NCBI GenBank assembly: GCA_030589895.1
Contig: JAUUZQ010000008.1
Location: 1-60,931 of the forward strand
Origin: Bacteroidales bacterium
GTDB lineage: Bacteria; Bacteroidota; Bacteroidia; Bacteroidales; GCA-2748055
DNA length: 60,931 bases
Direction: 5' to 3'
The position numbers and the translations under genes were made by a program. Under the pieces are notes generated by a model. That model did no database searches and was not told the origin of the DNA. It was given only the letters and a program-made list of their open reading frames with translations. Numbering within the stretch: the first letter of the stretch is position 1; the number at the start of each line of letters is the position of its first letter. Positions 1 through 60,931 of the stretch are shown here, one piece after another.

Positions 1-1206
1 AAGATCTTTGAAACTGATGCCCTGCATTACATCCGGGATTCTGGCTCCTGCAATATCAAGGAATGTGGGAGCAAAATCAACAATATTAACAATGTCTTCT
101 ATGACCGTGTCCTGAGCAATTTCCTTCGGAAAACTCACGATCAGGGGTATTCGCATAGCTTCTTCAAGACCCAGCCTCTTGTCATAAAAATTGTGCTCTC
201 CCAAAAACATCCCCTGGTCGGAAGTATAGATAATGATTGTATTTTCAAGTATCCCATCATCCTTTAACTTCTGCATAATTCTTCCCACATTGTCATCTAC
301 ACTTTTGACACAGGTCAGGTAATCATGCATATATTTCTGATAGCAGGCTTTCAGAATTTCTGTATCTGTCATTCCGGTTGTATCAATACTCCCGGTCACC
401 CAGGTTAAATCGACAAAATCATTTACAAGTATGTCCTTATTTGTTGTTTCAGGATTTAAATAGTCATGGATCTTATGCTGTTTATTTGGGACCCCGTTTA
501 CATCACGGTTTGCATAATCATCCATTAAATTAACAGGCTCCGGAACTTCAATTCCCTCGAGGAAATTCGGATATTTAATGGTGTCGTAATACCATGGAGA
601 GTGTGTAGCCTTCTGGTGAAGCATAAGGAAGAAAGGCTCAGACTTATCCAGGGAATCCAACCACTCCATAGCAACATCAGTATATACATCGGTTGTATAA
701 CCAGTTTTATTGACCTTTCCGTCTAATGTAGTCATGGCCGGGTCCCAGTAACTTCCCTGACCATGAGTTACCGCATAATAATCATATCCATGCAAGTTAT
801 CTCCTTCTATATGCCATTTTCCAACTACTGCTGTATTGTAACCAACCTTTTTTAACTCCTTGGCAAGGGTAGGAAGATACTCACCATTTAATCTTTCACG
901 CAAGGTATAGACTCCATTCCAGTGACTGTACATTCCCGTAATAATTGAAGCACGGCTTGGAGCACAAAGGGAATTGGCGCAGACAGAATTCATAAATATT
1001 GCACCCTCTTCAGCCAGTTGATCAATATGGGGTGTAATATTCATCGCCTTCAATGATTCATTATAAGCTCCAATAGCCCGAAATGAATGGTCATCTGACA
1101 TGATATAGAGAATATTTGGTTGTTCCTGTGCTGAAATCGTTGAAGCAAGTGTTGCGCAAACAAAAAAACCTGATATTTTCCAATGGATATTTTTCGTAGT
1201 TTTCAT
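1..1206 (-). CDS. Sulfatase, S1 family, secreted (3' end cut by window edge)
   Basis: The reading frame opens at ATG 1206 and runs 402 codons to the window edge without a stop, so the C-terminus is missing. A signal peptide ending in SAQ is followed by PNILYIMSDDHS (first metal-binding Asp pair), the CAPSR sulfatase signature whose Cys is normally matured to formylglycine, GKWHIEGDNLHG (Lys and His of the active site) and TSDQGMFLGEHN (metal-binding Asp). It should hydrolyse sulfate esters in the periplasm or at the surface. It lies 65 bp downstream of the bimodular sulfatase and closely resembles that protein's second module (shared GKWHIxGDNLHG and DYYAVT), so the two look like tandem duplicates in one operon. 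Substrate cannot be read from the sequence. Confidence 0.9.
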   Translation of the reverse strand, partial: MKTTKNIHWKISGFFVCATLASTISAQEQPNILYIMSDDHSFRAIGAYNESLKAMNITPHIDQLAEEGAIFMNSVCANSLCAPSRASIITGMYSHWNGVYTLRERLNGEYLPTLAKELKKVGYNTAVVGKWHIEGDNLHGYDYYAVTHGQGSYWDPAMTTLDGKVNKTGYTTDVYTDVAMEWLDSLDKSEPFFLMLHQKATHSPWYYDTIKYPNFLEGIEVPEPVNLMDDYANRDVNGVPNKQHKIHDYLNPETTNKDILVNDFVDLTWVTGSIDTTGMTDTEILKACYQKYMHDYLTCVKSVDDNVGRIMQKLKDDGILENTIIIYTSDQGMFLGEHNFYDKRLGLEEAMRIPLIVSFPKEIAQDTVIEDIVNIVDFAPTFLDIAGARIPDVMQGISFKDL

Positions 1207-1271
1207 GATATAGTTTGCCATACACATTTTATACTGGCATACATAATACTGATGTTCACGTAGTTAGTTAC

Positions 1272-4256
1272 TTATTTCGAATTTAGCTTTCCCGGCATTT
1301 GCCCTGGATCGATATCTACCTTTACTATTTCTTCCTTTAGCAGCCTTTCCATTTTATCCTTCAAAGAATCAAAATCTGAGTTATCATATAGATTTACCAG
1401 TTCATTTGGATCCCTGGAAAGATCGAACAGGTCACTTCCGATCACATCGCCATTTTTATCCACATACTTTAGCAGCTTATGATCCTTTGTTCTTATTCCA
1501 TAATGTTTCGGTGACCCACCTGAATAGAAAGCATAAAATGAGGCATTGCGAATTTCCTTCGGCTTTTTCCCTTCCAGGATTTCCTTGAAGCTAATTCCCT
1601 GCATCTCATCCGGAATGTCAATACGTGCAAAATCCAACAAGGTGCTGGTAAAATCCACATTATTAACAAGCTCGTCAACTACCTTTCCTTTGTCAATCGT
1701 TTTTGGATACCTGATCAAAAAAGGCATTTTCATTGCCTCATCAAGTGCAAGACGCTTATCGAAAAAATTATGTTCTCCTACATACATTCCCTGATCCGAA
1801 GTATAAATAATAATTGTATTATCCAGTTCACCTATGCTTTCCAAATAAGCCAGTAATTTTCCTACTCCCTCATCTATGCCTTTAACGCACCTCATATAAT
1901 CTTTGACGTATTTTTGATAGGTGATTCGGGTTATCTCTTCCTCCGATTTTCCATCCAGATTAAGCTGACCGGTGGGCCATTTCCCCTTTTTGCCTTTTTT
2001 ATTTGTCTGAAACCAATACGATAAGGACATTTTGCTTCCCGGATTATGTATCCTGGCCTGGTTTGAACCAACTCCACCAGGAGCACGGTTTTCATATCCA
2101 TCAAATAATGTGGGTGGCTCAGGAATAATATCTTCTGCAAAAAGAGCCTTGTGACGATCAGCATAATGCCACGGACCATGAGCTGCTTTATAGTGCGTCA
2201 ACAAAATAAAAGGATCACCTTCCTTTCTTTGCTGAAGCCATTCGATGCTTAAATCAGTGATAATATCAGTGGAATGCCCTTCCCGTTTTACCTTTCCATC
2301 TTTTGTAACATAAGATGGATTTATATATGCACCCTGACTTTGCGTAACAGCATAATAATCGAATCCATGCAGATTATCTCCATGAATATGCCATTTGCCC
2401 ACAACAGCGGTCTGATAACCATTTTGTTTAAACAACTTCGGCAGCGTTGGAATATCAGCAGAATTTAACTCTTCTCGTAAAGTATAAACTCCTGACTTAT
2501 GACTGTACTTTCCGGTTAATATGGAACTGCGGCTTGGCGTACACAATGCATTCGTACATACAACATTCGCAAGCATAGCCCCTTCTTCCGCTAACCTGTC
2601 AATGTTCGGAGTTTGCACATAATCTTTCAGATGGCTGTTATAGGCGCCTACTACATTGCTGGAGTGATCATCAGACATGATGAATAGAATATTTGGCTGC
2701 TTAGCCCCCTTTTTTCCAGCATTCTTTCTGTCTTTTTCACTTACTCCAATACCCATCTTCTCAATAGTCGTCTCGTCAAACGACTGATAATCAGCATCTC
2801 TTTTTGCAAGATCTGAGTATAACTCATAATCCGAACCTGGCAGGTGGTTTTTCGCCCAATAATCCATCCAGTGATCGTACTCCTTCTGCATTTTCGATAA
2901 TTTCTTTTTGAAGGCTGGATTATCCGCTTCATTCGAAAGCTCCAACCTGTCTTTTTTCATATCAAACAGTTCTTCCTTCTGTTGATAGCCATCTGCTCCA
3001 TAAAACCAATGAATATATTTCCATTGTTCAGAAACGACAGCAATGGATTGTGCTGCCCTGGCTCCCCATACATTGATCAGAAGCAAAGATTCATGTATTG
3101 ATTTTGTCTTGCCATTAATTACTGACAACAGACTTCTCCCTTGCATTTCATCAGGAATTTCGGCCCCAGCCAGCTCAAGTATTGTGGGAGCGATATCGAT
3201 ATTTCCTGAAAGGGATGTTACAATATCAGTTTTCTTTTTACTGACCCTTGGATCTAAATAAATCATTGGAGCCAGCGAGCCTTCTTCATAAGGATGTAAT
3301 TTTCCACCGAGGCCTTTTACACCATTAAAATGGCCATTGTCTGATGTAAAAATAATGACAGTATTTTCGTCTAAGCCATGATCCTCAAGTTCCTCCATGA
3401 TCATACCCACCGCTTCATCCATTCCATATACCATCTGGTGGTAATTGCTCATGGATCCCTGGTAATCTTTAAGCCATGATTTCCCTTTAGCATAAGGTCT
3501 GCCGGCTTTCACATGAGGTGGAACTTTATCCCCTCCCCCATAATTTTGGGGCTTAGCAAATTCCCATCCGGCATATGTACTGTCATACCTGTTGTCTGTA
3601 TCATAAGGCGTGTGCGGAGCCTTAAAACTAAGCGACAAACAAAAAGGTTTTTCACTATCCGCATATTTTTTAATAAACGCTTGTCCCATCAAACCCAATG
3701 CATATGTGGTATGCTCTGATTCATCTCCATAAAGTTTGATATATTCTTCCGCTTCCTTATTCCTGGACATATCGTAATTTCCTTGTCCAAGCCAACCACA
3801 CCACCAATCAAAAGATTTTTTTACTGTTTCAACAGATCCTTTTTTATGATCCGGTTCATCTACCCGGAAACCAAATTTTCCAGCAAATCCTGTTGTATAT
3901 CCATGATTTTGTAAGATAACCGGATAAGACTTTTCCCAAAGATCATGTGCCAGATTAGCACGGTCAAAATTACATCCCGTTGAAAATTCGTAAAGACCTG
4001 TCATATATTGAGCCCGGCTTGCCATACAAATGGCCGTGGTATTATAGAATCGCGTAAACTTTACTCCATCATCTGCAATTTGATCGATATTTGGAGTTTT
4101 TATATCTGTACGGCCATAGGCACTGATTCCATCAAAAATAAGATCGTCAGCCAGGAAGAAAATGATATTTGGCCGTCTGGCTTCCTGAGCACTTAATGTA
4201 TTAAAGAAGATCAGGAGTAATACGCTTACAGTGATTATATTTTTTTTGAGCCTCAT
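1272..4256 (-). CDS. Bimodular sulfatase (two S1 sulfatase modules in one chain)
   Basis: A 994-residue protein with a signal peptide (about 1-24, SAQ) and two complete sulfatase modules joined by a charged linker near residues 495-519. Module 1 has the Asp pair at 37-38, signature CMASR at 77-81, His215 in APHTPY and Asp306-Asn307. Module 2 has the Asp pair at 529-530, canonical CTPSR at 572-576, GKWHIHG and TSDQGMYVGEHN. Usual single sulfatases are 450-600 residues, so this is a true fusion with no internal stop. Module 1 departs from the canonical site: Ala replaces Pro in the signature, and the usual GKWH reads GKFG, losing a His. Module 1 may be specialised or weakened; module 2 looks intact. 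First gene of a pair with the sulfatase downstream. A role in sulfated glycan breakdown is inferred. Confidence 0.9.
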   Translation of the reverse strand: MRLKKNIITVSVLLLIFFNTLSAQEARRPNIIFFLADDLIFDGISAYGRTDIKTPNIDQIADDGVKFTRFYNTTAICMASRAQYMTGLYEFSTGCNFDRANLAHDLWEKSYPVILQNHGYTTGFAGKFGFRVDEPDHKKGSVETVKKSFDWWCGWLGQGNYDMSRNKEAEEYIKLYGDESEHTTYALGLMGQAFIKKYADSEKPFCLSLSFKAPHTPYDTDNRYDSTYAGWEFAKPQNYGGGDKVPPHVKAGRPYAKGKSWLKDYQGSMSNYHQMVYGMDEAVGMIMEELEDHGLDENTVIIFTSDNGHFNGVKGLGGKLHPYEEGSLAPMIYLDPRVSKKKTDIVTSLSGNIDIAPTILELAGAEIPDEMQGRSLLSVINGKTKSIHESLLLINVWGARAAQSIAVVSEQWKYIHWFYGADGYQQKEELFDMKKDRLELSNEADNPAFKKKLSKMQKEYDHWMDYWAKNHLPGSDYELYSDLAKRDADYQSFDETTIEKMGIGVSEKDRKNAGKKGAKQPNILFIMSDDHSSNVVGAYNSHLKDYVQTPNIDRLAEEGAMLANVVCTNALCTPSRSSILTGKYSHKSGVYTLREELNSADIPTLPKLFKQNGYQTAVVGKWHIHGDNLHGFDYYAVTQSQGAYINPSYVTKDGKVKREGHSTDIITDLSIEWLQQRKEGDPFILLTHYKAAHGPWHYADRHKALFAEDIIPEPPTLFDGYENRAPGGVGSNQARIHNPGSKMSLSYWFQTNKKGKKGKWPTGQLNLDGKSEEEITRITYQKYVKDYMRCVKGIDEGVGKLLAYLESIGELDNTIIIYTSDQGMYVGEHNFFDKRLALDEAMKMPFLIRYPKTIDKGKVVDELVNNVDFTSTLLDFARIDIPDEMQGISFKEILEGKKPKEIRNASFYAFYSGGSPKHYGIRTKDHKLLKYVDKNGDVIGSDLFDLSRDPNELVNLYDNSDFDSLKDKMERLLKEEIVKVDIDPGQMPGKLNSK

Positions 4257-4601
4257 ATCAATCTGTTTAGTGGTTCAAAACTTATTGCTTTATGTACCAT
4301 GTCCTGTGTTATTTACTTTTGTAGGTTTGAGGCTATTTATACCCTGGGGTGATCACTTTCAAAGTTATTGCTAAATCTTTGAAGAAATATTAACTCAGAA
4401 TCTTAAAAATTCTAATTGTATCCGAAATTTCAATCATTCTATATAATAAACCATACATGGCAGAAATTCAGAGATTCTCTGTACAGATATAGAAGCAAAT
4501 CGTCCACTTGAAGTATAATTTACATAAAGACATCGTTGCAAAATAATAGATGTATTTCACAGGTGATTACCATAACAGATGCATCAAAGAGCATTATACA
4601 T

Positions 4602-4643
4602 CAATGGGGCCTTCTCAAAACTAACTTTGAGAAGGCCCCATTG
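4602..4643. other. Perfect 18-bp inverted repeat (strong hairpin)
   Basis: Arms 4602-4619 and 4626-4643 are perfect reverse complements around a 6-nt loop, GC-rich at the base of the loop (GGGGCC core). It lies 32 bp beyond the end of the minus-strand lipoprotein gene and is the only structured element in the 418-bp gap 4257-4674. No T-tract follows the stem on the minus strand, although an A-tract lies just before it in transcript terms, so it may be a terminator without a classic U-run, a transcript-stabilising stem or a repeat copy. I see nothing else in the gap beyond the presumed promoter of the bimodular sulfatase. Confidence 0.6.
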
Positions 4644-4674
4644 AAAAAATATTGGCCTGAAAAATTAGGTGGAA

Positions 4675-5538
4675 TTACTCACTTAAATCCACCACCTCGG
4701 CTTCGTTGTCATTTTTCCATTTCAAAACAAAGCTATCACAAGCATCATCAGATTCTGTATAAGAATAATCAATACTGACTGTATACTCATATCTGCGATC
4801 TTCACTCTGCTCAACTATATAATGGATTACCTTGATTCCTGATTGGTACCAGCGGCAACCCTGGATCCTGTGTAAAGGCTCCTTCACATTCATAACATAT
4901 TTTTTGCCATTTGATTTACTGACTTCCACATATCCTTCTATCAGCCATTCATTCAGAATTTCTGCATCTCCAACACCTGCAATACGTGTCCGACGCTTAT
5001 GTATTTCCCTTTTAACAACAACTCCATCAGGACGTTCAAGAAGAATATTTCCTTTGATAACATGGACATAGAACCCATCTTCATTCATACCTCTGGAGAA
5101 AATTACTTGCTCGCCTGAAATAGCGATTCCCCGATGTGTATAATTCTCGAAGCTTATGACTCGCTTTGTGCCTTCTGCCAACCAGGGACCATCAACGACG
5201 ATAATGATTTTACCGCTCTTCTCTGTTCCCCGGTCTGTCACACAGCCTTCACCAAAATCCTTGGTTATAATAAGGGGATATCTTGAATCTCCTGGTCTTT
5301 CTTTGGTAATCACCGGACAGGTTGATGTTGATTTCAAAAAATCAATCTCCTCAAAGTCAATTAATATCTCATCAAGAATCTCTTCAATGATAAGTGCCTC
5401 TTTTTGTTCCGTTTTAATCAGTTCGATAGTTGCTACATCTGCCTGAATGATTTCTGGCTCGGTAACATTGCATGAATACTGGCTCATCATTCCTATAATG
5501 AGGGCTGAGATGCTAAGTAGTCTTGTAATTTTTTTCAT
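4675..5538 (-). CDS. Hypothetical lipoprotein
   Basis: A 287-residue protein starting MKKITRLLS with a hydrophobic stretch and a lipobox-like SQYSC near residue 23, so probably a lipidated periplasmic or outer-membrane protein. The body is rich in beta-type strands, with short conserved-looking stretches such as VKREIHKRRTRIAGVGDAEI and a Cys in the IQGCRWYQSGI segment. I do not recognise the family and give no function. It reads in the same direction as the sulfatases but is separated from them by 418 bp and a strong hairpin, so it is probably its own transcription unit. The 298 bp upstream (5539-5836), shared with the divergent DUF4861 gene, shows no other gene. Confidence 0.75.
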   Translation of the reverse strand: MKKITRLLSISALIIGMMSQYSCNVTEPEIIQADVATIELIKTEQKEALIIEEILDEILIDFEEIDFLKSTSTCPVITKERPGDSRYPLIITKDFGEGCVTDRGTEKSGKIIIVVDGPWLAEGTKRVISFENYTHRGIAISGEQVIFSRGMNEDGFYVHVIKGNILLERPDGVVVKREIHKRRTRIAGVGDAEILNEWLIEGYVEVSKSNGKKYVMNVKEPLHRIQGCRWYQSGIKVIHYIVEQSEDRRYEYTVSIDYSYTESDDACDSFVLKWKNDNEAEVVDLSE

Positions 5539-5836
5539 TATTGTTGGAATATATTGGTTTTAGGTTTAGCAATATAGTAATTTTTCATTTACATCATATA
5601 CCGACCTCAATTTCTCCCGTTCGCTCAATATCTCATCTTCACAATATCCGAATGCTAAATTAGCAAGATCTCTTTTGAATAATACATAAACAATAGGTCT
5701 AAATGGGATATTTGTATAAATTTGAAATCTATTCGATTTATAATGTCACCATATAAAAAATATGCGGTGAAGTTGGTGGAGATTTATCCCAATTATCAAC
5801 AGTTACTGACTTATTTTAAATAGACATATTTTAAAA

Positions 5837-7021
5837 ATGCACATCATGAACACCATCCCAAAAATCCTTATTTCTCTGAGTCTTACTCTCCTTCTCTTTT
5901 CCTGTGGAACAAGTGAGCAGCAAATTGAAATACTTGTTTCAAATCCGGGAGATGAGAATCGGAATGAGATTATCTCTGTAGAGCTTAGTAGCTTAGGAAT
6001 TGATGATTCTACAATGAAGTTCCTACTGGTGAAGAATGCTGATACCGGTGAGGAGATTATCTGTCAGATGAACGACCGGGATGCTGACGGCACCATGGAT
6101 GAGCTTCTGATCAATTGTCAAATAGAAGCTAAGTCGGAGAAGAAATTCATAATCTCAGAGACGGACGATAAGCCCGAATATGAATCAAAACTATTCTCCC
6201 GATTTGTACCCGAGCGTACAGATGATTTTGCATGGGAAAATGACAAAGTAGCATTCAGAACCTATGGGCCAACAGCACAAAAGTTGGCTGAAGAAGGGGA
6301 TAAAACCGGGACTTTATCAAGTGGCATGGACTGTTGGCTAAAGAAAGTTGACTATCCTATTATCAATAGTTGGTATAAAAAAGCTACAACTGGTGAGGGT
6401 AGCTATCATGAAGATACCGGCGAGGGACTGGATAATTTCCATGTGGGAGCCACCAGAGGATGCGGAGGTTTAGGCGTTTATATTGATGAAGAATTATATA
6501 CTTCAAAGAACTTTACAGCATGGAATGTTCTTGCAAACGGACCCTTACAGACACGATTCACACTTGACTATGAAGACTGGAAAACTCCTGAAGGTCTTGT
6601 TTCAGAATCTAAGGAGATCAGTCTGGATCTTGGATCAAATCTTATGAAGGTCGTGGCTAAGGTTAAAGGGACAGATATGATTACTGTGGGACTGACCCTT
6701 CATGAAAATGATGGAGATATAGCAGTTGATACTCTGAATTACTGGTTTTCCTATTGGCAACCACATGGGGATTCAGAATTAGGGATGGGAATCGTTTGTC
6801 AGCCGGAATATTATCACTCCTATACACTTATTGAATCAGAGGAGAAAGACAAATCACACCTCCTTGTTCATCTAAAAGCAATAGATGGTAAAGTAAAATA
6901 CTACACTGGATTTGCATGGAAGGATAGCGAACAGTATCCATATGAACTGGAATGGAAGGAATATCTGAATAAATTTTCAGAAGAAAAGCAGAATCCATTG
7001 GATGTAAAGATCATTGAATAA
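5837..7021 (+). CDS. DUF4861-type lipoprotein
   Basis: A 394-residue protein with a lipoprotein signal (LLFSC, Cys near residue 23). The DGTMDELLINCQI segment, the AFRTYGPTAQK motif, GMDCWLKKVDYPIINSWY and the GCGGLGVY segment match my recollection of the DUF4861 family, common in Bacteroidota near polysaccharide lyases, sulfatases and glycoside hydrolases. A carbohydrate-related periplasmic role is therefore likely, but the reaction is not established here. The start at 5837 has a second in-frame ATG at 5846, and either is possible. The neighbouring sulfatases, on the opposite strand, support a glycan context. A hairpin at 7072-7103 closes the unit. Confidence 0.8.
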   Translation: MHIMNTIPKILISLSLTLLLFSCGTSEQQIEILVSNPGDENRNEIISVELSSLGIDDSTMKFLLVKNADTGEEIICQMNDRDADGTMDELLINCQIEAKSEKKFIISETDDKPEYESKLFSRFVPERTDDFAWENDKVAFRTYGPTAQKLAEEGDKTGTLSSGMDCWLKKVDYPIINSWYKKATTGEGSYHEDTGEGLDNFHVGATRGCGGLGVYIDEELYTSKNFTAWNVLANGPLQTRFTLDYEDWKTPEGLVSESKEISLDLGSNLMKVVAKVKGTDMITVGLTLHENDGDIAVDTLNYWFSYWQPHGDSELGMGIVCQPEYYHSYTLIESEEKDKSHLLVHLKAIDGKVKYYTGFAWKDSEQYPYELEWKEYLNKFSEEKQNPLDVKIIE

Positions 7022-7071
7022 CTCAGGCTAAAGTTTATTCTGAATAATTGAACAGGACTAATTGGAAAATA

Positions 7072-7103
7072 AAATGCCGTACGGAGTAATCTGTACGGCA
7101 TTT
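7072..7103. terminator. Bidirectional hairpin terminator
   Basis: An 11-bp inverted repeat (AAATGCCGTAC, 7072-7082, with its complement at 7093-7103) around a 10-nt loop lies between the end of the plus-strand DUF4861 gene and the 3' end of the minus-strand tRNA-His. The arms begin with A and end with T runs in both directions, so it can stop transcription from either side. The last base overlaps the encoded CCA of the tRNA. Confidence 0.7.
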
Positions 7104-7181
7104 GGGGTGGAAGATGGGACTTGAACCCACGACCCCCGGAACCACAATCCGGTGCTCTAACCAAGCTGAGCTACATCCACC
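7103..7181 (-). tRNA. tRNA-His (anticodon GTG)
   Basis: Read on the minus strand, the sequence folds as a complete cloverleaf: D-arm with GCTCAG, anticodon stem CCGGA/TCCGG with loop TTGTGGT (anticodon GTG), T-arm with GTTCAAG and an encoded CCA. G at 7181 supplies the extra G-1 expected of tRNA-His, opposite C73 at 7106. In the acceptor stem, position 6-67 (7175 and 7112) reads as U-U rather than a Watson-Crick pair; the other six pairs are intact. It sits alone between a DUF4861 gene and a flippase. Confidence 0.95.
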
Positions 7182-7212
7182 ATGTACCTTAAAAATTAGT
7201 TTTTAAGGAGTG

Positions 7213-7220
7213 CAAATTTA
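7213..7220 (-). promoter_or_regulatory. Putative -7 box of the tRNA-His promoter
   Basis: On the minus strand this reads TAAATTTG, a perfect match to the Bacteroidota -7 consensus TAnnTTTG, about 32 bp upstream of the tRNA 5' end. The upstream -33 box is only partial (CTTTA region). Confidence 0.5.
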
Positions 7221-7293
7221 AACATATTTTTTGAAGTATAAAGATTCGCAGTAGAAAATTAAATATTATATGATGATCGAATAATCCGGAGGC

Positions 7294-8589
7294 TTAAAGA
7301 CTATCAGCGGGACGCTCCTTCTCATAGCTCTTTACCAGCACAATATACCAGACAATAGTGGCAATTACTACCAATAAACTCGCCAGACTAAACAGAGCCA
7401 GCATCAGATAGACACTCTCAAAATAAATACCCACTGCCATCCCTCCTATTCTCAAAACCAACCTAATTGCATTGAATAAAAAGGCCGTCTTCTGTCTTGA
7501 AAACATATCAGGCAAGAAGGTCAGCTGATTTGCCATAAATGCTGCAAATAACCATGGAACCAGCAATTGCATGTATCTCCCCGACTCCTCCCATCCGGGT
7601 CCGAAAATAACTTTAAAAATAAAAGGACCGAATATACCCGCCAGAAGAAACGGAATAATGCTAATCTGGGCAGAACGCAGCAACAATAGCCTGATATCAT
7701 TCCACAAGGGAAGCTTATCGTTGTACTTATTAATAATCCTCTGACTAAATACCTGCTCCATGGAATTTGTGATCAGATTCATCGGTCTGAATATCATTGC
7801 AAACCCCATTCCATACAATCCCACATGAGAAGAGGTGAAAAAAGTACTTAAGAGGAAAACAGGCAGTGAATTTGAAATATTATTGATCAGGTTATTGGGC
7901 AAATTGAAGCCGGGGAAACGGTAATATTCCTTCCCAACCTTCATCATTGCAGTGTAAGAAATGTTTCGGAAATGCTCCCTGTATGTTCTTATCCATTTGA
8001 CGATAAACCACACTGCACCAATTATTTGTCCACCTATTGCCCCTGCAATTAGTCCGCCACCACCATGCACCACAGATGATGTAGATAGCTTAAGACCTGA
8101 ATTTGTGACCGATTGAGAAAGGTTTGCCACAGCGGTCTGTTTGAAATTTTTATGTCTGTTAAACCAATAAATGGAAACCTGAAAAATTGCAATGAGAAAT
8201 GTCGATAACGGAATATACCAGGCCCATTTTACAATCGCTTCATTCTTAAAAAGGATGCCAATGTTCTCCCTGAAAAATACTACAAGCAGCAGTAATATTA
8301 CACTCAGGAAGAATCCAATGAATACTCCCAGGGCAGCAAGATTTATTGCTTTTTTATCATCCTCCGGCATGAGAATAGCCAGCTGATATCTACCGGTGGA
8401 CATTATTCCTGTTATAGAAATAATACTCATGTATAGAGTGAACAAACCAAAATCAGTATCGGAATATATCTTGGTAAGTATAGGGTAAATCGCCAGAGCA
8501 ATTATCTGCGCAATCGTTGTCCCTGTCATCAATGTTGCCACATTCCTGAAGAACTCACTTTTTAACAGACTATTCCATCGTTTGCGCAT
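7294..8589 (-). CDS. Polysaccharide flippase (Wzx/oligosaccharide flippase type)
   Basis: About 431 residues, almost entirely hydrophobic helices (I count roughly 12-14), with the typical opening KSEFFRNVATLMTGTTIAQIIALAIYPILTKIYS and the DTDFGLFTLY segment that mark the polysaccharide biosynthesis/flippase family. It would move undecaprenyl-linked glycan units across the inner membrane. I chose ATG at 8589 (MRKRWNSLL); an upstream TTG at 8595 would add only two residues. Unusually for this family, there are no glycosyltransferases or Wzy nearby: it stands alone between tRNA-His and a Bax-inhibitor-like gene, so its glycan partner genes must be elsewhere. Confidence 0.85.
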   Translation of the reverse strand: MRKRWNSLLKSEFFRNVATLMTGTTIAQIIALAIYPILTKIYSDTDFGLFTLYMSIISITGIMSTGRYQLAILMPEDDKKAINLAALGVFIGFFLSVILLLLVVFFRENIGILFKNEAIVKWAWYIPLSTFLIAIFQVSIYWFNRHKNFKQTAVANLSQSVTNSGLKLSTSSVVHGGGGLIAGAIGGQIIGAVWFIVKWIRTYREHFRNISYTAMMKVGKEYYRFPGFNLPNNLINNISNSLPVFLLSTFFTSSHVGLYGMGFAMIFRPMNLITNSMEQVFSQRIINKYNDKLPLWNDIRLLLLRSAQISIIPFLLAGIFGPFIFKVIFGPGWEESGRYMQLLVPWLFAAFMANQLTFLPDMFSRQKTAFLFNAIRLVLRIGGMAVGIYFESVYLMLALFSLASLLVVIATIVWYIVLVKSYEKERPADSL

Positions 8590-8636
8590 AATCAAAAGTA
8601 AGTATTTAAAAGAAATAACGAAATATAGGCATCTGT

Positions 8637-8694
8637 TAAACTCTGCGATACTCTGCGCATAAGCGCCAGCGACTCTCGTCTACCTCTGCAGTAA
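8637..8694 (-). repeat. Dispersed intergenic repeat, copy A
   Basis: Read on the minus strand, this copy carries the core GAGTCGCTGGCGCTTATGCG followed by CAGAGT, and is flanked by CTGCAGAG and CGCAGAGT pieces. It matches copy B at 9551-9612 (opposite orientation) over nearly the whole length and copy C at 55527-55583. Non-coding; lies between the flippase and the BaxI-like gene. Confidence 0.8.
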
Positions 8695-8787
8695 AACTGA
8701 CAATTTACCATTTGGCACATAGTTTGGAATAACTTAACCATAAAAAAAAGAAAAAGATATATTTACAATCACTAATTAAGAGATACT

Positions 8788-9540
8788 ATGAGAGCAATGA
8801 AATCATCAAACCCGGCCATGTCGGAAAGAATTTTCGCCAAACAGACTGCGAATGTTACTGATAGCGGCACTATGACCATTAATGGCACCATCACAAAAAT
8901 TGGCATTATGTTGTTACTGGTAATTGCTGCAGCATCATATACCTGGGGAATGGTAACAGGAGAAAATCCTGCAGGTGCACAGACATATCTGATTATTGGT
9001 GCAGTTGGAGGTTTCATAACTGCCATAATTACCGTTTTTAAACCACGATTGGCAGGGATTACAGCCCCAATATACGCCATACTTGAAGGTTTGTTTCTGG
9101 GCGGAATCAGCGCTTTTATTAATCAAAAATATCCAGGTATTCCTTTTCAGGCAGTATTATTAACTATCGGTACACTTTTTACCATGCTATTCTTGTACAG
9201 ATCTGGTAGAATTAGAGCCACTCCAAAATTTCGTCGCGGTGTAATGATGGCAACTGGTGCAATTTTCTTTGCTTATCTGGCTAGCTGGATTTTAGGAATG
9301 TTTGGTATGTCTGTTGGGTTTATGCACTCCTCAGGACCTTTAGGAATTTTAATTAGTCTGGTAATAATAGTTGTTGCAGCCCTTAATCTGATCATGGATT
9401 TTGATTTCATTGAACGTGGCGCTGAAATGTCGGCACCGAAATATATGGAATGGTACGGAGCATTTGGACTGATGGTAACACTCATATGGTTATACATTGA
9501 GTTTCTAAGGTTGCTTTCTCGTTTTGCAGGGAGAAATTAG
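8788..9540 (+). CDS. Bax inhibitor-1/YccA-like membrane protein
   Basis: A 250-residue integral membrane protein with about seven transmembrane helices following a short polar N-terminus (MRAMKSSNPAMSERIFAK). The helices with IGAVGGFITAIITVFKP, PIYAILEGLFLGGISAF and LNLIMDFDFIERGAE fit the bacterial Bax-inhibitor-1-like family. The acidic pair in the penultimate helix region resembles the Asp residues thought to gate ion flux in family members such as BsYetJ. Probable role: a stress-linked pH-sensitive ion (calcium) leak channel, by family analogy only. It is a monocistronic gene flanked by inverted copies of the dispersed repeat (8637-8694 and 9551-9612). Confidence 0.85.
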   Translation: MRAMKSSNPAMSERIFAKQTANVTDSGTMTINGTITKIGIMLLLVIAAASYTWGMVTGENPAGAQTYLIIGAVGGFITAIITVFKPRLAGITAPIYAILEGLFLGGISAFINQKYPGIPFQAVLLTIGTLFTMLFLYRSGRIRATPKFRRGVMMATGAIFFAYLASWILGMFGMSVGFMHSSGPLGILISLVIIVVAALNLIMDFDFIERGAEMSAPKYMEWYGAFGLMVTLIWLYIEFLRLLSRFAGRN

Positions 9541-9550
9541 AAATGGTTTT

Positions 9551-9612
9551 TACCGCAGAGTTAAAATTAAGAGTCGCTGGCGCTTATGCGCAGAGTTTCG
9601 GAGAGTTTTTAC
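9551..9612 (+). repeat. Dispersed intergenic repeat, copy B
   Basis: Contains TACCGCAGAG, the core GAGTCGCTGGCGCTTATGCG and CAGAGTTTCGGAGAG. It begins 11 bp after the BaxI-like stop codon and is inverted relative to copy A on the other side of that gene; same orientation as copy C at 55.5 kb. Confidence 0.8.
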
Positions 9613-9683
9613 AGTGAGTTGGAGGTCGCTACGCTTTGAGAGTAACAGAAAAACGTAAAATGATGTGTATATTTACCTTCTGT

Positions 9684-9691
9684 TATATTTG
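9684..9691 (+). promoter_or_regulatory. Putative -7 box (TATATTTG)
   Basis: A perfect TAnnTTTG lies 23 bp upstream of the ATG of the class-V PLP enzyme. No clear TTTG -33 box sits at the expected distance, so this is a modest call. Confidence 0.4.
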
Positions 9692-9714
9692 TGGTATAAA
9701 CCAATGTAAGTGTC

Positions 9715-11199
9715 ATGTCTGAACTTGAACGATACTTTGAAAAATTCCGAAAGAACATTATTGGAATTGATGAAACTTTCTCCTCACCTTATGGCGAAAA
9801 ACAGATATTGTATGCAGACTGGATTGCCAGTGGAAGGTTATACAAACCCATAGAATCAAAAATAACAGAAGATTTCGGTCCATATGTTGCCAATACTCAC
9901 ACAGAAGCAACAACTACCGGAACCTTGATAACAAAAGCATATCACTACTCACACAAGTATATTAAGAAGCATGTAAATGCCGGGCCGGATGATGCTATTA
10001 TTACTGCGGGTAATGGGATGACGGCTGTCGTAAATAAACTACAGCGAATCCTGAGCCTTAAGGGATGCGGTGGCAGAGATGGTGATTGTCCAAAGATGAT
10101 GGACAAACCAGTAATATTTGTCTCACATATGGAACATCACTCAAACCACACTACCTGGTTTGAAACCAATGCCGACGTGGTACAGCTTGAGCCTGACAAG
10201 GATCTGCTTGTAGACCTTAATGACCTGAAAGAGAAACTTGAAAAATACAAGGACAGAGAGTTTAAAATCGGATCTTTTACTGCATGTTCCAATGTAACCG
10301 GCATCAAAACACCCATTCATGAAATGGCTAAATTGATGCATGAATATGGCGGGCTGATATTTGTAGATTATGCCGCAGGAGCTCCATATCTGGATATCAA
10401 TATGAATCCGGAAGATCCGCTGAAAAAACTGGATGCCATCTTCTTTTCTCCTCATAAATTTCTTGGAGGTCCGGGATCATCCGGCGTGTTGATATTTGAT
10501 AAGGCAATGTATAAGCTTGAAGTGCCTGACAATCCTGGTGGAGGAACCGTTGACTGGACAAATCCCTGGGGAAAATATAAGTATGTTGACGATATTGAAG
10601 CAAGAGAAGATGGAGGAACACCCGGATTTCTTCAATCCATCAAGGCGGCGCTTGCCATAAAATTGAAAGAGCAGATGGGGGTTGAAAATATCCTTGCAAG
10701 AGAAGAGGAGATGCTGAAAATAGCATTGCCTGGTTTGCGCAAAATACCTGGAATTCAGGTTCTGGCAAGTAATATTGACGACAGAATAGGGGTCATCTCA
10801 TTTTACCATCCGGATATCCATTTTAACCTTCTGGTAAAACTGCTAAATGACAAGTTTGGAATTCAGACCCGAGGTGGTTGTGCCTGTGCAGGAACCTATG
10901 GTCACTATTTGCTTGAAGTGAGCTATGACCAGAGCAAAGAGATCACAGACATGATCAACAATGGAGATCTATCGGAGAAGCCCGGTTGGGTACGCTGGTC
11001 TCTGCATCCAATAATGAAAGATGAAGAAGTGCATATTTTTCTGAAGGCAGTAGAAGAGATTGTAAAAAATATTGAAGCCCTGGAAAAGGATTATATCTAC
11101 ATCCCCAGAAAAAATGAGTACACCCACAAAGACGAAGTAGATTCTACCAAGGACGAAAAAACTATAAAATCCTGGTTTACACTTGAAGATTATGAATAG
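9715..11199 (+). CDS. Class-V aminotransferase / cysteine-desulfurase-like PLP enzyme
   Basis: A 494-residue fold-type I PLP enzyme. Visible features: THTEATTTG near 61-69, an HMEHHSNHTTW segment (138-148) for cofactor stacking, Asp218 in FVDYAAGAP that would bind the pyridine nitrogen, and Lys248 in FFSPHKFLGG as the Schiff-base lysine. Near residues 386-392 the sequence reads RGGCACAG; in group II cysteine desulfurases (SufS, CsdA) an Arg followed by the catalytic Cys occupies this loop, so a persulfide-forming or desulfurase-like activity is possible. The C-terminal about 90 residues extend beyond the usual length of about 400. It overlaps the next gene by 8 bp, indicating translational coupling. 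No SufE/IscU partner is nearby, so the substrate stays open. Confidence 0.8.
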   Translation: MSELERYFEKFRKNIIGIDETFSSPYGEKQILYADWIASGRLYKPIESKITEDFGPYVANTHTEATTTGTLITKAYHYSHKYIKKHVNAGPDDAIITAGNGMTAVVNKLQRILSLKGCGGRDGDCPKMMDKPVIFVSHMEHHSNHTTWFETNADVVQLEPDKDLLVDLNDLKEKLEKYKDREFKIGSFTACSNVTGIKTPIHEMAKLMHEYGGLIFVDYAAGAPYLDINMNPEDPLKKLDAIFFSPHKFLGGPGSSGVLIFDKAMYKLEVPDNPGGGTVDWTNPWGKYKYVDDIEAREDGGTPGFLQSIKAALAIKLKEQMGVENILAREEEMLKIALPGLRKIPGIQVLASNIDDRIGVISFYHPDIHFNLLVKLLNDKFGIQTRGGCACAGTYGHYLLEVSYDQSKEITDMINNGDLSEKPGWVRWSLHPIMKDEEVHIFLKAVEEIVKNIEALEKDYIYIPRKNEYTHKDEVDSTKDEKTIKSWFTLEDYE

Positions 11200-12385
11200 C
11201 ATGCAAATCCTTGATGTTTCAAATAAAAAGATTGAAAAAGAATTTATAAAATTCTCTAAAAGGCATTATAAAGGTGACCCCAACTACGTAGCTCTTTTCG
11301 ATAAAGACATTAAAGCATCATTCGATCCCAAGCAAAATGTGCATTTCAGTCAGGGTGATGCAATGCGCTGGATTCTTAAAAATGAGTCGGGAAAAACCAT
11401 AGGTAGGATTGCTGCATTCTACGAAAAAAATAAAGCTGAAGCAGACTATGTTAACAGTGGTGGATGTGGATTTTTTGATTGTATCAATGATCAGGAAGCT
11501 GCAAATCTCCTCTTCGACACTGCTGCAGATTGGTTGAAGGAGAGAGGTTTTGAGGCAATGCTTGGTCCCATAAATTTTGGAGAGAATGAATCAAACTGGG
11601 GATGTCTGGTCCACGGTTTCGTGCAACAAGGATATGGGATGGCTTACAATAAGCCTTATTATCAATCCCTTATGGAAACCTACGGTTTTCAACTCTACTA
11701 CAGGCAGTTCTCTTACCATATAGACCTTGACAAGCCATTTCCGGATCGTTTCTGGAAGATTGCAGAATGGGTAAATAACAAGCCTAACTATCAATTCAAA
11801 CACTTTGACTACAAAGAAGCCGATAAATTTGTACAGGACACTGTTTCCATATACAACCAGGCATGGGTCGATTTAAAAGATGATTTTATACCCATGGACC
11901 CAGAGGTGATATACGACCTCATGAAAAAAGCAAAACCCATTCTTAATCCTGAACTGGTATGGTTTGCATATAACAATGGAGAACCCATTTCTTTTTTTAC
12001 TTTCCTACCTGATGCAAATCAGATATTCAAGCATCTGAATGGCAAATTACATCTCCTGAATAAAATCAGATTTCTTTGGTTGAAATCGCGCAATACCATG
12101 ACGCGTGTGCGTGGTACTGCAGCGGGTGTTATCCCAAAATTTCAAAATTCTGGCATTGAATCAGCAATATTCTGGCAAATCAAGCCTATTGTGGAGAAAA
12201 ACCCACATCTGAAACAGATTGAATTATCCTGGGTCGGAGATTTCAACCCAAAGATGATCGCTCTATACCAATCAACCGGAGCACAACACGCTAAAACACA
12301 CCACACCTACAAGTATATGATTGATAAAGAGATACCATTTAAGAGATATATGGAGGATGCAGTTGATGAATCGAAGTTGCCATAA
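11192..12385 (+). CDS. GNAT-like hypothetical protein
   Basis: A protein of about 397 residues. The N-terminal [22 protein letters not shown] and the [40 protein letters not shown] segment resemble GNAT acetyltransferase strands and helices, as in a broadly distributed Bacteroidota hypothetical family often annotated as GNAT superfamily; the second half ([37 protein letters not shown]) resembles the C-terminal GNAT strands. ATG 11192 overlaps the upstream stop by 8 bp; ATG 11201 is an alternative, and an upstream TTG at 11183 is less likely. No signal peptide or membrane helix. Coupling with the PLP enzyme suggests a shared pathway, unidentified. Confidence 0.7.
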
Positions 12386-12406
12386 TTATTATAGTAGCCG
12401 AAAAGT

Positions 12407-12437
12407 TTTGCATATATGTGAAACATAATTATCTTTG
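12407..12437 (+). promoter_or_regulatory. Bacteroidota housekeeping promoter for rpmE2
   Basis: TTTG at 12407-12410, a 19-bp spacer, then TATCTTTG at 12430-12437: an exact match to the Bacteroidota consensus TTTG-N19-TAnnTTTG. It lies about 47 bp upstream of the L31 start and supports the ATG at 12484 over the in-frame GTG at 12418, which falls inside the promoter. Confidence 0.8.
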
Positions 12438-12483
12438 CAGTCCGTTAGAAAAACGAAATTATACGACAAGAAATATTCACATT

Positions 12484-12759
12484 ATGAGAAAAGATATTCA
12501 CCCAAAGAATTACAGGCTGGTTGCATTTAAAGATATGTCTAACGAAACCGTATTTTTAACAAAATCTGCAGCTCAGTCAAAAGAGACTATTAAAATGGAA
12601 GATGGTCAGGAATATCCATTGATCAAACTTGAAATTTCAAATACATCTCACCCATTTTATACAGGTAAGATGAAGCTTGTTGATACAGCAGGACGTGTTG
12701 ATAAATTTATGAACAGGTACAAGACGCATTACAACAAGAAGAAAGAGAGTGATCAGTAG
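12484..12759 (+). CDS. rpmE2: 50S ribosomal protein L31, type B
   Basis: A 91-residue protein starting [20 protein letters not shown], with [21 protein letters not shown], the classic L31 signature. It has no cysteines, so it is the zinc-independent (C-minus, type B) form. It belongs to the large ribosomal subunit. The start was chosen at 12484 because the family begins MRKDIHP and because the longer frame upstream would start inside the promoter. The gene has its own promoter (12407-12437) and a strong terminator (12780-12809), so it is monocistronic. Type B L31 often substitutes for the zinc form when zinc is scarce; here no zinc-regulator site is evident. Confidence 0.97.
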
Positions 12760-12779
12760 TTATTTACTGTAAAGAATTT

Positions 12780-12809
12780 AAAGGGTGTCTGTAGCAGGCA
12801 CCCTTTTTT
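12780..12809 (+). terminator. Rho-independent terminator of rpmE2
   Basis: A 12-bp stem (AAAGGGTGTCTG pairing with CAGGCACCCTTT, one G-U wobble) with a 3-nt loop is followed directly by a T run. It lies 20 bp after the L31 stop codon. Confidence 0.9.
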
Positions 12810-12847
12810 GTTTGCTGTTTTTTACTATTTTTATTTAAAATTCTAAT

Positions 12848-14017
12848 ATGAACTTAATTCTTTTTGATGATCATAGCTGGAAGAACCTACTTCCACTAAC
12901 ATTCAACAAGCCAATCTCAGAACTAAGGGTTGGAATTCTTAGAATTCGTGAAAAATGGGAAAAGACTACTGGATTACCAACTTCAACTTTAGCGCAAGAT
13001 TATCTCAGCGAAAAATATCCGTGTCATCTTGAATCTGATAATCTATACATCAATGGTTCGCTTCTGCCAGATAGGGAGGTATACAAAGCAATTGAAAATC
13101 TAAAAACAGGACAAGCCCTGAAAAAAGGAGAAACACTTCTGGCTTCAAGAAGTGAAAAATCTGCTCTGAATATTGAAGACATCCTCAAGATCGCTGATGA
13201 TTATCCTCTGAACATTGAACTTATTGATTTTCCATGGAAAATATTTTTATTAAACGGGCAGGAAATCAATGCTGATTATCAATTATTAACCCAAAACCGA
13301 CAGTCACAGACTTTGAGTGCAACTGTAAACGTGATTCATCCTGAAAATATTTTTATTGAAGAAGGTTTCGAAGGAGAATATTTCACGATCAATGCCACAA
13401 ACGGCCCCATATATCTGGGAGCTGACAGCGAGATTATGGAAGGAGCTATCATTCGGGGACCTTTTGCTTTGTGTAATAATTCAACTGTGAAACTTGGAGC
13501 GAAAATCTATGGCCCTACAACAATAGGACCTTACTCCAAAGCTGGCGGAGAGATAAATAATTCTATACTCCAGGGATATGCAAATAAAGGACACGACGGG
13601 TTTTTAGGGCAGTCAGTCATAGGAGAATGGTGCAACATAGGTGCCGACACCAACACCTCAAACCTTAAGAACAACTATACCAATGTGAAGCTTTGGAGCT
13701 ATAATAAAAATAGATTTACTGATACTGGCTTACAATTCTGTGGCTTGATCATGGGTGATCATTCAAAGTGTGGAATAAACACCATGTTCAATACAGGAAC
13801 AGTGGTTGGTGTTAGTGCTAATATTTTCGGAACTGGATTTCCCCGCAACTTTATCCCTTCGTTTTCCTGGGGAGGAGCTACAGGCATGAGTACATACTTA
13901 ACAAAAAAAGCTTTTGAAACAATGAATCTGGTAATGGGACGCAGGAACATCCAACTCTCCGATACAGATATAAATATTTACGAGCATATATACGATGAAA
14001 CAGAAAAATACAGATAA
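12848..14017 (+). CDS. GlmU-like sugar nucleotidyltransferase/acetyltransferase (Bacteroidota type)
   Basis: A 389-residue protein whose opening MNLILFDDHSWKNLLPLT and the FNKPISELRVGILRIREKW segment match the alternative GlmU family of Bacteroidota rather than the canonical G-x-G-T-x-M start. The N-terminal half is a nucleotidyltransferase-like domain; from about residue 165 on it is a left-handed beta helix (repeated I/V-x-G hexads such as GPIYLGADSEIMEGAIIRGP and GAKIYGPTTIGPYSKAGG). Likely role: making UDP-GlcNAc from GlcN-1-P for peptidoglycan and LPS. GlmM, the preceding step, is encoded 4 kb away on the opposite strand. It is convergent with the TolC gene, with 27 bp between their ends. 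Confidence 0.85.
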   Translation: MNLILFDDHSWKNLLPLTFNKPISELRVGILRIREKWEKTTGLPTSTLAQDYLSEKYPCHLESDNLYINGSLLPDREVYKAIENLKTGQALKKGETLLASRSEKSALNIEDILKIADDYPLNIELIDFPWKIFLLNGQEINADYQLLTQNRQSQTLSATVNVIHPENIFIEEGFEGEYFTINATNGPIYLGADSEIMEGAIIRGPFALCNNSTVKLGAKIYGPTTIGPYSKAGGEINNSILQGYANKGHDGFLGQSVIGEWCNIGADTNTSNLKNNYTNVKLWSYNKNRFTDTGLQFCGLIMGDHSKCGINTMFNTGTVVGVSANIFGTGFPRNFIPSFSWGGATGMSTYLTKKAFETMNLVMGRRNIQLSDTDINIYEHIYDETEKYR

Positions 14018-14044
14018 TAAAAAAGCAAAAAGGTCAGAATCATC

Positions 14045-15529
14045 CTACTTAAGTAAAATTTCATTGAAGTCCTCCTCCAGCTTTCTGTCAGTAATCCAGT
14101 CATATAATGTAAGCGTCCGAAGGCTATAAAAATAGTTCCAGTAATTTCTTAATGCTTGTACATACTGACGTCTGGCTACATCCTTCTCCTCCAATGCTAC
14201 ATTCAGGTCAAGGACATCAATCTTACCTATGAGAAAACGCTGTTTTGTAACTTCATAACGACGTTGCGCTATAGTATCAGCTTTTGTAGCAATTAAAAGC
14301 TGGTCATCCTGCAGATTGAACTGCATCACCTGAAGAAATACCTCTTGCTCAAAATCTGTTTGTGCCTGAAGAACATTGGTTTTAATCACCTCTTCAGCTG
14401 ACTGCGCCATTCTGTACTGTCCACGTCCCTGTCCCCAGTCAAGTATGGGCACTTGAAATCCAATCCGCAGACGTTGCTGGTCCTTTGGATCCACATAGAC
14501 CCCTCCAAGGTCATCAGCATTTTTACTCAATCCATACATCGCAAAAAGGTCAGCCTGCAAACCCTTCTGCGATTTAGCAAATGCTACGCTTTGTTGTGCT
14601 TCAATAAGTTGTCTCTGCATTTGTAAAATTTCCGGATTATTGGCATTGGCCTCCTGCAGAGCCCTTAAATAATCGATTGTAGTATTTGGAATCAACTTAG
14701 GGGTAACAAGTTCCAGATGTGCCTTTTCATTGAATCCAAGGAATGATCTCAAACGAAACTTTCTTGCCTCTAAATCAATATTTGCCCTGTTCAGTGCAGT
14801 TCCAGAGTTCAGATAAGTCAGCTCCATTTGAAGAAGTTCATTTTCAGCAATTGTTCCAAGCTGGTAACGCCCCTCAGCAATATGGTAAAGGGTGTCTGTA
14901 TTGGCAAAGTTCTTCAACGCAATTTCAAGGTTGATCTGTGCAAGCACAAGGTCGAAAAAATATCCCACCGCCCTGTTGCTTACCTGCTCAAGGGAATGAA
15001 TATAATTCTTCTTTGCCTCTTCATATTTTGCCGGCTCAATTTCCTTCTCCCATTTAAAACGATTATAACCATTGATAGGCTGGTTGAATCCTATGGTTAC
15101 CGGATTTGCCAGATAGGAATGTGTTTTAGGATCACTCAGTGCATCAATTCTCGACAAACTGGAAGTCATAAAAATATTACCACCAGTAAATGCTACGTTT
15201 TGAGATAATCTGGCATCTATCGAAGAGTTCATCACGGCTCTGTCAACAAATATTTCTGAACCATCAGGTTGAATTACATTTTCTATAGATCTGTTCAGAT
15301 CAGGGAGTTCAGCGTTTATAGTGAGGCTCGGCAGAAAGCCGGCTTTAAATGAGCGGTATTCCCAATAACTTCCTCTGAACTGGTGCCGTGACATGATTGC
15401 CATTGGAGATTGATCCCTGGCCAGTTCCACAACATCCTCAAGTGAAAGATTCATGTATATAGAATCATCTTGTCCATGGAGCAAAACTCCAGACAATCCC
15501 ATTACTATGACTAACAAATACCTTTTCAT
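14045..15529 (-). CDS. TolC-family outer-membrane efflux protein
   Basis: A 494-residue protein with a signal peptide ending near LLHGQ, then two long heptad-rich alpha-helical halves typical of the TolC/OEP fold (for example EEAKKNYIHSLEQVSNRAVGYFFDLVLAQINLEIA, repeated in sense in the second half around KTNVLQAQTDFEQEVFLQV). It would form the trimeric outer-membrane duct of a tripartite exporter. It is the last gene of the run glmM - adaptor - permease - tolC, 48 bp after the permease, so it is the natural exit for that adaptor/permease pair. Confidence 0.9.
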   Translation of the reverse strand: MKRYLLVIVMGLSGVLLHGQDDSIYMNLSLEDVVELARDQSPMAIMSRHQFRGSYWEYRSFKAGFLPSLTINAELPDLNRSIENVIQPDGSEIFVDRAVMNSSIDARLSQNVAFTGGNIFMTSSLSRIDALSDPKTHSYLANPVTIGFNQPINGYNRFKWEKEIEPAKYEEAKKNYIHSLEQVSNRAVGYFFDLVLAQINLEIALKNFANTDTLYHIAEGRYQLGTIAENELLQMELTYLNSGTALNRANIDLEARKFRLRSFLGFNEKAHLELVTPKLIPNTTIDYLRALQEANANNPEILQMQRQLIEAQQSVAFAKSQKGLQADLFAMYGLSKNADDLGGVYVDPKDQQRLRIGFQVPILDWGQGRGQYRMAQSAEEVIKTNVLQAQTDFEQEVFLQVMQFNLQDDQLLIATKADTIAQRRYEVTKQRFLIGKIDVLDLNVALEEKDVARRQYVQALRNYWNYFYSLRTLTLYDWITDRKLEEDFNEILLK

Positions 15530-15577
15530 CTGTTTCTATTTTTTTGATTGCCACATGAACCTCAAAGCTCAATGTTG

Positions 15578-16927
15578 CTATTCGTATCTCAGAGATTCAA
15601 TCGGGTCTCTTTCTGATGCACGTTTTGCCGGTGAATATCCAAAAATGACACCCACAGAAGCGGAGACCAGAAAGGCAACAATAACACTACCCGGGGAGAC
15701 CACTGTCAGGATATCGGCAAATTTAGTAATCAGGGCCGAAGATACAACTCCGATTATAACACCCAAAATACCACCAGAAACACTTATCAATACAGCCTCG
15801 GCAAGAAACTGCACAACAATATCCATTTTCTTTGCCCCAATAGCGAGACGTGTGCCGATCTCCTTGATTCGCTCCATTACGGAAGCGAACATGATATTCA
15901 TGATTCCAATTCCACCAACAAGCAAAGAAATACTTGCAATGGCTCCCAATACGATGTTAAAAACATCCTTGGTGCGCTGCTCCTGTTTCAGCAATAACTC
16001 CGGAACAGTAATCTCAAAATCCTTAAGTCCTTCATGTCGCCTCAATATCATTCGTGCAAGTACTTCTGTAGAAGGATTCAATTCTTCAGATTGATTTACC
16101 TGCACAATAATCTTGTCAAGCTGATGGTAATTTCCACCTGCACTTTGAGTTGACATGGAGCTAATGACCATTCCCCTTCCAACTCTCACACCACCGGCGG
16201 AACTTTTTAGTCTCGAAGCTACCAAAGAACGATTCTGGTAGCGCATCAACATGGTTTTTACAGGTATATAAATATTGTCATTCATCACGTTCACACCAAT
16301 ATTTTCAAAACGTGTGAGATTAACATTAGACATCTCCAGCACCCCAACAATCTTCAACCAAACTCTGTCAAATTTGATATATTTACCAATGGGATCCGTT
16401 TTGCTAAAGAATTTCTTCCTGATATTAGCTCCTATCACGCAAACTGTGATTCCATTCTCTTCCTGATATTCATTAAAGAAAGAGCCATTTTCCAATGGAA
16501 GATTATAAATATCAAAGTATTCATTTGAAATACCTATCAGTTTTGCAGATTCCCTTTTTCCATCCTTAATCACAAATGAATTCATAGAAATTTCCGGACT
16601 TACCTGTTTTACAGTAGGCAATATCTTTCTGATAGCTTCCACATCTTTTAAAGTGAGTCCGGGAGAAAATTTCTTCTGCTCCTTTTCAACAGATTCCTCT
16701 GAACTTGAAGCACCCGGGGCTTCCAGAATGGGAGAAACCACAATATTATTTACACCTACCATTTTAATTTGCTCGAGGATTTCCTGTTGTGCTCCTCTGC
16801 CAATGGCAAGCATCGTAATAACTGCAGCCACGCCAAAAATAATGCCAAGTGCCGTTAGTAAACTCCGCAATTGGTTTGCCATTATTGATTCAATAGCAAT
16901 AACTATATCGTGTAAATATCGTCCCAT
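15578..16927 (-). CDS. MacB-like ABC transporter permease (FtsX family), no ATPase domain
   Basis: A 449-residue protein with one N-terminal helix (LLTALGIIFGVAAVITMLAIG), a periplasmic MacB-type core domain of about 200-260 residues (SPEISMNSFVIKDGKRES and following), and three C-terminal helices in an FtsX domain with the RIKEIGTRLAIGAKKMDIVVQFLAEA motif. This is the permease half of a MacB-type mechanotransmission transporter. Genuine MacB fuses an ATPase to the N-terminus; here there is none, and no ABC ATPase gene lies in the window, so the ATPase must be supplied from elsewhere. It begins 2 bp after the adaptor stop codon, so translation is coupled. Confidence 0.9.
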   Translation of the reverse strand: MGRYLHDIVIAIESIMANQLRSLLTALGIIFGVAAVITMLAIGRGAQQEILEQIKMVGVNNIVVSPILEAPGASSSEESVEKEQKKFSPGLTLKDVEAIRKILPTVKQVSPEISMNSFVIKDGKRESAKLIGISNEYFDIYNLPLENGSFFNEYQEENGITVCVIGANIRKKFFSKTDPIGKYIKFDRVWLKIVGVLEMSNVNLTRFENIGVNVMNDNIYIPVKTMLMRYQNRSLVASRLKSSAGGVRVGRGMVISSMSTQSAGGNYHQLDKIIVQVNQSEELNPSTEVLARMILRRHEGLKDFEITVPELLLKQEQRTKDVFNIVLGAIASISLLVGGIGIMNIMFASVMERIKEIGTRLAIGAKKMDIVVQFLAEAVLISVSGGILGVIIGVVSSALITKFADILTVVSPGSVIVAFLVSASVGVIFGYSPAKRASERDPIESLRYE

Positions 16928-16929
16928 AT

Positions 16930-18303
16930 TTATTTACTTCCTTCCCCTCTTCTTTTGAAGTTTCCCGATGGAGCCCCTTCCTCTTTTATCATCTTTGGGG
17001 GTTGATTTTGCTCAATCTCTCTCAATCTTTCTGCCTTCTTCTGCTTAATCACTTCCATCAGCTCTAATCCAGTAAACTTGAAGGATTCCGGGTCTTCAGG
17101 GCTCGACAACAATACAATATCGCGCTCCTTCAATCCCTGTTCAATAATTATGAAATTCTCATTTGACTCACCGAGTACAATAATTTTACGCTCTTTATCC
17201 TTACTGTAAACAAAAGAGAGGCTATCATTTGCCCTCACGGCTTCCAAAGGGACAAAAAGCACATCCTCATATTTTTTTGTAAGAATTCTGTTACTTGATG
17301 TCATGGATGGTCTCAATATAGTGTCATTTTCATTTAACTCAATGATGACTTCAAACACCTTTGCATCAGTATTTGGAAGCTGCTCCCCTATATTTGCGAC
17401 CTCTAAAACCTGTCCTGTAAAAGCTTTCTCAGGGAACGCATCCACTCCAATTTCAACTTGCTGATCAACATTCACTTTACTTATATCAATTTCATTTACA
17501 TAGGTCTTGGATATCATTTGACTTAGATCTGGTAATGTGGCAACAGTCAGATCCCATGGACTAATATCTGAGCCAGCTGTTCGTTTAGCACCATTCCATT
17601 CGCGTTTATAAATAACCATCCCCGGAGCCGGAGCCTTTATCTCAAATTGCTCTAAAATACCCTGTACATCACTCTTTCTGCGCCTTACTCTATCAAGGTT
17701 TATCTCAGATTCCCTCATATCAGCCCTGGACTGTTGAACCTTGAGCTTATAATTTTTACTTGCCTGATCAAATGCTCTACTTGCTTTTTCCTTGTTTATC
17801 TCAGCCTGTCGAATGGTAGCGGGAGGTTCGTATTTTGACTGTTCCAGTGTAATTTCAGCCTCCTCCATGTTAAATTTTAAATTGATTAAATCATCACGTA
17901 ACTTCCTTAGATTCATAGTTGTATCGAGTGATTTTCGCAGGTACGCTGACTCAAGCCTTTCAAGTTCATCAAGGATGTCTTTATGCGAATTATCTGCTTC
18001 AGACCGATCAAGCGTTGCAATCCAATCTCCTGAATCAACTACGGTCCCTTCAGCAATTAAACTCTGTATCTTCAAATTATAAATTCTCAGGTTTCTGCTG
18101 GCCAGGGAAGAAGGTCCTTGAATTTCTGTTTCATTCAATGCCTGCAGCTCCCCTGTCACCATCACAGAAATCTCAAAATCACCTCTCTCAACCTTAGCTT
18201 CTAAAATTATTTCCTTCTCCTTGCCTGAAAAACCTGAATATACCATCAGGGCAACTATTACGGATACTATTACGATGGTAACAATTAAAATTTTCTTTTT
18301 CAT
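16930..18303 (-). CDS. MacA/HlyD-type periplasmic adaptor
   Basis: A 457-residue protein anchored by one N-terminal helix (residues 5-24). The order is lipoyl/beta-barrel edge strands, a long coiled-coil hairpin (roughly residues 105-225, ELERLESAYLRKSLD through SRADMRESEINLDRVRRRKS), the return lipoyl half (FEIKAPAPGMVIYKREW) and beta-barrel/membrane-proximal domains (EKAFTGQVLEVANIG). It bridges the inner-membrane permease and TolC. The C-terminus ends in a basic, low-complexity tail (GAPSGNFKRRGEGSK). It follows glmM by 21 bp, and the permease follows it by 2 bp. The substrate is not evident. Confidence 0.9.
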   Translation of the reverse strand: MKKKILIVTIVIVSVIVALMVYSGFSGKEKEIILEAKVERGDFEISVMVTGELQALNETEIQGPSSLASRNLRIYNLKIQSLIAEGTVVDSGDWIATLDRSEADNSHKDILDELERLESAYLRKSLDTTMNLRKLRDDLINLKFNMEEAEITLEQSKYEPPATIRQAEINKEKASRAFDQASKNYKLKVQQSRADMRESEINLDRVRRRKSDVQGILEQFEIKAPAPGMVIYKREWNGAKRTAGSDISPWDLTVATLPDLSQMISKTYVNEIDISKVNVDQQVEIGVDAFPEKAFTGQVLEVANIGEQLPNTDAKVFEVIIELNENDTILRPSMTSSNRILTKKYEDVLFVPLEAVRANDSLSFVYSKDKERKIIVLGESNENFIIIEQGLKERDIVLLSSPEDPESFKFTGLELMEVIKQKKAERLREIEQNQPPKMIKEEGAPSGNFKRRGEGSK

Positions 18304-18324
18304 AAAAATAGTATTACAATATCA

Positions 18325-19710
18325 TCAATTAGTTTCATCAACGCTTACCATTATTTCCCGGATCAATTCATTAGCAATCTCTCTGGTTTTTGCCTCAGCA
18401 TAAATCCTGATAATTGGTTCAGTATTGGATTTTCTCAAATGCACCCATCCTTCGGGAGTATCAATTCTCAATCCGTCAGTCTTATTTATGCTTTTATCCT
18501 TAAACACCTCTTCCAGCCTTGAAAGTATCTTATCGATATCTGTTGCAGGAGAAAGCGCTATTTTGTTCTTTACAATTTCGTAGCCAGGATACTTCTTTCT
18601 TAAATCACTGCATTTCAACTCCTGCTCAGCCAGATGGCTCAAAAAGAGGGCTATACCAACTAGTGAATCTCTTCCTGAATGAAGCTCAGGATAAATCACT
18701 CCGCCATTTCCTTCCCCACCGATTATACATTTTTTACGCTTCATTACTTCAACAACATTGACCTCACCCACTGCTGAAGCATAGTAGGTGCCTCCATATC
18801 CCTCTGTTACATCAGCCAGGGCTCTGCTGGAAGATAAATTTGAACAGGTATTCCCGGGTGTTTTGGACAGGACATAATCAGCCACTGCTACCAGGGTATA
18901 CTCCTCTCCAAATACAGATCCATCTTCAGAAATGATAACTAATCTGTCAACATCAGGATCAACCACAAAACCCACATCAGCATTTTCTTTCTTCATCACT
19001 TCAGATATGGCTGTCAGATTTTCAGGCAGGGGTTCCGGATTATGCGGAAATTCTCCGGTAGGATCACAGTACATCTCTACAATCTCTTCAACACCAAGTT
19101 CTTTTAGTAGCTCAGGCAGAATAATCCCCCCTACAGAGTTTACGCAATCAATAACAACCTTAAATCCGGCAGATTTTATCTTCTCATGATTTACAAGTGG
19201 CAATTCCAGAACCTTTCTGATATGATAATCATTCAAACCGGCAACTGTGGATATATTCCCCAAATCGTCAACCGAAGCAAAATTGAATGACTCTTTCTCT
19301 ATTATATCGAGGATTTTTGCTCCATCATCTGCAGATAGAAATTCACCTTTGCTGTTAAGAAGTTTCAGTGCATTCCATTGTTTGGGATTATGACTGGCAG
19401 TAAGAATAATTCCACCATCCGTTTTCAACTTCACCACAGCCATTTCAACAGTCGGCGTTGTAGCCAGTCCTATCACTTGAACATCTATTCCCATACCCGA
19501 AAGCGTTGCTGAAACCAGGAGTTCAAGCATTTCACCGGAAATACGAGCATCGCGCCCAAGAACAACTGAAGCTTTCTCTTTTCCAATTTCATTCTTTAGC
19601 CATACAGCATATCCGGCAGCGAATTTTACTGCATCAAGCGGAGTCATACCATCACCAGGAAATCCGCCAATTGTACCTCTGATTCCTGAAATCGATTTAA
19701 TAAGGGTCAT
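18325..19710 (-). CDS. glmM: Phosphoglucosamine mutase
   Basis: A 461-residue alpha-D-phosphohexomutase. Opening MTLIKSISGIRGTIGG gives the GIRG substrate loop, Ser106 in TASHNPKQWNALK is the phosphoserine, DPDVDRL (251-257) binds Mg2+, GEGNGGVIYPELHSGRDSL is the sugar-binding loop and RKSNTEPIIRIY the C-terminal phosphate-binding loop. It converts GlcN-6-P to GlcN-1-P. The GEGNGG and RKSNTEP motifs fit GlmM better than phosphomannomutase, though a dual role cannot be excluded. It heads the minus-strand operon that continues into a tripartite exporter; the divergent pseudouridine synthase starts 248 bp away. Confidence 0.9.
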   Translation of the reverse strand: MTLIKSISGIRGTIGGFPGDGMTPLDAVKFAAGYAVWLKNEIGKEKASVVLGRDARISGEMLELLVSATLSGMGIDVQVIGLATTPTVEMAVVKLKTDGGIILTASHNPKQWNALKLLNSKGEFLSADDGAKILDIIEKESFNFASVDDLGNISTVAGLNDYHIRKVLELPLVNHEKIKSAGFKVVIDCVNSVGGIILPELLKELGVEEIVEMYCDPTGEFPHNPEPLPENLTAISEVMKKENADVGFVVDPDVDRLVIISEDGSVFGEEYTLVAVADYVLSKTPGNTCSNLSSSRALADVTEGYGGTYYASAVGEVNVVEVMKRKKCIIGGEGNGGVIYPELHSGRDSLVGIALFLSHLAEQELKCSDLRKKYPGYEIVKNKIALSPATDIDKILSRLEEVFKDKSINKTDGLRIDTPEGWVHLRKSNTEPIIRIYAEAKTREIANELIREIMVSVDETN

Positions 19711-19900
19711 AACTGAAAATATTTAGCTTAAGTTACTGGTTAGCAAATAGTCATACATAAAAAAGCTTGACTTAATTATTTAACTACGCTAAAGATCAAT
19801 GTTTAATAAGTAACGTAAAAGTGTAGCAATTAATATTTTTTCCAACTTTTTTTTCTTCGTTCACAAAGATATAAATATTAACGAATTTATATTTTTATTA

Positions 19901-19908
19901 TATCTTTG
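19901..19908 (+). promoter_or_regulatory. Putative -7 box (TATCTTTG) for the rluB-era-der group
   Basis: An exact TAnnTTTG 49 bp upstream of the pseudouridine synthase start, in an AT-rich divergent intergenic region. The -33 position has only TTAA rather than TTTG. Confidence 0.5.
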
Positions 19909-19957
19909 CATGCCCATCGCGAAAACGATGTAACTTACACTGATTAAGATTCATAGA

Positions 19958-20974
19958 ATGGACAATACACGAGGAAATAAAAACAAGCGACAGCAGGATG
20001 GTAAAAAGCTATCGTTTAAGCCAATTGAGAAAAGCATTACCCGAAAAAAGGATTCAGATTCAGGTGATCAAAATAGCAGGAAAGAAGCAAATGCGCACAA
20101 ATCCGGAACTTATAAAAAAGAAGCCGGGAAAAGCAAACGCTATACCGATGGAAAAGGGAAAAGCTATACCGGTGAGAAAGGCAAAAGCTACGCCGGCGGG
20201 AAAAGCAAAAGCTATACCGGTGGAAAAAAGAGCTATAAGCCTGCCAAAACAGATAGCGAAATTGTCCGTTTAAACAAGCATATCGCAGCTGCAGGTATCT
20301 GTTCCAGACGCGAAGCTGATGAACTGATCAAGGCAGGTTTGATTATGGTCAATGGTAAAGTGATCACTGAAATGGGTGTGAAGGTTGGTCCGGGCGATGA
20401 GGTACGGTACAATGGTGAGCGATTGAGGAATGAGAAAAAAGTATACCTGGTTCTAAACAAACCAAAGGATTATGTTACCACTGTTGATGATCCACATGCT
20501 GCTAAAACTGTAATGGAGCTTATTAAAGGAGCCTGCCATGAACGGATATACCCGGTAGGAAGACTCGATCGTGGTACAACAGGAGTTCTTCTGTTTACAA
20601 ATGATGGAGAACTCACAAAGAGATTGACACACCCCAGCTTTAATAAGAAAAAAATCTATCACGTCCACCTCAATAAAAATATGGTGCACTCCGATTTAGT
20701 AAAAATTTCAGAAGGAGTTGAACTGGATGATGGAGTTGTTCAGGCAGATGCGGTTGCCTATTCAAACCCCGATAGTAAAAAAGAGGTAGGAATAGAGATA
20801 CATTCAGGAAAAAACAGGGTTATCAGGCGAATGTTTGAAAAGCTGGATTACAGGGTGACAAAACTCGACAGGGTATATTTTGCAGGACTCACTAAAAAAA
20901 GTTTATCAAGAGGCAAATGGAGATTTCTAAGCGAGAAAGAGATAAAAATGTTAAAAATGAACGCATTTGAATAA
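19958..20974 (+). CDS. rRNA pseudouridine synthase, RsuA/RluB/RluE/RluF type
   Basis: A 338-residue protein. Residues about 1-98 are a lysine/glycine/tyrosine-rich low-complexity extension with the unit GKSY(T/A)GG repeated around residues 66-93. Residues 103-150 form an S4 RNA-binding domain (VRLNKHIAAAGICSRREADELI), and the synthase domain holds GRLDRGTTGVLLFTNDG with catalytic Asp204 and the KKIYHVHL and GKNRVIRRMFE motifs. It isomerises a uridine in rRNA, most like RluB (23S) from the domain order. The basic tail probably adds RNA affinity and is not usual in Proteobacteria. Its stop overlaps the start of era by 8 bp. Confidence 0.9.
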   Translation: MDNTRGNKNKRQQDGKKLSFKPIEKSITRKKDSDSGDQNSRKEANAHKSGTYKKEAGKSKRYTDGKGKSYTGEKGKSYAGGKSKSYTGGKKSYKPAKTDSEIVRLNKHIAAAGICSRREADELIKAGLIMVNGKVITEMGVKVGPGDEVRYNGERLRNEKKVYLVLNKPKDYVTTVDDPHAAKTVMELIKGACHERIYPVGRLDRGTTGVLLFTNDGELTKRLTHPSFNKKKIYHVHLNKNMVHSDLVKISEGVELDDGVVQADAVAYSNPDSKKEVGIEIHSGKNRVIRRMFEKLDYRVTKLDRVYFAGLTKKSLSRGKWRFLSEKEIKMLKMNAFE

Positions 20975-21857
20975 AGAGATTGTACATAGAGCAGGGTTTG
21001 TAAATATACTGGGCAGACCAAATGTTGGTAAATCCACCCTCATGAATGCCATGGTTGGTGAGAAATTATCAATTATCACATCAAAGGCCCAAACCACGCG
21101 ACATCGCATACACGGCATGCTGAATGATGAGAATTACCAAATAGTTTTCTCCGATACTCCAGGTATTCTTGATCCATCGTATAAGCTTCAGGAGGCGATG
21201 TTAAGAAGTGCCAGAACAGCGCTCACTGATGCAGATATTATACTTTACCTTACAGATCCGTTTGAAAAAGCTGATGAATCAGAACTCTTTCTTGAGAAAC
21301 TCAGAAATATTGAAACGCCTGTAATCCTGATCATCAACAAAGTTGACTTATCCAGTCAGGAAGATCTTGAGCAATTGGTCGATCAATGGAAGAAATTGCT
21401 ACCCAAGGCTGAAATAATTCCCATTAGTGCACTAAAAAAATTTAATGTTCAATCTATATTCTCACGCATCCTTGAACTGCTTCCGGAATCACCTCCATAT
21501 TACCCTAAAGATATGCTTACCGATAAATCGGAGCGTTTTTTCACGGGAGAGATGATCAGGGAAAGAATTCTGGTTCACTATAAAAAGGAAATTCCATATT
21601 CTGTAGAGATAGAGATAGAATCATTTAAAGAAGAAGAAAATATAATCAGAATCCGGGCTATAATTTTTGTTGAAAGAGAGACACAAAAAGGAATACTCAT
21701 TGGACATCAGGGAAATGCACTAAAGAGAATCGGGAGGGAATCACGCCTTGAGATGGAATCATTCTTCCAGAAGAAGGTCTTCCTTGAAATGTATGTTAAA
21801 GTGCAAAAAGACTGGAGAAACAACGACAGGAATCTAAAAAAATTCGGTTACAGGTAA
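20967..21857 (+). CDS. era: GTPase Era
   Basis: A 296-residue GTPase: G1 GRPNVGKST at residues 16-24, TTRHRI switch, G3 DTPG at 63-66, G4 NKVD at 123-126, and a C-terminal KH domain with the [12 protein letters not shown] loop. It acts in 30S assembly and 16S 3'-end maturation. The only plausible start is TTG at 20967: a TGA at 20958-20960 closes the frame upstream, there is no ATG before the first conserved residues ([12 protein letters not shown]), and the TTG overlaps the upstream stop codon by 8 bp. The slot between a pseudouridine synthase and der fits a ribosome-assembly operon. Confidence 0.96.
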
Positions 21858-21868
21858 ACCAACAGATC

Positions 21869-23173
21869 ATGGGAAATATTGTTGCTATCGTAGGAAGACC
21901 AAATGTTGGGAAATCAACATTTTTTAATCGCATGACAGAATCACGGCATGCAATTGTTGATTCAACCAGCGGTGTAACACGCGACAGACATTATGGTCAG
22001 GTTGTGTGGAATGGCCGCGATTTTACCATTATCGATACTGGTGGGTATATCATAAATTCCGATGATATCTTTGAAGAGGAGATAAGGAAACAGGTGATAC
22101 TGGCTATCGAAGAATGTGATGTAATTCTGTTTCTCGTTGATGTTACCAACGGAATAACCGATTTGGATGAAACCATTGCAACACTGCTCAGAAAAATAGA
22201 CAAACCAGTGATGCTGGTTGTAAATAAAGTAGATAATCCTGGCAGAGCATATGACGCCAATGTATTCTATAAACTCGGTCTGGGGGAACTCTACAATGTA
22301 TCGTCAATCAATGGCAGTGGCACAGGAGATCTCCTTGATGAAGTAGTCGGACTTTTTCAAAAAGAAGATGAAATTGAAGAAGAAGATTTACCAAAAATTG
22401 CCGTTGTTGGCAGACCCAACGTAGGCAAATCATCATTGATAAATTCACTTATTGGAGAAGAAAGAAATATCGTAACTCCTGTTTCAGGAACCACAAGAGA
22501 CTCCATTAATACCAGGTATTCAAAATTTAACCATGATTTCTTTCTTGTTGATACTGCAGGTTTGCGCAAGAAAAGCAAGGTAAAAGAGGATCTGGAGTTC
22601 TACTCTGTAATGAGATCCATCAGGGCCATAGAAAGTTCAGATGTTTGTCTCCTGATGCTGGATGCCACTATTGGTATTGAGAGTCAGGATGTAAACATAT
22701 TTCACCTTATTGAAAAAAGTAAAAAAGGAGTTGTAGTTCTGGTTAATAAATGGGATCTGATTGAAAAGGAAACCGGATCTGTAAAATCATTTGAGGAAGT
22801 AATCAGGCGCAAGCTAGAGCCCTTTGTAGATATTCCAATTGTATTCGTCTCTGCACTTACTAAACAGCGAATCCATAAAGCACTGGAAGAGGTAATCAAG
22901 GTCTATGAGAACCGTAAGAAAAGAATTCCAACTTCACAACTCAATGAAGTAATGCAGGAGGTAATTCAGGCCAATCATCCCCCGGCAGAAAAAGGAAAAT
23001 ATATACAGATAAAATACGTAACTCAACTTCCGACAAGATCACCCTCCTTTGCCTTCTATTGCAATTTGCCACAATATATCAAGGATCCTTACAAGCGCTA
23101 TCTTGAGAATAAGATTCGGCAGAATTTCAACTTCACCGGCGTTCCTATTCAAATCTACATGAGAAAAAAGTAG
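21869..23173 (+). CDS. der: Ribosome-associated GTPase Der (EngA)
   Basis: A 434-residue protein with two tandem G domains: the first with GRPNVGKST at 9-17, IDTGGY and NKVD near 119-122, the second with GRPNVGKSS at 181-189, DTAG and NKWD, followed by a KH-like C-terminal domain ending [11 protein letters not shown]. It is essential for 50S assembly. Starts 11 bp after era, so the two are co-transcribed. Length and motif order are normal for the family. Confidence 0.97.
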
Positions 23174-23200
23174 GCAGGATTTTTGTGGTATATTTGTTGA

Positions 23201-23258
23201 GGAAGAAAAAGGAAATAGGGTGAAGGGTAGAGGAAAAAGGAAATAGGGTAAAGGAAAC
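23201..23258 (+). repeat. Two copies of a 29-bp purine-rich repeat
   Basis: Positions 23201-23229 and 23230-23258 share GAAAAAGGAAATAGGGT and a following A/G-rich tail, differing at a few positions. It lies in the 115-bp gap between der and the small lipoprotein, on an almost purely purine strand. A TATATTTG box at 23189-23196 just before it could be a promoter for the lipoprotein. Confidence 0.6.
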
Positions 23259-23288
23259 AGAGCTCAGAGTAAGAGCAGGAAAACATAT

Positions 23289-23795
23289 ATGAAAAAACTA
23301 TCTGTCATAATTCTTCTGATCACAGGCTTCTTATACCAGTGCCAGAAAACTCCTGTTTATCCGGATCAGCCGATCATAGATTATGAAAGTTTTAGTCTCT
23401 ACATTAGCATTAACAGTCTGGATCAGGAGGTATTGACAGGAAAAATCAACTTTAGTTTTACTGATGGAGATGGTAATATTGGGTTCGAGCCAGAAGCTGA
23501 CACCTCTTCCTTTGAGCTTCCTGATAGTCTTCGATATAATCTATTCCTCCAACTATATGACTACCACAAAGGCGATTATGTTGAAATTCCGGAAGAAGAT
23601 GGGGGCTATCTTAAATATATCATTCCCTACCTGGATAAGCAACCCCTAATAGGTACGATTTCAGTAACAATTGAGTATCCCATTATCAATTACGATACAA
23701 TTTTCTATACCTTTTTTCTCTACGACAGGGATTTGAACAGAAGCAATACAGATACTACTGAGGTTAGGATATTGTCGGGGATAGAGCTTAATTAG
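23289..23795 (+). CDS. Hypothetical lipoprotein
   Basis: A 168-residue protein with a lipoprotein signal (LITGFLYQC, Cys near residue 18) and a single beta-rich domain containing FSFTDGDGNIGFEPEAD, a motif frequent in Bacteroidota surface lipoproteins, perhaps a calcium-binding-type loop. Function unknown. It follows der by 115 bp, with its own candidate -7 box upstream. Its stop codon overlaps by 4 bp the stop of the convergent 1052-residue phosphatase gene. Confidence 0.75.
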   Translation: MKKLSVIILLITGFLYQCQKTPVYPDQPIIDYESFSLYISINSLDQEVLTGKINFSFTDGDGNIGFEPEADTSSFELPDSLRYNLFLQLYDYHKGDYVEIPEEDGGYLKYIIPYLDKQPLIGTISVTIEYPIINYDTIFYTFFLYDRDLNRSNTDTTEVRILSGIELN

Positions 23796-26700
23796 ATCTT
23801 AACTCCCATAAAGAGAACATCATCAACCTGTTCAAGGTCCTCCTTCCATAAGAAGAAATTACTCTTGATATAATTGTACTGCTCATCCATGGGTTTATCA
23901 TGAATATCACGAAGAAGGTTCTTCAGACGCACCATTTTAAATTTCCGGCCGAGAGGTCCCCCAAACTGATCCGGATATCCATCTGAGAACATATAAATGG
24001 TATCACCCTTGCTTAACTGAAATTGCTGATTGGCAAACTCTTTTCCCGAATGATCATCCTCAAGTTGTCCTCCAACTGAGCTTCGGCTGCCTTTCACATA
24101 AATCTGTTCTCCGTTCACATACAATATTATCGGTCTCATTGCAGAGCTAACAGAGAACATATTGGTTTTCAAATTAAACTCAGCAACAATGATATCCATT
24201 CCATCATTTGATCCGTCAGTCTCCCTGTTTTGATTCAAGGCCTCGCGTACTTCGTAATCAAGTGTCTTTAATACATCGGAAGGTCTATTAATTCCTGGTC
24301 TCAGGCAGATATCCTTAATGAGAGTTGTTCCAATCATAGACATAAATGCTCCGGGTACACCATGACCTGTGGAGTCTGCACATACAATTATGAACCTGTC
24401 CTCATCAAATTTATCATACCAGTAGAAATCACCACTCACAATATCCCTTGGTTGATAAAATACAAATGATCCAGAGAAAGTATTGTGTAATTTTTTAATT
24501 GGAGGAAGAATACTTGCCTGAATACGCTGTGCATAATTAATACTGTCGGTGATATCCCTGTTCTTTATCTCTATCTCCTCTTTTTGATGCACAACCTCCC
24601 TGGTTCTCTCATCCAGCTGTTGCTCAAGGTATTCCTGCAGCGCTTTTTGCTTTTGTTCCCTGATTTTAATGATCATAAATACACTAACAATAGCAAGGAC
24701 TACAACAGAAACAATAAACCACCACGCTTTCCAGATAGGAATTTTCACAGATATATGTAAGAGAGATACTTCACTGCAATTTCCATTTCCATCACATGCC
24801 TTCAACAAAAATGTATATTGTCCATCTTCAAGTCTCGGATACCTGGCAAAAGTTTCACGTGCAGGATCAGACCAATCAATATCAAAACCATCGAGCTTAT
24901 ACTGGTATGTAACCTGATCCGGATTACTCAAATTTATACCTACAAAATCGATACGAACCTTATATGCTCCATATGGGAGCTTTATATCAGATGAAGCATT
25001 ATATAAGGAATCTGAAATATTCAACTCTACAATACTTAATCTTGGTGAAATGCTATCAATCCTTGCCTTATGAGAATCATAAGTAATAATTCCATTATTC
25101 GTTCCGAATAGCATAAGACCTTCATCATTCACATCAATCGCACGGTATAATATATCTGAAGTAAAACCTGTTTCAGGTCCAAATACAGCAATATTTTTTG
25201 ACTCAGGATCAATCCTGCTCAAACCCAGCCGATGGCCAACCCAGATAAATCCATTTGGATCGACACCTACGGCATAAGTATATTTTGCCTTTAAACCATT
25301 CTCTTCATTAAATACTGCAATTGAATCCTGATCAAATTTAAAAACACCATCCTCCTTGGTAGCTGCCCAGATATTTCCGGCATCATCCTCTATCATATCT
25401 ACAAACTCAAGTTTAGGATCTCCCTGAATACTATAGCTTAGCTCCTCATTGGTAATACACTGTATTCCACTTGACTTGGTGGCGATCCAGACTTCTCCAT
25501 TGCGATCGACCAAAACATCATTGATAATATTGTGAGGCAATCCAGTATTCGTACTTTGATTTTCGATAGAACCATCTTTCAAATCAACACTATATACACC
25601 ATTATTTGTAGCAACCCAGGTAGCCTCTTCACTAGCCACAATGCCATTTATCGATTTTCCAAGTGAATTATTGGCAATAAAAAATGGAGACAAATGTCGC
25701 AAACCCTTTTTAAGAATATAAACACCTGAATACTCTGTACCAATAAATAGGTTTTGAGATTCATCCTGAAATAATGCTGTAATTTTATCACTTGGTACTC
25801 CTGAAGAAGAAACATAAAACCTCCTGTTATCAGAATTGCTTCCATCAACCCATATCAAGAGTCCCTCACTGCCATACCAGTAATTATCGTCAATCATACT
25901 TATGGAAGAAATTGCAGGCACCTCAGTATCCTGTTCAAAATCATAAAATGTAAAAGCCTGATCACGAAGAACTGCTATACCACTACTCTGTGAAGCAAAC
26001 CATACATTTCCCTCATCGTCCTGAAATATCTCCTTTATATACACTTCAGGGAGACCGCTCTTTTCATTAAAAAATAATCGATTCGATAAAGAACCATCCT
26101 CACCTGTCTGAAATCTGTATACACCTATGCCATAGTCACTTACCCACACATACCCGGGGTCACCTGCAAAAACAGTGTTGATACTACTGTATTTCAATCC
26201 TTGATCTTCACCGGCCTTTACAGCAGTGTAGTTCTCCGGATTATCTCCTTTCCCATTAACATAGTATAATCCCTCATCTTCAGTCCCAATCCAATATGTA
26301 TCATCTTCCAGACCTGCTTGAATAGTTTGAATACGGGTATATGGTAATCCCGGTATTCTGCCGACATCCACGTATCTTGAAGACCCCTTTTCCGAACTAT
26401 AGATGCTAAGTCCATCAAATCCGCCAATCATCAGAAGACCATCACCCATCAGGAAAAATGTTGAAATAGCTTTCCCTGAAAAAGATTTCAGATCATAAAT
26501 CATAGACATATCAGGCTTTATAATAATCAAGCCCGATTGCTGTGTCATCGCCAGAATATTTCCAGATTCATCCTCAACAAAGCCTGCAATAATGGATTTT
26601 GAATCCCCTTCCGGCTCAAATACTTTGAAGTGATTATCAGAGAAGCAGCTAATCATTCCGTCCATATAGCCAAACCAGCTCTTTCCTTTGGAATCAACAA

Positions 26701-26950
26701 AACTTGCATGCACAATCGATGCTGGTAACACATCCCCGGTGAAATTAGATGTAAAGCTTTTTCCATCATAGCGGCATAGCCCTTCGGCTGTACCCACCCA
26801 AAGAAAACCGTCAGGATCCTGACTTATGGTGTATGTTGACTCATGACAAAGACCGTCAGCAATTCCAAACCTCATAATCTGAAAAGACTGTCCAAACAAT
26901 GCAAGCGATGATAGAGAGAGCAATAAGTTAAGGAATAGAACTCTTTTCAT
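23792..26950 (-). CDS. Propeller-sensor SpoIIE/PP2C phosphatase
   Basis: A 1052-residue protein: signal peptide (1-21, ALFGQ), then about 670 residues of repeats of the kind DxxGxxWVGTxxGL (two-component-regulator propeller type, e.g. DPDGFLWVGTAEGL and DVNDEGLMLFGTNNGI), a Y_Y_Y-like Ig domain around 690-740, one transmembrane helix (about 743-763), a coiled coil (about 768-810) and a cytoplasmic SpoIIE-type Ser/Thr phosphatase (about 815-1052). Metal-binding Asps visible at GDFYW (D840), CADSTGHG (D859), SDGYPD (D990) and VDDVL (1043-1044). Periplasmic sensing controlling cytoplasmic dephosphorylation is thus likely. Most propeller sensors carry a histidine kinase instead. It is the last gene of a tight surface-protein operon. 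Confidence 0.9.
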   Translation of the reverse strand: MKRVLFLNLLLSLSSLALFGQSFQIMRFGIADGLCHESTYTISQDPDGFLWVGTAEGLCRYDGKSFTSNFTGDVLPASIVHASFVDSKGKSWFGYMDGMISCFSDNHFKVFEPEGDSKSIIAGFVEDESGNILAMTQQSGLIIIKPDMSMIYDLKSFSGKAISTFFLMGDGLLMIGGFDGLSIYSSEKGSSRYVDVGRIPGLPYTRIQTIQAGLEDDTYWIGTEDEGLYYVNGKGDNPENYTAVKAGEDQGLKYSSINTVFAGDPGYVWVSDYGIGVYRFQTGEDGSLSNRLFFNEKSGLPEVYIKEIFQDDEGNVWFASQSSGIAVLRDQAFTFYDFEQDTEVPAISSISMIDDNYWYGSEGLLIWVDGSNSDNRRFYVSSSGVPSDKITALFQDESQNLFIGTEYSGVYILKKGLRHLSPFFIANNSLGKSINGIVASEEATWVATNNGVYSVDLKDGSIENQSTNTGLPHNIINDVLVDRNGEVWIATKSSGIQCITNEELSYSIQGDPKLEFVDMIEDDAGNIWAATKEDGVFKFDQDSIAVFNEENGLKAKYTYAVGVDPNGFIWVGHRLGLSRIDPESKNIAVFGPETGFTSDILYRAIDVNDEGLMLFGTNNGIITYDSHKARIDSISPRLSIVELNISDSLYNASSDIKLPYGAYKVRIDFVGINLSNPDQVTYQYKLDGFDIDWSDPARETFARYPRLEDGQYTFLLKACDGNGNCSEVSLLHISVKIPIWKAWWFIVSVVVLAIVSVFMIIKIREQKQKALQEYLEQQLDERTREVVHQKEEIEIKNRDITDSINYAQRIQASILPPIKKLHNTFSGSFVFYQPRDIVSGDFYWYDKFDEDRFIIVCADSTGHGVPGAFMSMIGTTLIKDICLRPGINRPSDVLKTLDYEVREALNQNRETDGSNDGMDIIVAEFNLKTNMFSVSSAMRPIILYVNGEQIYVKGSRSSVGGQLEDDHSGKEFANQQFQLSKGDTIYMFSDGYPDQFGGPLGRKFKMVRLKNLLRDIHDKPMDEQYNYIKSNFFLWKEDLEQVDDVLFMGVKI

Positions 26951-26967
26951 TAGAATGGTATTAGTGG

Positions 26968-27945
26968 CTATTCTTCATCAAGAATTTCCAAAATTATCGA
27001 ATACTTATACTTTGGCACTCCGCCAATCGGACTGGTATAGAAAGGCATTGTCTCGTCAAACTGATTTCTTACGTTAACAACAACATTGTTATTCCTGATA
27101 GCTGGTTTCTTCTTTGCAAACTGAAAGTCATAGGATGTTTTCTTTTCCTCTTCCAGCACTTTTATCTCATCTTCCGCCCATTCATCTTCTCCTGAAACAG
27201 GTGTTCTCTGGCCTTGTCTTTCTCTGGAAACAACAATAATATCTCCATCTGAATCCCAGTCAAAATTTGAGATCTTTACTGTTAGTGTATTTTCATCTAT
27301 ATAAGGATAGATATGAGAAACCTCGCCGGCATCATTATGCATTCTGAATGAATACTCATATGCAAATGCATTTGCCCCTTCAATTGGAATATTCTCAGTA
27401 CCACTTGTACTTATATAATAGTTGTACATATTACCGTCATCACCAGAAATCCCTTCACATATCACTTTGAAAATATAGCTATCGAATCTATCCATATATT
27501 CACCTTCTGCAGGATTAAAGGGGCCAAAAGTATACCATTGATTATCATATCGGGGATTATCTCCAAATACTTTCATTGCCATAAGTGTGCCGCTTTTATA
27601 GTTTCCTGTAGGACTGGTCTCCCTCGCATCCACATCAGAATGACACCCTTTTCCTCCATAAACCTCAAACCTGCACTTTGTATTCCAGCGTCCGGCAATC
27701 TCATCAACTTTACCTCCGGTATCCGGATCGAATACCCTGATAAATACTTGTTGTTTAAAATCTTTGGGTATCTGGAAAAAAAATGCCTGGGAGAAATCAT
27801 CATCTCCCCAACTCGTCTCAGCCTTTAATCCAAATGTCATTAAATGAGGGATATTCTCCTCTATATTTGGAACCGGCTGCGAATTGGCCGTTTGAGCTAT
27901 ATATATGATTAACAGTAATAGAATAAACTTCCTCATTGCTTTCAT
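26968..27945 (-). CDS. Secreted protein of unknown function
   Basis: About 325 residues, with a signal peptide ending around ANSQ (MRKFILLLLIIYIAQTANSQ). The mature part is beta-rich with several Trp/Tyr and an acidic C-terminus (ILEILDEE); it includes DVDARETSPTGNYKSGTLM and a GDIIVVSRERQGQR segment. I do not recognise the family. I chose ATG 27945; the longer frame would start at GTG 27951, and ATG 27936 is also possible. It starts 68 bp after the PD40/PKD gene and ends 17 bp before the phosphatase, so it belongs to this operon and probably acts in the periplasm or on the surface. Confidence 0.7.
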   Translation of the reverse strand: MKAMRKFILLLLIIYIAQTANSQPVPNIEENIPHLMTFGLKAETSWGDDDFSQAFFFQIPKDFKQQVFIRVFDPDTGGKVDEIAGRWNTKCRFEVYGGKGCHSDVDARETSPTGNYKSGTLMAMKVFGDNPRYDNQWYTFGPFNPAEGEYMDRFDSYIFKVICEGISGDDGNMYNYYISTSGTENIPIEGANAFAYEYSFRMHNDAGEVSHIYPYIDENTLTVKISNFDWDSDGDIIVVSRERQGQRTPVSGEDEWAEDEIKVLEEEKKTSYDFQFAKKKPAIRNNNVVVNVRNQFDETMPFYTSPIGGVPKYKYSIILEILDEE

Positions 27946-28013
27946 TTTCACATTTTCATAAAAATATACAAAATTCGTGCAAAATAAAATAAAACATTCG
28001 AATTGTGTAAATT

Positions 28014-29414
28014 CTATTCTTCCGGAAGGACAATTATCTCTTTGAAAACAGCTTTGGTTTCAGGTTCAAATTTTCTTGAACGCACCTTCTCCTTTATACC
28101 CAAAACAACTTTATATGTACCCGGGAAAGTATAATGATGAGTCGTAAGCTCCCCACTGCTCTTCATACCATCTCCAAAATCCCAATAAAAACCTTCAATA
28201 GTAAAGCCCGGAAGATGTGTATTTCTGGCATTAAAGCTAATCTCCTCATTTACAAGTACAGTATCGCGGGAAACAATAACAGGTTGTTCTATCATGCGGA
28301 TCTGAACAAACAGGTTACCAACATCATACATAGTTGTATCTGTAAGCTTATTGTGTACATTGAAACTCAGCTTATAATCACCCGGACGAGGAAATGCATA
28401 AATAATTTCCAGACCCGGAATGTGCAGTGTATCATTAATGACCCATTCATATGAAAATATAGAATAATCGATGGAGTCGAGAGAATTCTCCCTGAATCTG
28501 TACTTCCACCTGTTCCTTTGGATAGGTCGGGGGATATCGAAGCTTGGAAAATCTGTGTAGAAGACGTATATATCCGGAGATCCTCTTCTCCTTTTTGAAG
28601 TAAAATACCCTTCACTATAGTCATCACTCATTATCAATGTGTAATCGTCGGCTACTGAATTGATAGGTGCCGGAAGTTTCACTGCATCGCTCCACTCTCC
28701 ATGAAACATATCACAATAAAATATATCTGAGCCACCTCTTGTATCATGTCCTTTACTACTGAAATACAATCTGCCACTGGAATGTAAATAAGGGTAAACA
28801 TCATCCTCAGGAGAGTTAATTTTATCTCCCAAATTCTCCGGAATACTCCAATGTCCATTGCTAAATTTTGAAACATATATATCATATCCTCCCCTGCTAT
28901 CCTCCATGTTGGCAGCAAAATATAATGAATTGCCATCAGCTGTAATAAAAGGTGTATAATAGGTATATTGAGGATCATTATGCTCAAAGGGCCTGATATT
29001 CACCCAATCATCATAATCTGCATCTGCAAAAAAGATTCCTGAAGTAGAAGTATTCTCATTCATCCGGGAATAACATATAAGCTTGTCATCATTAGCAAAA
29101 GAAACCGGACCTTCATGGAAATTTGATTTCAATGTATTTGAAAGAAGACTATATTTAGTCTCATACGAATATTCTTCTACTTTTGAGACATAATAAATAT
29201 GGCTGAAGTTCTGATCATCCTGATCACTAAAATTTTTCATTGATGCATCTGGTCTGTTGGACATAAATACAAGCCCATCTTTATAAGGGACCGGAGCAAT
29301 CTCCCAATCAGTATAATTAGAAAATGCCAATCGCTTGACACGGTAAAACCTTTGTCCTTCAGCATACTGAAAGAAAAAGGTAAAAAGGAGTAATATGACA
29401 ATACTTTTTTTCAA
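28014..29414 (-). CDS. PD40 beta-propeller plus PKD-domain protein
   Basis: A 466-residue protein with a signal peptide (FFQYAEGQ). The middle holds WD40-like (PD40) repeats: SNRPDASMKNFSD, ADGNSLYFAANMEDSRGGYDIYVS, SSGRLYFSSKGHDTRGGSDIFYCD, SEGYFTSKRRRGSPDIYVFY. The C-terminal 100 residues carry a PKD-type Ig domain (FYWDFGDGMKSSGELTTHHYTFPGTYKVVLGIKE). Such PD40/PKD proteins in Bacteroidota often sit beside PorP/SprF proteins and type IX secretion components; an outer-membrane or surface scaffold is inferred. The start is TTG 29414 (MKKSIVILLLF), with no in-frame ATG near, only 5 bp after the PorP/SprF stop, so it is translationally coupled. Confidence 0.85.
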   Translation of the reverse strand: MKKSIVILLLFTFFFQYAEGQRFYRVKRLAFSNYTDWEIAPVPYKDGLVFMSNRPDASMKNFSDQDDQNFSHIYYVSKVEEYSYETKYSLLSNTLKSNFHEGPVSFANDDKLICYSRMNENTSTSGIFFADADYDDWVNIRPFEHNDPQYTYYTPFITADGNSLYFAANMEDSRGGYDIYVSKFSNGHWSIPENLGDKINSPEDDVYPYLHSSGRLYFSSKGHDTRGGSDIFYCDMFHGEWSDAVKLPAPINSVADDYTLIMSDDYSEGYFTSKRRRGSPDIYVFYTDFPSFDIPRPIQRNRWKYRFRENSLDSIDYSIFSYEWVINDTLHIPGLEIIYAFPRPGDYKLSFNVHNKLTDTTMYDVGNLFVQIRMIEQPVIVSRDTVLVNEEISFNARNTHLPGFTIEGFYWDFGDGMKSSGELTTHHYTFPGTYKVVLGIKEKVRSRKFEPETKAVFKEIIVLPEE

Positions 29415-29419
29415 TTCTC

Positions 29420-30370
29420 TTAATAGTAAAATGGAACATTAGATCTTACACGCTTTCTGAGCTCATACCTAAGAACCAACTCAACAGATTGGTCATAATA
29501 GCTTGTTGTACTGGTCAATGAATAATCATAAGACACACCCAACAAAATCTTGGGCCGTATTTCAAGATTCATATTCACCGACATCATTCCGCCCGATTTA
29601 TAAATCGCTCCAAGCCATATCTTCTGATCAAAAAATCCAAAATTAATACTTAAAGCATAATCCATAGGATCTGCTCCTAATCCATACATTAATAAGAATG
29701 TTGGATTAAAAGTGAAATTTTCTCTTTGTCCAAATTCGTATCCGCCTGTTAAAACCCCTGTATAATTCTTAATTCCAGAGGTGTAATTACCTATAGAATC
29801 AAGGGAAAAGAAGTTAGGCACTGAGAGCCCAACAAATAATTTTTTTGTGTAGTACAGAACTCCTGTTCCAACTAATGGCAACATTATTGGATCAATATCC
29901 ACCTCATCATCCTTGAAAAATTGAGGATCATTAGCATTCAGAAAATTCTTATCAACCAGGGAGCTTGATGTTCTGGTCAAACCACCTGAAAGTCCAAAAG
30001 ATAGTTTCCCATCCTTTATGGGAATTCGATAGGCATAGTTTAAACTGAAAGAGTTGGTTTTAAGAGGTGCGTCGCTAAACTTCTCTCCAAACGTAGTCGG
30101 ATGTTGTATTCCATACAATGACACTCCCATGGCCACATGTTTGCCCCATGGCATTTGCACAGAACCCTGCTCATATGCAGGTCCGCCGGGATCACTAAAT
30201 TTTGTTTTCTTTATAAATCCACTAAAACTTAATACATCGGTGGAACCTGTATATGCCGGATTGTAAATCATCCAGTTATGTTGATAATTGCTCAGGGGAG
30301 GAAGATCCGATTCCTGGGCACTAGTCGACATTACTATAGATAACAATATGACAAATAAAGCTATGCGCAT
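29420..30370 (-). CDS. PorP/SprF-type outer-membrane protein (type IX secretion)
   Basis: A 316-residue beta-barrel protein with signal peptide (STSAQ). It has the family hallmarks: LPPLSNYQHNWMIYNPAYTGSTDVLSF, a GSVQMPWGKHVAMGVSL strand, SFGLSGGLTRTSS and a C-terminal LVLRYELRKR aromatic-ended strand. In Flavobacterium johnsoniae SprF is needed for secretion of the adhesin SprB, whose type B C-terminal domain is adjacent in the genome. Here it is adjacent (11 bp) to a giant protein with a type-B-like C-terminus, the same arrangement, so it is likely the dedicated partner or export adaptor of that cargo. Confidence 0.92.
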   Translation of the reverse strand: MRIALFVILLSIVMSTSAQESDLPPLSNYQHNWMIYNPAYTGSTDVLSFSGFIKKTKFSDPGGPAYEQGSVQMPWGKHVAMGVSLYGIQHPTTFGEKFSDAPLKTNSFSLNYAYRIPIKDGKLSFGLSGGLTRTSSSLVDKNFLNANDPQFFKDDEVDIDPIMLPLVGTGVLYYTKKLFVGLSVPNFFSLDSIGNYTSGIKNYTGVLTGGYEFGQRENFTFNPTFLLMYGLGADPMDYALSINFGFFDQKIWLGAIYKSGGMMSVNMNLEIRPKILLGVSYDYSLTSTTSYYDQSVELVLRYELRKRVRSNVPFYY

Positions 30371-30381
30371 TCCAACAAAAT

Positions 30382-33300
30382 CTATTTTCTTAATATTATA
30401 TATCCTGACTCTTCATAAGCATCTTCATCTTCCAGGTCGGTCATCCATACTTTAATTACGTAATAATATATTCCTTCATCAACAATATCCTCCGGCACAA
30501 TATCTATTTCCTGATCTTTCTTCGATCCCTTCCAAAGCACTTGAACCGCTTCACCAAAATCATCGGTAACAGTTCCCAGAATCTTTTCACCAGTCTCCTC
30601 ATCCAAAGCCTTAAGATCTTCCTGATTAACAGTCTTAATCAAGGTTCCCCAACTATTATAAATATAGCAACTAAAACGCAAGGCATTTTCAAGACCACGA
30701 GCTGCAAATGCATTATTCTTATTTCCAGCATCAAAATCAGGTGAAAATCCATCATACAATTCAAGTCCAAGTCGGGTTATACTTAATACATCAGAATATG
30801 GTCCGCATTCCCCGGCTTCAACTATATATTCAAACAGATAATCCTGACTTTCATTATTATAGAAGGGTACATCTATGTTGGCTGTTGTATCATCGTCAAA
30901 ACTCCCAATACTACCAATATTCTCCCATATTGCAAAGCCAGCATTTAGTGGATTGATCTGAGAATTCAAGTCATACTCATCTTTTACAAAAACTGAGTCA
31001 TAGTCAATCTTCAGCTTAATGGAACTTAACCAGGGCCGCTCATAAAATTTCACAATCTTCCTGTCCATACTTTCGCATCCTACACCCCCCGGATCTTTCA
31101 GTAGCCATTCGAATGCTACCTCCACCAGATCCGTTGTATCACGATTCAAAAGAGCATATGTTTCCCCTGTTGTGGGATTTTCAATATTTACAGAGGATGC
31201 ATTCTCTGGTATATTCAATATGGACCAATGCCAATCCTTTACATAGAAATCCTCAGAAAATTCGGTTTGTAATAATATTGAATCTCCGCAAACCTGAAAA
31301 ATACTATCACCCATGATTTTAGCAACAGGAGATCTGTATACCGTTATTACAACGGTGCTGTCCAGTTTAATTGCAAAACAGCCATTCTCATCTTCAATTG
31401 ATCTCAGTGTATATGTATAATCTGTCTGACCTGTTGATGTTGGGGAATGAGATATTAGAGCACCTGCAAGCTGGTCTGTCTCATCATCAAGCGGATTACC
31501 TACATCATAGGGGGAGTAATCTATCCCAATGGTATATGGACTCAATCCGCCTGCAATACTCACCTGCAAGCTAACAGGATCTCCTGCGCAATAGATATCA
31601 CTTGCATCAAAACGAGAAATTGATCCGGAGGGAATTCCTACCACTGGAATTGTCAAGGTATCAGAAATATGAGAACACTCACCAGAGTTAACTACACGTC
31701 TGAAATACCTTTGAATTTGATAAGCTTCCTCTTCATAATTATTCAGGGTATCAACGGAACTATAGAGAACAGTATCTATCGGTCCAAATGAAACACCATC
31801 ATCACTATCTTCCCATAAGTATGTGTACGAACCATCACCTCCAATAAGATTGCTTTCGCCATCTATAGAAAGTTCTGTCGAATCACAAACATAGCCCGGT
31901 ATATGCCATATTGTATCGTACTCAATCCTATTCTCAACATCAATAAGGATTGAATCGGTGTAAGAAACGCAAGTCTCTTTTCCAGCAGGAGAATAGACCT
32001 TGCGATGAAAATAAGTAGTCGTTTCCAATGTATCCGGAACAGGATCAACATTCAGACCCAAGCCAGTCCAATTGTCCTCACCGTGAAGACCGGTAGAACT
32101 TCTTTCCCATTCAAAATCAAATGAGTTATCTCCACCTCCCAGCAGTGTTGTGTTGGAAGCTTGCAGACTGTCAATATCAATATCCTGACATATTCTGTCC
32201 GATGTAGAAATAATGAAATTATTTGTGATATTCAGAAGCACATTCACCACTTTGAAATCGCTGGTGTCCTGACAAGCATTATCCTTACCGGACATCGCAC
32301 GCCTGCGGTAATAAGTAGTATCAGAAAATACACCAGGGTCATAGTCTTTCAGGTTGAAAGTGCCTGATGCGGTTGACCATAGAACAGCATCTGAACTTTG
32401 CAGCCACTCATATCTATAAACACCCTCCTCACCATCCAGTGGTGTACTTGCCTCAATTCCCAAAGTCAATGATATATCTTCACAAATGGAAGTATCCGCT
32501 GTTGTGATATCATTATTTGTTATGGAAGGCAAGACAATAATTTCTATGGCATCGCTGCTATCTATGCACATATTATTAAACTCTAAATCCCCAACATCCA
32601 TTCCTGAATAAACGACTCTTTTGAAATATGTTGTTGATTCCAGTGTATCTGAGAAGAAAGTAGCATTGATGCTGGAATCCGGATTAAATGAATTTGCATT
32701 GTTATAACTTCCATTCGCACTTCCACTTTGAATCCACTGATAGAGATAATCTCCATCACCACCTGTAAGAGGCAGCGCTTTTAGTGTATCCGGCTGTTGA
32801 TTGAAGCACACGGTGTCGATATCAAATATAACATTGCCTCCAATCTCTGGCAGCACAGTCACTATAACAAAATTACTTGTATCATCACAGACTCCTGACT
32901 CTATAACCCGACTGTAAATTGTTGTTTCGTCTAAGCCAGGGGGAACATAACCGGCAGTATCTCTTGTACCTGTAGCATCAGACCAAAGCGTACCTCCATC
33001 AGTACTTTTAATCCAGTTATAAGTAAAATCAGAATCAAACAAAGCACCACCTCTTATTGAATCCGGATGCTGATTAAAAGGAATGGCCTCAAGTCCGAAA
33101 CAAACAGTATCTGAAGCAAGCACATAATTACCTTCAATTTTTTGAAGAACCGTGTATGTAAGAGAATCATAAGCAGATAAACTACCACTTATTACCTTTC
33201 TTTTATACATGGTAGTCATCGTAAGTGGCTCATAAAAATAGTAATCTTCCCGGGTAATGGTATCAGGATACCATTTTGATGCAGTATCAGGTTTAAAAGA

Positions 33301-34809
33301 CCATTCGAATACATAATTATTATCCCCACCCTTGGGAGCAGTAGCATTTATTGGATCGGGTGTTTCATCGGAGCATACGGTCTTATCACCCGGAACCGTA
33401 TTAAACAGGAATCCATCCAAGGGTACTTTTAGATTGGTTATGAGACCTGATATATTTCCTGCACCAGCCTGTCCGGATGTTTGATTATCATACTTTCCTT
33501 GTGCGCCAAACCCTATCCCTTTATCCACATTCAGAGAATCAAATCTCATCCAATACACACCGCCGCCACCGCCACCACCCGGACCAAAATAATCAGTTCC
33601 AATAGTATTCCCTCCATCTCCGCCACTTGCATCAATATGCACATCTCCCTCATAATGAGAAACATCCAATATAATAGCTCCGCCGCCACCACCACCGCCG
33701 CCACTTCCTGATACAATATCTGTAACGGATTGTCCTTTGGCAAGTATAGGTGTAGCAAGACTCCCTTCAAGTGTATCAGCAATAATGATTACAATACCGC
33801 CACCGTTGCCGCCTTTTGATGCCGGGAAACCCGGATCCTGCGTGCCACTACCTCCTCCTCCTCCCATAAAAATCCTATTAGAGTATAGCTCATCTCCTGT
33901 GTCATTTGCATATAAGCCTTCGCTTGCAAATGCATATCCTGACTTCCCTTTAGTGACAGAGGGTTCGGCTAAAGCACATATTTCACTCTCACCTCCTCCA
34001 TCTCCACCAGCAGAGTAATTACTTCCTCCACCTCCACCGGAATAACGTGCATTTCCACCGCCTCCGCCATTGATCAGGCTCCCCTTTCCCCTTACAAAAC
34101 GAAAAGTGGTATCCGCTGCTCCCCCTCCCTTTAATCCTGCACTATCCATGGCTGCACTGGTATAGAAGAAATCATCCAATCCCGTCGGATCTAACGAATA
34201 ACACTTTCCTAATCCATACTCATCAACACCAGGATTCGCACCTAAAAAACCCTGACCAGAAACATCAATAGGCGCATTTAGCGTTAATTTTCCTTTTACA
34301 TAAAGCACTACCACCCCTCCAGTATTGCTAACCGGGTCCCACGGATCAGCTTTCAATGTTCCTGTCACTACAGCATTTTCATAAGAGGCCACCTTTATCA
34401 ACTGCCCCACTTCCCCTGCTCCATACTTCCTAAAAGATTGACCTGCAAAATCAAATCCTGTAGAATTATTAAAAACTATGGTATCAAGGATAATATCATC
34501 AATAATCAGCAGTGTATATTTTCCTACATGCCTCAGAAAATCTTCATCTGAAATCCAACCCTCCTTTGTATCATCCCGATCAACCACAAACCCTTTTGGC
34601 TGATATACCATGACAGTATCATCAATGGAAAATCCTACTGTACTATTTACCAATACAGCGTTTGCCACATCACTACCTTCTCTAAAAAGCAAACTGTCAA
34701 TAGATGTGTAAGAATTTACAATACCGGAAATAGACGATTGGGACATCAGCGGTGAATACACCAATGTCAGCACCAGAATGGTGAAAAATATTTTTACTGA
34801 ATCCTTCAA
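30382..34809 (-). CDS. Giant glycine-rich repeat protein, probable T9SS cargo
   Basis: A 1475-residue secreted protein, start TTG 34809 with signal peptide to about residue 24 (SPLMSQ). It has a beta-rich N-terminal part, a glycine-rich segment (roughly residues 235-435, blocks such as GGGGGGGG and GGGGGGGV), then at least six repeats of about 90-95 residues with the pattern C..GGDxxYxYxWxxSxDGxxW then TTYYRRxVxSGxCxDTS, and a C-terminus with FSPDFDAGNKNNAF, CYIYNSWGTLI and GIYYYVIKVW, a gliding/T9SS type-B-like sorting domain (diverged: normally FSPNGDGxNDxF). It should be exported to the cell surface by T9SS, with the adjacent PorP/SprF protein. An adhesin- or filament-like role is inferred. 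Confidence 0.85.
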   Translation of the reverse strand: MKDSVKIFFTILVLTLVYSPLMSQSSISGIVNSYTSIDSLLFREGSDVANAVLVNSTVGFSIDDTVMVYQPKGFVVDRDDTKEGWISDEDFLRHVGKYTLLIIDDIILDTIVFNNSTGFDFAGQSFRKYGAGEVGQLIKVASYENAVVTGTLKADPWDPVSNTGGVVVLYVKGKLTLNAPIDVSGQGFLGANPGVDEYGLGKCYSLDPTGLDDFFYTSAAMDSAGLKGGGAADTTFRFVRGKGSLINGGGGGNARYSGGGGGSNYSAGGDGGGESEICALAEPSVTKGKSGYAFASEGLYANDTGDELYSNRIFMGGGGGSGTQDPGFPASKGGNGGGIVIIIADTLEGSLATPILAKGQSVTDIVSGSGGGGGGGGAIILDVSHYEGDVHIDASGGDGGNTIGTDYFGPGGGGGGGVYWMRFDSLNVDKGIGFGAQGKYDNQTSGQAGAGNISGLITNLKVPLDGFLFNTVPGDKTVCSDETPDPINATAPKGGDNNYVFEWSFKPDTASKWYPDTITREDYYFYEPLTMTTMYKRKVISGSLSAYDSLTYTVLQKIEGNYVLASDTVCFGLEAIPFNQHPDSIRGGALFDSDFTYNWIKSTDGGTLWSDATGTRDTAGYVPPGLDETTIYSRVIESGVCDDTSNFVIVTVLPEIGGNVIFDIDTVCFNQQPDTLKALPLTGGDGDYLYQWIQSGSANGSYNNANSFNPDSSINATFFSDTLESTTYFKRVVYSGMDVGDLEFNNMCIDSSDAIEIIVLPSITNNDITTADTSICEDISLTLGIEASTPLDGEEGVYRYEWLQSSDAVLWSTASGTFNLKDYDPGVFSDTTYYRRRAMSGKDNACQDTSDFKVVNVLLNITNNFIISTSDRICQDIDIDSLQASNTTLLGGGDNSFDFEWERSSTGLHGEDNWTGLGLNVDPVPDTLETTTYFHRKVYSPAGKETCVSYTDSILIDVENRIEYDTIWHIPGYVCDSTELSIDGESNLIGGDGSYTYLWEDSDDGVSFGPIDTVLYSSVDTLNNYEEEAYQIQRYFRRVVNSGECSHISDTLTIPVVGIPSGSISRFDASDIYCAGDPVSLQVSIAGGLSPYTIGIDYSPYDVGNPLDDETDQLAGALISHSPTSTGQTDYTYTLRSIEDENGCFAIKLDSTVVITVYRSPVAKIMGDSIFQVCGDSILLQTEFSEDFYVKDWHWSILNIPENASSVNIENPTTGETYALLNRDTTDLVEVAFEWLLKDPGGVGCESMDRKIVKFYERPWLSSIKLKIDYDSVFVKDEYDLNSQINPLNAGFAIWENIGSIGSFDDDTTANIDVPFYNNESQDYLFEYIVEAGECGPYSDVLSITRLGLELYDGFSPDFDAGNKNNAFAARGLENALRFSCYIYNSWGTLIKTVNQEDLKALDEETGEKILGTVTDDFGEAVQVLWKGSKKDQEIDIVPEDIVDEGIYYYVIKVWMTDLEDEDAYEESGYIILRK

Positions 34810-34941
34810 TTTATATTCTATACAAATATTTATTCAAAATCTAAGGTAGGTAAAAAAAACATTGTTCTATATGCTATTCATAAAAATGACAAAAGGATTG
34901 GAATGCTGGTTGCCTGCGTTCATAAAAAAAATAACTATTTC

Positions 34942-37900
34942 TTATTCCTGTACAGGCAGGATTACATAAAAAGTAGTTCCAACATTGACTTCTGTCTCAT
35001 ACCATATTTTACCATTCATCGAGGTGACAATATTAGATGCAATGGCCAATCCCATCCCCATACCACTTCCCTTGGTGGTGAAATTGGGCTGAAAAAGTTT
35101 ATACCGGATCGCATCAGGTATCCCCTTCCCATTATCACTTACACTTAGCAAAGCATTCCCGTCATCTGTAAGCTCAAGCTTAATCTCAACAATCCCCTTC
35201 CTTTTCTCAGGGATAGACTGGATGGCATTCTTAACCAGATTGATAACCAGTCTTTGCATCTGCTCCTTATCTCCAAACACATTAATCTTCTCATGCTTCC
35301 CAATTTTTAAGATCACTTTAGCTGTCTCATTGTTCTGAAATAGCTGAACCGTATTCTCAAGTTTGGCTATTAGATCAATCCTCTGATTCATGGCCTTGGG
35401 CATCTTTGCGAAATCTGAGAACTCATTGGCAATTGAAGTGAGCGAATCGATCTGCTCAATTAATGCATGGCTCATCTTTTCAATCTGCTCTTCAATATTT
35501 TCATCACCCTCAGAGACCATCCTCATCAGATGCTGGACATTCAACTTCATTGGTGTCAATGGATTCTTGATCTCATGTGCAATCTGTTTGGCCATTTCAC
35601 GCCAGGCAGTCTCCCGCTCCGACTGGGCCAGTAGTTCAGCACTGCGACTCAATTCATCTACCATGAAGTTATACTCTTCCACCAGGCCATGGATCTCATC
35701 TCTGCCCTGATAAATGATCTTTTCATTCTTTTTACTAAAGCTTAAATGTGCGATTCTGTTTTGAATCACTCTCAGTGGCTGCGTAATTCTGTCTGCCAGA
35801 AATACACTCAGAAAGAGGATCAATAATAGAAGGATGACATAAATATTCAATATCGCCACCACCAGATTTGTTACCTCCTTTGCCAATATTTCAGGCTGTG
35901 TGAAGTAGGGCAAATTCAAATAGGCAAGAAACTGATTTTCACTGTTCAGAAGAGGAATATATGCCGATTGATAGCTCAGCTTCCCAATTTTCTCAGTGTG
36001 TATATAAGCAGAATAATTATCTCTGTCCAGCTTTTCATAAGCATCCCTGTCCATTCGAATACTCAGTAGCTGCTGGTTAAAGATCTCGAAGCGGGAAGAA
36101 GCGAGCAGGAAGCCCTCTTCATCATACATATTTATATCAGTATAGAAAACATTTGAAAACTTCCGCAGCAGTTCATTCAAATTATAATAACTATCTGAAC
36201 TCCAGTTCCTGAGATCTTCTTCATATTCCACTTTATGTACCAGCTCAATGTATACAGAACGCATTGTATTCTCCAGGTTATTGTGGTGCTTTGTCTGGTA
36301 TTGCTCTACAATAAAATAGATCGTGCCCGCACAGATAAAAACAAATGTCAGAAAGAGTATCCCTACCATGGAATACTGAATCTTATTTTTAAAGTTCCAG
36401 ATCAGCGTCGATTTTAATTTGGGCGCCGAAATTGCCAGATAGGAAAGCGTCAACAAAATGAAATAGAAGGCAAAAATATAGGACAATGAAATTAATTTAT
36501 CGACCAATGAAACAACCGGTGAGCTCACAATAACAATATTGTCTGCATCAATATTTAAGATGCTGTGCTTGTATCCACTGTGACGGGTCTTTTCAAACGT
36601 GGCCTTCTTTTCAGTATAGAAATCAGGAGTTAATCTATAATCAAACTCACCTCCACTGGTAACCAATCGACCTTTGTTATACCTTGCATACGAAAATGGC
36701 TGAGAGATACTGGATTCCCGCTCCAGCAAAAGTTCAGGATAACCAAGCTCCTCAGAAATAATTTTTGAATCGAGCTCAATAAACAAGGACATCTCTTCCT
36801 CATTCAGAAGAAATGAAATTTTTGCAAGGTAGGATATCCTGGCATTCAGATTATTTAAGAAATAGAACTCCGATTGAGGCACCTCCATCCCTTCAACAAT
36901 AATAAGGTCTTCAAAGAATGTGTAACAATGAAACCATTCATCCACCGGAGACTCTACAAATACACTATCTGAAGGTCGACAAAGTGTTATTTGCAGATCA
37001 TATTTTGTCCAGTATCCTGAAAAATAATTTCTTTGCAGATACTCGTAAACCTGATCTATATTTAAGTTTGTAAACGAGAGTCTGCTCATTAAAATGCTGT
37101 CACTTTTTAATGTTTCAGACATTTCACTAAATAGCATTTCAGCCACCACATCCCTCTCTGACGAATGTTTCACCAACTCTATTTCTTTCTGACTCTCAGT
37201 TTTCATTGAAGAATGTTTCTGAAGTTCCAGGGTGGAGAAAAGGGCGAAAAACAGGATCGGGAAGAAAAAACTTGAGAAACTGATTCGACTTATCCCAAGC
37301 CTCCTTATATATAATATTGCACCTGCAAAAAGAAGATAAAACAGAGGGGTAGCCAGCTCAATATGTAAGGTTTCTGAGAAGAAAAAGGGCGTCTGGACAA
37401 TTATAACTGTCAATATAACCACCAGATATTGATGAATTGGCCTGGAATACTTGTAATAGGAGATCGCCTTATCAAAAATCATACTTAAGGAGACGAAGCC
37501 CATTGCAAGAATAAACAATCCAATGAAAGTGTAGAGATCAAGAGAATTAAGCTTGAATGCTTCAAAGGAAATCTTTGAATCAAGCACCAGCACGCTCAAA
37601 ATATGGTGCAGAATAATAAACCAGAAAGATGCAACCAGGAGTAGCACAATGGACAGGGCTTGATGCAATTTCGTTGAAATACGACCTGATCTGTCAAAAA
37701 ACTTGTAAAAAAGCAGTACCTGCATTAAAACAATCAGTACAAATGCCCAGAGATTTCCAAGAGAAGAAAAGGTGAGATTTGCAAACAGATCAGGCTGAAA
37801 CAGGCTTGAGAGAAATATAATACCGGGGAATTCAAAATAGAAGATCGAAATAAACAAAAGTATAATAATAGCAATACTTGAGATTAACCATGTACTTCTC

Positions 37901-38646
37901 CCTGAACTTGATTCCCGGGAATAGATAGCCCAGTACAAAAAGCTGAACAATGCAATTACAGCTATAAAAAGGGAGATAAGTGCGAGGGTAATGTTCTGCA
38001 GATTTTTCCTGGGATTTTCACTGACATCCAAAGAAAAGAGAAACTCTCCCCGGCTATTGTCAATTCTATACAGGTGATCACCATGTTGGTTTGTAACAAC
38101 AATATCTGAACTGACCTTAAAATCATCCTGAAATGAATTTGAGAGGTACTCATTTTCATACGGATAGCTCTTTTTTATCAAAATCAGACCCAGAAGAATA
38201 CCATCCTCAGTAGTAGCATTGACCGAAACATAGGAAGCACTTTGAAGTTCAATAAAAGGTCTGTTTAATCTGCGATTCCAAACCGGTCTGATTGGAACAG
38301 TATGATCTGACCAATAAATCATTTCCCCTTTTTCAAAGTAGAAAATATAGATGCCCTTTTCTTCAGCTAAATTTTGATAATCAGACGAACGATCGTTCAA
38401 TACAATTTTCGGATCTTCCTCCTTGAATTTCTCAAGAAGCTGAATAAACTCATCTTCTATCACACTCTCTTTTTCGTGGAGAACTCTTTCAAATCTATCT
38501 ATATCTTTTTCATTATATGTTTCATTCAGGAAGTTTCTCTGAAGAAGAAAAAGAGCAGTTGTGAAGAGTATAAAAACTACTAGTGAGACCAGTGCATAAA
38601 TTTTCATTCTGGCTCTTGCGGTATCATTTAGAATATTATTAGTCAT
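34942..38646 (-). CDS. NtrY-like multi-pass sensor histidine kinase
   Basis: A 1234-residue histidine kinase. The N-terminus has a membrane helix (16-36), a periplasmic sensor segment, then a block of several helices (about 220-460), a second periplasmic region to about residue 720, more helices (including near 910-930), a HAMP domain (ITQPLRVIQNRIAHLSF), a dimerisation helix with the H-box IAHEIKNPLTPMKLNVQHL (phosphorylated His about 1024), N-box NLVKNAIQS (Asn about 1140), G1 DNGKGIP and G2 GSGMGMGLAI. The HEIKNPLTPM motif is typical of NtrY-type kinases. No response regulator is adjacent. It begins 52 bp after rlmH and ends 132 bp before the giant cargo gene. Confidence 0.9.
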   Translation of the reverse strand: MTNNILNDTARARMKIYALVSLVVFILFTTALFLLQRNFLNETYNEKDIDRFERVLHEKESVIEDEFIQLLEKFKEEDPKIVLNDRSSDYQNLAEEKGIYIFYFEKGEMIYWSDHTVPIRPVWNRRLNRPFIELQSASYVSVNATTEDGILLGLILIKKSYPYENEYLSNSFQDDFKVSSDIVVTNQHGDHLYRIDNSRGEFLFSLDVSENPRKNLQNITLALISLFIAVIALFSFLYWAIYSRESSSGRSTWLISSIAIIILLFISIFYFEFPGIIFLSSLFQPDLFANLTFSSLGNLWAFVLIVLMQVLLFYKFFDRSGRISTKLHQALSIVLLLVASFWFIILHHILSVLVLDSKISFEAFKLNSLDLYTFIGLFILAMGFVSLSMIFDKAISYYKYSRPIHQYLVVILTVIIVQTPFFFSETLHIELATPLFYLLFAGAILYIRRLGISRISFSSFFFPILFFALFSTLELQKHSSMKTESQKEIELVKHSSERDVVAEMLFSEMSETLKSDSILMSRLSFTNLNIDQVYEYLQRNYFSGYWTKYDLQITLCRPSDSVFVESPVDEWFHCYTFFEDLIIVEGMEVPQSEFYFLNNLNARISYLAKISFLLNEEEMSLFIELDSKIISEELGYPELLLERESSISQPFSYARYNKGRLVTSGGEFDYRLTPDFYTEKKATFEKTRHSGYKHSILNIDADNIVIVSSPVVSLVDKLISLSYIFAFYFILLTLSYLAISAPKLKSTLIWNFKNKIQYSMVGILFLTFVFICAGTIYFIVEQYQTKHHNNLENTMRSVYIELVHKVEYEEDLRNWSSDSYYNLNELLRKFSNVFYTDINMYDEEGFLLASSRFEIFNQQLLSIRMDRDAYEKLDRDNYSAYIHTEKIGKLSYQSAYIPLLNSENQFLAYLNLPYFTQPEILAKEVTNLVVAILNIYVILLLLILFLSVFLADRITQPLRVIQNRIAHLSFSKKNEKIIYQGRDEIHGLVEEYNFMVDELSRSAELLAQSERETAWREMAKQIAHEIKNPLTPMKLNVQHLMRMVSEGDENIEEQIEKMSHALIEQIDSLTSIANEFSDFAKMPKAMNQRIDLIAKLENTVQLFQNNETAKVILKIGKHEKINVFGDKEQMQRLVINLVKNAIQSIPEKRKGIVEIKLELTDDGNALLSVSDNGKGIPDAIRYKLFQPNFTTKGSGMGMGLAIASNIVTSMNGKIWYETEVNVGTTFYVILPVQE

Positions 38647-38698
38647 TGATCTGGCATTTGTATTTCAGAAAGAGCTTACTGTTTGCTCATAACTTAAT

Positions 38699-39169
38699 CT
38701 ATTTATGATGATAGGGCTCACCATTCAATATTGAATAGGCCCTGTAAAGCTGCTCTGTAAAAATCAACCTTACCATTTGATGCGAAAATGTCATTTTTGA
38801 TAGAGAAAACTCCTCGGATGCTCTTGTATACACATCTTCAGAGAAACCATAAGCACCCCCTACCACAAAAGCCACGCTCCCGGTCCGTCCTTCCAATGCT
38901 GAGATATGAGCTGCAAATTTCTCAGAAGAGTATTGTTTTCCTCTCTCATCAAGCAGAATAACATAGTCGTCGGATTTTATCTTCTGCAAGATTTGCTCCC
39001 CCTCCTTTTTCTTAATCAGCCTGGTGTCTACTTTCTTTCCATGTTTTAAATCCGGGATTACCAAGACAGTAAATGGCACATATCGCTTCACTCTTCCTAT
39101 GTATTCATCGATACCCTCCCGGAGATAATTACTCTTCGTTTTTCCGATCAGGATGAGTGTAATCCGCAT
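38699..39169 (-). CDS. rlmH: 23S rRNA (pseudouridine1915-N3)-methyltransferase
   Basis: A 156-residue SPOUT-class methyltransferase. Visible are ILIGKTKSNYLREGIDEY at the start, LDERGKQYSSEKFA, the SAM-binding loop FVVGGAYGFS and the C-terminal LIFTEQLYRAYSILNGEPYHHK, all standard for RlmH. It methylates Psi1915 in helix 69. Full length for the family. It is followed after 52 bp by the large histidine kinase gene and is divergent from the DUF4783-nadC-pdxH group. Confidence 0.95.
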   Translation of the reverse strand: MRITLILIGKTKSNYLREGIDEYIGRVKRYVPFTVLVIPDLKHGKKVDTRLIKKKEGEQILQKIKSDDYVILLDERGKQYSSEKFAAHISALEGRTGSVAFVVGGAYGFSEDVYTRASEEFSLSKMTFSHQMVRLIFTEQLYRAYSILNGEPYHHK

Positions 39170-39310
39170 ATCCTTCAGTTTATAAAGCGATTTTTTTTAA
39201 CTTGCACCCAGCACTATTTGGTCTGATTGTTGCGCTTAATATACAAACTTAGTTTAAATAGGTTTTTATTCAGCAAAAACCTGACCAAAAGTTTTAAGCA
39301 ATTTTATATA

Positions 39311-39697
39311 ATGATAAAACGAAATATAATATTTCTCTTTCTACTTTTTGCAGTTACACCTGTTCTCACTGCTCAGACTATCTCAAAGGAGATTGTTACT
39401 GCTTTTGAAAATGGTGATGCAAAAAAACTGTCAAATCACCTGCACCCAAACCTGGAGATTAAGCTACTGGATAATATTCAGATGGTCAGTAAAAATCAAG
39501 CAACAAGATTGCTGCAGGAGTTTTTTAAAAAGAACCCACCCTCTTCATTTACTGTTACTTATGAAGGTACAAAGCAGGGATCCAAATATGGAATAGGAGA
39601 ACTTAAATCGAAGAAAAACACTTTTAGGGTGAACATCTATTTCATGAACCAGGGGAAGGAAAATCTCATCTATAATTTAACCATTGAAAAAGTTTGA
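39311..39697 (+). CDS. DUF4783-type secreted protein
   Basis: A 128-residue protein starting MIKRNIIFLFLLFAV with a signal peptide ending in LTAQ. The mature part (IVTAFENGDAKKLSNHLHPNLEIKLLDN, RLLQEFFKKNPPSSFTVTYEGTK and QGSKYGIGELKSKKNTFRVNIYF) matches the Bacteroidota DUF4783 family, likely an NTF2-like fold. I chose ATG 39311 because it gives a clean signal peptide; the frame extends upstream to 39227. It ends 4 bp before the nadC start, so it is coupled. This small gene next to nadC is common in the phylum, but its function is unknown. Confidence 0.85.
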   Translation: MIKRNIIFLFLLFAVTPVLTAQTISKEIVTAFENGDAKKLSNHLHPNLEIKLLDNIQMVSKNQATRLLQEFFKKNPPSSFTVTYEGTKQGSKYGIGELKSKKNTFRVNIYFMNQGKENLIYNLTIEKV

Positions 39698-39701
39698 TAG
39701 T

Positions 39702-40550
39702 ATGCTGAATGATTGGGATCCTGATTCACTGATTGACCTGTGGTTCAAAGAAGATATTGGCGAGGGAGATCATACCACTTTAAGTACAATCCCCGAAACT
39801 GCTTCAGGTACAGCCAGGCTTCTTGTAAAAGAGAATGGTGTAATTGCCGGCGTAGATATGGCCGTAAGAATTTTCAAAAGATTTGACAAGCATTTAAAGT
39901 GTAACATTTTTATTAATGATGGTGCTGATATTAAGGTAGGAGATATTGTTCTCACTGTAAATGGAAGTGTCAGGTCGATATTGCAGACAGAGCGATTAAT
40001 GCTGAATGTGATGCAGCGCATGAGTGGGATTGCCACCCAAACCAGAAAATATGTCAGTTTACTCGAAGGAACAAATACAAAAATTCTGGATACGCGCAAG
40101 ACGACTCCCGGATTCAGACATCTTGAAAAAGAGGCAGTTGCCATTGGTGGCGGTGTAAATCACAGAACAGGTCTCTATGATATGGTGTTGATAAAGGACA
40201 ACCATATTGATTTTGCAGGAGGCATAGAGAAGGCCATTATGCGTACCGGGGAATACCTCAGGAAAAATAAGCTGGATCTGCAGATTGAAGTTGAAACAAG
40301 AAGTCTGGAAGATATTGAGGCAGTAATAAAAACGGGCGGAGTAAACCGAATCATGCTCGATAATTTTTCACCGGAGCTAACACGCGAGGCTGTTCAACTA
40401 ATAGACGGGAAATTTGAAACAGAATCTTCAGGTGGGATTACTTTTGATACCATTCGCATATATGCAGAGTGTGGTGTAGATTTTATCTCTGTAGGTGCAC
40501 TTACCCACCAAATAAAAAGCCTTGACCTGAGTCTGAAGGCAGATTTCTAA
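39702..40550 (+). CDS. nadC: Nicotinate-nucleotide pyrophosphorylase (carboxylating)
   Basis: About 282 residues. Conserved segments: FKEDIGEGDHTTLSTIP at the start, NVMQRMSGIATQTRKYVSLL, ILDTRKTTPGFRHLEKEAV, GGGVNHRTGLYDMVLIKDNH, IEVETRSLEDIEAV and MLDNFSPE, then FISVGALTHQIKSLDLSLK. It joins quinolinate and PRPP to nicotinate mononucleotide in de novo NAD synthesis. ATG 39702 was preferred over the upstream TTG 39684, since that would overlap the DUF4783 gene. It forms an operon with DUF4783 and probably pdxH (52 bp downstream). Confidence 0.95.
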   Translation: MLNDWDPDSLIDLWFKEDIGEGDHTTLSTIPETASGTARLLVKENGVIAGVDMAVRIFKRFDKHLKCNIFINDGADIKVGDIVLTVNGSVRSILQTERLMLNVMQRMSGIATQTRKYVSLLEGTNTKILDTRKTTPGFRHLEKEAVAIGGGVNHRTGLYDMVLIKDNHIDFAGGIEKAIMRTGEYLRKNKLDLQIEVETRSLEDIEAVIKTGGVNRIMLDNFSPELTREAVQLIDGKFETESSGGITFDTIRIYAECGVDFISVGALTHQIKSLDLSLKADF

Positions 40551-40602
40551 GTTATTCGAACAAAACTCCTCAAATCCTGTTAATTACCAAAACAGGTATC
40601 TT

Positions 40603-41250
40603 ATGTCAGACCCCCTTAATATCAGAAATGATTATGGTAAATCGAAATTGGAGGAAGCTAATCTTCCGGGAAATCCTATGGACCTTTTTGAAAAATGGCT
40701 GAAGGAGGCTTTCAATGTAGATATGCCCGAACCGACTGCAATGACGCTGGCCACTTCTGATGAGAATGGAAAAGTCTCATCGAGAATTGTTCTGTTGAAA
40801 GGGTTTGAGGACAGGGGATTTCTCTTCTACACCAATTACAATAGCCGTAAGGGCCGCAATCTTAATGAAAATAACTATGCAGCATTGAGTGTCTATTGGC
40901 CCGAACTTGAGCAGCAGGTACGGATAGAAGGGGTCGTAGAAAAACTCCCGGAAAAAGAATCTGACCATTACCATGCCGCAAGGCCACGCAACAATCAGCT
41001 CGGAGCCTGGGCCTCAGAACAGAGTGAGCCGGTCAAAGATCGATATACCCTGGAGGTTCAATATGCTGCTGTGAACAAAGCCTACAAAAAGCATAGTGTC
41101 ATTCCCAGACCATCACATTGGGGTGGGTATGTTCTCATTCCTGAAAATATTGAGTTCTGGCAGGGAAGGGAGAATCGGCTGCATGACAGGATTGAGTATA
41201 AACGGAATTCCAGAAAAGAAGATTGGTCGATTAGGAGACTTAACCCCTAA
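40603..41250 (+). CDS. pdxH: Pyridoxamine 5'-phosphate oxidase
   Basis: A 215-residue flavoprotein: AMTLATSDENGKVSSRIVLLKGFEDRGFLFYTNYNSRKGRNL forms the FMN site, followed by YWPELEQQVRIEGVVEKLP, ARPRNNQLGAWASEQS, RPSHWGGYVLIPENIEFWQGRENRLHDRIEY and a C-terminal WSIRRLNP. It oxidises PNP and PMP to pyridoxal phosphate, the cofactor of the two PLP enzymes elsewhere in the window. Full length, no oddities. Convergent with valS, 52 bp between ends. Confidence 0.96.
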   Translation: MSDPLNIRNDYGKSKLEEANLPGNPMDLFEKWLKEAFNVDMPEPTAMTLATSDENGKVSSRIVLLKGFEDRGFLFYTNYNSRKGRNLNENNYAALSVYWPELEQQVRIEGVVEKLPEKESDHYHAARPRNNQLGAWASEQSEPVKDRYTLEVQYAAVNKAYKKHSVIPRPSHWGGYVLIPENIEFWQGRENRLHDRIEYKRNSRKEDWSIRRLNP

Positions 41251-41302
41251 GCTCAGGAGCAACATATCTATATCCCAAGTCACTACAATTTTAACCTGTA
41301 AA

Positions 41303-43948
41303 TTAAGATTTCAACGTAGCAATCTGTTCTTCCAGGGCTGAGATTTTCGTTTCAGTATCAGCCAGCTTCTTCTTCTCTGAAGCCACAACACTTTCCGGAG
41401 CATTGTTTACAAACCTTTCGTTGCCTAGCTTCTTCATAATACTATTCAAAAATCCACGTGAATAGTCAAGCTCTTTCTCAAGCTTTTCGATTTCCTCTTC
41501 AACATTCACAAGAGAACCGAGAGGCAGATAATACTCCACATTTTTTACCATAAATGAGCCTGCGTTCTCAATTTTATCCTCTGTAAGGATCACTTCGGAT
41601 ATATTCCCCATCTTTTTAATGACAGATACAAATGCTTCGGGATATTCACCAATCTTACTATTCCTTACAAAGAGTTCAAAGCTCTCCTGTTGTGAGATAC
41701 TTTTCTCTTTTCTGATACTTCTGATCTGGGTTATAACTGCTGAGACATTGCTAAAATCCTTCATCAGTACCTCATTATATTCTCCCTCAACAGGCATGGC
41801 TGAGATCATAATGCTCGCACCTTCTTCACGATCGCGTATGTAGTGCCAGAGTTCCTCAGTTATAAAAGGCATAAAGGGATGCAAGATCTTCAATAATTTC
41901 TCAAAGAAATCGAGTGTGGATTCATATGTTTTTCTGTCGATAGGCTTCTGATATGCAGGTTTGATCACCTCCAGGTACCAGGAAGAAAATTCGTCCCAGA
42001 ATAGTTTATAAACAATCATCAGGGCATCAGAAATTCTATATTTCTTAAACTGCTCCTCAATCTCTTTCAAAGATTTATTTATAAAAGCATCGAACCATTC
42101 AATTGCCTTTACAGATGCTTCCGGCTGATCAATATTATCATCCACTTCCCAGTTCTGTGTAAGTCTGAAGGCATTCCATATCTTATTACTGAAATTACGT
42201 CCCTGCTCTGTCAATGTTTCTTCAAAAAGAAGGTCATTTCCCGCAGGTGAACAGAATAGCATCCCCACGCGCACACCATCAGCACTATACTTCTTCATTA
42301 ATTCGATGGGGTCAGGAGAATTTCCAAGAGATTTAGACATTTTTCTCCTCTGACTATCCCTTACAATTCCAGTAAGATATACATTATTAAAAGGCCTCTC
42401 TCCCCTGTACTCATACCCGGCTATAATCATTCGTGCCACCCAGAAAAACAATATCTCCGGTGCTGTTACCAGGTCATTGGTTGGATAATAGTATTTAATA
42501 TCTTCATTGTCAGGATTCCTGATTCCATCAAACACCGAGATTGGCCATAACCATGATGAAAACCATGTATCCAGGACATCTTCATCCTGTTTCAAATCGT
42601 TCACTGTCAGTGTCTTGTTCCCTGTCTTCTTCTTTGCAAGTTCAAGTGCTTCTTCAACGGTCATTGCCACAACATAATCATTTGGTCCGGGATTATCTCC
42701 ATAGAAAAATGCTGGTATCCGTTGTCCCCACCATAACTGACGGGAGATACACCAATCCTTCACATTTTCCATCCAGTGACGGTATACATTCTTGAACTTT
42801 GCGGGTTGCAGTCGGACTGTATCATTGAGAACAGTCTCCAGTGCAGGAGATGCAAGTTCCTTCATATTCAGAAACCACTGCAAGGATAACTTTGGTTCTA
42901 TTACGGCATTCGTTCTTTCAGAAAAACCAACCTTATTCAGATAATCCTCAACTTTCACCAGGTTTTTTGCATCATCCAGCATAGGAACGATTAGCTCTTT
43001 AGCCTTGAACCTGTCTTCACCGATCAGAATTTCCGCTGCCTCATTCAATGTTCCATCAGGATTAAAAATATCTATAGATAAGAGATTATGCTTCAATCCT
43101 AATTCATAGTCGTTGATATCGTGTGCCGGAGTGATCTTCAAGGCACCCGTCCCAAATTCCCTGTCAACATATTCATCAATAATAATTGGCACCGGACGGT
43201 TTATCAGTGGCACGAGCACCTTCTTCCCATGAAACTTCTTATATCTCTCATCTTCAGGATGAACACAAACTGCAGTATCTCCAAGAATAGTTTCAGGTCG
43301 TGTGGTGGCAATGGTAATAAAATCATCCTCTCCCTCGACCTGGTATCTTATATAGTATAGTTTCGACTGCAACTCCTTGTGGATCACCTCCTCATCAGAA
43401 ACAGCTGTCTGCGCCTGGGGATCCCAATTCACCATTCTCACACCCCTGTATACATGGCCCTTTTTATGAAGATCCACAAATACACGAAGCACGCTCTCCG
43501 ACATATCATCGTCCATCGTGAATTTCGTTCTGCTCCAGTCGCAGCTAGCCCCCAATTTCTTCAGCTGCTCCAATATAATACCACCGTGTTTTTCCTTCCA
43601 TTCCCATGCATGTTCGAGGAATTCAGGTCGCGTGAGATCATTTTTATCAATCCCTTTCTCTTTCAACATGGCAACTACCCTTGCTTCAGTAGCAATAGAT
43701 GCATGATCTGTTCCTGGTACCCAAAGGGCATTTTTCCCCATCATTCTGGCTCTTCGGATCAAAACATCCTGCAATGTATTATTGAGCATGTGACCCATGT
43801 GCAGGACTCCTGTAACATTTGGCGGAGGAATCACAATGGTATAAGGCTCACGATCATCAGGAGTACTGGAAAAAAAATCATTCTCCATCCAGTATGCGTA
43901 CCACTTGTCTTCAACAAGAGCAGGGTTATATTTAGTAGGAATTTCCAT
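41303..43948 (-). CDS. valS: Valine-tRNA ligase
   Basis: An 881-residue class I synthetase: [17 protein letters not shown] (HIGH-type box), an editing domain around [20 protein letters not shown], the KMSKSLGN box near residue 535, an anticodon-binding helical domain, and a C-terminal coiled-coil arm ([19 protein letters not shown] through [11 protein letters not shown]). Length and order are typical ValRS. It is monocistronic and convergent with pdxH. The upstream 209 bp (43949-44157) hold two units of the 8-bp repeat and the divergent TetR promoter/operator region. Confidence 0.97.
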
Positions 43949-44030
43949 TGTAAAATTGGATTCAGGCTGTTATATATATCTTTAAAATTGGACGCAAAAT
44001 TAGGTAAAAAATGTCGAAAACTGCTTTTTT

Positions 44031-44046
44031 AATGCGATAATGCGAT
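44031..44046 (+). repeat. Two units of the 8-bp AATGYRAY repeat
   Basis: AATGCGAT occurs twice head to tail between valS and the TetR gene, matching the unit of the arrays at 44765-44824 and 51560-51639. Confidence 0.7.
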
Positions 44047-44111
44047 CCCCCTCTCACCGACTTTTTCCTGCCATTCGCCGATTTTTCATAAATTTTATCC
44101 GGGAAAACTTA

Positions 44112-44130
44112 GAAAACTAAAATAGTTTTC
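44112..44130 (+). promoter_or_regulatory. Candidate TetR operator with overlapping promoter
   Basis: A 19-bp palindrome, GAAAACTA-AAA-TAGTTTTC, sits 27 bp upstream of the TetR start codon. Just downstream TATTATTG (44132-44139) is one mismatch from the TAnnTTTG -7 box, so a bound repressor would cover the promoter. Length and symmetry fit autoregulated TetR-family operators. No second copy was found elsewhere in the window. Confidence 0.5.
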
Positions 44131-44157
44131 ATATTATTGCATCCAATTTAATAAGGA

Positions 44158-44766
44158 ATGGAATTGCAGGAACGAATTATTACGGAAGCTGGAGCGCTGT
44201 TTGCAAAATATGGCATCAGAAGCATCACCATGGACGCGCTTGCTGAGGATATGGGAATATCCAAGCGAACCATATATGAAACTTTTAAAGACAAGGACGC
44301 CCTACTATATGAAGTGATTACCTATTTTCGGATACAACAGCACAAACAGGCCATTGAGATTATTGAGAATTCTGAAAATATCGTCGTGGCACTGTTCAAG
44401 CTTCTAAATGAGATGATCAGTATGATGAAACAGGTAAATCCACTGTTTTTTCAGGATATAAAAAAATATCACTCCCACATTTTCAAACAGTTACAGGATA
44501 AAGGAGATTTACGGGATCATACAATGACCAGGAAAATTCTAAGCGCAGGATTAAAACAAGAGATATTCAGGTCAGATTTTAATATCGAGATTGTGAATTT
44601 AACGCTACATGAACTGTTCAATCTATTTAGTCCCGATAGCAAATTTACGCTTGAAGGATATCACCGTGGTGAACTATTTAATAATATAATCATCCCATAT
44701 CTTATTGGTATCTCAACTGATAAGGGGAGGGGACTAATTGAAGAACAAGGACCTTTTAGGTATTAA
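44158..44766 (+). CDS. TetR/AcrR-family transcriptional regulator
   Basis: A 202-residue protein. The N-terminal 47 residues form the TetR helix-turn-helix: RIITEAGALFAKYGIRSITMDALAEDMGISKRTIYETFKDKDALLYEV. The C-terminal helical domain would bind a ligand and dimerise. It heads the efflux operon (TolC, adaptor, RND pump, PII-like protein) and most likely represses it until a toxic or metabolic ligand appears. A 60-bp array of the 8-bp repeat lies between it and tolC, so a second promoter or processing site there is possible. Confidence 0.92.
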   Translation: MELQERIITEAGALFAKYGIRSITMDALAEDMGISKRTIYETFKDKDALLYEVITYFRIQQHKQAIEIIENSENIVVALFKLLNEMISMMKQVNPLFFQDIKKYHSHIFKQLQDKGDLRDHTMTRKILSAGLKQEIFRSDFNIEIVNLTLHELFNLFSPDSKFTLEGYHRGELFNNIIIPYLIGISTDKGRGLIEEQGPFRY

Positions 44767-44824
44767 TGTGATAATGCGACAATGCAACAATGCGACAATG
44801 TAACAATGTAACAATGTGATAATG
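44765..44824 (+). repeat. Array of degenerate 8-bp units AATGYRAY
   Basis: Seven consecutive 8-bp units followed by a half unit: AATGTGAT, AATGCGAC, AATGCAAC, AATGCGAC, AATGTAAC, AATGTAAC, AATGTGAT. AATG and A7 are invariant; positions 5, 6 and 8 vary only C/T, G/A, C/T. It starts inside the last codon of the TetR gene and fills the 77-bp gap to tolC. A longer array in the opposite orientation is at 51560-51639. Confidence 0.9.
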
Positions 44825-44843
44825 ATTTAAGATAAAATAAGAG

Positions 44844-46304
44844 ATGAAAAATATAAAAAAAATAGGGTTAATAATTGCTTTGGCTGCAATACCGGGAAGT
44901 TGGATGCTTGCCCAGGATATAACTCCGGGCCTGGTATTAAACCTCGGGGAAGCCATCAAATATGCTACTGAGAATAACAAGATGCTGAAAAATTCCCGTC
45001 AGGATCTTGAAAAATCCGAGGCAGTCATTTGGGAAGCAATCAGTCAGGGATTACCACAGGCTGATATTGCCGTAGATTACATGACCTACTTTGGCTATGA
45101 ATTGGAATTTTCATTTGGGGGAGGAGACTTTACGGTGACTGATCAAATGATAAGTGATGCGATGACTTCCACCTTATCTCAACCACAGTTTACAGGTATC
45201 ACCCCAATCGATTTGAATACTCATTTCGCAGGATCCTATTTTGATCGGGAAATCCAGAATATGTTCCCGGCATCTACCATATTAATGTCAGACCAGTTTA
45301 CCGCAAAATTCCAGGTTTCACAACTGATCTTCAGCGGACAATATATTACAGGAATTCAAACTGCCAAACTCGCTAAAAAAATTGCAGGGATGGCATTAGA
45401 CAATAGTGAAGTAAGTACCAAGGAAGCTGTTATCAACGCGTACTACCTGGTGCTTATCACCGAAATGTCCCTGGAATTTATTGAAGGAAATCTTACGAAT
45501 CTGAAATCTATAATGCAGCAAACCGAAAAGATGTTCGAATCCGGAATGGCTGAAAAAACAGATGTAGACCAGTTTAAAGTAACAGTAAACCGGCTTGAGA
45601 ACGCCAAACGTTCCATGAAGCGAGGACTTGAGTTGAACTATAATATGTTGAGATTCACACTGGGTGTACCGGCAGGAAGTGACATTACCCTCACCGATGA
45701 TCTTGAGGTTCTCTTCAGTGAAATGGCAGCTATTGACCTCTTAATGAAAGACTTCGATAAAGAAGCAAATATTACTTACCAGATGGTGGCTGCACAATCA
45801 GAAATCAATAAAAAACTGTGGGACATGCAGAAATGGAATTTTGCGCCTAATATGGTGGGATTCTATAATTATAATCAAAAAATTCTGACTTCTGGTTTTG
45901 ACATGACTCCAAATCACTTAGCGGGACTATCCCTACAAATTCCCATATTCTCAAGTGGAAAAAGAAAAGCGCAAGTCGACCAGGCTAGGATAGAATATGA
46001 AATGTCGGAAAGAAATGCTGAAATCATGGCAGATCAACTGGAATTGCAAAACCGGCAACTAAAGTATAATCTGGAGAGCAGTATAGAAAATTACGCTACA
46101 CAGATGGAAAGTGTTGAAGTGGCAGAAAATGTTTTGAAAAGCTATCAGAGAAAATTCCAGAATGGCATGGCTTCAAGCATGGAGGTGACACAATCAAACA
46201 GTAGTTTCCTCGACGCACAAAGTTCATACCTCAGCGCCATGTTCGAAGTAATGAACGCAAGAATACAATTAGAGAAATTAATGAACAATCTAAGCAATTT
46301 ATAA
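44844..46304 (+). CDS. TolC-family outer-membrane efflux protein (RND system)
   Basis: A 486-residue protein with a signal peptide (PGSWMLAQ) and the two-fold helical repeat of TolC/OEP (KYATENNKMLKNSRQDLEKSEAVIWEAISQGLPQADI; second half around EYEMSERNAEIMADQLELQNRQLKYNLESSIENY). The QSNSSFLDAQSSYLSAMFEVMNARIQLEKL motif is typical of the last helix. It is the outer duct of the RND pump encoded just downstream; adaptor and pump follow with 11 and 20 bp gaps. Different from the TolC at 14.0 kb and probably not interchangeable. Confidence 0.93.
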   Translation: MKNIKKIGLIIALAAIPGSWMLAQDITPGLVLNLGEAIKYATENNKMLKNSRQDLEKSEAVIWEAISQGLPQADIAVDYMTYFGYELEFSFGGGDFTVTDQMISDAMTSTLSQPQFTGITPIDLNTHFAGSYFDREIQNMFPASTILMSDQFTAKFQVSQLIFSGQYITGIQTAKLAKKIAGMALDNSEVSTKEAVINAYYLVLITEMSLEFIEGNLTNLKSIMQQTEKMFESGMAEKTDVDQFKVTVNRLENAKRSMKRGLELNYNMLRFTLGVPAGSDITLTDDLEVLFSEMAAIDLLMKDFDKEANITYQMVAAQSEINKKLWDMQKWNFAPNMVGFYNYNQKILTSGFDMTPNHLAGLSLQIPIFSSGKRKAQVDQARIEYEMSERNAEIMADQLELQNRQLKYNLESSIENYATQMESVEVAENVLKSYQRKFQNGMASSMEVTQSNSSFLDAQSSYLSAMFEVMNARIQLEKLMNNLSNL

Positions 46305-46315
46305 AACCATATACA

Positions 46316-47377
46316 ATGAAAAAAGTACTACTGTTTTCCATATCCATCATCGTGGCATTGAGCATGTTTTCATGCAAGGAAAAGCCCAATGCTGAAGCTG
46401 AAACAGAACAAACAGCAGACACACTTGAAATAATTCATCCTGTTAAAGTTGTGCCCCTGGAATTTCAAACCATTAAAAGAACGGCAGAAGTAACAGCCAC
46501 AATGGTGGCACAGGAAGAGACCTATCTTGCTCCCGGTATCGCAGGAAAAATCAGATCCATCAAGGTAGATGTAAACGACAAGGTGAAAAAGAACCAGTTA
46601 CTTGTCCAAATGGATAAAACCCAGCTTTTACAATCCAGGGTTCAATATGAAGGACTAAAAAAAGACCTTGCCAGAATGGACACACTGCTTAATTATGGAT
46701 CAATAACCCAACAAGCCTACGATCAGTTGCTTACACAAGTTCAGGTATCAAAGGTAATGTTAAAGAGTCTGGAGGAAAATACCGAATTACGTGCACCTTA
46801 CAGTGGTGTCATAAGCGGAAAATATTTCAATTCAGGTGAACTATTTTCACCTGCTCCAAATACTCCTGTTGGGAAAGCGGCCATTGTTAGTATGGTAAAA
46901 ATGGATGTGTTAAAAGTGTACATTAATCTTTCAGAACGTCTGCTACCCTTAATTAAGGTGGGGCAAATTGCTACTATTGAGACTGAAGTTTATCCTAACG
47001 AACTATTTGAAGCAGAGATATATCGTATCCATCCTACCATCAATGCAGGCACACGTACATTTACAGTTGAGCTGCGTTTGGACAACCCGGATTTAAAGCT
47101 TCGGCCAGGAATGTATGGCACTGTTACACAGGAATTAGGTGACAGAGTTGCATTGTTGGTTCCGTCTATCGCAGTACTAAAACAGCCAGGCACCAACAAC
47201 AGATATGTATTTATCCATGAGAATGGAGTCAGTAAAAAGGTGATGGTGCAAATAGGAGAGCGACTGGATGATAAGCTGGAACTACTCACTGACGATTTAA
47301 ATGAAGGTGACGAGCTGATTCTTGCCGGACATGTTAATCTCATGGACGGAGACAAAATAGAAGTGATTAGTGAGTAA
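46316..47377 (+). CDS. RND efflux periplasmic adaptor (lipoprotein)
   Basis: A 353-residue adaptor with a lipoprotein signal (LSMFSC, Cys near residue 20). Order: lipoyl half (AGKIRSIKVDVNDKVKKNQLLVQMDKTQ), a short helical hairpin (LARMDTLLNYGSITQQAYDQLLTQVQVSKVML), second lipoyl half (ELRAPYSGVISGKYFNSGELF), beta-barrel (KVYINLSERLLPLIKVGQIATIE) and membrane-proximal domain. Links the RND pump to TolC. Tightly packed between the two (11 bp after tolC, 20 bp before the pump). Confidence 0.94.
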   Translation: MKKVLLFSISIIVALSMFSCKEKPNAEAETEQTADTLEIIHPVKVVPLEFQTIKRTAEVTATMVAQEETYLAPGIAGKIRSIKVDVNDKVKKNQLLVQMDKTQLLQSRVQYEGLKKDLARMDTLLNYGSITQQAYDQLLTQVQVSKVMLKSLEENTELRAPYSGVISGKYFNSGELFSPAPNTPVGKAAIVSMVKMDVLKVYINLSERLLPLIKVGQIATIETEVYPNELFEAEIYRIHPTINAGTRTFTVELRLDNPDLKLRPGMYGTVTQELGDRVALLVPSIAVLKQPGTNNRYVFIHENGVSKKVMVQIGERLDDKLELLTDDLNEGDELILAGHVNLMDGDKIEVISE

Positions 47378-47397
47378 TAATTGAAAATAACTGAACC

Positions 47398-50300
47398 ATG
47401 AGTATATACGGAAATGCTGTAAAAAGGCCGGTAACCACCATTATGTTATTCATAGCGGTAGTAGTATTAGGTGGCTATTCCCTTAAGCAGCTAGCAATTG
47501 ACTTTTATCCGGAGCTTGAATTTCCTGCAATTTCGGTAATGACAATTTATGAAGGAGCAAGTGCCTCTGATATTGAGATAAACGTAACCAATCTGATTGA
47601 AAACAGACTGAATACAGTAAGTGATCTGAAAGAAGTCTCATCGGTATCGAGAGATAATATGTCAGTGGTTACCCTGGAATTTGAGTTTGGGAAGGATCTT
47701 GATGAGGCGACAAATGAGATTCGGGACGCTATGAACTTCATTGAGCCATATCTGCCGGAGGAGGTTTCAAAACCTTCCATCTTCAAGTTCAATTCATCAA
47801 TGATGCCCATCCTTTACTATGCAGTTACCGCTGAAGAAAGCTATGCGGCACTGGAACAAATTCTTGAAGAAAAAATTATCAATCCGCTCAACCGTATCGA
47901 GGGTATTGGTGCAGTAGGAATGAACGGTGCTCCGGGAAGGGAAATACAAATAAACATAGATCCAAAGAAAATGGAAGGCTACAACCTTTCTGTTGAGATG
48001 GTTGCTGCCATTCTCAATGCGGAAAACATGAACCTCCCGGCCGGAAATATTGAAATGGGTATGATGGATTACCCAATTCGCGTAAAAGGAGAATTTGCTG
48101 AAAGCGATGAGATAAAAAATATTGTATTGGCCAGTTTTAACGGACAAACAATATACCTGAGCGATATCGCAACTGTAAAGGATACTATTAGAGATATAAC
48201 CTTTGACGAAAAGATCAATGGAAGAACAGGTCTGAGGATTGTTGTACAAAAACAGTCAGGTGCCAATACTGTAAAAATTTCTGAGGATGTAAAGAAAATG
48301 ATGCCTGGTCTCCTGAAAACACTTCCACCTGATGTACAGTTAACACTGTTTTTCGATTCATCAGATTTTATTCGCGGATCCATTGATAATCTTACCAGGT
48401 CATTGATGTTTGCAGGAATATTTGTAGTACTGGTGGTGCTGTTTTTCCTCGGAAGATGGAGAGCTACCTTCATCATTATCCTTACTATTCCAATTGCATT
48501 AATAGTTGCATTCGTATATCTGTTTATATCAGGAAACTCAATCAATATTATTTCACTTTCGTCACTCTCCATAGCCATTGGTATGGTGGTTGATGATGCA
48601 ATAGTTGTACTGGAAAACATCACCAAACATGTGGAAAAAGGGGCACGACCGAGGGAAGCAGCTATCTATGCAACTAATGAGGTATGGCTTGCTGTTATTG
48701 TAACAACCTTAACAGTACTTGCTGTTTTCCTTCCTCTTACCATGATATCCGGACTCACAGGAATGCTTTTTAAGCAACTTGGTTTCGTGGTTTCTATTAC
48801 AGTAGCAACCTCAACTCTTGCAGCAATTACACTCACTCCAATGCTTGCTTCCAAGTTATTGAAGTTGCGTAATAAACCTAAAAAAACTGGGAGATTCAGC
48901 TATAGCAACACAATCGACAAGTTCCTGGATTCGATGAATGAAATGTACGGGAGAGCACTTCGCAAAGCACTGAAAGTTAAATGGTTGGTTATTATAAGTG
49001 CTATTGTAATCCTCATTGGTTCATTTTTTCTTGTGAAAAATATCGGATTCGAACTCTTCCCTGAAGCTGATGAAGGTCAGTTCTCTGCAAAAATAGAGCT
49101 CCCAACCGGTACACGGGTAGATGAGTCCAGCAAAATTGCCAGAAAAATTGATGTTTTTCTGACAGAAAACTATCCGGAGATCAATCTGCTTAGTACTTCT
49201 GCAGGGGCAGATGATCAGGGGGGGATCATGTCTCTGTTTTCTGAATCAGGCACCCATATTATCAATGTGTCGGGAATCCTGGTCAACCAGGAAGAGAGAG
49301 ATCGGGATGTATGGGAGATCTGCGATAATTTGAGGGATTTCCTTGGAACCATTCCCGAAATTGCAACTTATACTGTGACTCCAAATGGAGGAATGGGTCC
49401 CATGATGAGTAACAATATTGCGGTGGAAATCTATGGCTATGACTTTACGAGTACTTCACTGGTAGCAGAGGAGCTTGCCGATAGCCTAAGGCTGGTTAAT
49501 GGTGCTACAAATGTTGCAGTAAGCAGAGACCCGATCAAGCCTGAACTTCAGATCATCCCTAACCGGGAGAAGATGGCAATACATGGTCTCAACACCTATA
49601 CAATTGCCAATGCTGTTCGAAACAGACTTGAAGGTCCGTTTATGAGGAAGTACCGGGAATCAGGAAATGAATATGACATTGTTATTCGTTATGATGAGGA
49701 TCAGAGAAATTCAATTTCAGATATTATGAACATACTGCTTACCAACCAACAGGGACAATCGATCCGTCTGCAAGAGGTTGCTGATGTCGTGGAATTCTGG
49801 GTGCCTCCAAATATTGAGCACAAGGGCAAGCAGCGTATTGTAAACGTTACCGCTACACCCTATAAGGTGCCGCTTAATGTGATCTCAGCAGAAATTGACA
49901 GAATAATCGGAAATATGGATATACCATCCAATGTATATGTTGAATCGGGAGGTGCAGTGGAAGATATGAAAGAAACAATGGAAGATATGATGCTACTTCT
50001 TCTGCTGTGTATTGCTCTGGTATACATTGTAATGGCTTCACAATTCGAGTCATTTAAAATGCCACTCATCATCATGTTCTCTATTCCATTTGCTTTTTCA
50101 GGAGTTATCTTAGCTCATTTAATAACAGGAATTACATTGAGTACAATTTCAATGGTAGGAGGAGTTATGCTGATTGGTATTGTGGTGAAAAACGCAATCG
50201 TCCTCGTGGATTATATCAACCTCATGAGGGATCGTGGACACGAACTGAAGGAGGCGATCATCCTTTCCGGTAAATCAAGATTGAGACCAGTGTTAATGAC

Positions 50301-50514
50301 ATCACTTACTACAATACTCGGAATGTTACCACTTGCATTAAGCACAGGCGACGGATCAGAGATCTGGAGTCCGATGGGTATTGCAGTAATTGGAGGCCTG
50401 ATTTTTTCAACATTTGTTACGCTGATTCTTATACCAGTGATATACCAGTTATTCGTCAGGAAAAGTGATAGCAGGAAAGAGATTGCAGAATATGAATTTA
50501 TGAACGCAGTGTAA
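47398..50514 (+). CDS. RND-type proton-driven efflux pump
   Basis: A 1038-residue inner-membrane transporter of the AcrB/HAE-RND class: 12 transmembrane helices in two halves, each with a large periplasmic pore/docking domain. The proton-relay Asp pair is visible in GMVVDDAIVVLENI (helix 4), and Lys in GIVVKNAIVLVDY (helix 10). It pumps substrates through the adaptor and TolC; amphiphilic drugs, lipids or bile-like compounds are usual but not provable here. It is the centre of a TetR-controlled operon and is followed by a 7-bp repeat array and a PII-like gene. Confidence 0.95.
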   Translation: MSIYGNAVKRPVTTIMLFIAVVVLGGYSLKQLAIDFYPELEFPAISVMTIYEGASASDIEINVTNLIENRLNTVSDLKEVSSVSRDNMSVVTLEFEFGKDLDEATNEIRDAMNFIEPYLPEEVSKPSIFKFNSSMMPILYYAVTAEESYAALEQILEEKIINPLNRIEGIGAVGMNGAPGREIQINIDPKKMEGYNLSVEMVAAILNAENMNLPAGNIEMGMMDYPIRVKGEFAESDEIKNIVLASFNGQTIYLSDIATVKDTIRDITFDEKINGRTGLRIVVQKQSGANTVKISEDVKKMMPGLLKTLPPDVQLTLFFDSSDFIRGSIDNLTRSLMFAGIFVVLVVLFFLGRWRATFIIILTIPIALIVAFVYLFISGNSINIISLSSLSIAIGMVVDDAIVVLENITKHVEKGARPREAAIYATNEVWLAVIVTTLTVLAVFLPLTMISGLTGMLFKQLGFVVSITVATSTLAAITLTPMLASKLLKLRNKPKKTGRFSYSNTIDKFLDSMNEMYGRALRKALKVKWLVIISAIVILIGSFFLVKNIGFELFPEADEGQFSAKIELPTGTRVDESSKIARKIDVFLTENYPEINLLSTSAGADDQGGIMSLFSESGTHIINVSGILVNQEERDRDVWEICDNLRDFLGTIPEIATYTVTPNGGMGPMMSNNIAVEIYGYDFTSTSLVAEELADSLRLVNGATNVAVSRDPIKPELQIIPNREKMAIHGLNTYTIANAVRNRLEGPFMRKYRESGNEYDIVIRYDEDQRNSISDIMNILLTNQQGQSIRLQEVADVVEFWVPPNIEHKGKQRIVNVTATPYKVPLNVISAEIDRIIGNMDIPSNVYVESGGAVEDMKETMEDMMLLLLLCIALVYIVMASQFESFKMPLIIMFSIPFAFSGVILAHLITGITLSTISMVGGVMLIGIVVKNAIVLVDYINLMRDRGHELKEAIILSGKSRLRPVLMTSLTTILGMLPLALSTGDGSEIWSPMGIAVIGGLIFSTFVTLILIPVIYQLFVRKSDSRKEIAEYEFMNAV

Positions 50515-50541
50515 AAGTTCGGGGTTTTCAGAATCCTCGAC

Positions 50542-50576
50542 ACAGAACACAGAACACAGAATACAGAACACAAGAC
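50542..50576 (+). repeat. Array of 7-bp units (ACAGAAC)
   Basis: Five consecutive units of 7 bp (ACAGAAC, ACAGAAC, ACAGAAT, ACAGAAC, ACAAGAC) lie in the gap between the RND pump stop and the PII-like gene start, ending 7 bp before that ATG. A seven-base period rules out a coding origin from amino-acid repeats of 3n length other than every third unit. Confidence 0.8.
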
Positions 50577-50583
50577 ACAAAAA

Positions 50584-50877
50584 ATGAAAGCAATATTCAT
50601 AGTATATAACCAGGCACACACCGAAAAGGTGGAGTATATGTTTGAACAACTTGAAATTCGTGGATTTACGCGCTGGACAGATTTAACCGGTCGCGGGACT
50701 GAAACCGGAGATCCACATATGAACACACATACATGGCCCGAGCAAAACACTGCTCGCCTTGCTATTATTGATGATGATAAAGTTCAGCTCGTTTTAGATG
50801 CAGCAAAACGCATGGATGAGGTGAATAAAAGTGTGGGAATCAGGGCGTTTGTTTGGAATGTGGAGAATATGTATTAA
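50584..50877 (+). CDS. Small PII-like protein linked to RND efflux
   Basis: A 97-residue soluble protein: MKAIFIVYNQAHTEKVEYMFEQLEIRGFTRWTDLTGRGTETG, then LAIIDDDKVQLVLDAAKRMDEVNKSVGIRAFVWNVENMY. The beta-alpha-beta pattern, with a G-rich loop where PII proteins carry their T-loop and the DDDKVQLVLDA helix, resembles GlnB/PII-like (CutA-like, DUF3240-type) proteins, some of which are genetically linked to RND systems. This is a fold-level guess. It is the last gene of the efflux operon, 69 bp after the pump, so it may tune pump activity or sense a ligand. Confidence 0.6.
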   Translation: MKAIFIVYNQAHTEKVEYMFEQLEIRGFTRWTDLTGRGTETGDPHMNTHTWPEQNTARLAIIDDDKVQLVLDAAKRMDEVNKSVGIRAFVWNVENMY

Positions 50878-51021
50878 GCACCTCATCCATCTGCGATGGG
50901 CACCCCTCCTTAATCCAATTGCTATCGGGAGGATGGGATAAGCATGCCGAGAAACAGTTCAACAATTTAACTCGTTTTCATCTATTTTCTGCTAATTTTA
51001 CATTGTAAAATATTTCGAGCT

Positions 51022-51468
51022 ATGAAAAATCTTCTATTGCTGTTAATCTCTGTTATACTCTTAAGTTCGTGTGTAAATAAAAGTGAGAATCAGGCTAAGG
51101 TATCCGGACAAGAAATATATTTTACTGAAACAAGCCATGATTACGAAGATATTCTTATAGATAGTGATGGAAGCTATAAATTTGTTTTTAAAAATCTGGG
51201 GGAAGGTCCTATTGTTATAAATAAAGTTAGGTCTACCTGTGGATGTACCGTTCCATCGTGGCCAAAAGAACCCATTGAATCAGGAAAAGAGGGTGAGATA
51301 GAAGTGAAGTATAATACAGCACTGGCTGGTTCATTTATGAAATCAATAATAGTCTATTCCAGTGCAGCGAATTCACCCAATAAGCTGTTTATTAAGGGGA
51401 AGGTCGTGAAGGGTGAGGAGATCGTAAAGGATGAGGAGATCGTGAAGGATGAAGAGGGGTCCCGATAG
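51022..51468 (+). CDS. DUF1573-domain lipoprotein
   Basis: A 148-residue protein with a lipoprotein signal (LSSC, Cys near residue 17). The core is the DUF1573 domain: SHDYEDILIDSDGSYKFVFKNLGEGPIVINKVRSTCGCTVPSWPKEPIESGKEGEIEVKYN (the CGC motif is the hallmark). Likely an Ig-like periplasmic domain; function unknown. The C-terminal about 18 residues are atypical, built from EEIVKDEEIVKDEE, encoded by 18-bp DNA repeats, and the stop codon lies inside the palindrome at 51460-51477. The tail therefore looks like a later addition. The gene stands alone, 144 bp after the PII-like gene. Confidence 0.88.
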   Translation: MKNLLLLLISVILLSSCVNKSENQAKVSGQEIYFTETSHDYEDILIDSDGSYKFVFKNLGEGPIVINKVRSTCGCTVPSWPKEPIESGKEGEIEVKYNTALAGSFMKSIIVYSSAANSPNKLFIKGKVVKGEEIVKDEEIVKDEEGSR

Positions 51469-51477
51469 TTATCGGGA
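51460..51477 (+). repeat. Palindromic element TCCCGATA-GT-TATCGGGA
   Basis: An 8-bp perfect inverted repeat with a 2-nt centre; the DUF1573 stop codon (51466-51468) falls inside it. Related cores appear at 50922-50931 (CTATCGGGAG) and near the rRNA spacer and terminator (CCCGATA). It resembles a small dispersed palindrome common in Bacteroidota spacers. Confidence 0.7.
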
Positions 51478-51559
51478 GAGAAGATACCATGTGTTTTGGT
51501 GGAAGAAGAGGCATGCCCCATCTAAACAATTATGAATTTTTAATTAATATGGATCCATC

Positions 51560-51639
51560 GTTACATTATCGCATTGTTGCATTATCACATTGTCACATTG
51601 TCGCATTGTCGCATTGTCGCATTATCACATTGTCGCATT
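51560..51639 (-). repeat. Array of ten 8-bp units (AATGYRAY), opposite orientation
   Basis: Read on the plus strand as RTYRCATT, ten perfect-phase units: GTTACATT, ATCGCATT, GTTGCATT, ATCACATT, GTCACATT, GTCGCATT three times, ATCACATT, GTCGCATT. It is the reverse complement of the unit at 44.8 kb. It sits between the DUF1573 gene and the aminotransferase, ending 24 bp before that gene. Confidence 0.92.
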
Positions 51640-51663
51640 AATATAAATTAACACATAAATAAT

Positions 51664-52866
51664 ATGCCAGGTATATCTACTAAAGGCAAGGCAATGCCGG
51701 CCTCACCCATTCGCAAGCTGGTTCCTTTTTCTGAAGAAGCAAAAAGAAAAGGAAGGAAAGTCTACCACCTGAATATCGGTCAGCCTGATATCAAAACTCC
51801 TGATGTGGCTCTCAATGCCATTAAAAACCTGAAGGATGAAGTTATTGAGTACAGTCACTCTGCAGGAAATGAAAGCTATCGCCGAAAACTGGCTCAATAC
51901 TACCAGGGGATTAATATCAATGTGGATCACACAGAGATAATGGTTACTACGGGCGGTTCAGAAGCTATCTCTTTTGCACTTATGTCGACTGTAAATCCAG
52001 GTGAAGAGGTAATTGTTCCAGAGCCATTCTACGCAAACTATAATGGATTTTCCACAGCAGCCGGAGTAAAGGTTGTTCCTATTACTTCAGGGATAGATAG
52101 CGGATTTGCTCTGCCTCCGATTAAAGAATTCGAAAAAGTAATTACTCCCAAAACAAGGGCCATTATTATCTGCAATCCGAATAATCCTACAGGCTACTTG
52201 TATTCAGAAGAGGAACTGCGTCAGCTGGGAGAAATCGTAAAGAAGCACGATCTCTATCTATTCTCAGATGAGGTGTACCGGGAATTCTGCTATGATGGTC
52301 ATGCGCATTTTTCAGCAATGTATATGGAAGGACTCGAAGAACATGTTATTATGATGGACTCTGTGTCTAAACGATATAGCATGTGCGGCGCAAGGGTTGG
52401 AGCTTTGGTAACAAAAAACAGGGCTGTACTGGATACAGCGATGAAATTCGCACAAGCCCGACTCAGTCCACCCTCATTCGGACAAATTGCCGGTGAGGCA
52501 GCACTGGAAACTCCGGATATTTATTTCGAGGAGGTATACAATGAATATATGGAGAGAAGAGATTACCTGGTGGATGCACTCAATAAACTTCCGGGTGTAA
52601 AATGTCCTACCCCCGGTGGAGCTTTTTACACTGTGGTTCACCTTCCGGTTGATGATACTGATATTTTTTCCGAGTGGATTCTGAGTGAGTTTGAATACAA
52701 TAATCAAACCGTAATGATGGCTCCCGCCAGTGGATTTTATTCTACCCCGGGACTTGGAAAACAAGAAGTGCGCATTGCTTATGTGTTGAAGAAAGAGGAT
52801 CTGGAAAAAGCGGTGGAGACATTGGGAGAAGCACTAAAAGCTTATCCTGGTCGCTTAAACTCTTAG
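51664..52866 (+). CDS. Aspartate-type aminotransferase (class I/II)
   Basis: A 400-residue fold-type I aminotransferase: NIGQPDIKTPD near the start, VTTGGSEAISFAL, ICNPNNPTGYLYSEEELRQL, FSDEVYREFCYDGH and the lysine region SVSKRYSMCGARVGAL, in which Lys carries PLP, then a C-terminal ARLSPPSFGQIAGEAAL. It resembles the class Ibeta aspartate/aromatic aminotransferases. It uses PLP and would interconvert aspartate or other amino acids with 2-oxoglutarate; exact specificity is not readable. Monocistronic; the 8-bp repeat array occupies the upstream region, so its promoter is unclear. Confidence 0.88.
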   Translation: MPGISTKGKAMPASPIRKLVPFSEEAKRKGRKVYHLNIGQPDIKTPDVALNAIKNLKDEVIEYSHSAGNESYRRKLAQYYQGININVDHTEIMVTTGGSEAISFALMSTVNPGEEVIVPEPFYANYNGFSTAAGVKVVPITSGIDSGFALPPIKEFEKVITPKTRAIIICNPNNPTGYLYSEEELRQLGEIVKKHDLYLFSDEVYREFCYDGHAHFSAMYMEGLEEHVIMMDSVSKRYSMCGARVGALVTKNRAVLDTAMKFAQARLSPPSFGQIAGEAALETPDIYFEEVYNEYMERRDYLVDALNKLPGVKCPTPGGAFYTVVHLPVDDTDIFSEWILSEFEYNNQTVMMAPASGFYSTPGLGKQEVRIAYVLKKEDLEKAVETLGEALKAYPGRLNS

Positions 52867-52941
52867 TCAAATCTAAAATCAGAAAAAAATTACGTAATTA
52901 ATTGTATTTAAATAGCTGACATTCTGAATGTTGGAATTTAT

Positions 52942-54096
52942 CTATTTATACAATAAATACTGAAAGCGCATTGATCTATACACATCCAGCCCCGGTTCCC
53001 ATGATCTTCTGATCTCCTCTTCTGTTAATCCATTTTCAATCTGCTCTCTCAAGGTATTTGTACCTGCAAGCATATCAAAATGCGGAATAAAGAAATTTTT
53101 CTTATCGGGATACTGCTTATATGAATCCAATAGCCAGTTCAGAAATATTTGATTCCAGCCATCTTCAGGTTCAAACGAACGCAAATCTTCTCCAAAGCAA
53201 AGCTGACCTTTCAGTTTCGGGTAAAGCGACATTCCCTCAATGCCAATGGGTGTAAAGGAAAAATCTCCCTTCAGATCAGGGTGCCCATATATCTCAAATG
53301 GCATCAAGGTTCCTCTCCCCTCACTAACAACTGTCCCCTCAAAAAAGCAGGTTGATGGATATAAGAGAATAGCATGATCATTTGGCAGGTTCGGAGATGG
53401 TTTTACAGGAAGTGAATAAGGTTTATCATGAAAATAATTTACACAGGGGATAACGATAAGATCACATGTGATATCATCTTTCAACCAAGCCTCTCCATTG
53501 ATCATCTTTGCCAGTTCTCCAATAGTTAAACCGTGTACTACTGGAATGGAATGCATTCCAACAAACGATCTAAACGCCGGATCCAGCACTGGTCCATCCA
53601 CATACCCTCCATTTGGGTTTGGTCTGTCTAAAACCACCAGGGGGATATCATGCTCTGCACATGACTCCATCACATAATGAAGTGTAGAAATATAGGTGTA
53701 AAATCTGACTCCAACATCCTGTATATCAAAGACTACAATATCAATCCCCTCAATATCCTCAGAAGAAGGCTGTTTATGTTTACCATATAATGATACAATC
53801 GGTATACCTGTTCTAACATCAATCTCATTCTTCACATATGCACCGGCATCAGCCTTGCCACGAAAACCATGTTCAGGAGCAAAGACTTTTTTAATAGCAA
53901 TACCATGGAATATTAAAGTATCAACCAGGTGAGCTCCATTTACAAGTGATGTGTGGTTTGCAACTATAGCCACATTCTTTCCTTCAAGAAGTGGGAGATA
54001 TTTCTTCATCTGGTCTGCACCAGTTAGGGTTTCAGAAGTTGAACCCGAACAAGCAGAGATCATTAAAAAAAGTGAGAAAAGAGATAGATAGTGCAT
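52942..54096 (-). CDS. Exo-beta-N-acetylmuramidase NamZ-like (DUF1343)
   Basis: A 384-residue lipoprotein (signal with LMISAC, Cys near residue 16). Segments VAIVANHTSLVNGAHLVDTL, KVFAPEHGFRGKADAGA, VFDIQDVGVRFYTYISTLHYVMES, LDRPNPNGGYVDGP and KPSPNLPNDHAILLYPSTCFFEGT are the DUF1343 signature. Characterised NamZ enzymes (family GH171) remove MurNAc from the non-reducing ends of peptidoglycan glycans, feeding cell-wall recycling. A periplasmic wall-recycling role is likely here. Single gene, divergent from the LolC/E-like permease 173 bp away. Confidence 0.88.
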   Translation of the reverse strand: MHYLSLFSLFLMISACSGSTSETLTGADQMKKYLPLLEGKNVAIVANHTSLVNGAHLVDTLIFHGIAIKKVFAPEHGFRGKADAGAYVKNEIDVRTGIPIVSLYGKHKQPSSEDIEGIDIVVFDIQDVGVRFYTYISTLHYVMESCAEHDIPLVVLDRPNPNGGYVDGPVLDPAFRSFVGMHSIPVVHGLTIGELAKMINGEAWLKDDITCDLIVIPCVNYFHDKPYSLPVKPSPNLPNDHAILLYPSTCFFEGTVVSEGRGTLMPFEIYGHPDLKGDFSFTPIGIEGMSLYPKLKGQLCFGEDLRSFEPEDGWNQIFLNWLLDSYKQYPDKKNFFIPHFDMLAGTNTLREQIENGLTEEEIRRSWEPGLDVYRSMRFQYLLYK

Positions 54097-54269
54097 AAAT
54101 GAATCTTTTATTGTATAACAAAGATAGGAAAAGAAGATTGAGAGTGTACTTTGAATTTGACATGTGGCGCAAAGTAACTAAGATTTTCTCTCATATATTT
54201 TCTTGCTGCAATTTATAGGATTTATTATCCGAAAAAGTTAACTATTTTTGAGCTACAAATTATCTCCTA

Positions 54270-55514
54270 TTGAATACAGAACTTTTCATAGCTAAAAGAA
54301 TTATTGGAGTCAGGGGTGACAAGAAATCATTTTCCAGATCCATTGTTGGTATAGCCACATTTGGTATTGCATTGGGATTAGCTGTGATGATAGTGGCTGT
54401 GTCAATCGTAACCGGTTTCAAGGATGAGATCTCCAACAAAGTCATAGGATTTGGTTCACACATTCAGGTTGTGAACCTGGACTCCAACTCCTCCTACGAA
54501 ACATCACCGATCCCAAAAAATCTGACTTCCATGCAGCAGATTGCTAAAATGGATGAGGTGAGACATGTGCAGAGTTTTTCAATTAAGGCAGGAATTATAA
54601 AGACAGAAGAGAATATCCAGGGAGCTGTATTGAAAGGTGTTGGTCCGGATTACGACTGGTCATTTATTGATGAAAGTTTAATAGATGGAGTACCGATCAG
54701 GATAAATGACTCAATAAGAACAAACAATATTCTTATTTCAGAATCAATTTCATTAATGCTTGGCTTAAAGGTAGATGATAGCTTCAATATGTATTTTATC
54801 CAGGATCCTCCGAGGGCCAGAAAGTTTACCATTGCTGGAATATACAGGACCAGCCTGGTTGAATTTGATCAGTTATATATTTATGCAGACATCAAACATG
54901 TACAACGCCTGAACAACTGGACTGTCAACCAGGTAAGTGGCTATGAAGTGATGCTTCATGACATTCATGATGCGATGATAGCCACAGAAAAAGTCAGGGA
55001 GGCAATATCCATGGATTTCCTTGACAATGATTCAAGATTGAAAGCAGTGCCAATACAAGAGAGATACAACCAGATTTTTGACTGGCTTAAGCTTCAGGAT
55101 ATGAATGTGATCATCATTATCCTGTTGATGGTTATTGTTGCGGGCTTCAACATGATCTCCGGATTGTTGATCCTTATTCTTGAAAGAACAAATATGATCG
55201 GAATACTTAAAGCATTGGGTACTGTAAATGCCTCCATTAGAAAAATATTCATATACCAATCGGGCTATCTGGCGCTAAAAGGATTATTCTGGGGAAATGT
55301 AATCGGATTGGCACTCTGTCTCTTACAACAACAATTCAACATTATCAGTCTTGATCCATCATCATATTACCTTGATACAGTACCGATCAATATTAACCTG
55401 ATGCATATTCTTGCCCTAAATGCAGGAACCTTGTTCATTACATTCCTTTTCCTGCTGATACCTTCCATGATTATTTCGAGAATATCACCGGAGAGGGCTA
55501 TTCGGTTTAATTAG
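54270..55514 (+). CDS. LolC/LolE-like FtsX-family permease
   Basis: A 414-residue inner-membrane protein with the opening MNTELFIAKRIIGVRGDKKSFSRSIVGIATFGIALGLAVMIVAVSIVTGFKDEISNKVIGFGSHI (TM1 and the lipoprotein-releasing signature), a large periplasmic domain, then three C-terminal helices including a LERTNMIGILKALGTVNASIRKIFIYQSGYLALKG motif. It is the membrane subunit of a Lol-type lipoprotein exporter or similar. Translation starts at TTG 54270: a TGA at 54249 closes the frame upstream and no ATG precedes the first conserved residues. No LolD ATPase lies nearby. Confidence 0.88.
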   Translation: MNTELFIAKRIIGVRGDKKSFSRSIVGIATFGIALGLAVMIVAVSIVTGFKDEISNKVIGFGSHIQVVNLDSNSSYETSPIPKNLTSMQQIAKMDEVRHVQSFSIKAGIIKTEENIQGAVLKGVGPDYDWSFIDESLIDGVPIRINDSIRTNNILISESISLMLGLKVDDSFNMYFIQDPPRARKFTIAGIYRTSLVEFDQLYIYADIKHVQRLNNWTVNQVSGYEVMLHDIHDAMIATEKVREAISMDFLDNDSRLKAVPIQERYNQIFDWLKLQDMNVIIIILLMVIVAGFNMISGLLILILERTNMIGILKALGTVNASIRKIFIYQSGYLALKGLFWGNVIGLALCLLQQQFNIISLDPSSYYLDTVPININLMHILALNAGTLFITFLFLLIPSMIISRISPERAIRFN

Positions 55515-55526
55515 AGTTTTGTATTT

Positions 55527-55583
55527 TACCGCAGAGTATATAAGGAGTCGCTGGCGCTAATACGCAGAGTTTCGCAAAGTTAT
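55527..55583 (+). repeat. Dispersed intergenic repeat, copy C
   Basis: Contains TACCGCAGAG, GAGTCGCTGGCGCTAATACG and CAGAGTTTCGCAAAG. Same orientation and nearly the same spacing as copy B at 9551-9612, beginning 13 bp after the permease stop codon. Confidence 0.8.
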
Positions 55584-55687
55584 TTATTCTGCATTACGTA
55601 TTTGGAGTTGTTTTTGAGTAGGAAACAAATTCCCCGAAGTATCAGAAAACTTTCATTTTTCCTTCATGAGTAAGCACTTTTAATTGC

Positions 55688-56302
55688 TCACTTTTTACTT
55701 TTGCCTTTTACCTTTTTACTTTTCTGCTTCTTCCCTGTTCCTTTTAACTTCGAAGTAAGTTTCTTCAATCTGCGTTTGATCTCCTTTACATAATCCTCGC
55801 GCACCTCTTCCATGCCTTGGAGTGCATACTTGCGCAGTGCATTCATTTTAATATCTGCGCTCTTCCTGTTCCTGACAATAATCAGATAAAGGACCATTGA
55901 AACAGCAATGGTGATAAACAGTAGCAAAGGTCCTGTAATGAAGATCAGCCGACTGATTTTCTGTCTGCTTTCACTAAGTTTTATATCGGTCTGCTCTATA
56001 AGTTCTGATGCTTCGACAAGCTCTCTCTTCAGTATTTCTGATTTTTCTCTAAGCGATAATATCTTAGCCGTTTGCTCCTCATTGAAAATCACCAGTGAAT
56101 CAGTGATAATCTGCTGTTCCCCACGATTCTTCCTGATTGAATAATTAAGAGCATTTATCTGCTGCCTCATCTCCTTCAACTGAACATCCTGAAGACTGTC
56201 TGCTTCAGTATATACAGTACTACCTCCTTCTTGAGCAAATGAAGAAAAGGCAATACCAATAAGCAGTAAAAAAAGAATGATTCGTTTGAAATGAACTATC
56301 AT
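55688..56302 (-). CDS. Coiled-coil membrane protein with basic tail (unknown function)
   Basis: A 204-residue protein: signal peptide ending SFAQ, an acidic coiled coil (about residues 35-110, QLKEMRQQINALNYSIRKN through KSEILKRELVEASELIEQTDIKLSESRQKI), one transmembrane helix (about 117-142, LIFITGPLLLFITIAVSMVLYLIIV), then a cytoplasmic segment ending in a lysine-rich tail (KKLTSKLKGTGKKQKSKKVKGKSKK). I do not recognise the family. The layout suggests a periplasmic coiled-coil sensor or spacer with a nucleic-acid- or membrane-binding basic tail. It is divergent from the Nudix gene, 50 bp away. Confidence 0.75.
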   Translation of the reverse strand: MIVHFKRIILFLLLIGIAFSSFAQEGGSTVYTEADSLQDVQLKEMRQQINALNYSIRKNRGEQQIITDSLVIFNEEQTAKILSLREKSEILKRELVEASELIEQTDIKLSESRQKISRLIFITGPLLLFITIAVSMVLYLIIVRNRKSADIKMNALRKYALQGMEEVREDYVKEIKRRLKKLTSKLKGTGKKQKSKKVKGKSKK

Positions 56303-56352
56303 CAGCTATCTTTGTTTTAATCAAAAATCTTACTTTTTTTTCTCATTACCTA

Positions 56353-56967
56353 ATGATCAGTCGAATAAATAAGGAAATACTGGAGGAACTCCTGCGTGGA
56401 CCATTACCTGGAGAGCAGGCACAACAGAAGATGGCACCGGAAATGAGGACAGCGTACAAACACGATGATAATTGTCGCTCAGCTGCCGTTCTAATTCTTC
56501 TATACCCAGAAGCCGAGTCAGTTCATACCCTCTTCATGAAAAGAAATGAATATGACGGTCCACATAGCGGACAGATCAGTTTTCCCGGAGGTATGTATGA
56601 AGAAAAAGACATTGATCTCCGGGAGACAGCAATTCGGGAGACCATCGAGGAGACCGGAGTTCCCTCAGAAGTTATAAAGGTCGTGGGTAAATTGACTCCA
56701 CTATTTATACCGGTAAGTAATTTTTGTGTATTTCCCTATATTGCCTGGGTTTCCGAGCGACCAATTTTCAATCCCGACAGTACCGAAGTGCAATATCTTC
56801 TGACTCCCTCCCTTGATGAATTAACAGATCCGGGAAACCGTTATAAAGGAAACTTGCATCGCCATGGATATGACATATTGACACCCTATATCAAATTAGA
56901 TGAAGATATTATTTGGGGGGCAACGGCAATGATCTTAAGTGAGTTTATGGCATTGATTGAACAGTAG
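56353..56967 (+). CDS. Nudix hydrolase, CoA pyrophosphatase type
   Basis: A 204-residue Nudix protein. The box is GGMYEEKDIDLRETAIRETIEETGV (Glu residues for Mg2+), preceded by RNEYDGPHSGQISFPGG, matching the NuCoA signature found in CoA pyrophosphatases (NudL/YeaB type). It would cleave CoA or acyl-CoA to 3',5'-ADP and phosphopantetheine, or related nucleotides, in the cytoplasm. Its last codons overlap by 23 bp the end of the convergent MltF-like gene. Single gene. Confidence 0.88.
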   Translation: MISRINKEILEELLRGPLPGEQAQQKMAPEMRTAYKHDDNCRSAAVLILLYPEAESVHTLFMKRNEYDGPHSGQISFPGGMYEEKDIDLRETAIRETIEETGVPSEVIKVVGKLTPLFIPVSNFCVFPYIAWVSERPIFNPDSTEVQYLLTPSLDELTDPGNRYKGNLHRHGYDILTPYIKLDEDIIWGATAMILSEFMALIEQ

Positions 56968-58453
56968 CTACAATATCAGAATCTATGATATTTTTATAGT
57001 GCTCATAACGATCTATAACCTGCTTAACATAGTTGTAAGTCTCTACGCCTCTGGCATATCCATATTTTACCACAGGATCACGGTAGTAGTTAGGCTGCGA
57101 TTTATTCAATAGCCAGATTTCCACATTGTCATCCCATATATCCGGATTATCACCATATTTCTTTGCAAGCCTGCGTGCATCATCAACATGACCTTTGCCA
57201 ACGTTATATGAAGCCAGCACAAACTTTGTTCTCTCGGAAAAGTCTGGAATCTCATCATCAAATCTATTATCCAGCCACTTAATAAAACTAACTCCGGCAC
57301 GTATTTGTGATTCAGGTGAAGAGTTTCTTCCAACGCCAAACCTACTCGCTGTACCAGGCATCAATTGCATCAATCCAAAAGCACCGGCCCAGGATTCTGC
57401 ATTTGGATTAAACCTTGATTCCTGATAAACCATTGATGACACCAATCTCCAATCCCAGCCAATTCTTTCACTCTCCCGCTTAATAACATCGTCATACTTG
57501 CTTATCTTACCACTTCCCAGCGCATAATAGTCGCTCTTCACTATAGATACTGAATGTTGATTTTCGAAGTATTTATTATAGATAACTGCATACCTTCTTG
57601 TTGATTTAAAATCTTCAAGCCAGGTATCAATCTCCGTTTTTAGCTCAGTGGAGCCTTTCCTAACCGCCCAGGCCAGGTTCTGCTTAAAAGATATAGCTGT
57701 AGCCACATCAAGGTAAGGGAAATATGACTTATTCACCTTAGCGACATTTTCATCTGTTACTGTGTAGTCAATTTCGCCACGGGCAACCATTTGAATCAAC
57801 TGCTCAGATTCAACAGGTACCTGAATAATGTTTATATCTGCTCCAATTTCATTGGAAAGACTTTTCAAACGCGCTGCATAAACAGATCCTTTCTGAACAT
57901 ATACACTCTTCTCTGCAAGATCCAGTTGATTTCTCACAAGAGAATCATCTAACTGAGACTGGTGCATATTCTTATAGTTCTCAGGCATTCTCTGTACCAG
58001 TACCTGCCTTGTTTGTGTATGCGGATATGTAAAGGTTACCTTCTCTTTTCTATCAGCTGTCACCGTTAAGTTTATTGCAATCAGATCGATGTTACCCTGA
58101 TTCAGATTATTGAAACTTTCCTCCAGATCATTGCTCACCTTAACTTCCAGACGAAGGTCAAGAAAATTGGCCAGTTCCTGAAGCATCTGGTACTGGTATC
58201 CCATTGGCTGTCCGCGATATATAAAATAACTGGTGGAGTTATAATCCGTCACAACTACCAGTTTACCTCTTTCCTGAATCTGCTCAAAATCAGAGAGCGT
58301 ATGATTATTCTCACGGTCTTGTGAAAACTCAGAACTCTTGTTAGCACTTTCTCCACAACCATCAAAAAACACTGGTGTCAGGATCAGCGCAAGAATTACT
58401 ACAATTTTCTTTATTATTTTCATTTCCATAGCGAATAAATTATTGATTCGCAT
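56945..58453 (-). CDS. Membrane-bound lytic murein transglycosylase, MltF-like
   Basis: A 502-residue lipoprotein (PVFFDGC, Cys near residue 33). Residues about 60-290 form a substrate-binding domain like amino-acid-binding proteins (LVVVTDYNSTSYFIYRGQPMGYQYQMLQELANFLDL), and residues about 325-500 form an SLT transglycosylase domain with catalytic Glu345 in SMVYQESRFNP, AFGLMQLMPGTASRFGV and LASYNVGKGHVDDARRLA. It cleaves peptidoglycan glycan strands to 1,6-anhydro-MurNAc products at the outer membrane. The start at 58453 could move to the internal MEMKIIKK Met. Near NamZ, it fits wall turnover. Confidence 0.9.
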   Translation of the reverse strand: MRINNLFAMEMKIIKKIVVILALILTPVFFDGCGESANKSSEFSQDRENNHTLSDFEQIQERGKLVVVTDYNSTSYFIYRGQPMGYQYQMLQELANFLDLRLEVKVSNDLEESFNNLNQGNIDLIAINLTVTADRKEKVTFTYPHTQTRQVLVQRMPENYKNMHQSQLDDSLVRNQLDLAEKSVYVQKGSVYAARLKSLSNEIGADINIIQVPVESEQLIQMVARGEIDYTVTDENVAKVNKSYFPYLDVATAISFKQNLAWAVRKGSTELKTEIDTWLEDFKSTRRYAVIYNKYFENQHSVSIVKSDYYALGSGKISKYDDVIKRESERIGWDWRLVSSMVYQESRFNPNAESWAGAFGLMQLMPGTASRFGVGRNSSPESQIRAGVSFIKWLDNRFDDEIPDFSERTKFVLASYNVGKGHVDDARRLAKKYGDNPDIWDDNVEIWLLNKSQPNYYRDPVVKYGYARGVETYNYVKQVIDRYEHYKNIIDSDIVATVQSMP

Positions 58454-58500
58454 CGACTTGTATTAACAAATAACGTGCCGAAATGTTTTATAACAGATTT

Positions 58501-60465
58501 TTAATCATAAAAAGTCCATGCCAGTCCAAACCTGAGATATCTTGGTTTGATCGGGTAATCGGACAATGTAAAGTAGTTATTGCTGACCAGTCCCGAAAGA
58601 ACATTGTTATAGGAGACAAATAACCTAAACCTTTTCAATCGAACTGAGAAAAAGGCATCCAAAAATGGATATCCGCCAATTTCCTGATCATTTTGCAGGT
58701 AAAATACACCTGTTGCCGGCATGTAAGCATTCCCAAGGTAGGGTGTATTTATATAGAGATCAAACCCAAACTGGGTTATAAGTACATCTTTAAATAGATT
58801 CTGCTCCCAATAGTTTGATGTTTTCCAACTTGCCAGGGGGAGGTGAAGAATGTCATCAGAAGTAGTATACTGTAACAATATTTTATGATCGGAATTGAAT
58901 CCGGAAACCGTAAATCGCTTGTTCAGAACAGCTGACACGATATACATTACAGGATTGTATTGAACCGGTAGTGCGTTCTCATCCCAATATAAATAATTTG
59001 TAAGCATACCGAGTGTTATGGAAGCATCGAATTTACGTCCAGGATTGGTTAAAAATGCCTCACCCTTTATAATTTGTGATCCTTGAAAATCATTGTTCCA
59101 TTGAAAAAATGAGGAGGAGTAGTGATTATGGTAATAACTAACATTCCGATTCTCTATCCCACCCCTTAAACCAAGGCGTAAGCTATCTGTAAGCGCCCTT
59201 GAAAATGTCGCATTAATAACAAAATTATTACGATAGTATCCTGCTACATAGTATTTACCATCGATATTCCAGTACCAATCATTTTCGGGTGGACCTGCCA
59301 GGTGAAAGCCAAGGAATAATTCATTAAAATATTTATTCTCAAAGGAACCTGTGATGGTATCCCTGAAGATTGAATCCATTACAAGAGGATCCCTGCTAAG
59401 AGTATCATATCCAGTAAAATACGGATATATATCAGGTGTCATCTGTCCATAGCGCATAAACTCATGTCCGGCATAAATTCTGGCTGATAATTTATCTGTA
59501 TATGGATCGCCCAGTATCAACTGAAAGGTATTCGCAATTTTATCCTGTACGACAGAATCTTTCACCTCATCATGTAAATAATAGAAATTATCATAAATGG
59601 AAGGCAAGCTTGTCTGATCCACATCATCCTCGTAGAACCTCGTATTTCGCTCTATCTGTATCAGATGATTAAAGGTTAGATTTCTGCCTGTGCTTGTAGT
59701 AATGCCCAGTGTGTCGGTATTAACTATCTTTTCATCTATAGTAAACTTCTGAGTATAAAATAGTTGGATGTTTTTATATCCTGATGATGCATAATTTAAG
59801 TTCACAGGATAAGCCCTTTTGTCCACCAGGCTATTTTGTAGAAATGAGTCAGCTTCCTCTAGTCCTCCATTCTCCTCATTATTAAAGCTATTGTAATGAA
59901 AGGAGCCAAAAGCAGAATACTTATCTTTTGTCCTGTTTCCGAATAGGGTGATACGGCTTGCGCGTGAGCGTTCGTTGAAATAGAATTCTTTTCCTGAGAG
60001 CAGTTCAAACTCAATTCCAATATTTGAAAAAGGGTCCATATTCTGTGTATGCATAAATCGCACCGACTCTTCATTGGCCTGAGTGCCAAGCATATTACTA
60101 TAGATCAACTCTGTGTAAGGAGTTCTTGTATTATAAAAAACGGTTCTATCAGGAGTTGAAAGGTAGGGATACATGCCAGATCCAAAGAGAAAATTTGTAG
60201 TACCGGGACGTTCAAAGAAGTTCAGGTTCTGCACAGCATGTCCAAGGATACCAATCTGCTCATAATAGTCTCCATATTTATAGAGAGGATTGAACTCCTG
60301 GTGCAGTCCAAACAGGGTAGTATCCATTTCTGTATCCTCAAATCTGGAGTAGTTATGCATCAGTTTCCAGGCATTGATTCTCATGGTAGTATCAATTACC
60401 TGAGCTGTGACCGTTCCAGAAGCTACAAGGATAAAAAATAATATGTAAGTAATTTTCAGTTTCAC
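58501..60465 (-). CDS. Putative porin (Bacteroidota Porin_10 type)
   Basis: A beta-barrel outer-membrane protein of about 654 residues, with signal peptide ending TVTAQ and alternating aromatic strands (GNRTKDKYSAFGSFHYNSF, GLRGGIENRNVSYYHNHYSSS, FFSVRLKRFRLFVSYNNVLSG) and a C-terminal aromatic-ended strand (RFGLAWTFYD). It matches the conserved Bacteroidota putative-porin family. There is no ATG; I chose GTG 60465 (MKLKITYILFF) because it begins a clean signal peptide, although a GTG at 60477 is possible. Probably a passive nutrient channel. Separated from the rRNA genes by a 120-bp spacer holding the rRNA terminator. Confidence 0.85.
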   Translation of the reverse strand: MKLKITYILFFILVASGTVTAQVIDTTMRINAWKLMHNYSRFEDTEMDTTLFGLHQEFNPLYKYGDYYEQIGILGHAVQNLNFFERPGTTNFLFGSGMYPYLSTPDRTVFYNTRTPYTELIYSNMLGTQANEESVRFMHTQNMDPFSNIGIEFELLSGKEFYFNERSRASRITLFGNRTKDKYSAFGSFHYNSFNNEENGGLEEADSFLQNSLVDKRAYPVNLNYASSGYKNIQLFYTQKFTIDEKIVNTDTLGITTSTGRNLTFNHLIQIERNTRFYEDDVDQTSLPSIYDNFYYLHDEVKDSVVQDKIANTFQLILGDPYTDKLSARIYAGHEFMRYGQMTPDIYPYFTGYDTLSRDPLVMDSIFRDTITGSFENKYFNELFLGFHLAGPPENDWYWNIDGKYYVAGYYRNNFVINATFSRALTDSLRLGLRGGIENRNVSYYHNHYSSSFFQWNNDFQGSQIIKGEAFLTNPGRKFDASITLGMLTNYLYWDENALPVQYNPVMYIVSAVLNKRFTVSGFNSDHKILLQYTTSDDILHLPLASWKTSNYWEQNLFKDVLITQFGFDLYINTPYLGNAYMPATGVFYLQNDQEIGGYPFLDAFFSVRLKRFRLFVSYNNVLSGLVSNNYFTLSDYPIKPRYLRFGLAWTFYD

Positions 60466-60585
60466 CGTATATAACACAAAGGTAACGCTCTCTTGTGAAG
60501 AAAGATTGTAAAGTTATAAAGGATAGATATATGGATTTGTATTTTTGAAAGGAATTAGCTGATGTTCAGCCCCATGAAGATTTAA

Positions 60586-60621
60586 TAAAAAATCCTGTCC
60601 CGATAAATCAGGACAGGATTT
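60586..60621 (-). terminator. rRNA operon terminator
   Basis: An 11-bp stem (AAATCCTGTCC pairing with GGACAGGATTT) around a 10-nt loop; on the minus strand it is followed by a T run. It lies just beyond the 5S rRNA 3' end. Confidence 0.85.
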
Positions 60622-60628
60622 AAAAGAT

Positions 60629-60733
60629 AGGCAACGACCTACTCTCCCACAAATGCAGTACCATCGGCGCTGATGAGCTTAACTTCTCTGTTCGGAAAGG
60701 TAAGAGGTGGTTCCTCATCGCTACAATCACCTA
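60629..60733 (-). rRNA. rrf: 5S rRNA
   Basis: Minus-strand sequence of about 105 nt containing the conserved CCGAACAGAGAAGTTAAG and GGGAGAGTAGGTCG segments; the 5' AGGTGAT and 3' GTCGTTGCCT ends pair as helix I. Ends are placed to within a few bases. Last gene of the rRNA operon, 88 bp downstream of the 23S 3' end. Confidence 0.92.
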
Positions 60734-60821
60734 AAATCATTATCCACTTTCCCCGATACCTACTCGGGATTACAAAAGTGGAATCAATAAGATTGACATA
60801 TTGGAAAATTTTTTAATTAAC

Positions 60822-60931
60822 TTCTAAGAAAGCTCACGGGCAATTAGTACTCCTCGGCTTTGACATTACTGCCTTTACACCTAGAGCCTATCAACGTCAT
60901 AATCTTTAACGACCCTTAAGGGAGATCTCAT
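60822..60931 (-). rRNA. rrl: 23S rRNA, 3' end (partial)
   Basis: The last about 110 nt of 23S rRNA, including TAGGCTCTAGGTGTAAAGGC, GCCGAGGAGTACTAATTGCC and the terminal CTTTCTTAGAAG. The rest lies beyond the window. The spacer to 5S (60734-60821) contains the short inverted pair CCCGA...TCGGG but no tRNA. Confidence 0.92.

Follow-up and report, generated by a model that had tools for sequence, protein, structure and literature searches.

The locus described here raises the question of why the gene for a transmembrane sensor phosphatase should stand at the end of an operon that begins with a secreted, adhesin-like protein, and whether the proteins encoded between them connect the two. The window, that is, the whole stretch of DNA analysed, is contig JAUUZQ010000008.1 (60,931 nt) of a Bacteroidales bacterium of the family GCA-2748055. 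Five genes, A to E, are encoded in that order on its minus strand, and the 3′ end of E overlaps a convergent gene by 4 bp, as a first-pass annotation of the DNA had described (Table 1). The intergenic gaps are 11 bp (A-B), 5 bp (B-C), 62 bp (C-D) and 17 bp (D-E). The annotation had listed 11, 5, 68 and 17 bp; the first, second and fourth values stand, and 68 bp is obtained for C-D only if D begins at its ATG rather than at its GTG.

Table 1. Genes of the A-E operon and the genes flanking it, in window coordinates
Feature	Coordinates	Strand	Remarks
Histidine kinase, large, membrane	34942-38646	-	1234 aa; 132-bp gap to A
Gene A	34809-30382	-	1475 aa; TTG start
Gene B	30370-29420	-	316 aa
Gene C	29414-28014	-	466 aa
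Gene D	27951-26968	-	327 aa; GTG start, ATG 6 bases further on
Gene E	26950-23792	-	1052 aa
Putative lipoprotein	23289-23795	+	168 aa; convergent with E

Across loci, the median gaps are 0 bp (A-B), 3 bp (B-C), 70.5 bp (C-D) and 11 bp (D-E), and in 71 loci the A-B gap is at most 61 bp, with the porP/sprF gene directly 3′ of the cargo gene. The promoter pattern TTTG-N18-23-TANNTTTG (Bacteroidota type) has no site upstream of A and shows no excess over chance. On the downstream side, the 168-aa putative lipoprotein, which has no Pfam match, is a syntenic boundary within the family (37-76% identity there) and lies outside the module. On the upstream side, a histidine kinase gene directly precedes the cargo gene in 42 of 47 judgeable loci, at a median gap of 129 bp; the 1234-aa kinase is possibly a sixth member of the module, perhaps with its own transcript.

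The protein encoded by gene A is composed of a signal peptide, a Gly-rich N-terminal domain like AgmC-N (residues 28-420), a repetitive Cys-containing middle region and a CHU_C (type B) C-terminus. The C-terminal match to PF13585 (30.9 bits) is barely above the Pfam cut-off of 27, and A has no match to TIGR04131 even at E ≤ 1; two orthologues of A (L100 and L144) exceed the cut-off of this second profile. The AgmC_N scores, 150 bits in A and 173-203 bits in orthologues, fall under the cut-off of 275 set for this equivalog_domain profile and may be inflated by the Gly-rich composition, and A was not filed as AgmC. No paper connecting AgmC with Myxococcus was found in the open-licence PMC literature. 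By its domains, A is classed as a secreted, adhesin-like T9SS type B cargo. Gene B matches the PorP/SprF profiles PF11751 (136 bits) and TIGR03519 (157.2 bits, cut-off 90.55), and its product is a predicted outer-membrane shuttle or anchor of this family. The product of gene C, predicted to be periplasmic, contains a PD40 propeller and a PKD domain, and its similarity to PorE/CHU_0125 (128-151 bits) is confined to the propeller half, the OmpA domain being absent. It may be termed PorE-like; it was not filed as PorE itself, given a propeller-only match of 128 bits against a cut-off of 600, the presence of PKD and the lack of OmpA. An OmpA domain is found in the counterparts of C in L055-L057, L215, L221-L223 and L225.

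Gene E encodes a signal peptide, a double Reg_prop propeller followed by Y_Y_Y, as in HTCS sensors, a hydrophobic membrane stretch, a coiled coil and a SpoIIE/PP2C domain. Residues 9-741 align with the periplasmic two-component sensor 4a2l (E=1.8e-42), which we take to be BT4663, and residues 774-1048 align with the phosphatase 6k4e (E=1.4e-30), presumably the PP2C domain of SiaA; the latter accords with a match of residues 770-1050 to the SiaA profile NF038263 at 167 bits. Small ligands are what the HTCS relatives of E usually bind, a point against the device proposed below. The SpoIIE profile PF07228 is matched at 64.2 bits (cut-off 25), and the catalytic motifs SGD, DxTGHGxPG, DG and DD are intact. 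Of 80 E proteins, 75 carry all four motifs; the exceptions are four sequences truncated at a contig end and a single protein with ATDG, a variant that the motif pattern did not cover. E was classed neither as SiaA, since it scores 167 bits against 700 and SiaB and SiaC are not encoded adjacently, nor as an HTCS, since its output is SpoIIE/PP2C and not a histidine kinase, receiver and DNA-binding domain in one chain. For A, B, C and E, the domains named in the first-pass annotation agree with the Pfam and NCBIfam profiles; D has no profile with which to compare it.

Gene D has no relative in Pfam, NCBIfam or the PDB sequences, and no other member of the module is as well conserved. Its product is secreted or periplasmic by prediction. 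The AlphaFold model, built with 67 sequences (mean pLDDT 93, pTM 0.88), comprises a signal peptide helix and an all-β body that reads as two β-sandwich domains. Fold searches of PDB and viral structures returned just weak β-sandwich matches, none with a TM-score above 0.30, and assignment of D to a known binding protein was rejected on these fold matches and the lack of sequence relatives. The conserved Asp-rich loops WGDDD, DPD.GG and GDDGN could bind calcium. No paper on the D family, or on a propeller-PP2C linked to a T9SS adhesin operon, was found in the open-licence PMC literature.

Relatives of D numbered 436 in a scan that covered 84,980 species genomes. The best 80 of these 436 are all Bacteroidota MAG records, are biased towards close relatives and include some of the family genomes already counted. 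Within the class, D is present in 40 of 295 genomes and SprA in 286 of 295, and T9SS presence was therefore rejected as a discriminator. The D domain is rare elsewhere in the phylum: in a draw of 296 genomes it was found in seven outside the class, as the N-terminal part of proteins with PKD repeats that are about 1000-1650 aa long. The gene for such a D-PKD protein lies beside a HAMP kinase and an RR-SpoIIE protein in L228, beside an RR-SpoIIE protein and a kinase in L231, beside a kinase in L229 and beside a guanylate cyclase in L230, and FecR proteins also adjoin D-PKD genes in other classes. In these clusters D is linked to signalling proteins, among them PP2C, for a second time and separately from the A-E module. 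The D-PKD fusions of L228, L229, L230, L231 and L232, with FecR/Glucodextran_B proteins, a HAMP kinase, an RR-SpoIIE protein or a guanylate cyclase as neighbours, were noted as an uncharacterised signalling cluster of its own in another class of the phylum. Short solitary homologues of D (~240 aa) were also observed (L060:6944-7654 and L059:12022-12753), one of them in the host genome itself (G000:C6), adjoining a WYL/WCX-domain gene.

The arrangement of the module is strongly conserved. D is found in 25 of 28 host-family genomes, and in 10 of the 10 that are ≥90% complete and ≤5% contaminated, and the order kinase-A-B-C-D-E is observed in every family genome where the contig permits. Sequence identities within the family are 62-74% for D and mostly 50-63% for E; those of the cargo and PorP are only about 30%. 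Most of the best 80 loci have the order cargo (AgmC-N and CHU_C), PorP, PD40, D, propeller-PP2C, with varying flanks. The five genes are thus adjacent in the family and in most of these loci, not rarely, which was the outcome of the co-occurrence search that the first-pass annotation had proposed, and because the order recurs in both sets the arrangement is far beyond chance. General synteny was rejected as the explanation: the flanks change between locus groups while the module persists, and paralogous modules occur in unrelated contexts. Among 105 D loci, seven have D at a contig end, and E lies directly after D in 93 of the remaining 98 and not in five (92 were counted by script, to which L210, whose E is cut by a contig end, was added). 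The phosphatase gene hence belongs to the unit and is not an independent neighbour. The proposal that cargo, export partner and propeller phosphatase constitute one unit is strongly supported by the conserved order, the tiny gaps and the paralogous recurrence.

Several variants of the module were observed. Of 20 loci from a class-wide draw, 13 have D-E, five have D without E, and in two the contig ends at D. The order cargo-PorP-PD40(-OmpA)-D-E is seen in L215, L221, L222, L223, L225 and L226, the PorP of L222 having been confirmed separately. In L214 and L218, PD40/OmpA-D-E occurs without PorP; in L160, L219, L224 and L227, D-E occurs without cargo or PorP. Conversely, D is accompanied by a PD40 protein and lacks E in L208, L209, L211 and L212, and E is likewise missing from L220, where the order is cargo-PorP-PD40/OmpA-D. 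Two host-family loci, L055 and L057, contain a seven-gene unit with two cargo-PorP pairs, in the order cargo, PorP, PorE-like, cargo2, PorP2, D, E, and L056 is the same but cut by a contig end. The second type B cargo of this unit (L055:8824-11412) carries DUF2341, Laminin_G_3 and SprB repeat domains. In L058, also of the host family, the order is cargo-PorP-PD40-D-propeller, and a histidine kinase and response regulator replace the phosphatase; here (L058:3352-6934) the propeller sensor ends in the kinase and is followed by a single-domain response regulator. In L162 (2793-6884), PAS domains lie between the propeller and the PP2C of the module sensor, and this PP2C is of another lineage.

Phylogenetic trees indicate which parts of the module have been inherited together. 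L055, L057 and L058 form a clade both in the D tree (100/99) and in the propeller tree (96/96), and since the outputs differ among them, D and the sensor have been co-inherited and the output exchanged. Module propellers are set apart from two non-module propellers of the host genome (98/99), both of the latter on long branches. A clade of 18 module phosphatases is recovered in the PP2C tree (99/95), and on this ground the idea that one of the host's 21 SpoIIE matches was recruited at random was rejected for the main lineage. The phosphatases of L055, L057 and L162 fall among host-genome paralogues (96/93), and by this placement the output domain has evidently been replaced in L055/L057 and in L162.

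The host genome, in an assembly that is 88.9% complete, encodes three PorP/SprF proteins. One of the two outside the window lies beside a GldK/L/M-like set and the other beside PorU- and PorV-like genes, these neighbours being named by sequence appearance and not by profile. Both belong to the core T9SS on this evidence, which leaves the A-E operon as the only accessory PorP unit found in the assembly at this completeness. The same genome has 21 SpoIIE matches, five SiaC proteins, four STAS domains and one PP2C-SiaB(DUF6272)-SiaC operon. The five SiaC and four STAS proteins are candidate substrates of the PP2C domain of E. At L237:1-4339 (G000:C75), the genes for a PAS/GAF-PP2C, a SiaB-like DUF6272 protein and SiaC are consecutive, and a TerB-like gene comes next; the host has a SiaABC-type pathway, and no diguanylate cyclase was seen adjoining this locus.

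With a probability that we place at roughly 0.48, A to E form one envelope-spanning device in which an anchored adhesin, D as a relay and E as a switch act on a SiaC- or STAS-type regulator. A would be exported by the T9SS, taken up by its own barrel B and kept on the surface, with the PorE-like propeller protein C lying beneath B in the periplasm. D would serve as a soluble periplasmic relay or ligand protein that has the double propeller of E as its partner, and would convey to it the state of the surface complex or of a ligand bound nearby. E would be a one-piece transmembrane switch: when D, alone or together with A-B-C, occupies the HTCS-like sensor, the activity of the cytoplasmic PP2C domain would rise or fall, and this domain would in turn dephosphorylate the SiaC- or STAS-type regulator. 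Retention of the order A-E while cargo and PorP diverge to about 30% identity favours such a device. Because some D-E pairs lack cargo and PorP, the adhesin complex cannot be what E senses in all cases, and the five loci with D and no E mean that D has a role without E; what E senses, and that it informs the cytoplasm about the state of a surface structure, is accordingly something that we infer. The first-pass annotation went further, to a self-monitoring organelle, which exceeds the evidence; a wall-anchored adhesin complex is more likely.

A second reading, in which E is a regulator responding to a soluble ligand such as a glycan and D is its periplasmic binding protein, is unlikely but deserves consideration. 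The regulon of E would then include the adhesin operon, the adhesin would bind the same target, and the assembled structure would not be monitored. In favour of this reading, the alignment of E with 4a2l, an HTCS sensor, runs from end to end, and the tandem β-sandwiches of the D model bear a weak likeness to Ca-dependent and carbohydrate-binding domains, although with TM-scores of at most 0.30. The D-E pairs without cargo point the same way; however, shared regulation needs neither so tight a linkage to the genes for PorP and the PorE-like protein nor the recurrence of the set as a whole. More doubtful still is a passenger arrangement, a self-standing D-E sensor pair co-transcribed with a T9SS adhesin cluster and functionally uncoupled from it. 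The four loci with D-E alone, and the four with D and a PD40 protein but no E, are consistent with separable parts, yet the five-gene order survives the divergence of cargo and PorP, the flanks change around the module, and the module recurs as paralogous units. That A is a moving SprB-type adhesin whose motion or surface contact is reported by the sensor is improbable, for although its N-terminal domain resembles AgmC-N, of a family named for adventurous gliding, at a sub-threshold 150-203 bits that its composition may have raised, and SprF is the gliding shuttle in Flavobacterium johnsoniae (PMC12635249, PMC12618676), PorE-like genes in that organism accompany a static and not a mobile type B adhesin (PMC12618676), and the A-E operon has a PorE-like gene.

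Returning to the envelope-spanning device, a broader proposal, made tentatively, is that D proteins act in the periplasm as adaptors, linking adhesins exported by the T9SS and anchored by PorP to a double-propeller receptor with interchangeable outputs, PP2C or histidine kinase. If this is true, type B surface proteins would have in the D-based adaptor a general means of signalling from outside to inside, and D could be used to locate systems of this kind throughout Bacteroidota. PorP/SprF barrels and the type B adhesins of the T9SS are numerous, and no account of how the cell reads out their assembly or engagement was found in the searched literature; a real coupling would offer a path, open to testing, that leads from attachment at the surface to PP2C signalling.

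An operon that to our knowledge contains neither a propeller-PP2C nor D is sprC-sprD-sprB-sprF of F. johnsoniae. As far as the account of Rhodes et al. 2011 cited in PMC12635249 goes, it encodes a type B adhesin with SprF directly downstream, similar to A-B, and its product is a moving gliding adhesin, unlike A in the favoured reading. A closer parallel is PG1035-PorP-PorE of Porphyromonas gingivalis, a demonstrated complex with a type B cargo, a barrel and a PorE-like protein as in A-B-C; type B CTD proteins bind their own PorP-like barrel, and PorP binds PorE (PMC9143113). The same trio is found in F. johnsoniae operons of the Fjoh_3950-3952 type, in which type B substrate, shuttle and PorE homologue are encoded together, the cargo is anchored by the barrel, and the products are proposed to be static, wall-anchored adhesins; the mobile type B adhesins of this organism are not in operons with PorE-like genes (PMC12618676). 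The main differences are that neither system has a reported D-family protein or dedicated transmembrane sensor, both of which the A-E operon has, and that the OmpA wall-binding domain, retained in the wider relatives of C, is absent from C in the window. A-B-C thus matches a known type of complex, and D with its coupled sensor is undescribed in the open-licence literature searched.

The sensor half of E is shared with the HTCS of Bacteroidota (BT4663 type, 4a2l), which have the same periplasmic double propeller and Y_Y_Y. The output is a kinase-response regulator in HTCS and PP2C in E (a kinase in L058), and HTCS belong to polysaccharide utilization loci, whereas E belongs to an adhesin operon. 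Similar to E, SiaA of Pseudomonas aeruginosa (SiaABCD, PMC7647112) is a membrane-bound PP2C; E differs in its double-propeller sensor and in that SiaB and SiaC are encoded elsewhere in the host genome. PorA of P. gingivalis, which acts via PorY/PorX/SigP (PMC7712824), is an earlier example of a T9SS surface protein with an effect on regulation in the cytoplasm, as proposed for A-E. PorA is a type A CTD protein without a linked sensor-phosphatase, whereas the A-E operon combines a type B cargo with the linked sensor-phosphatase E.
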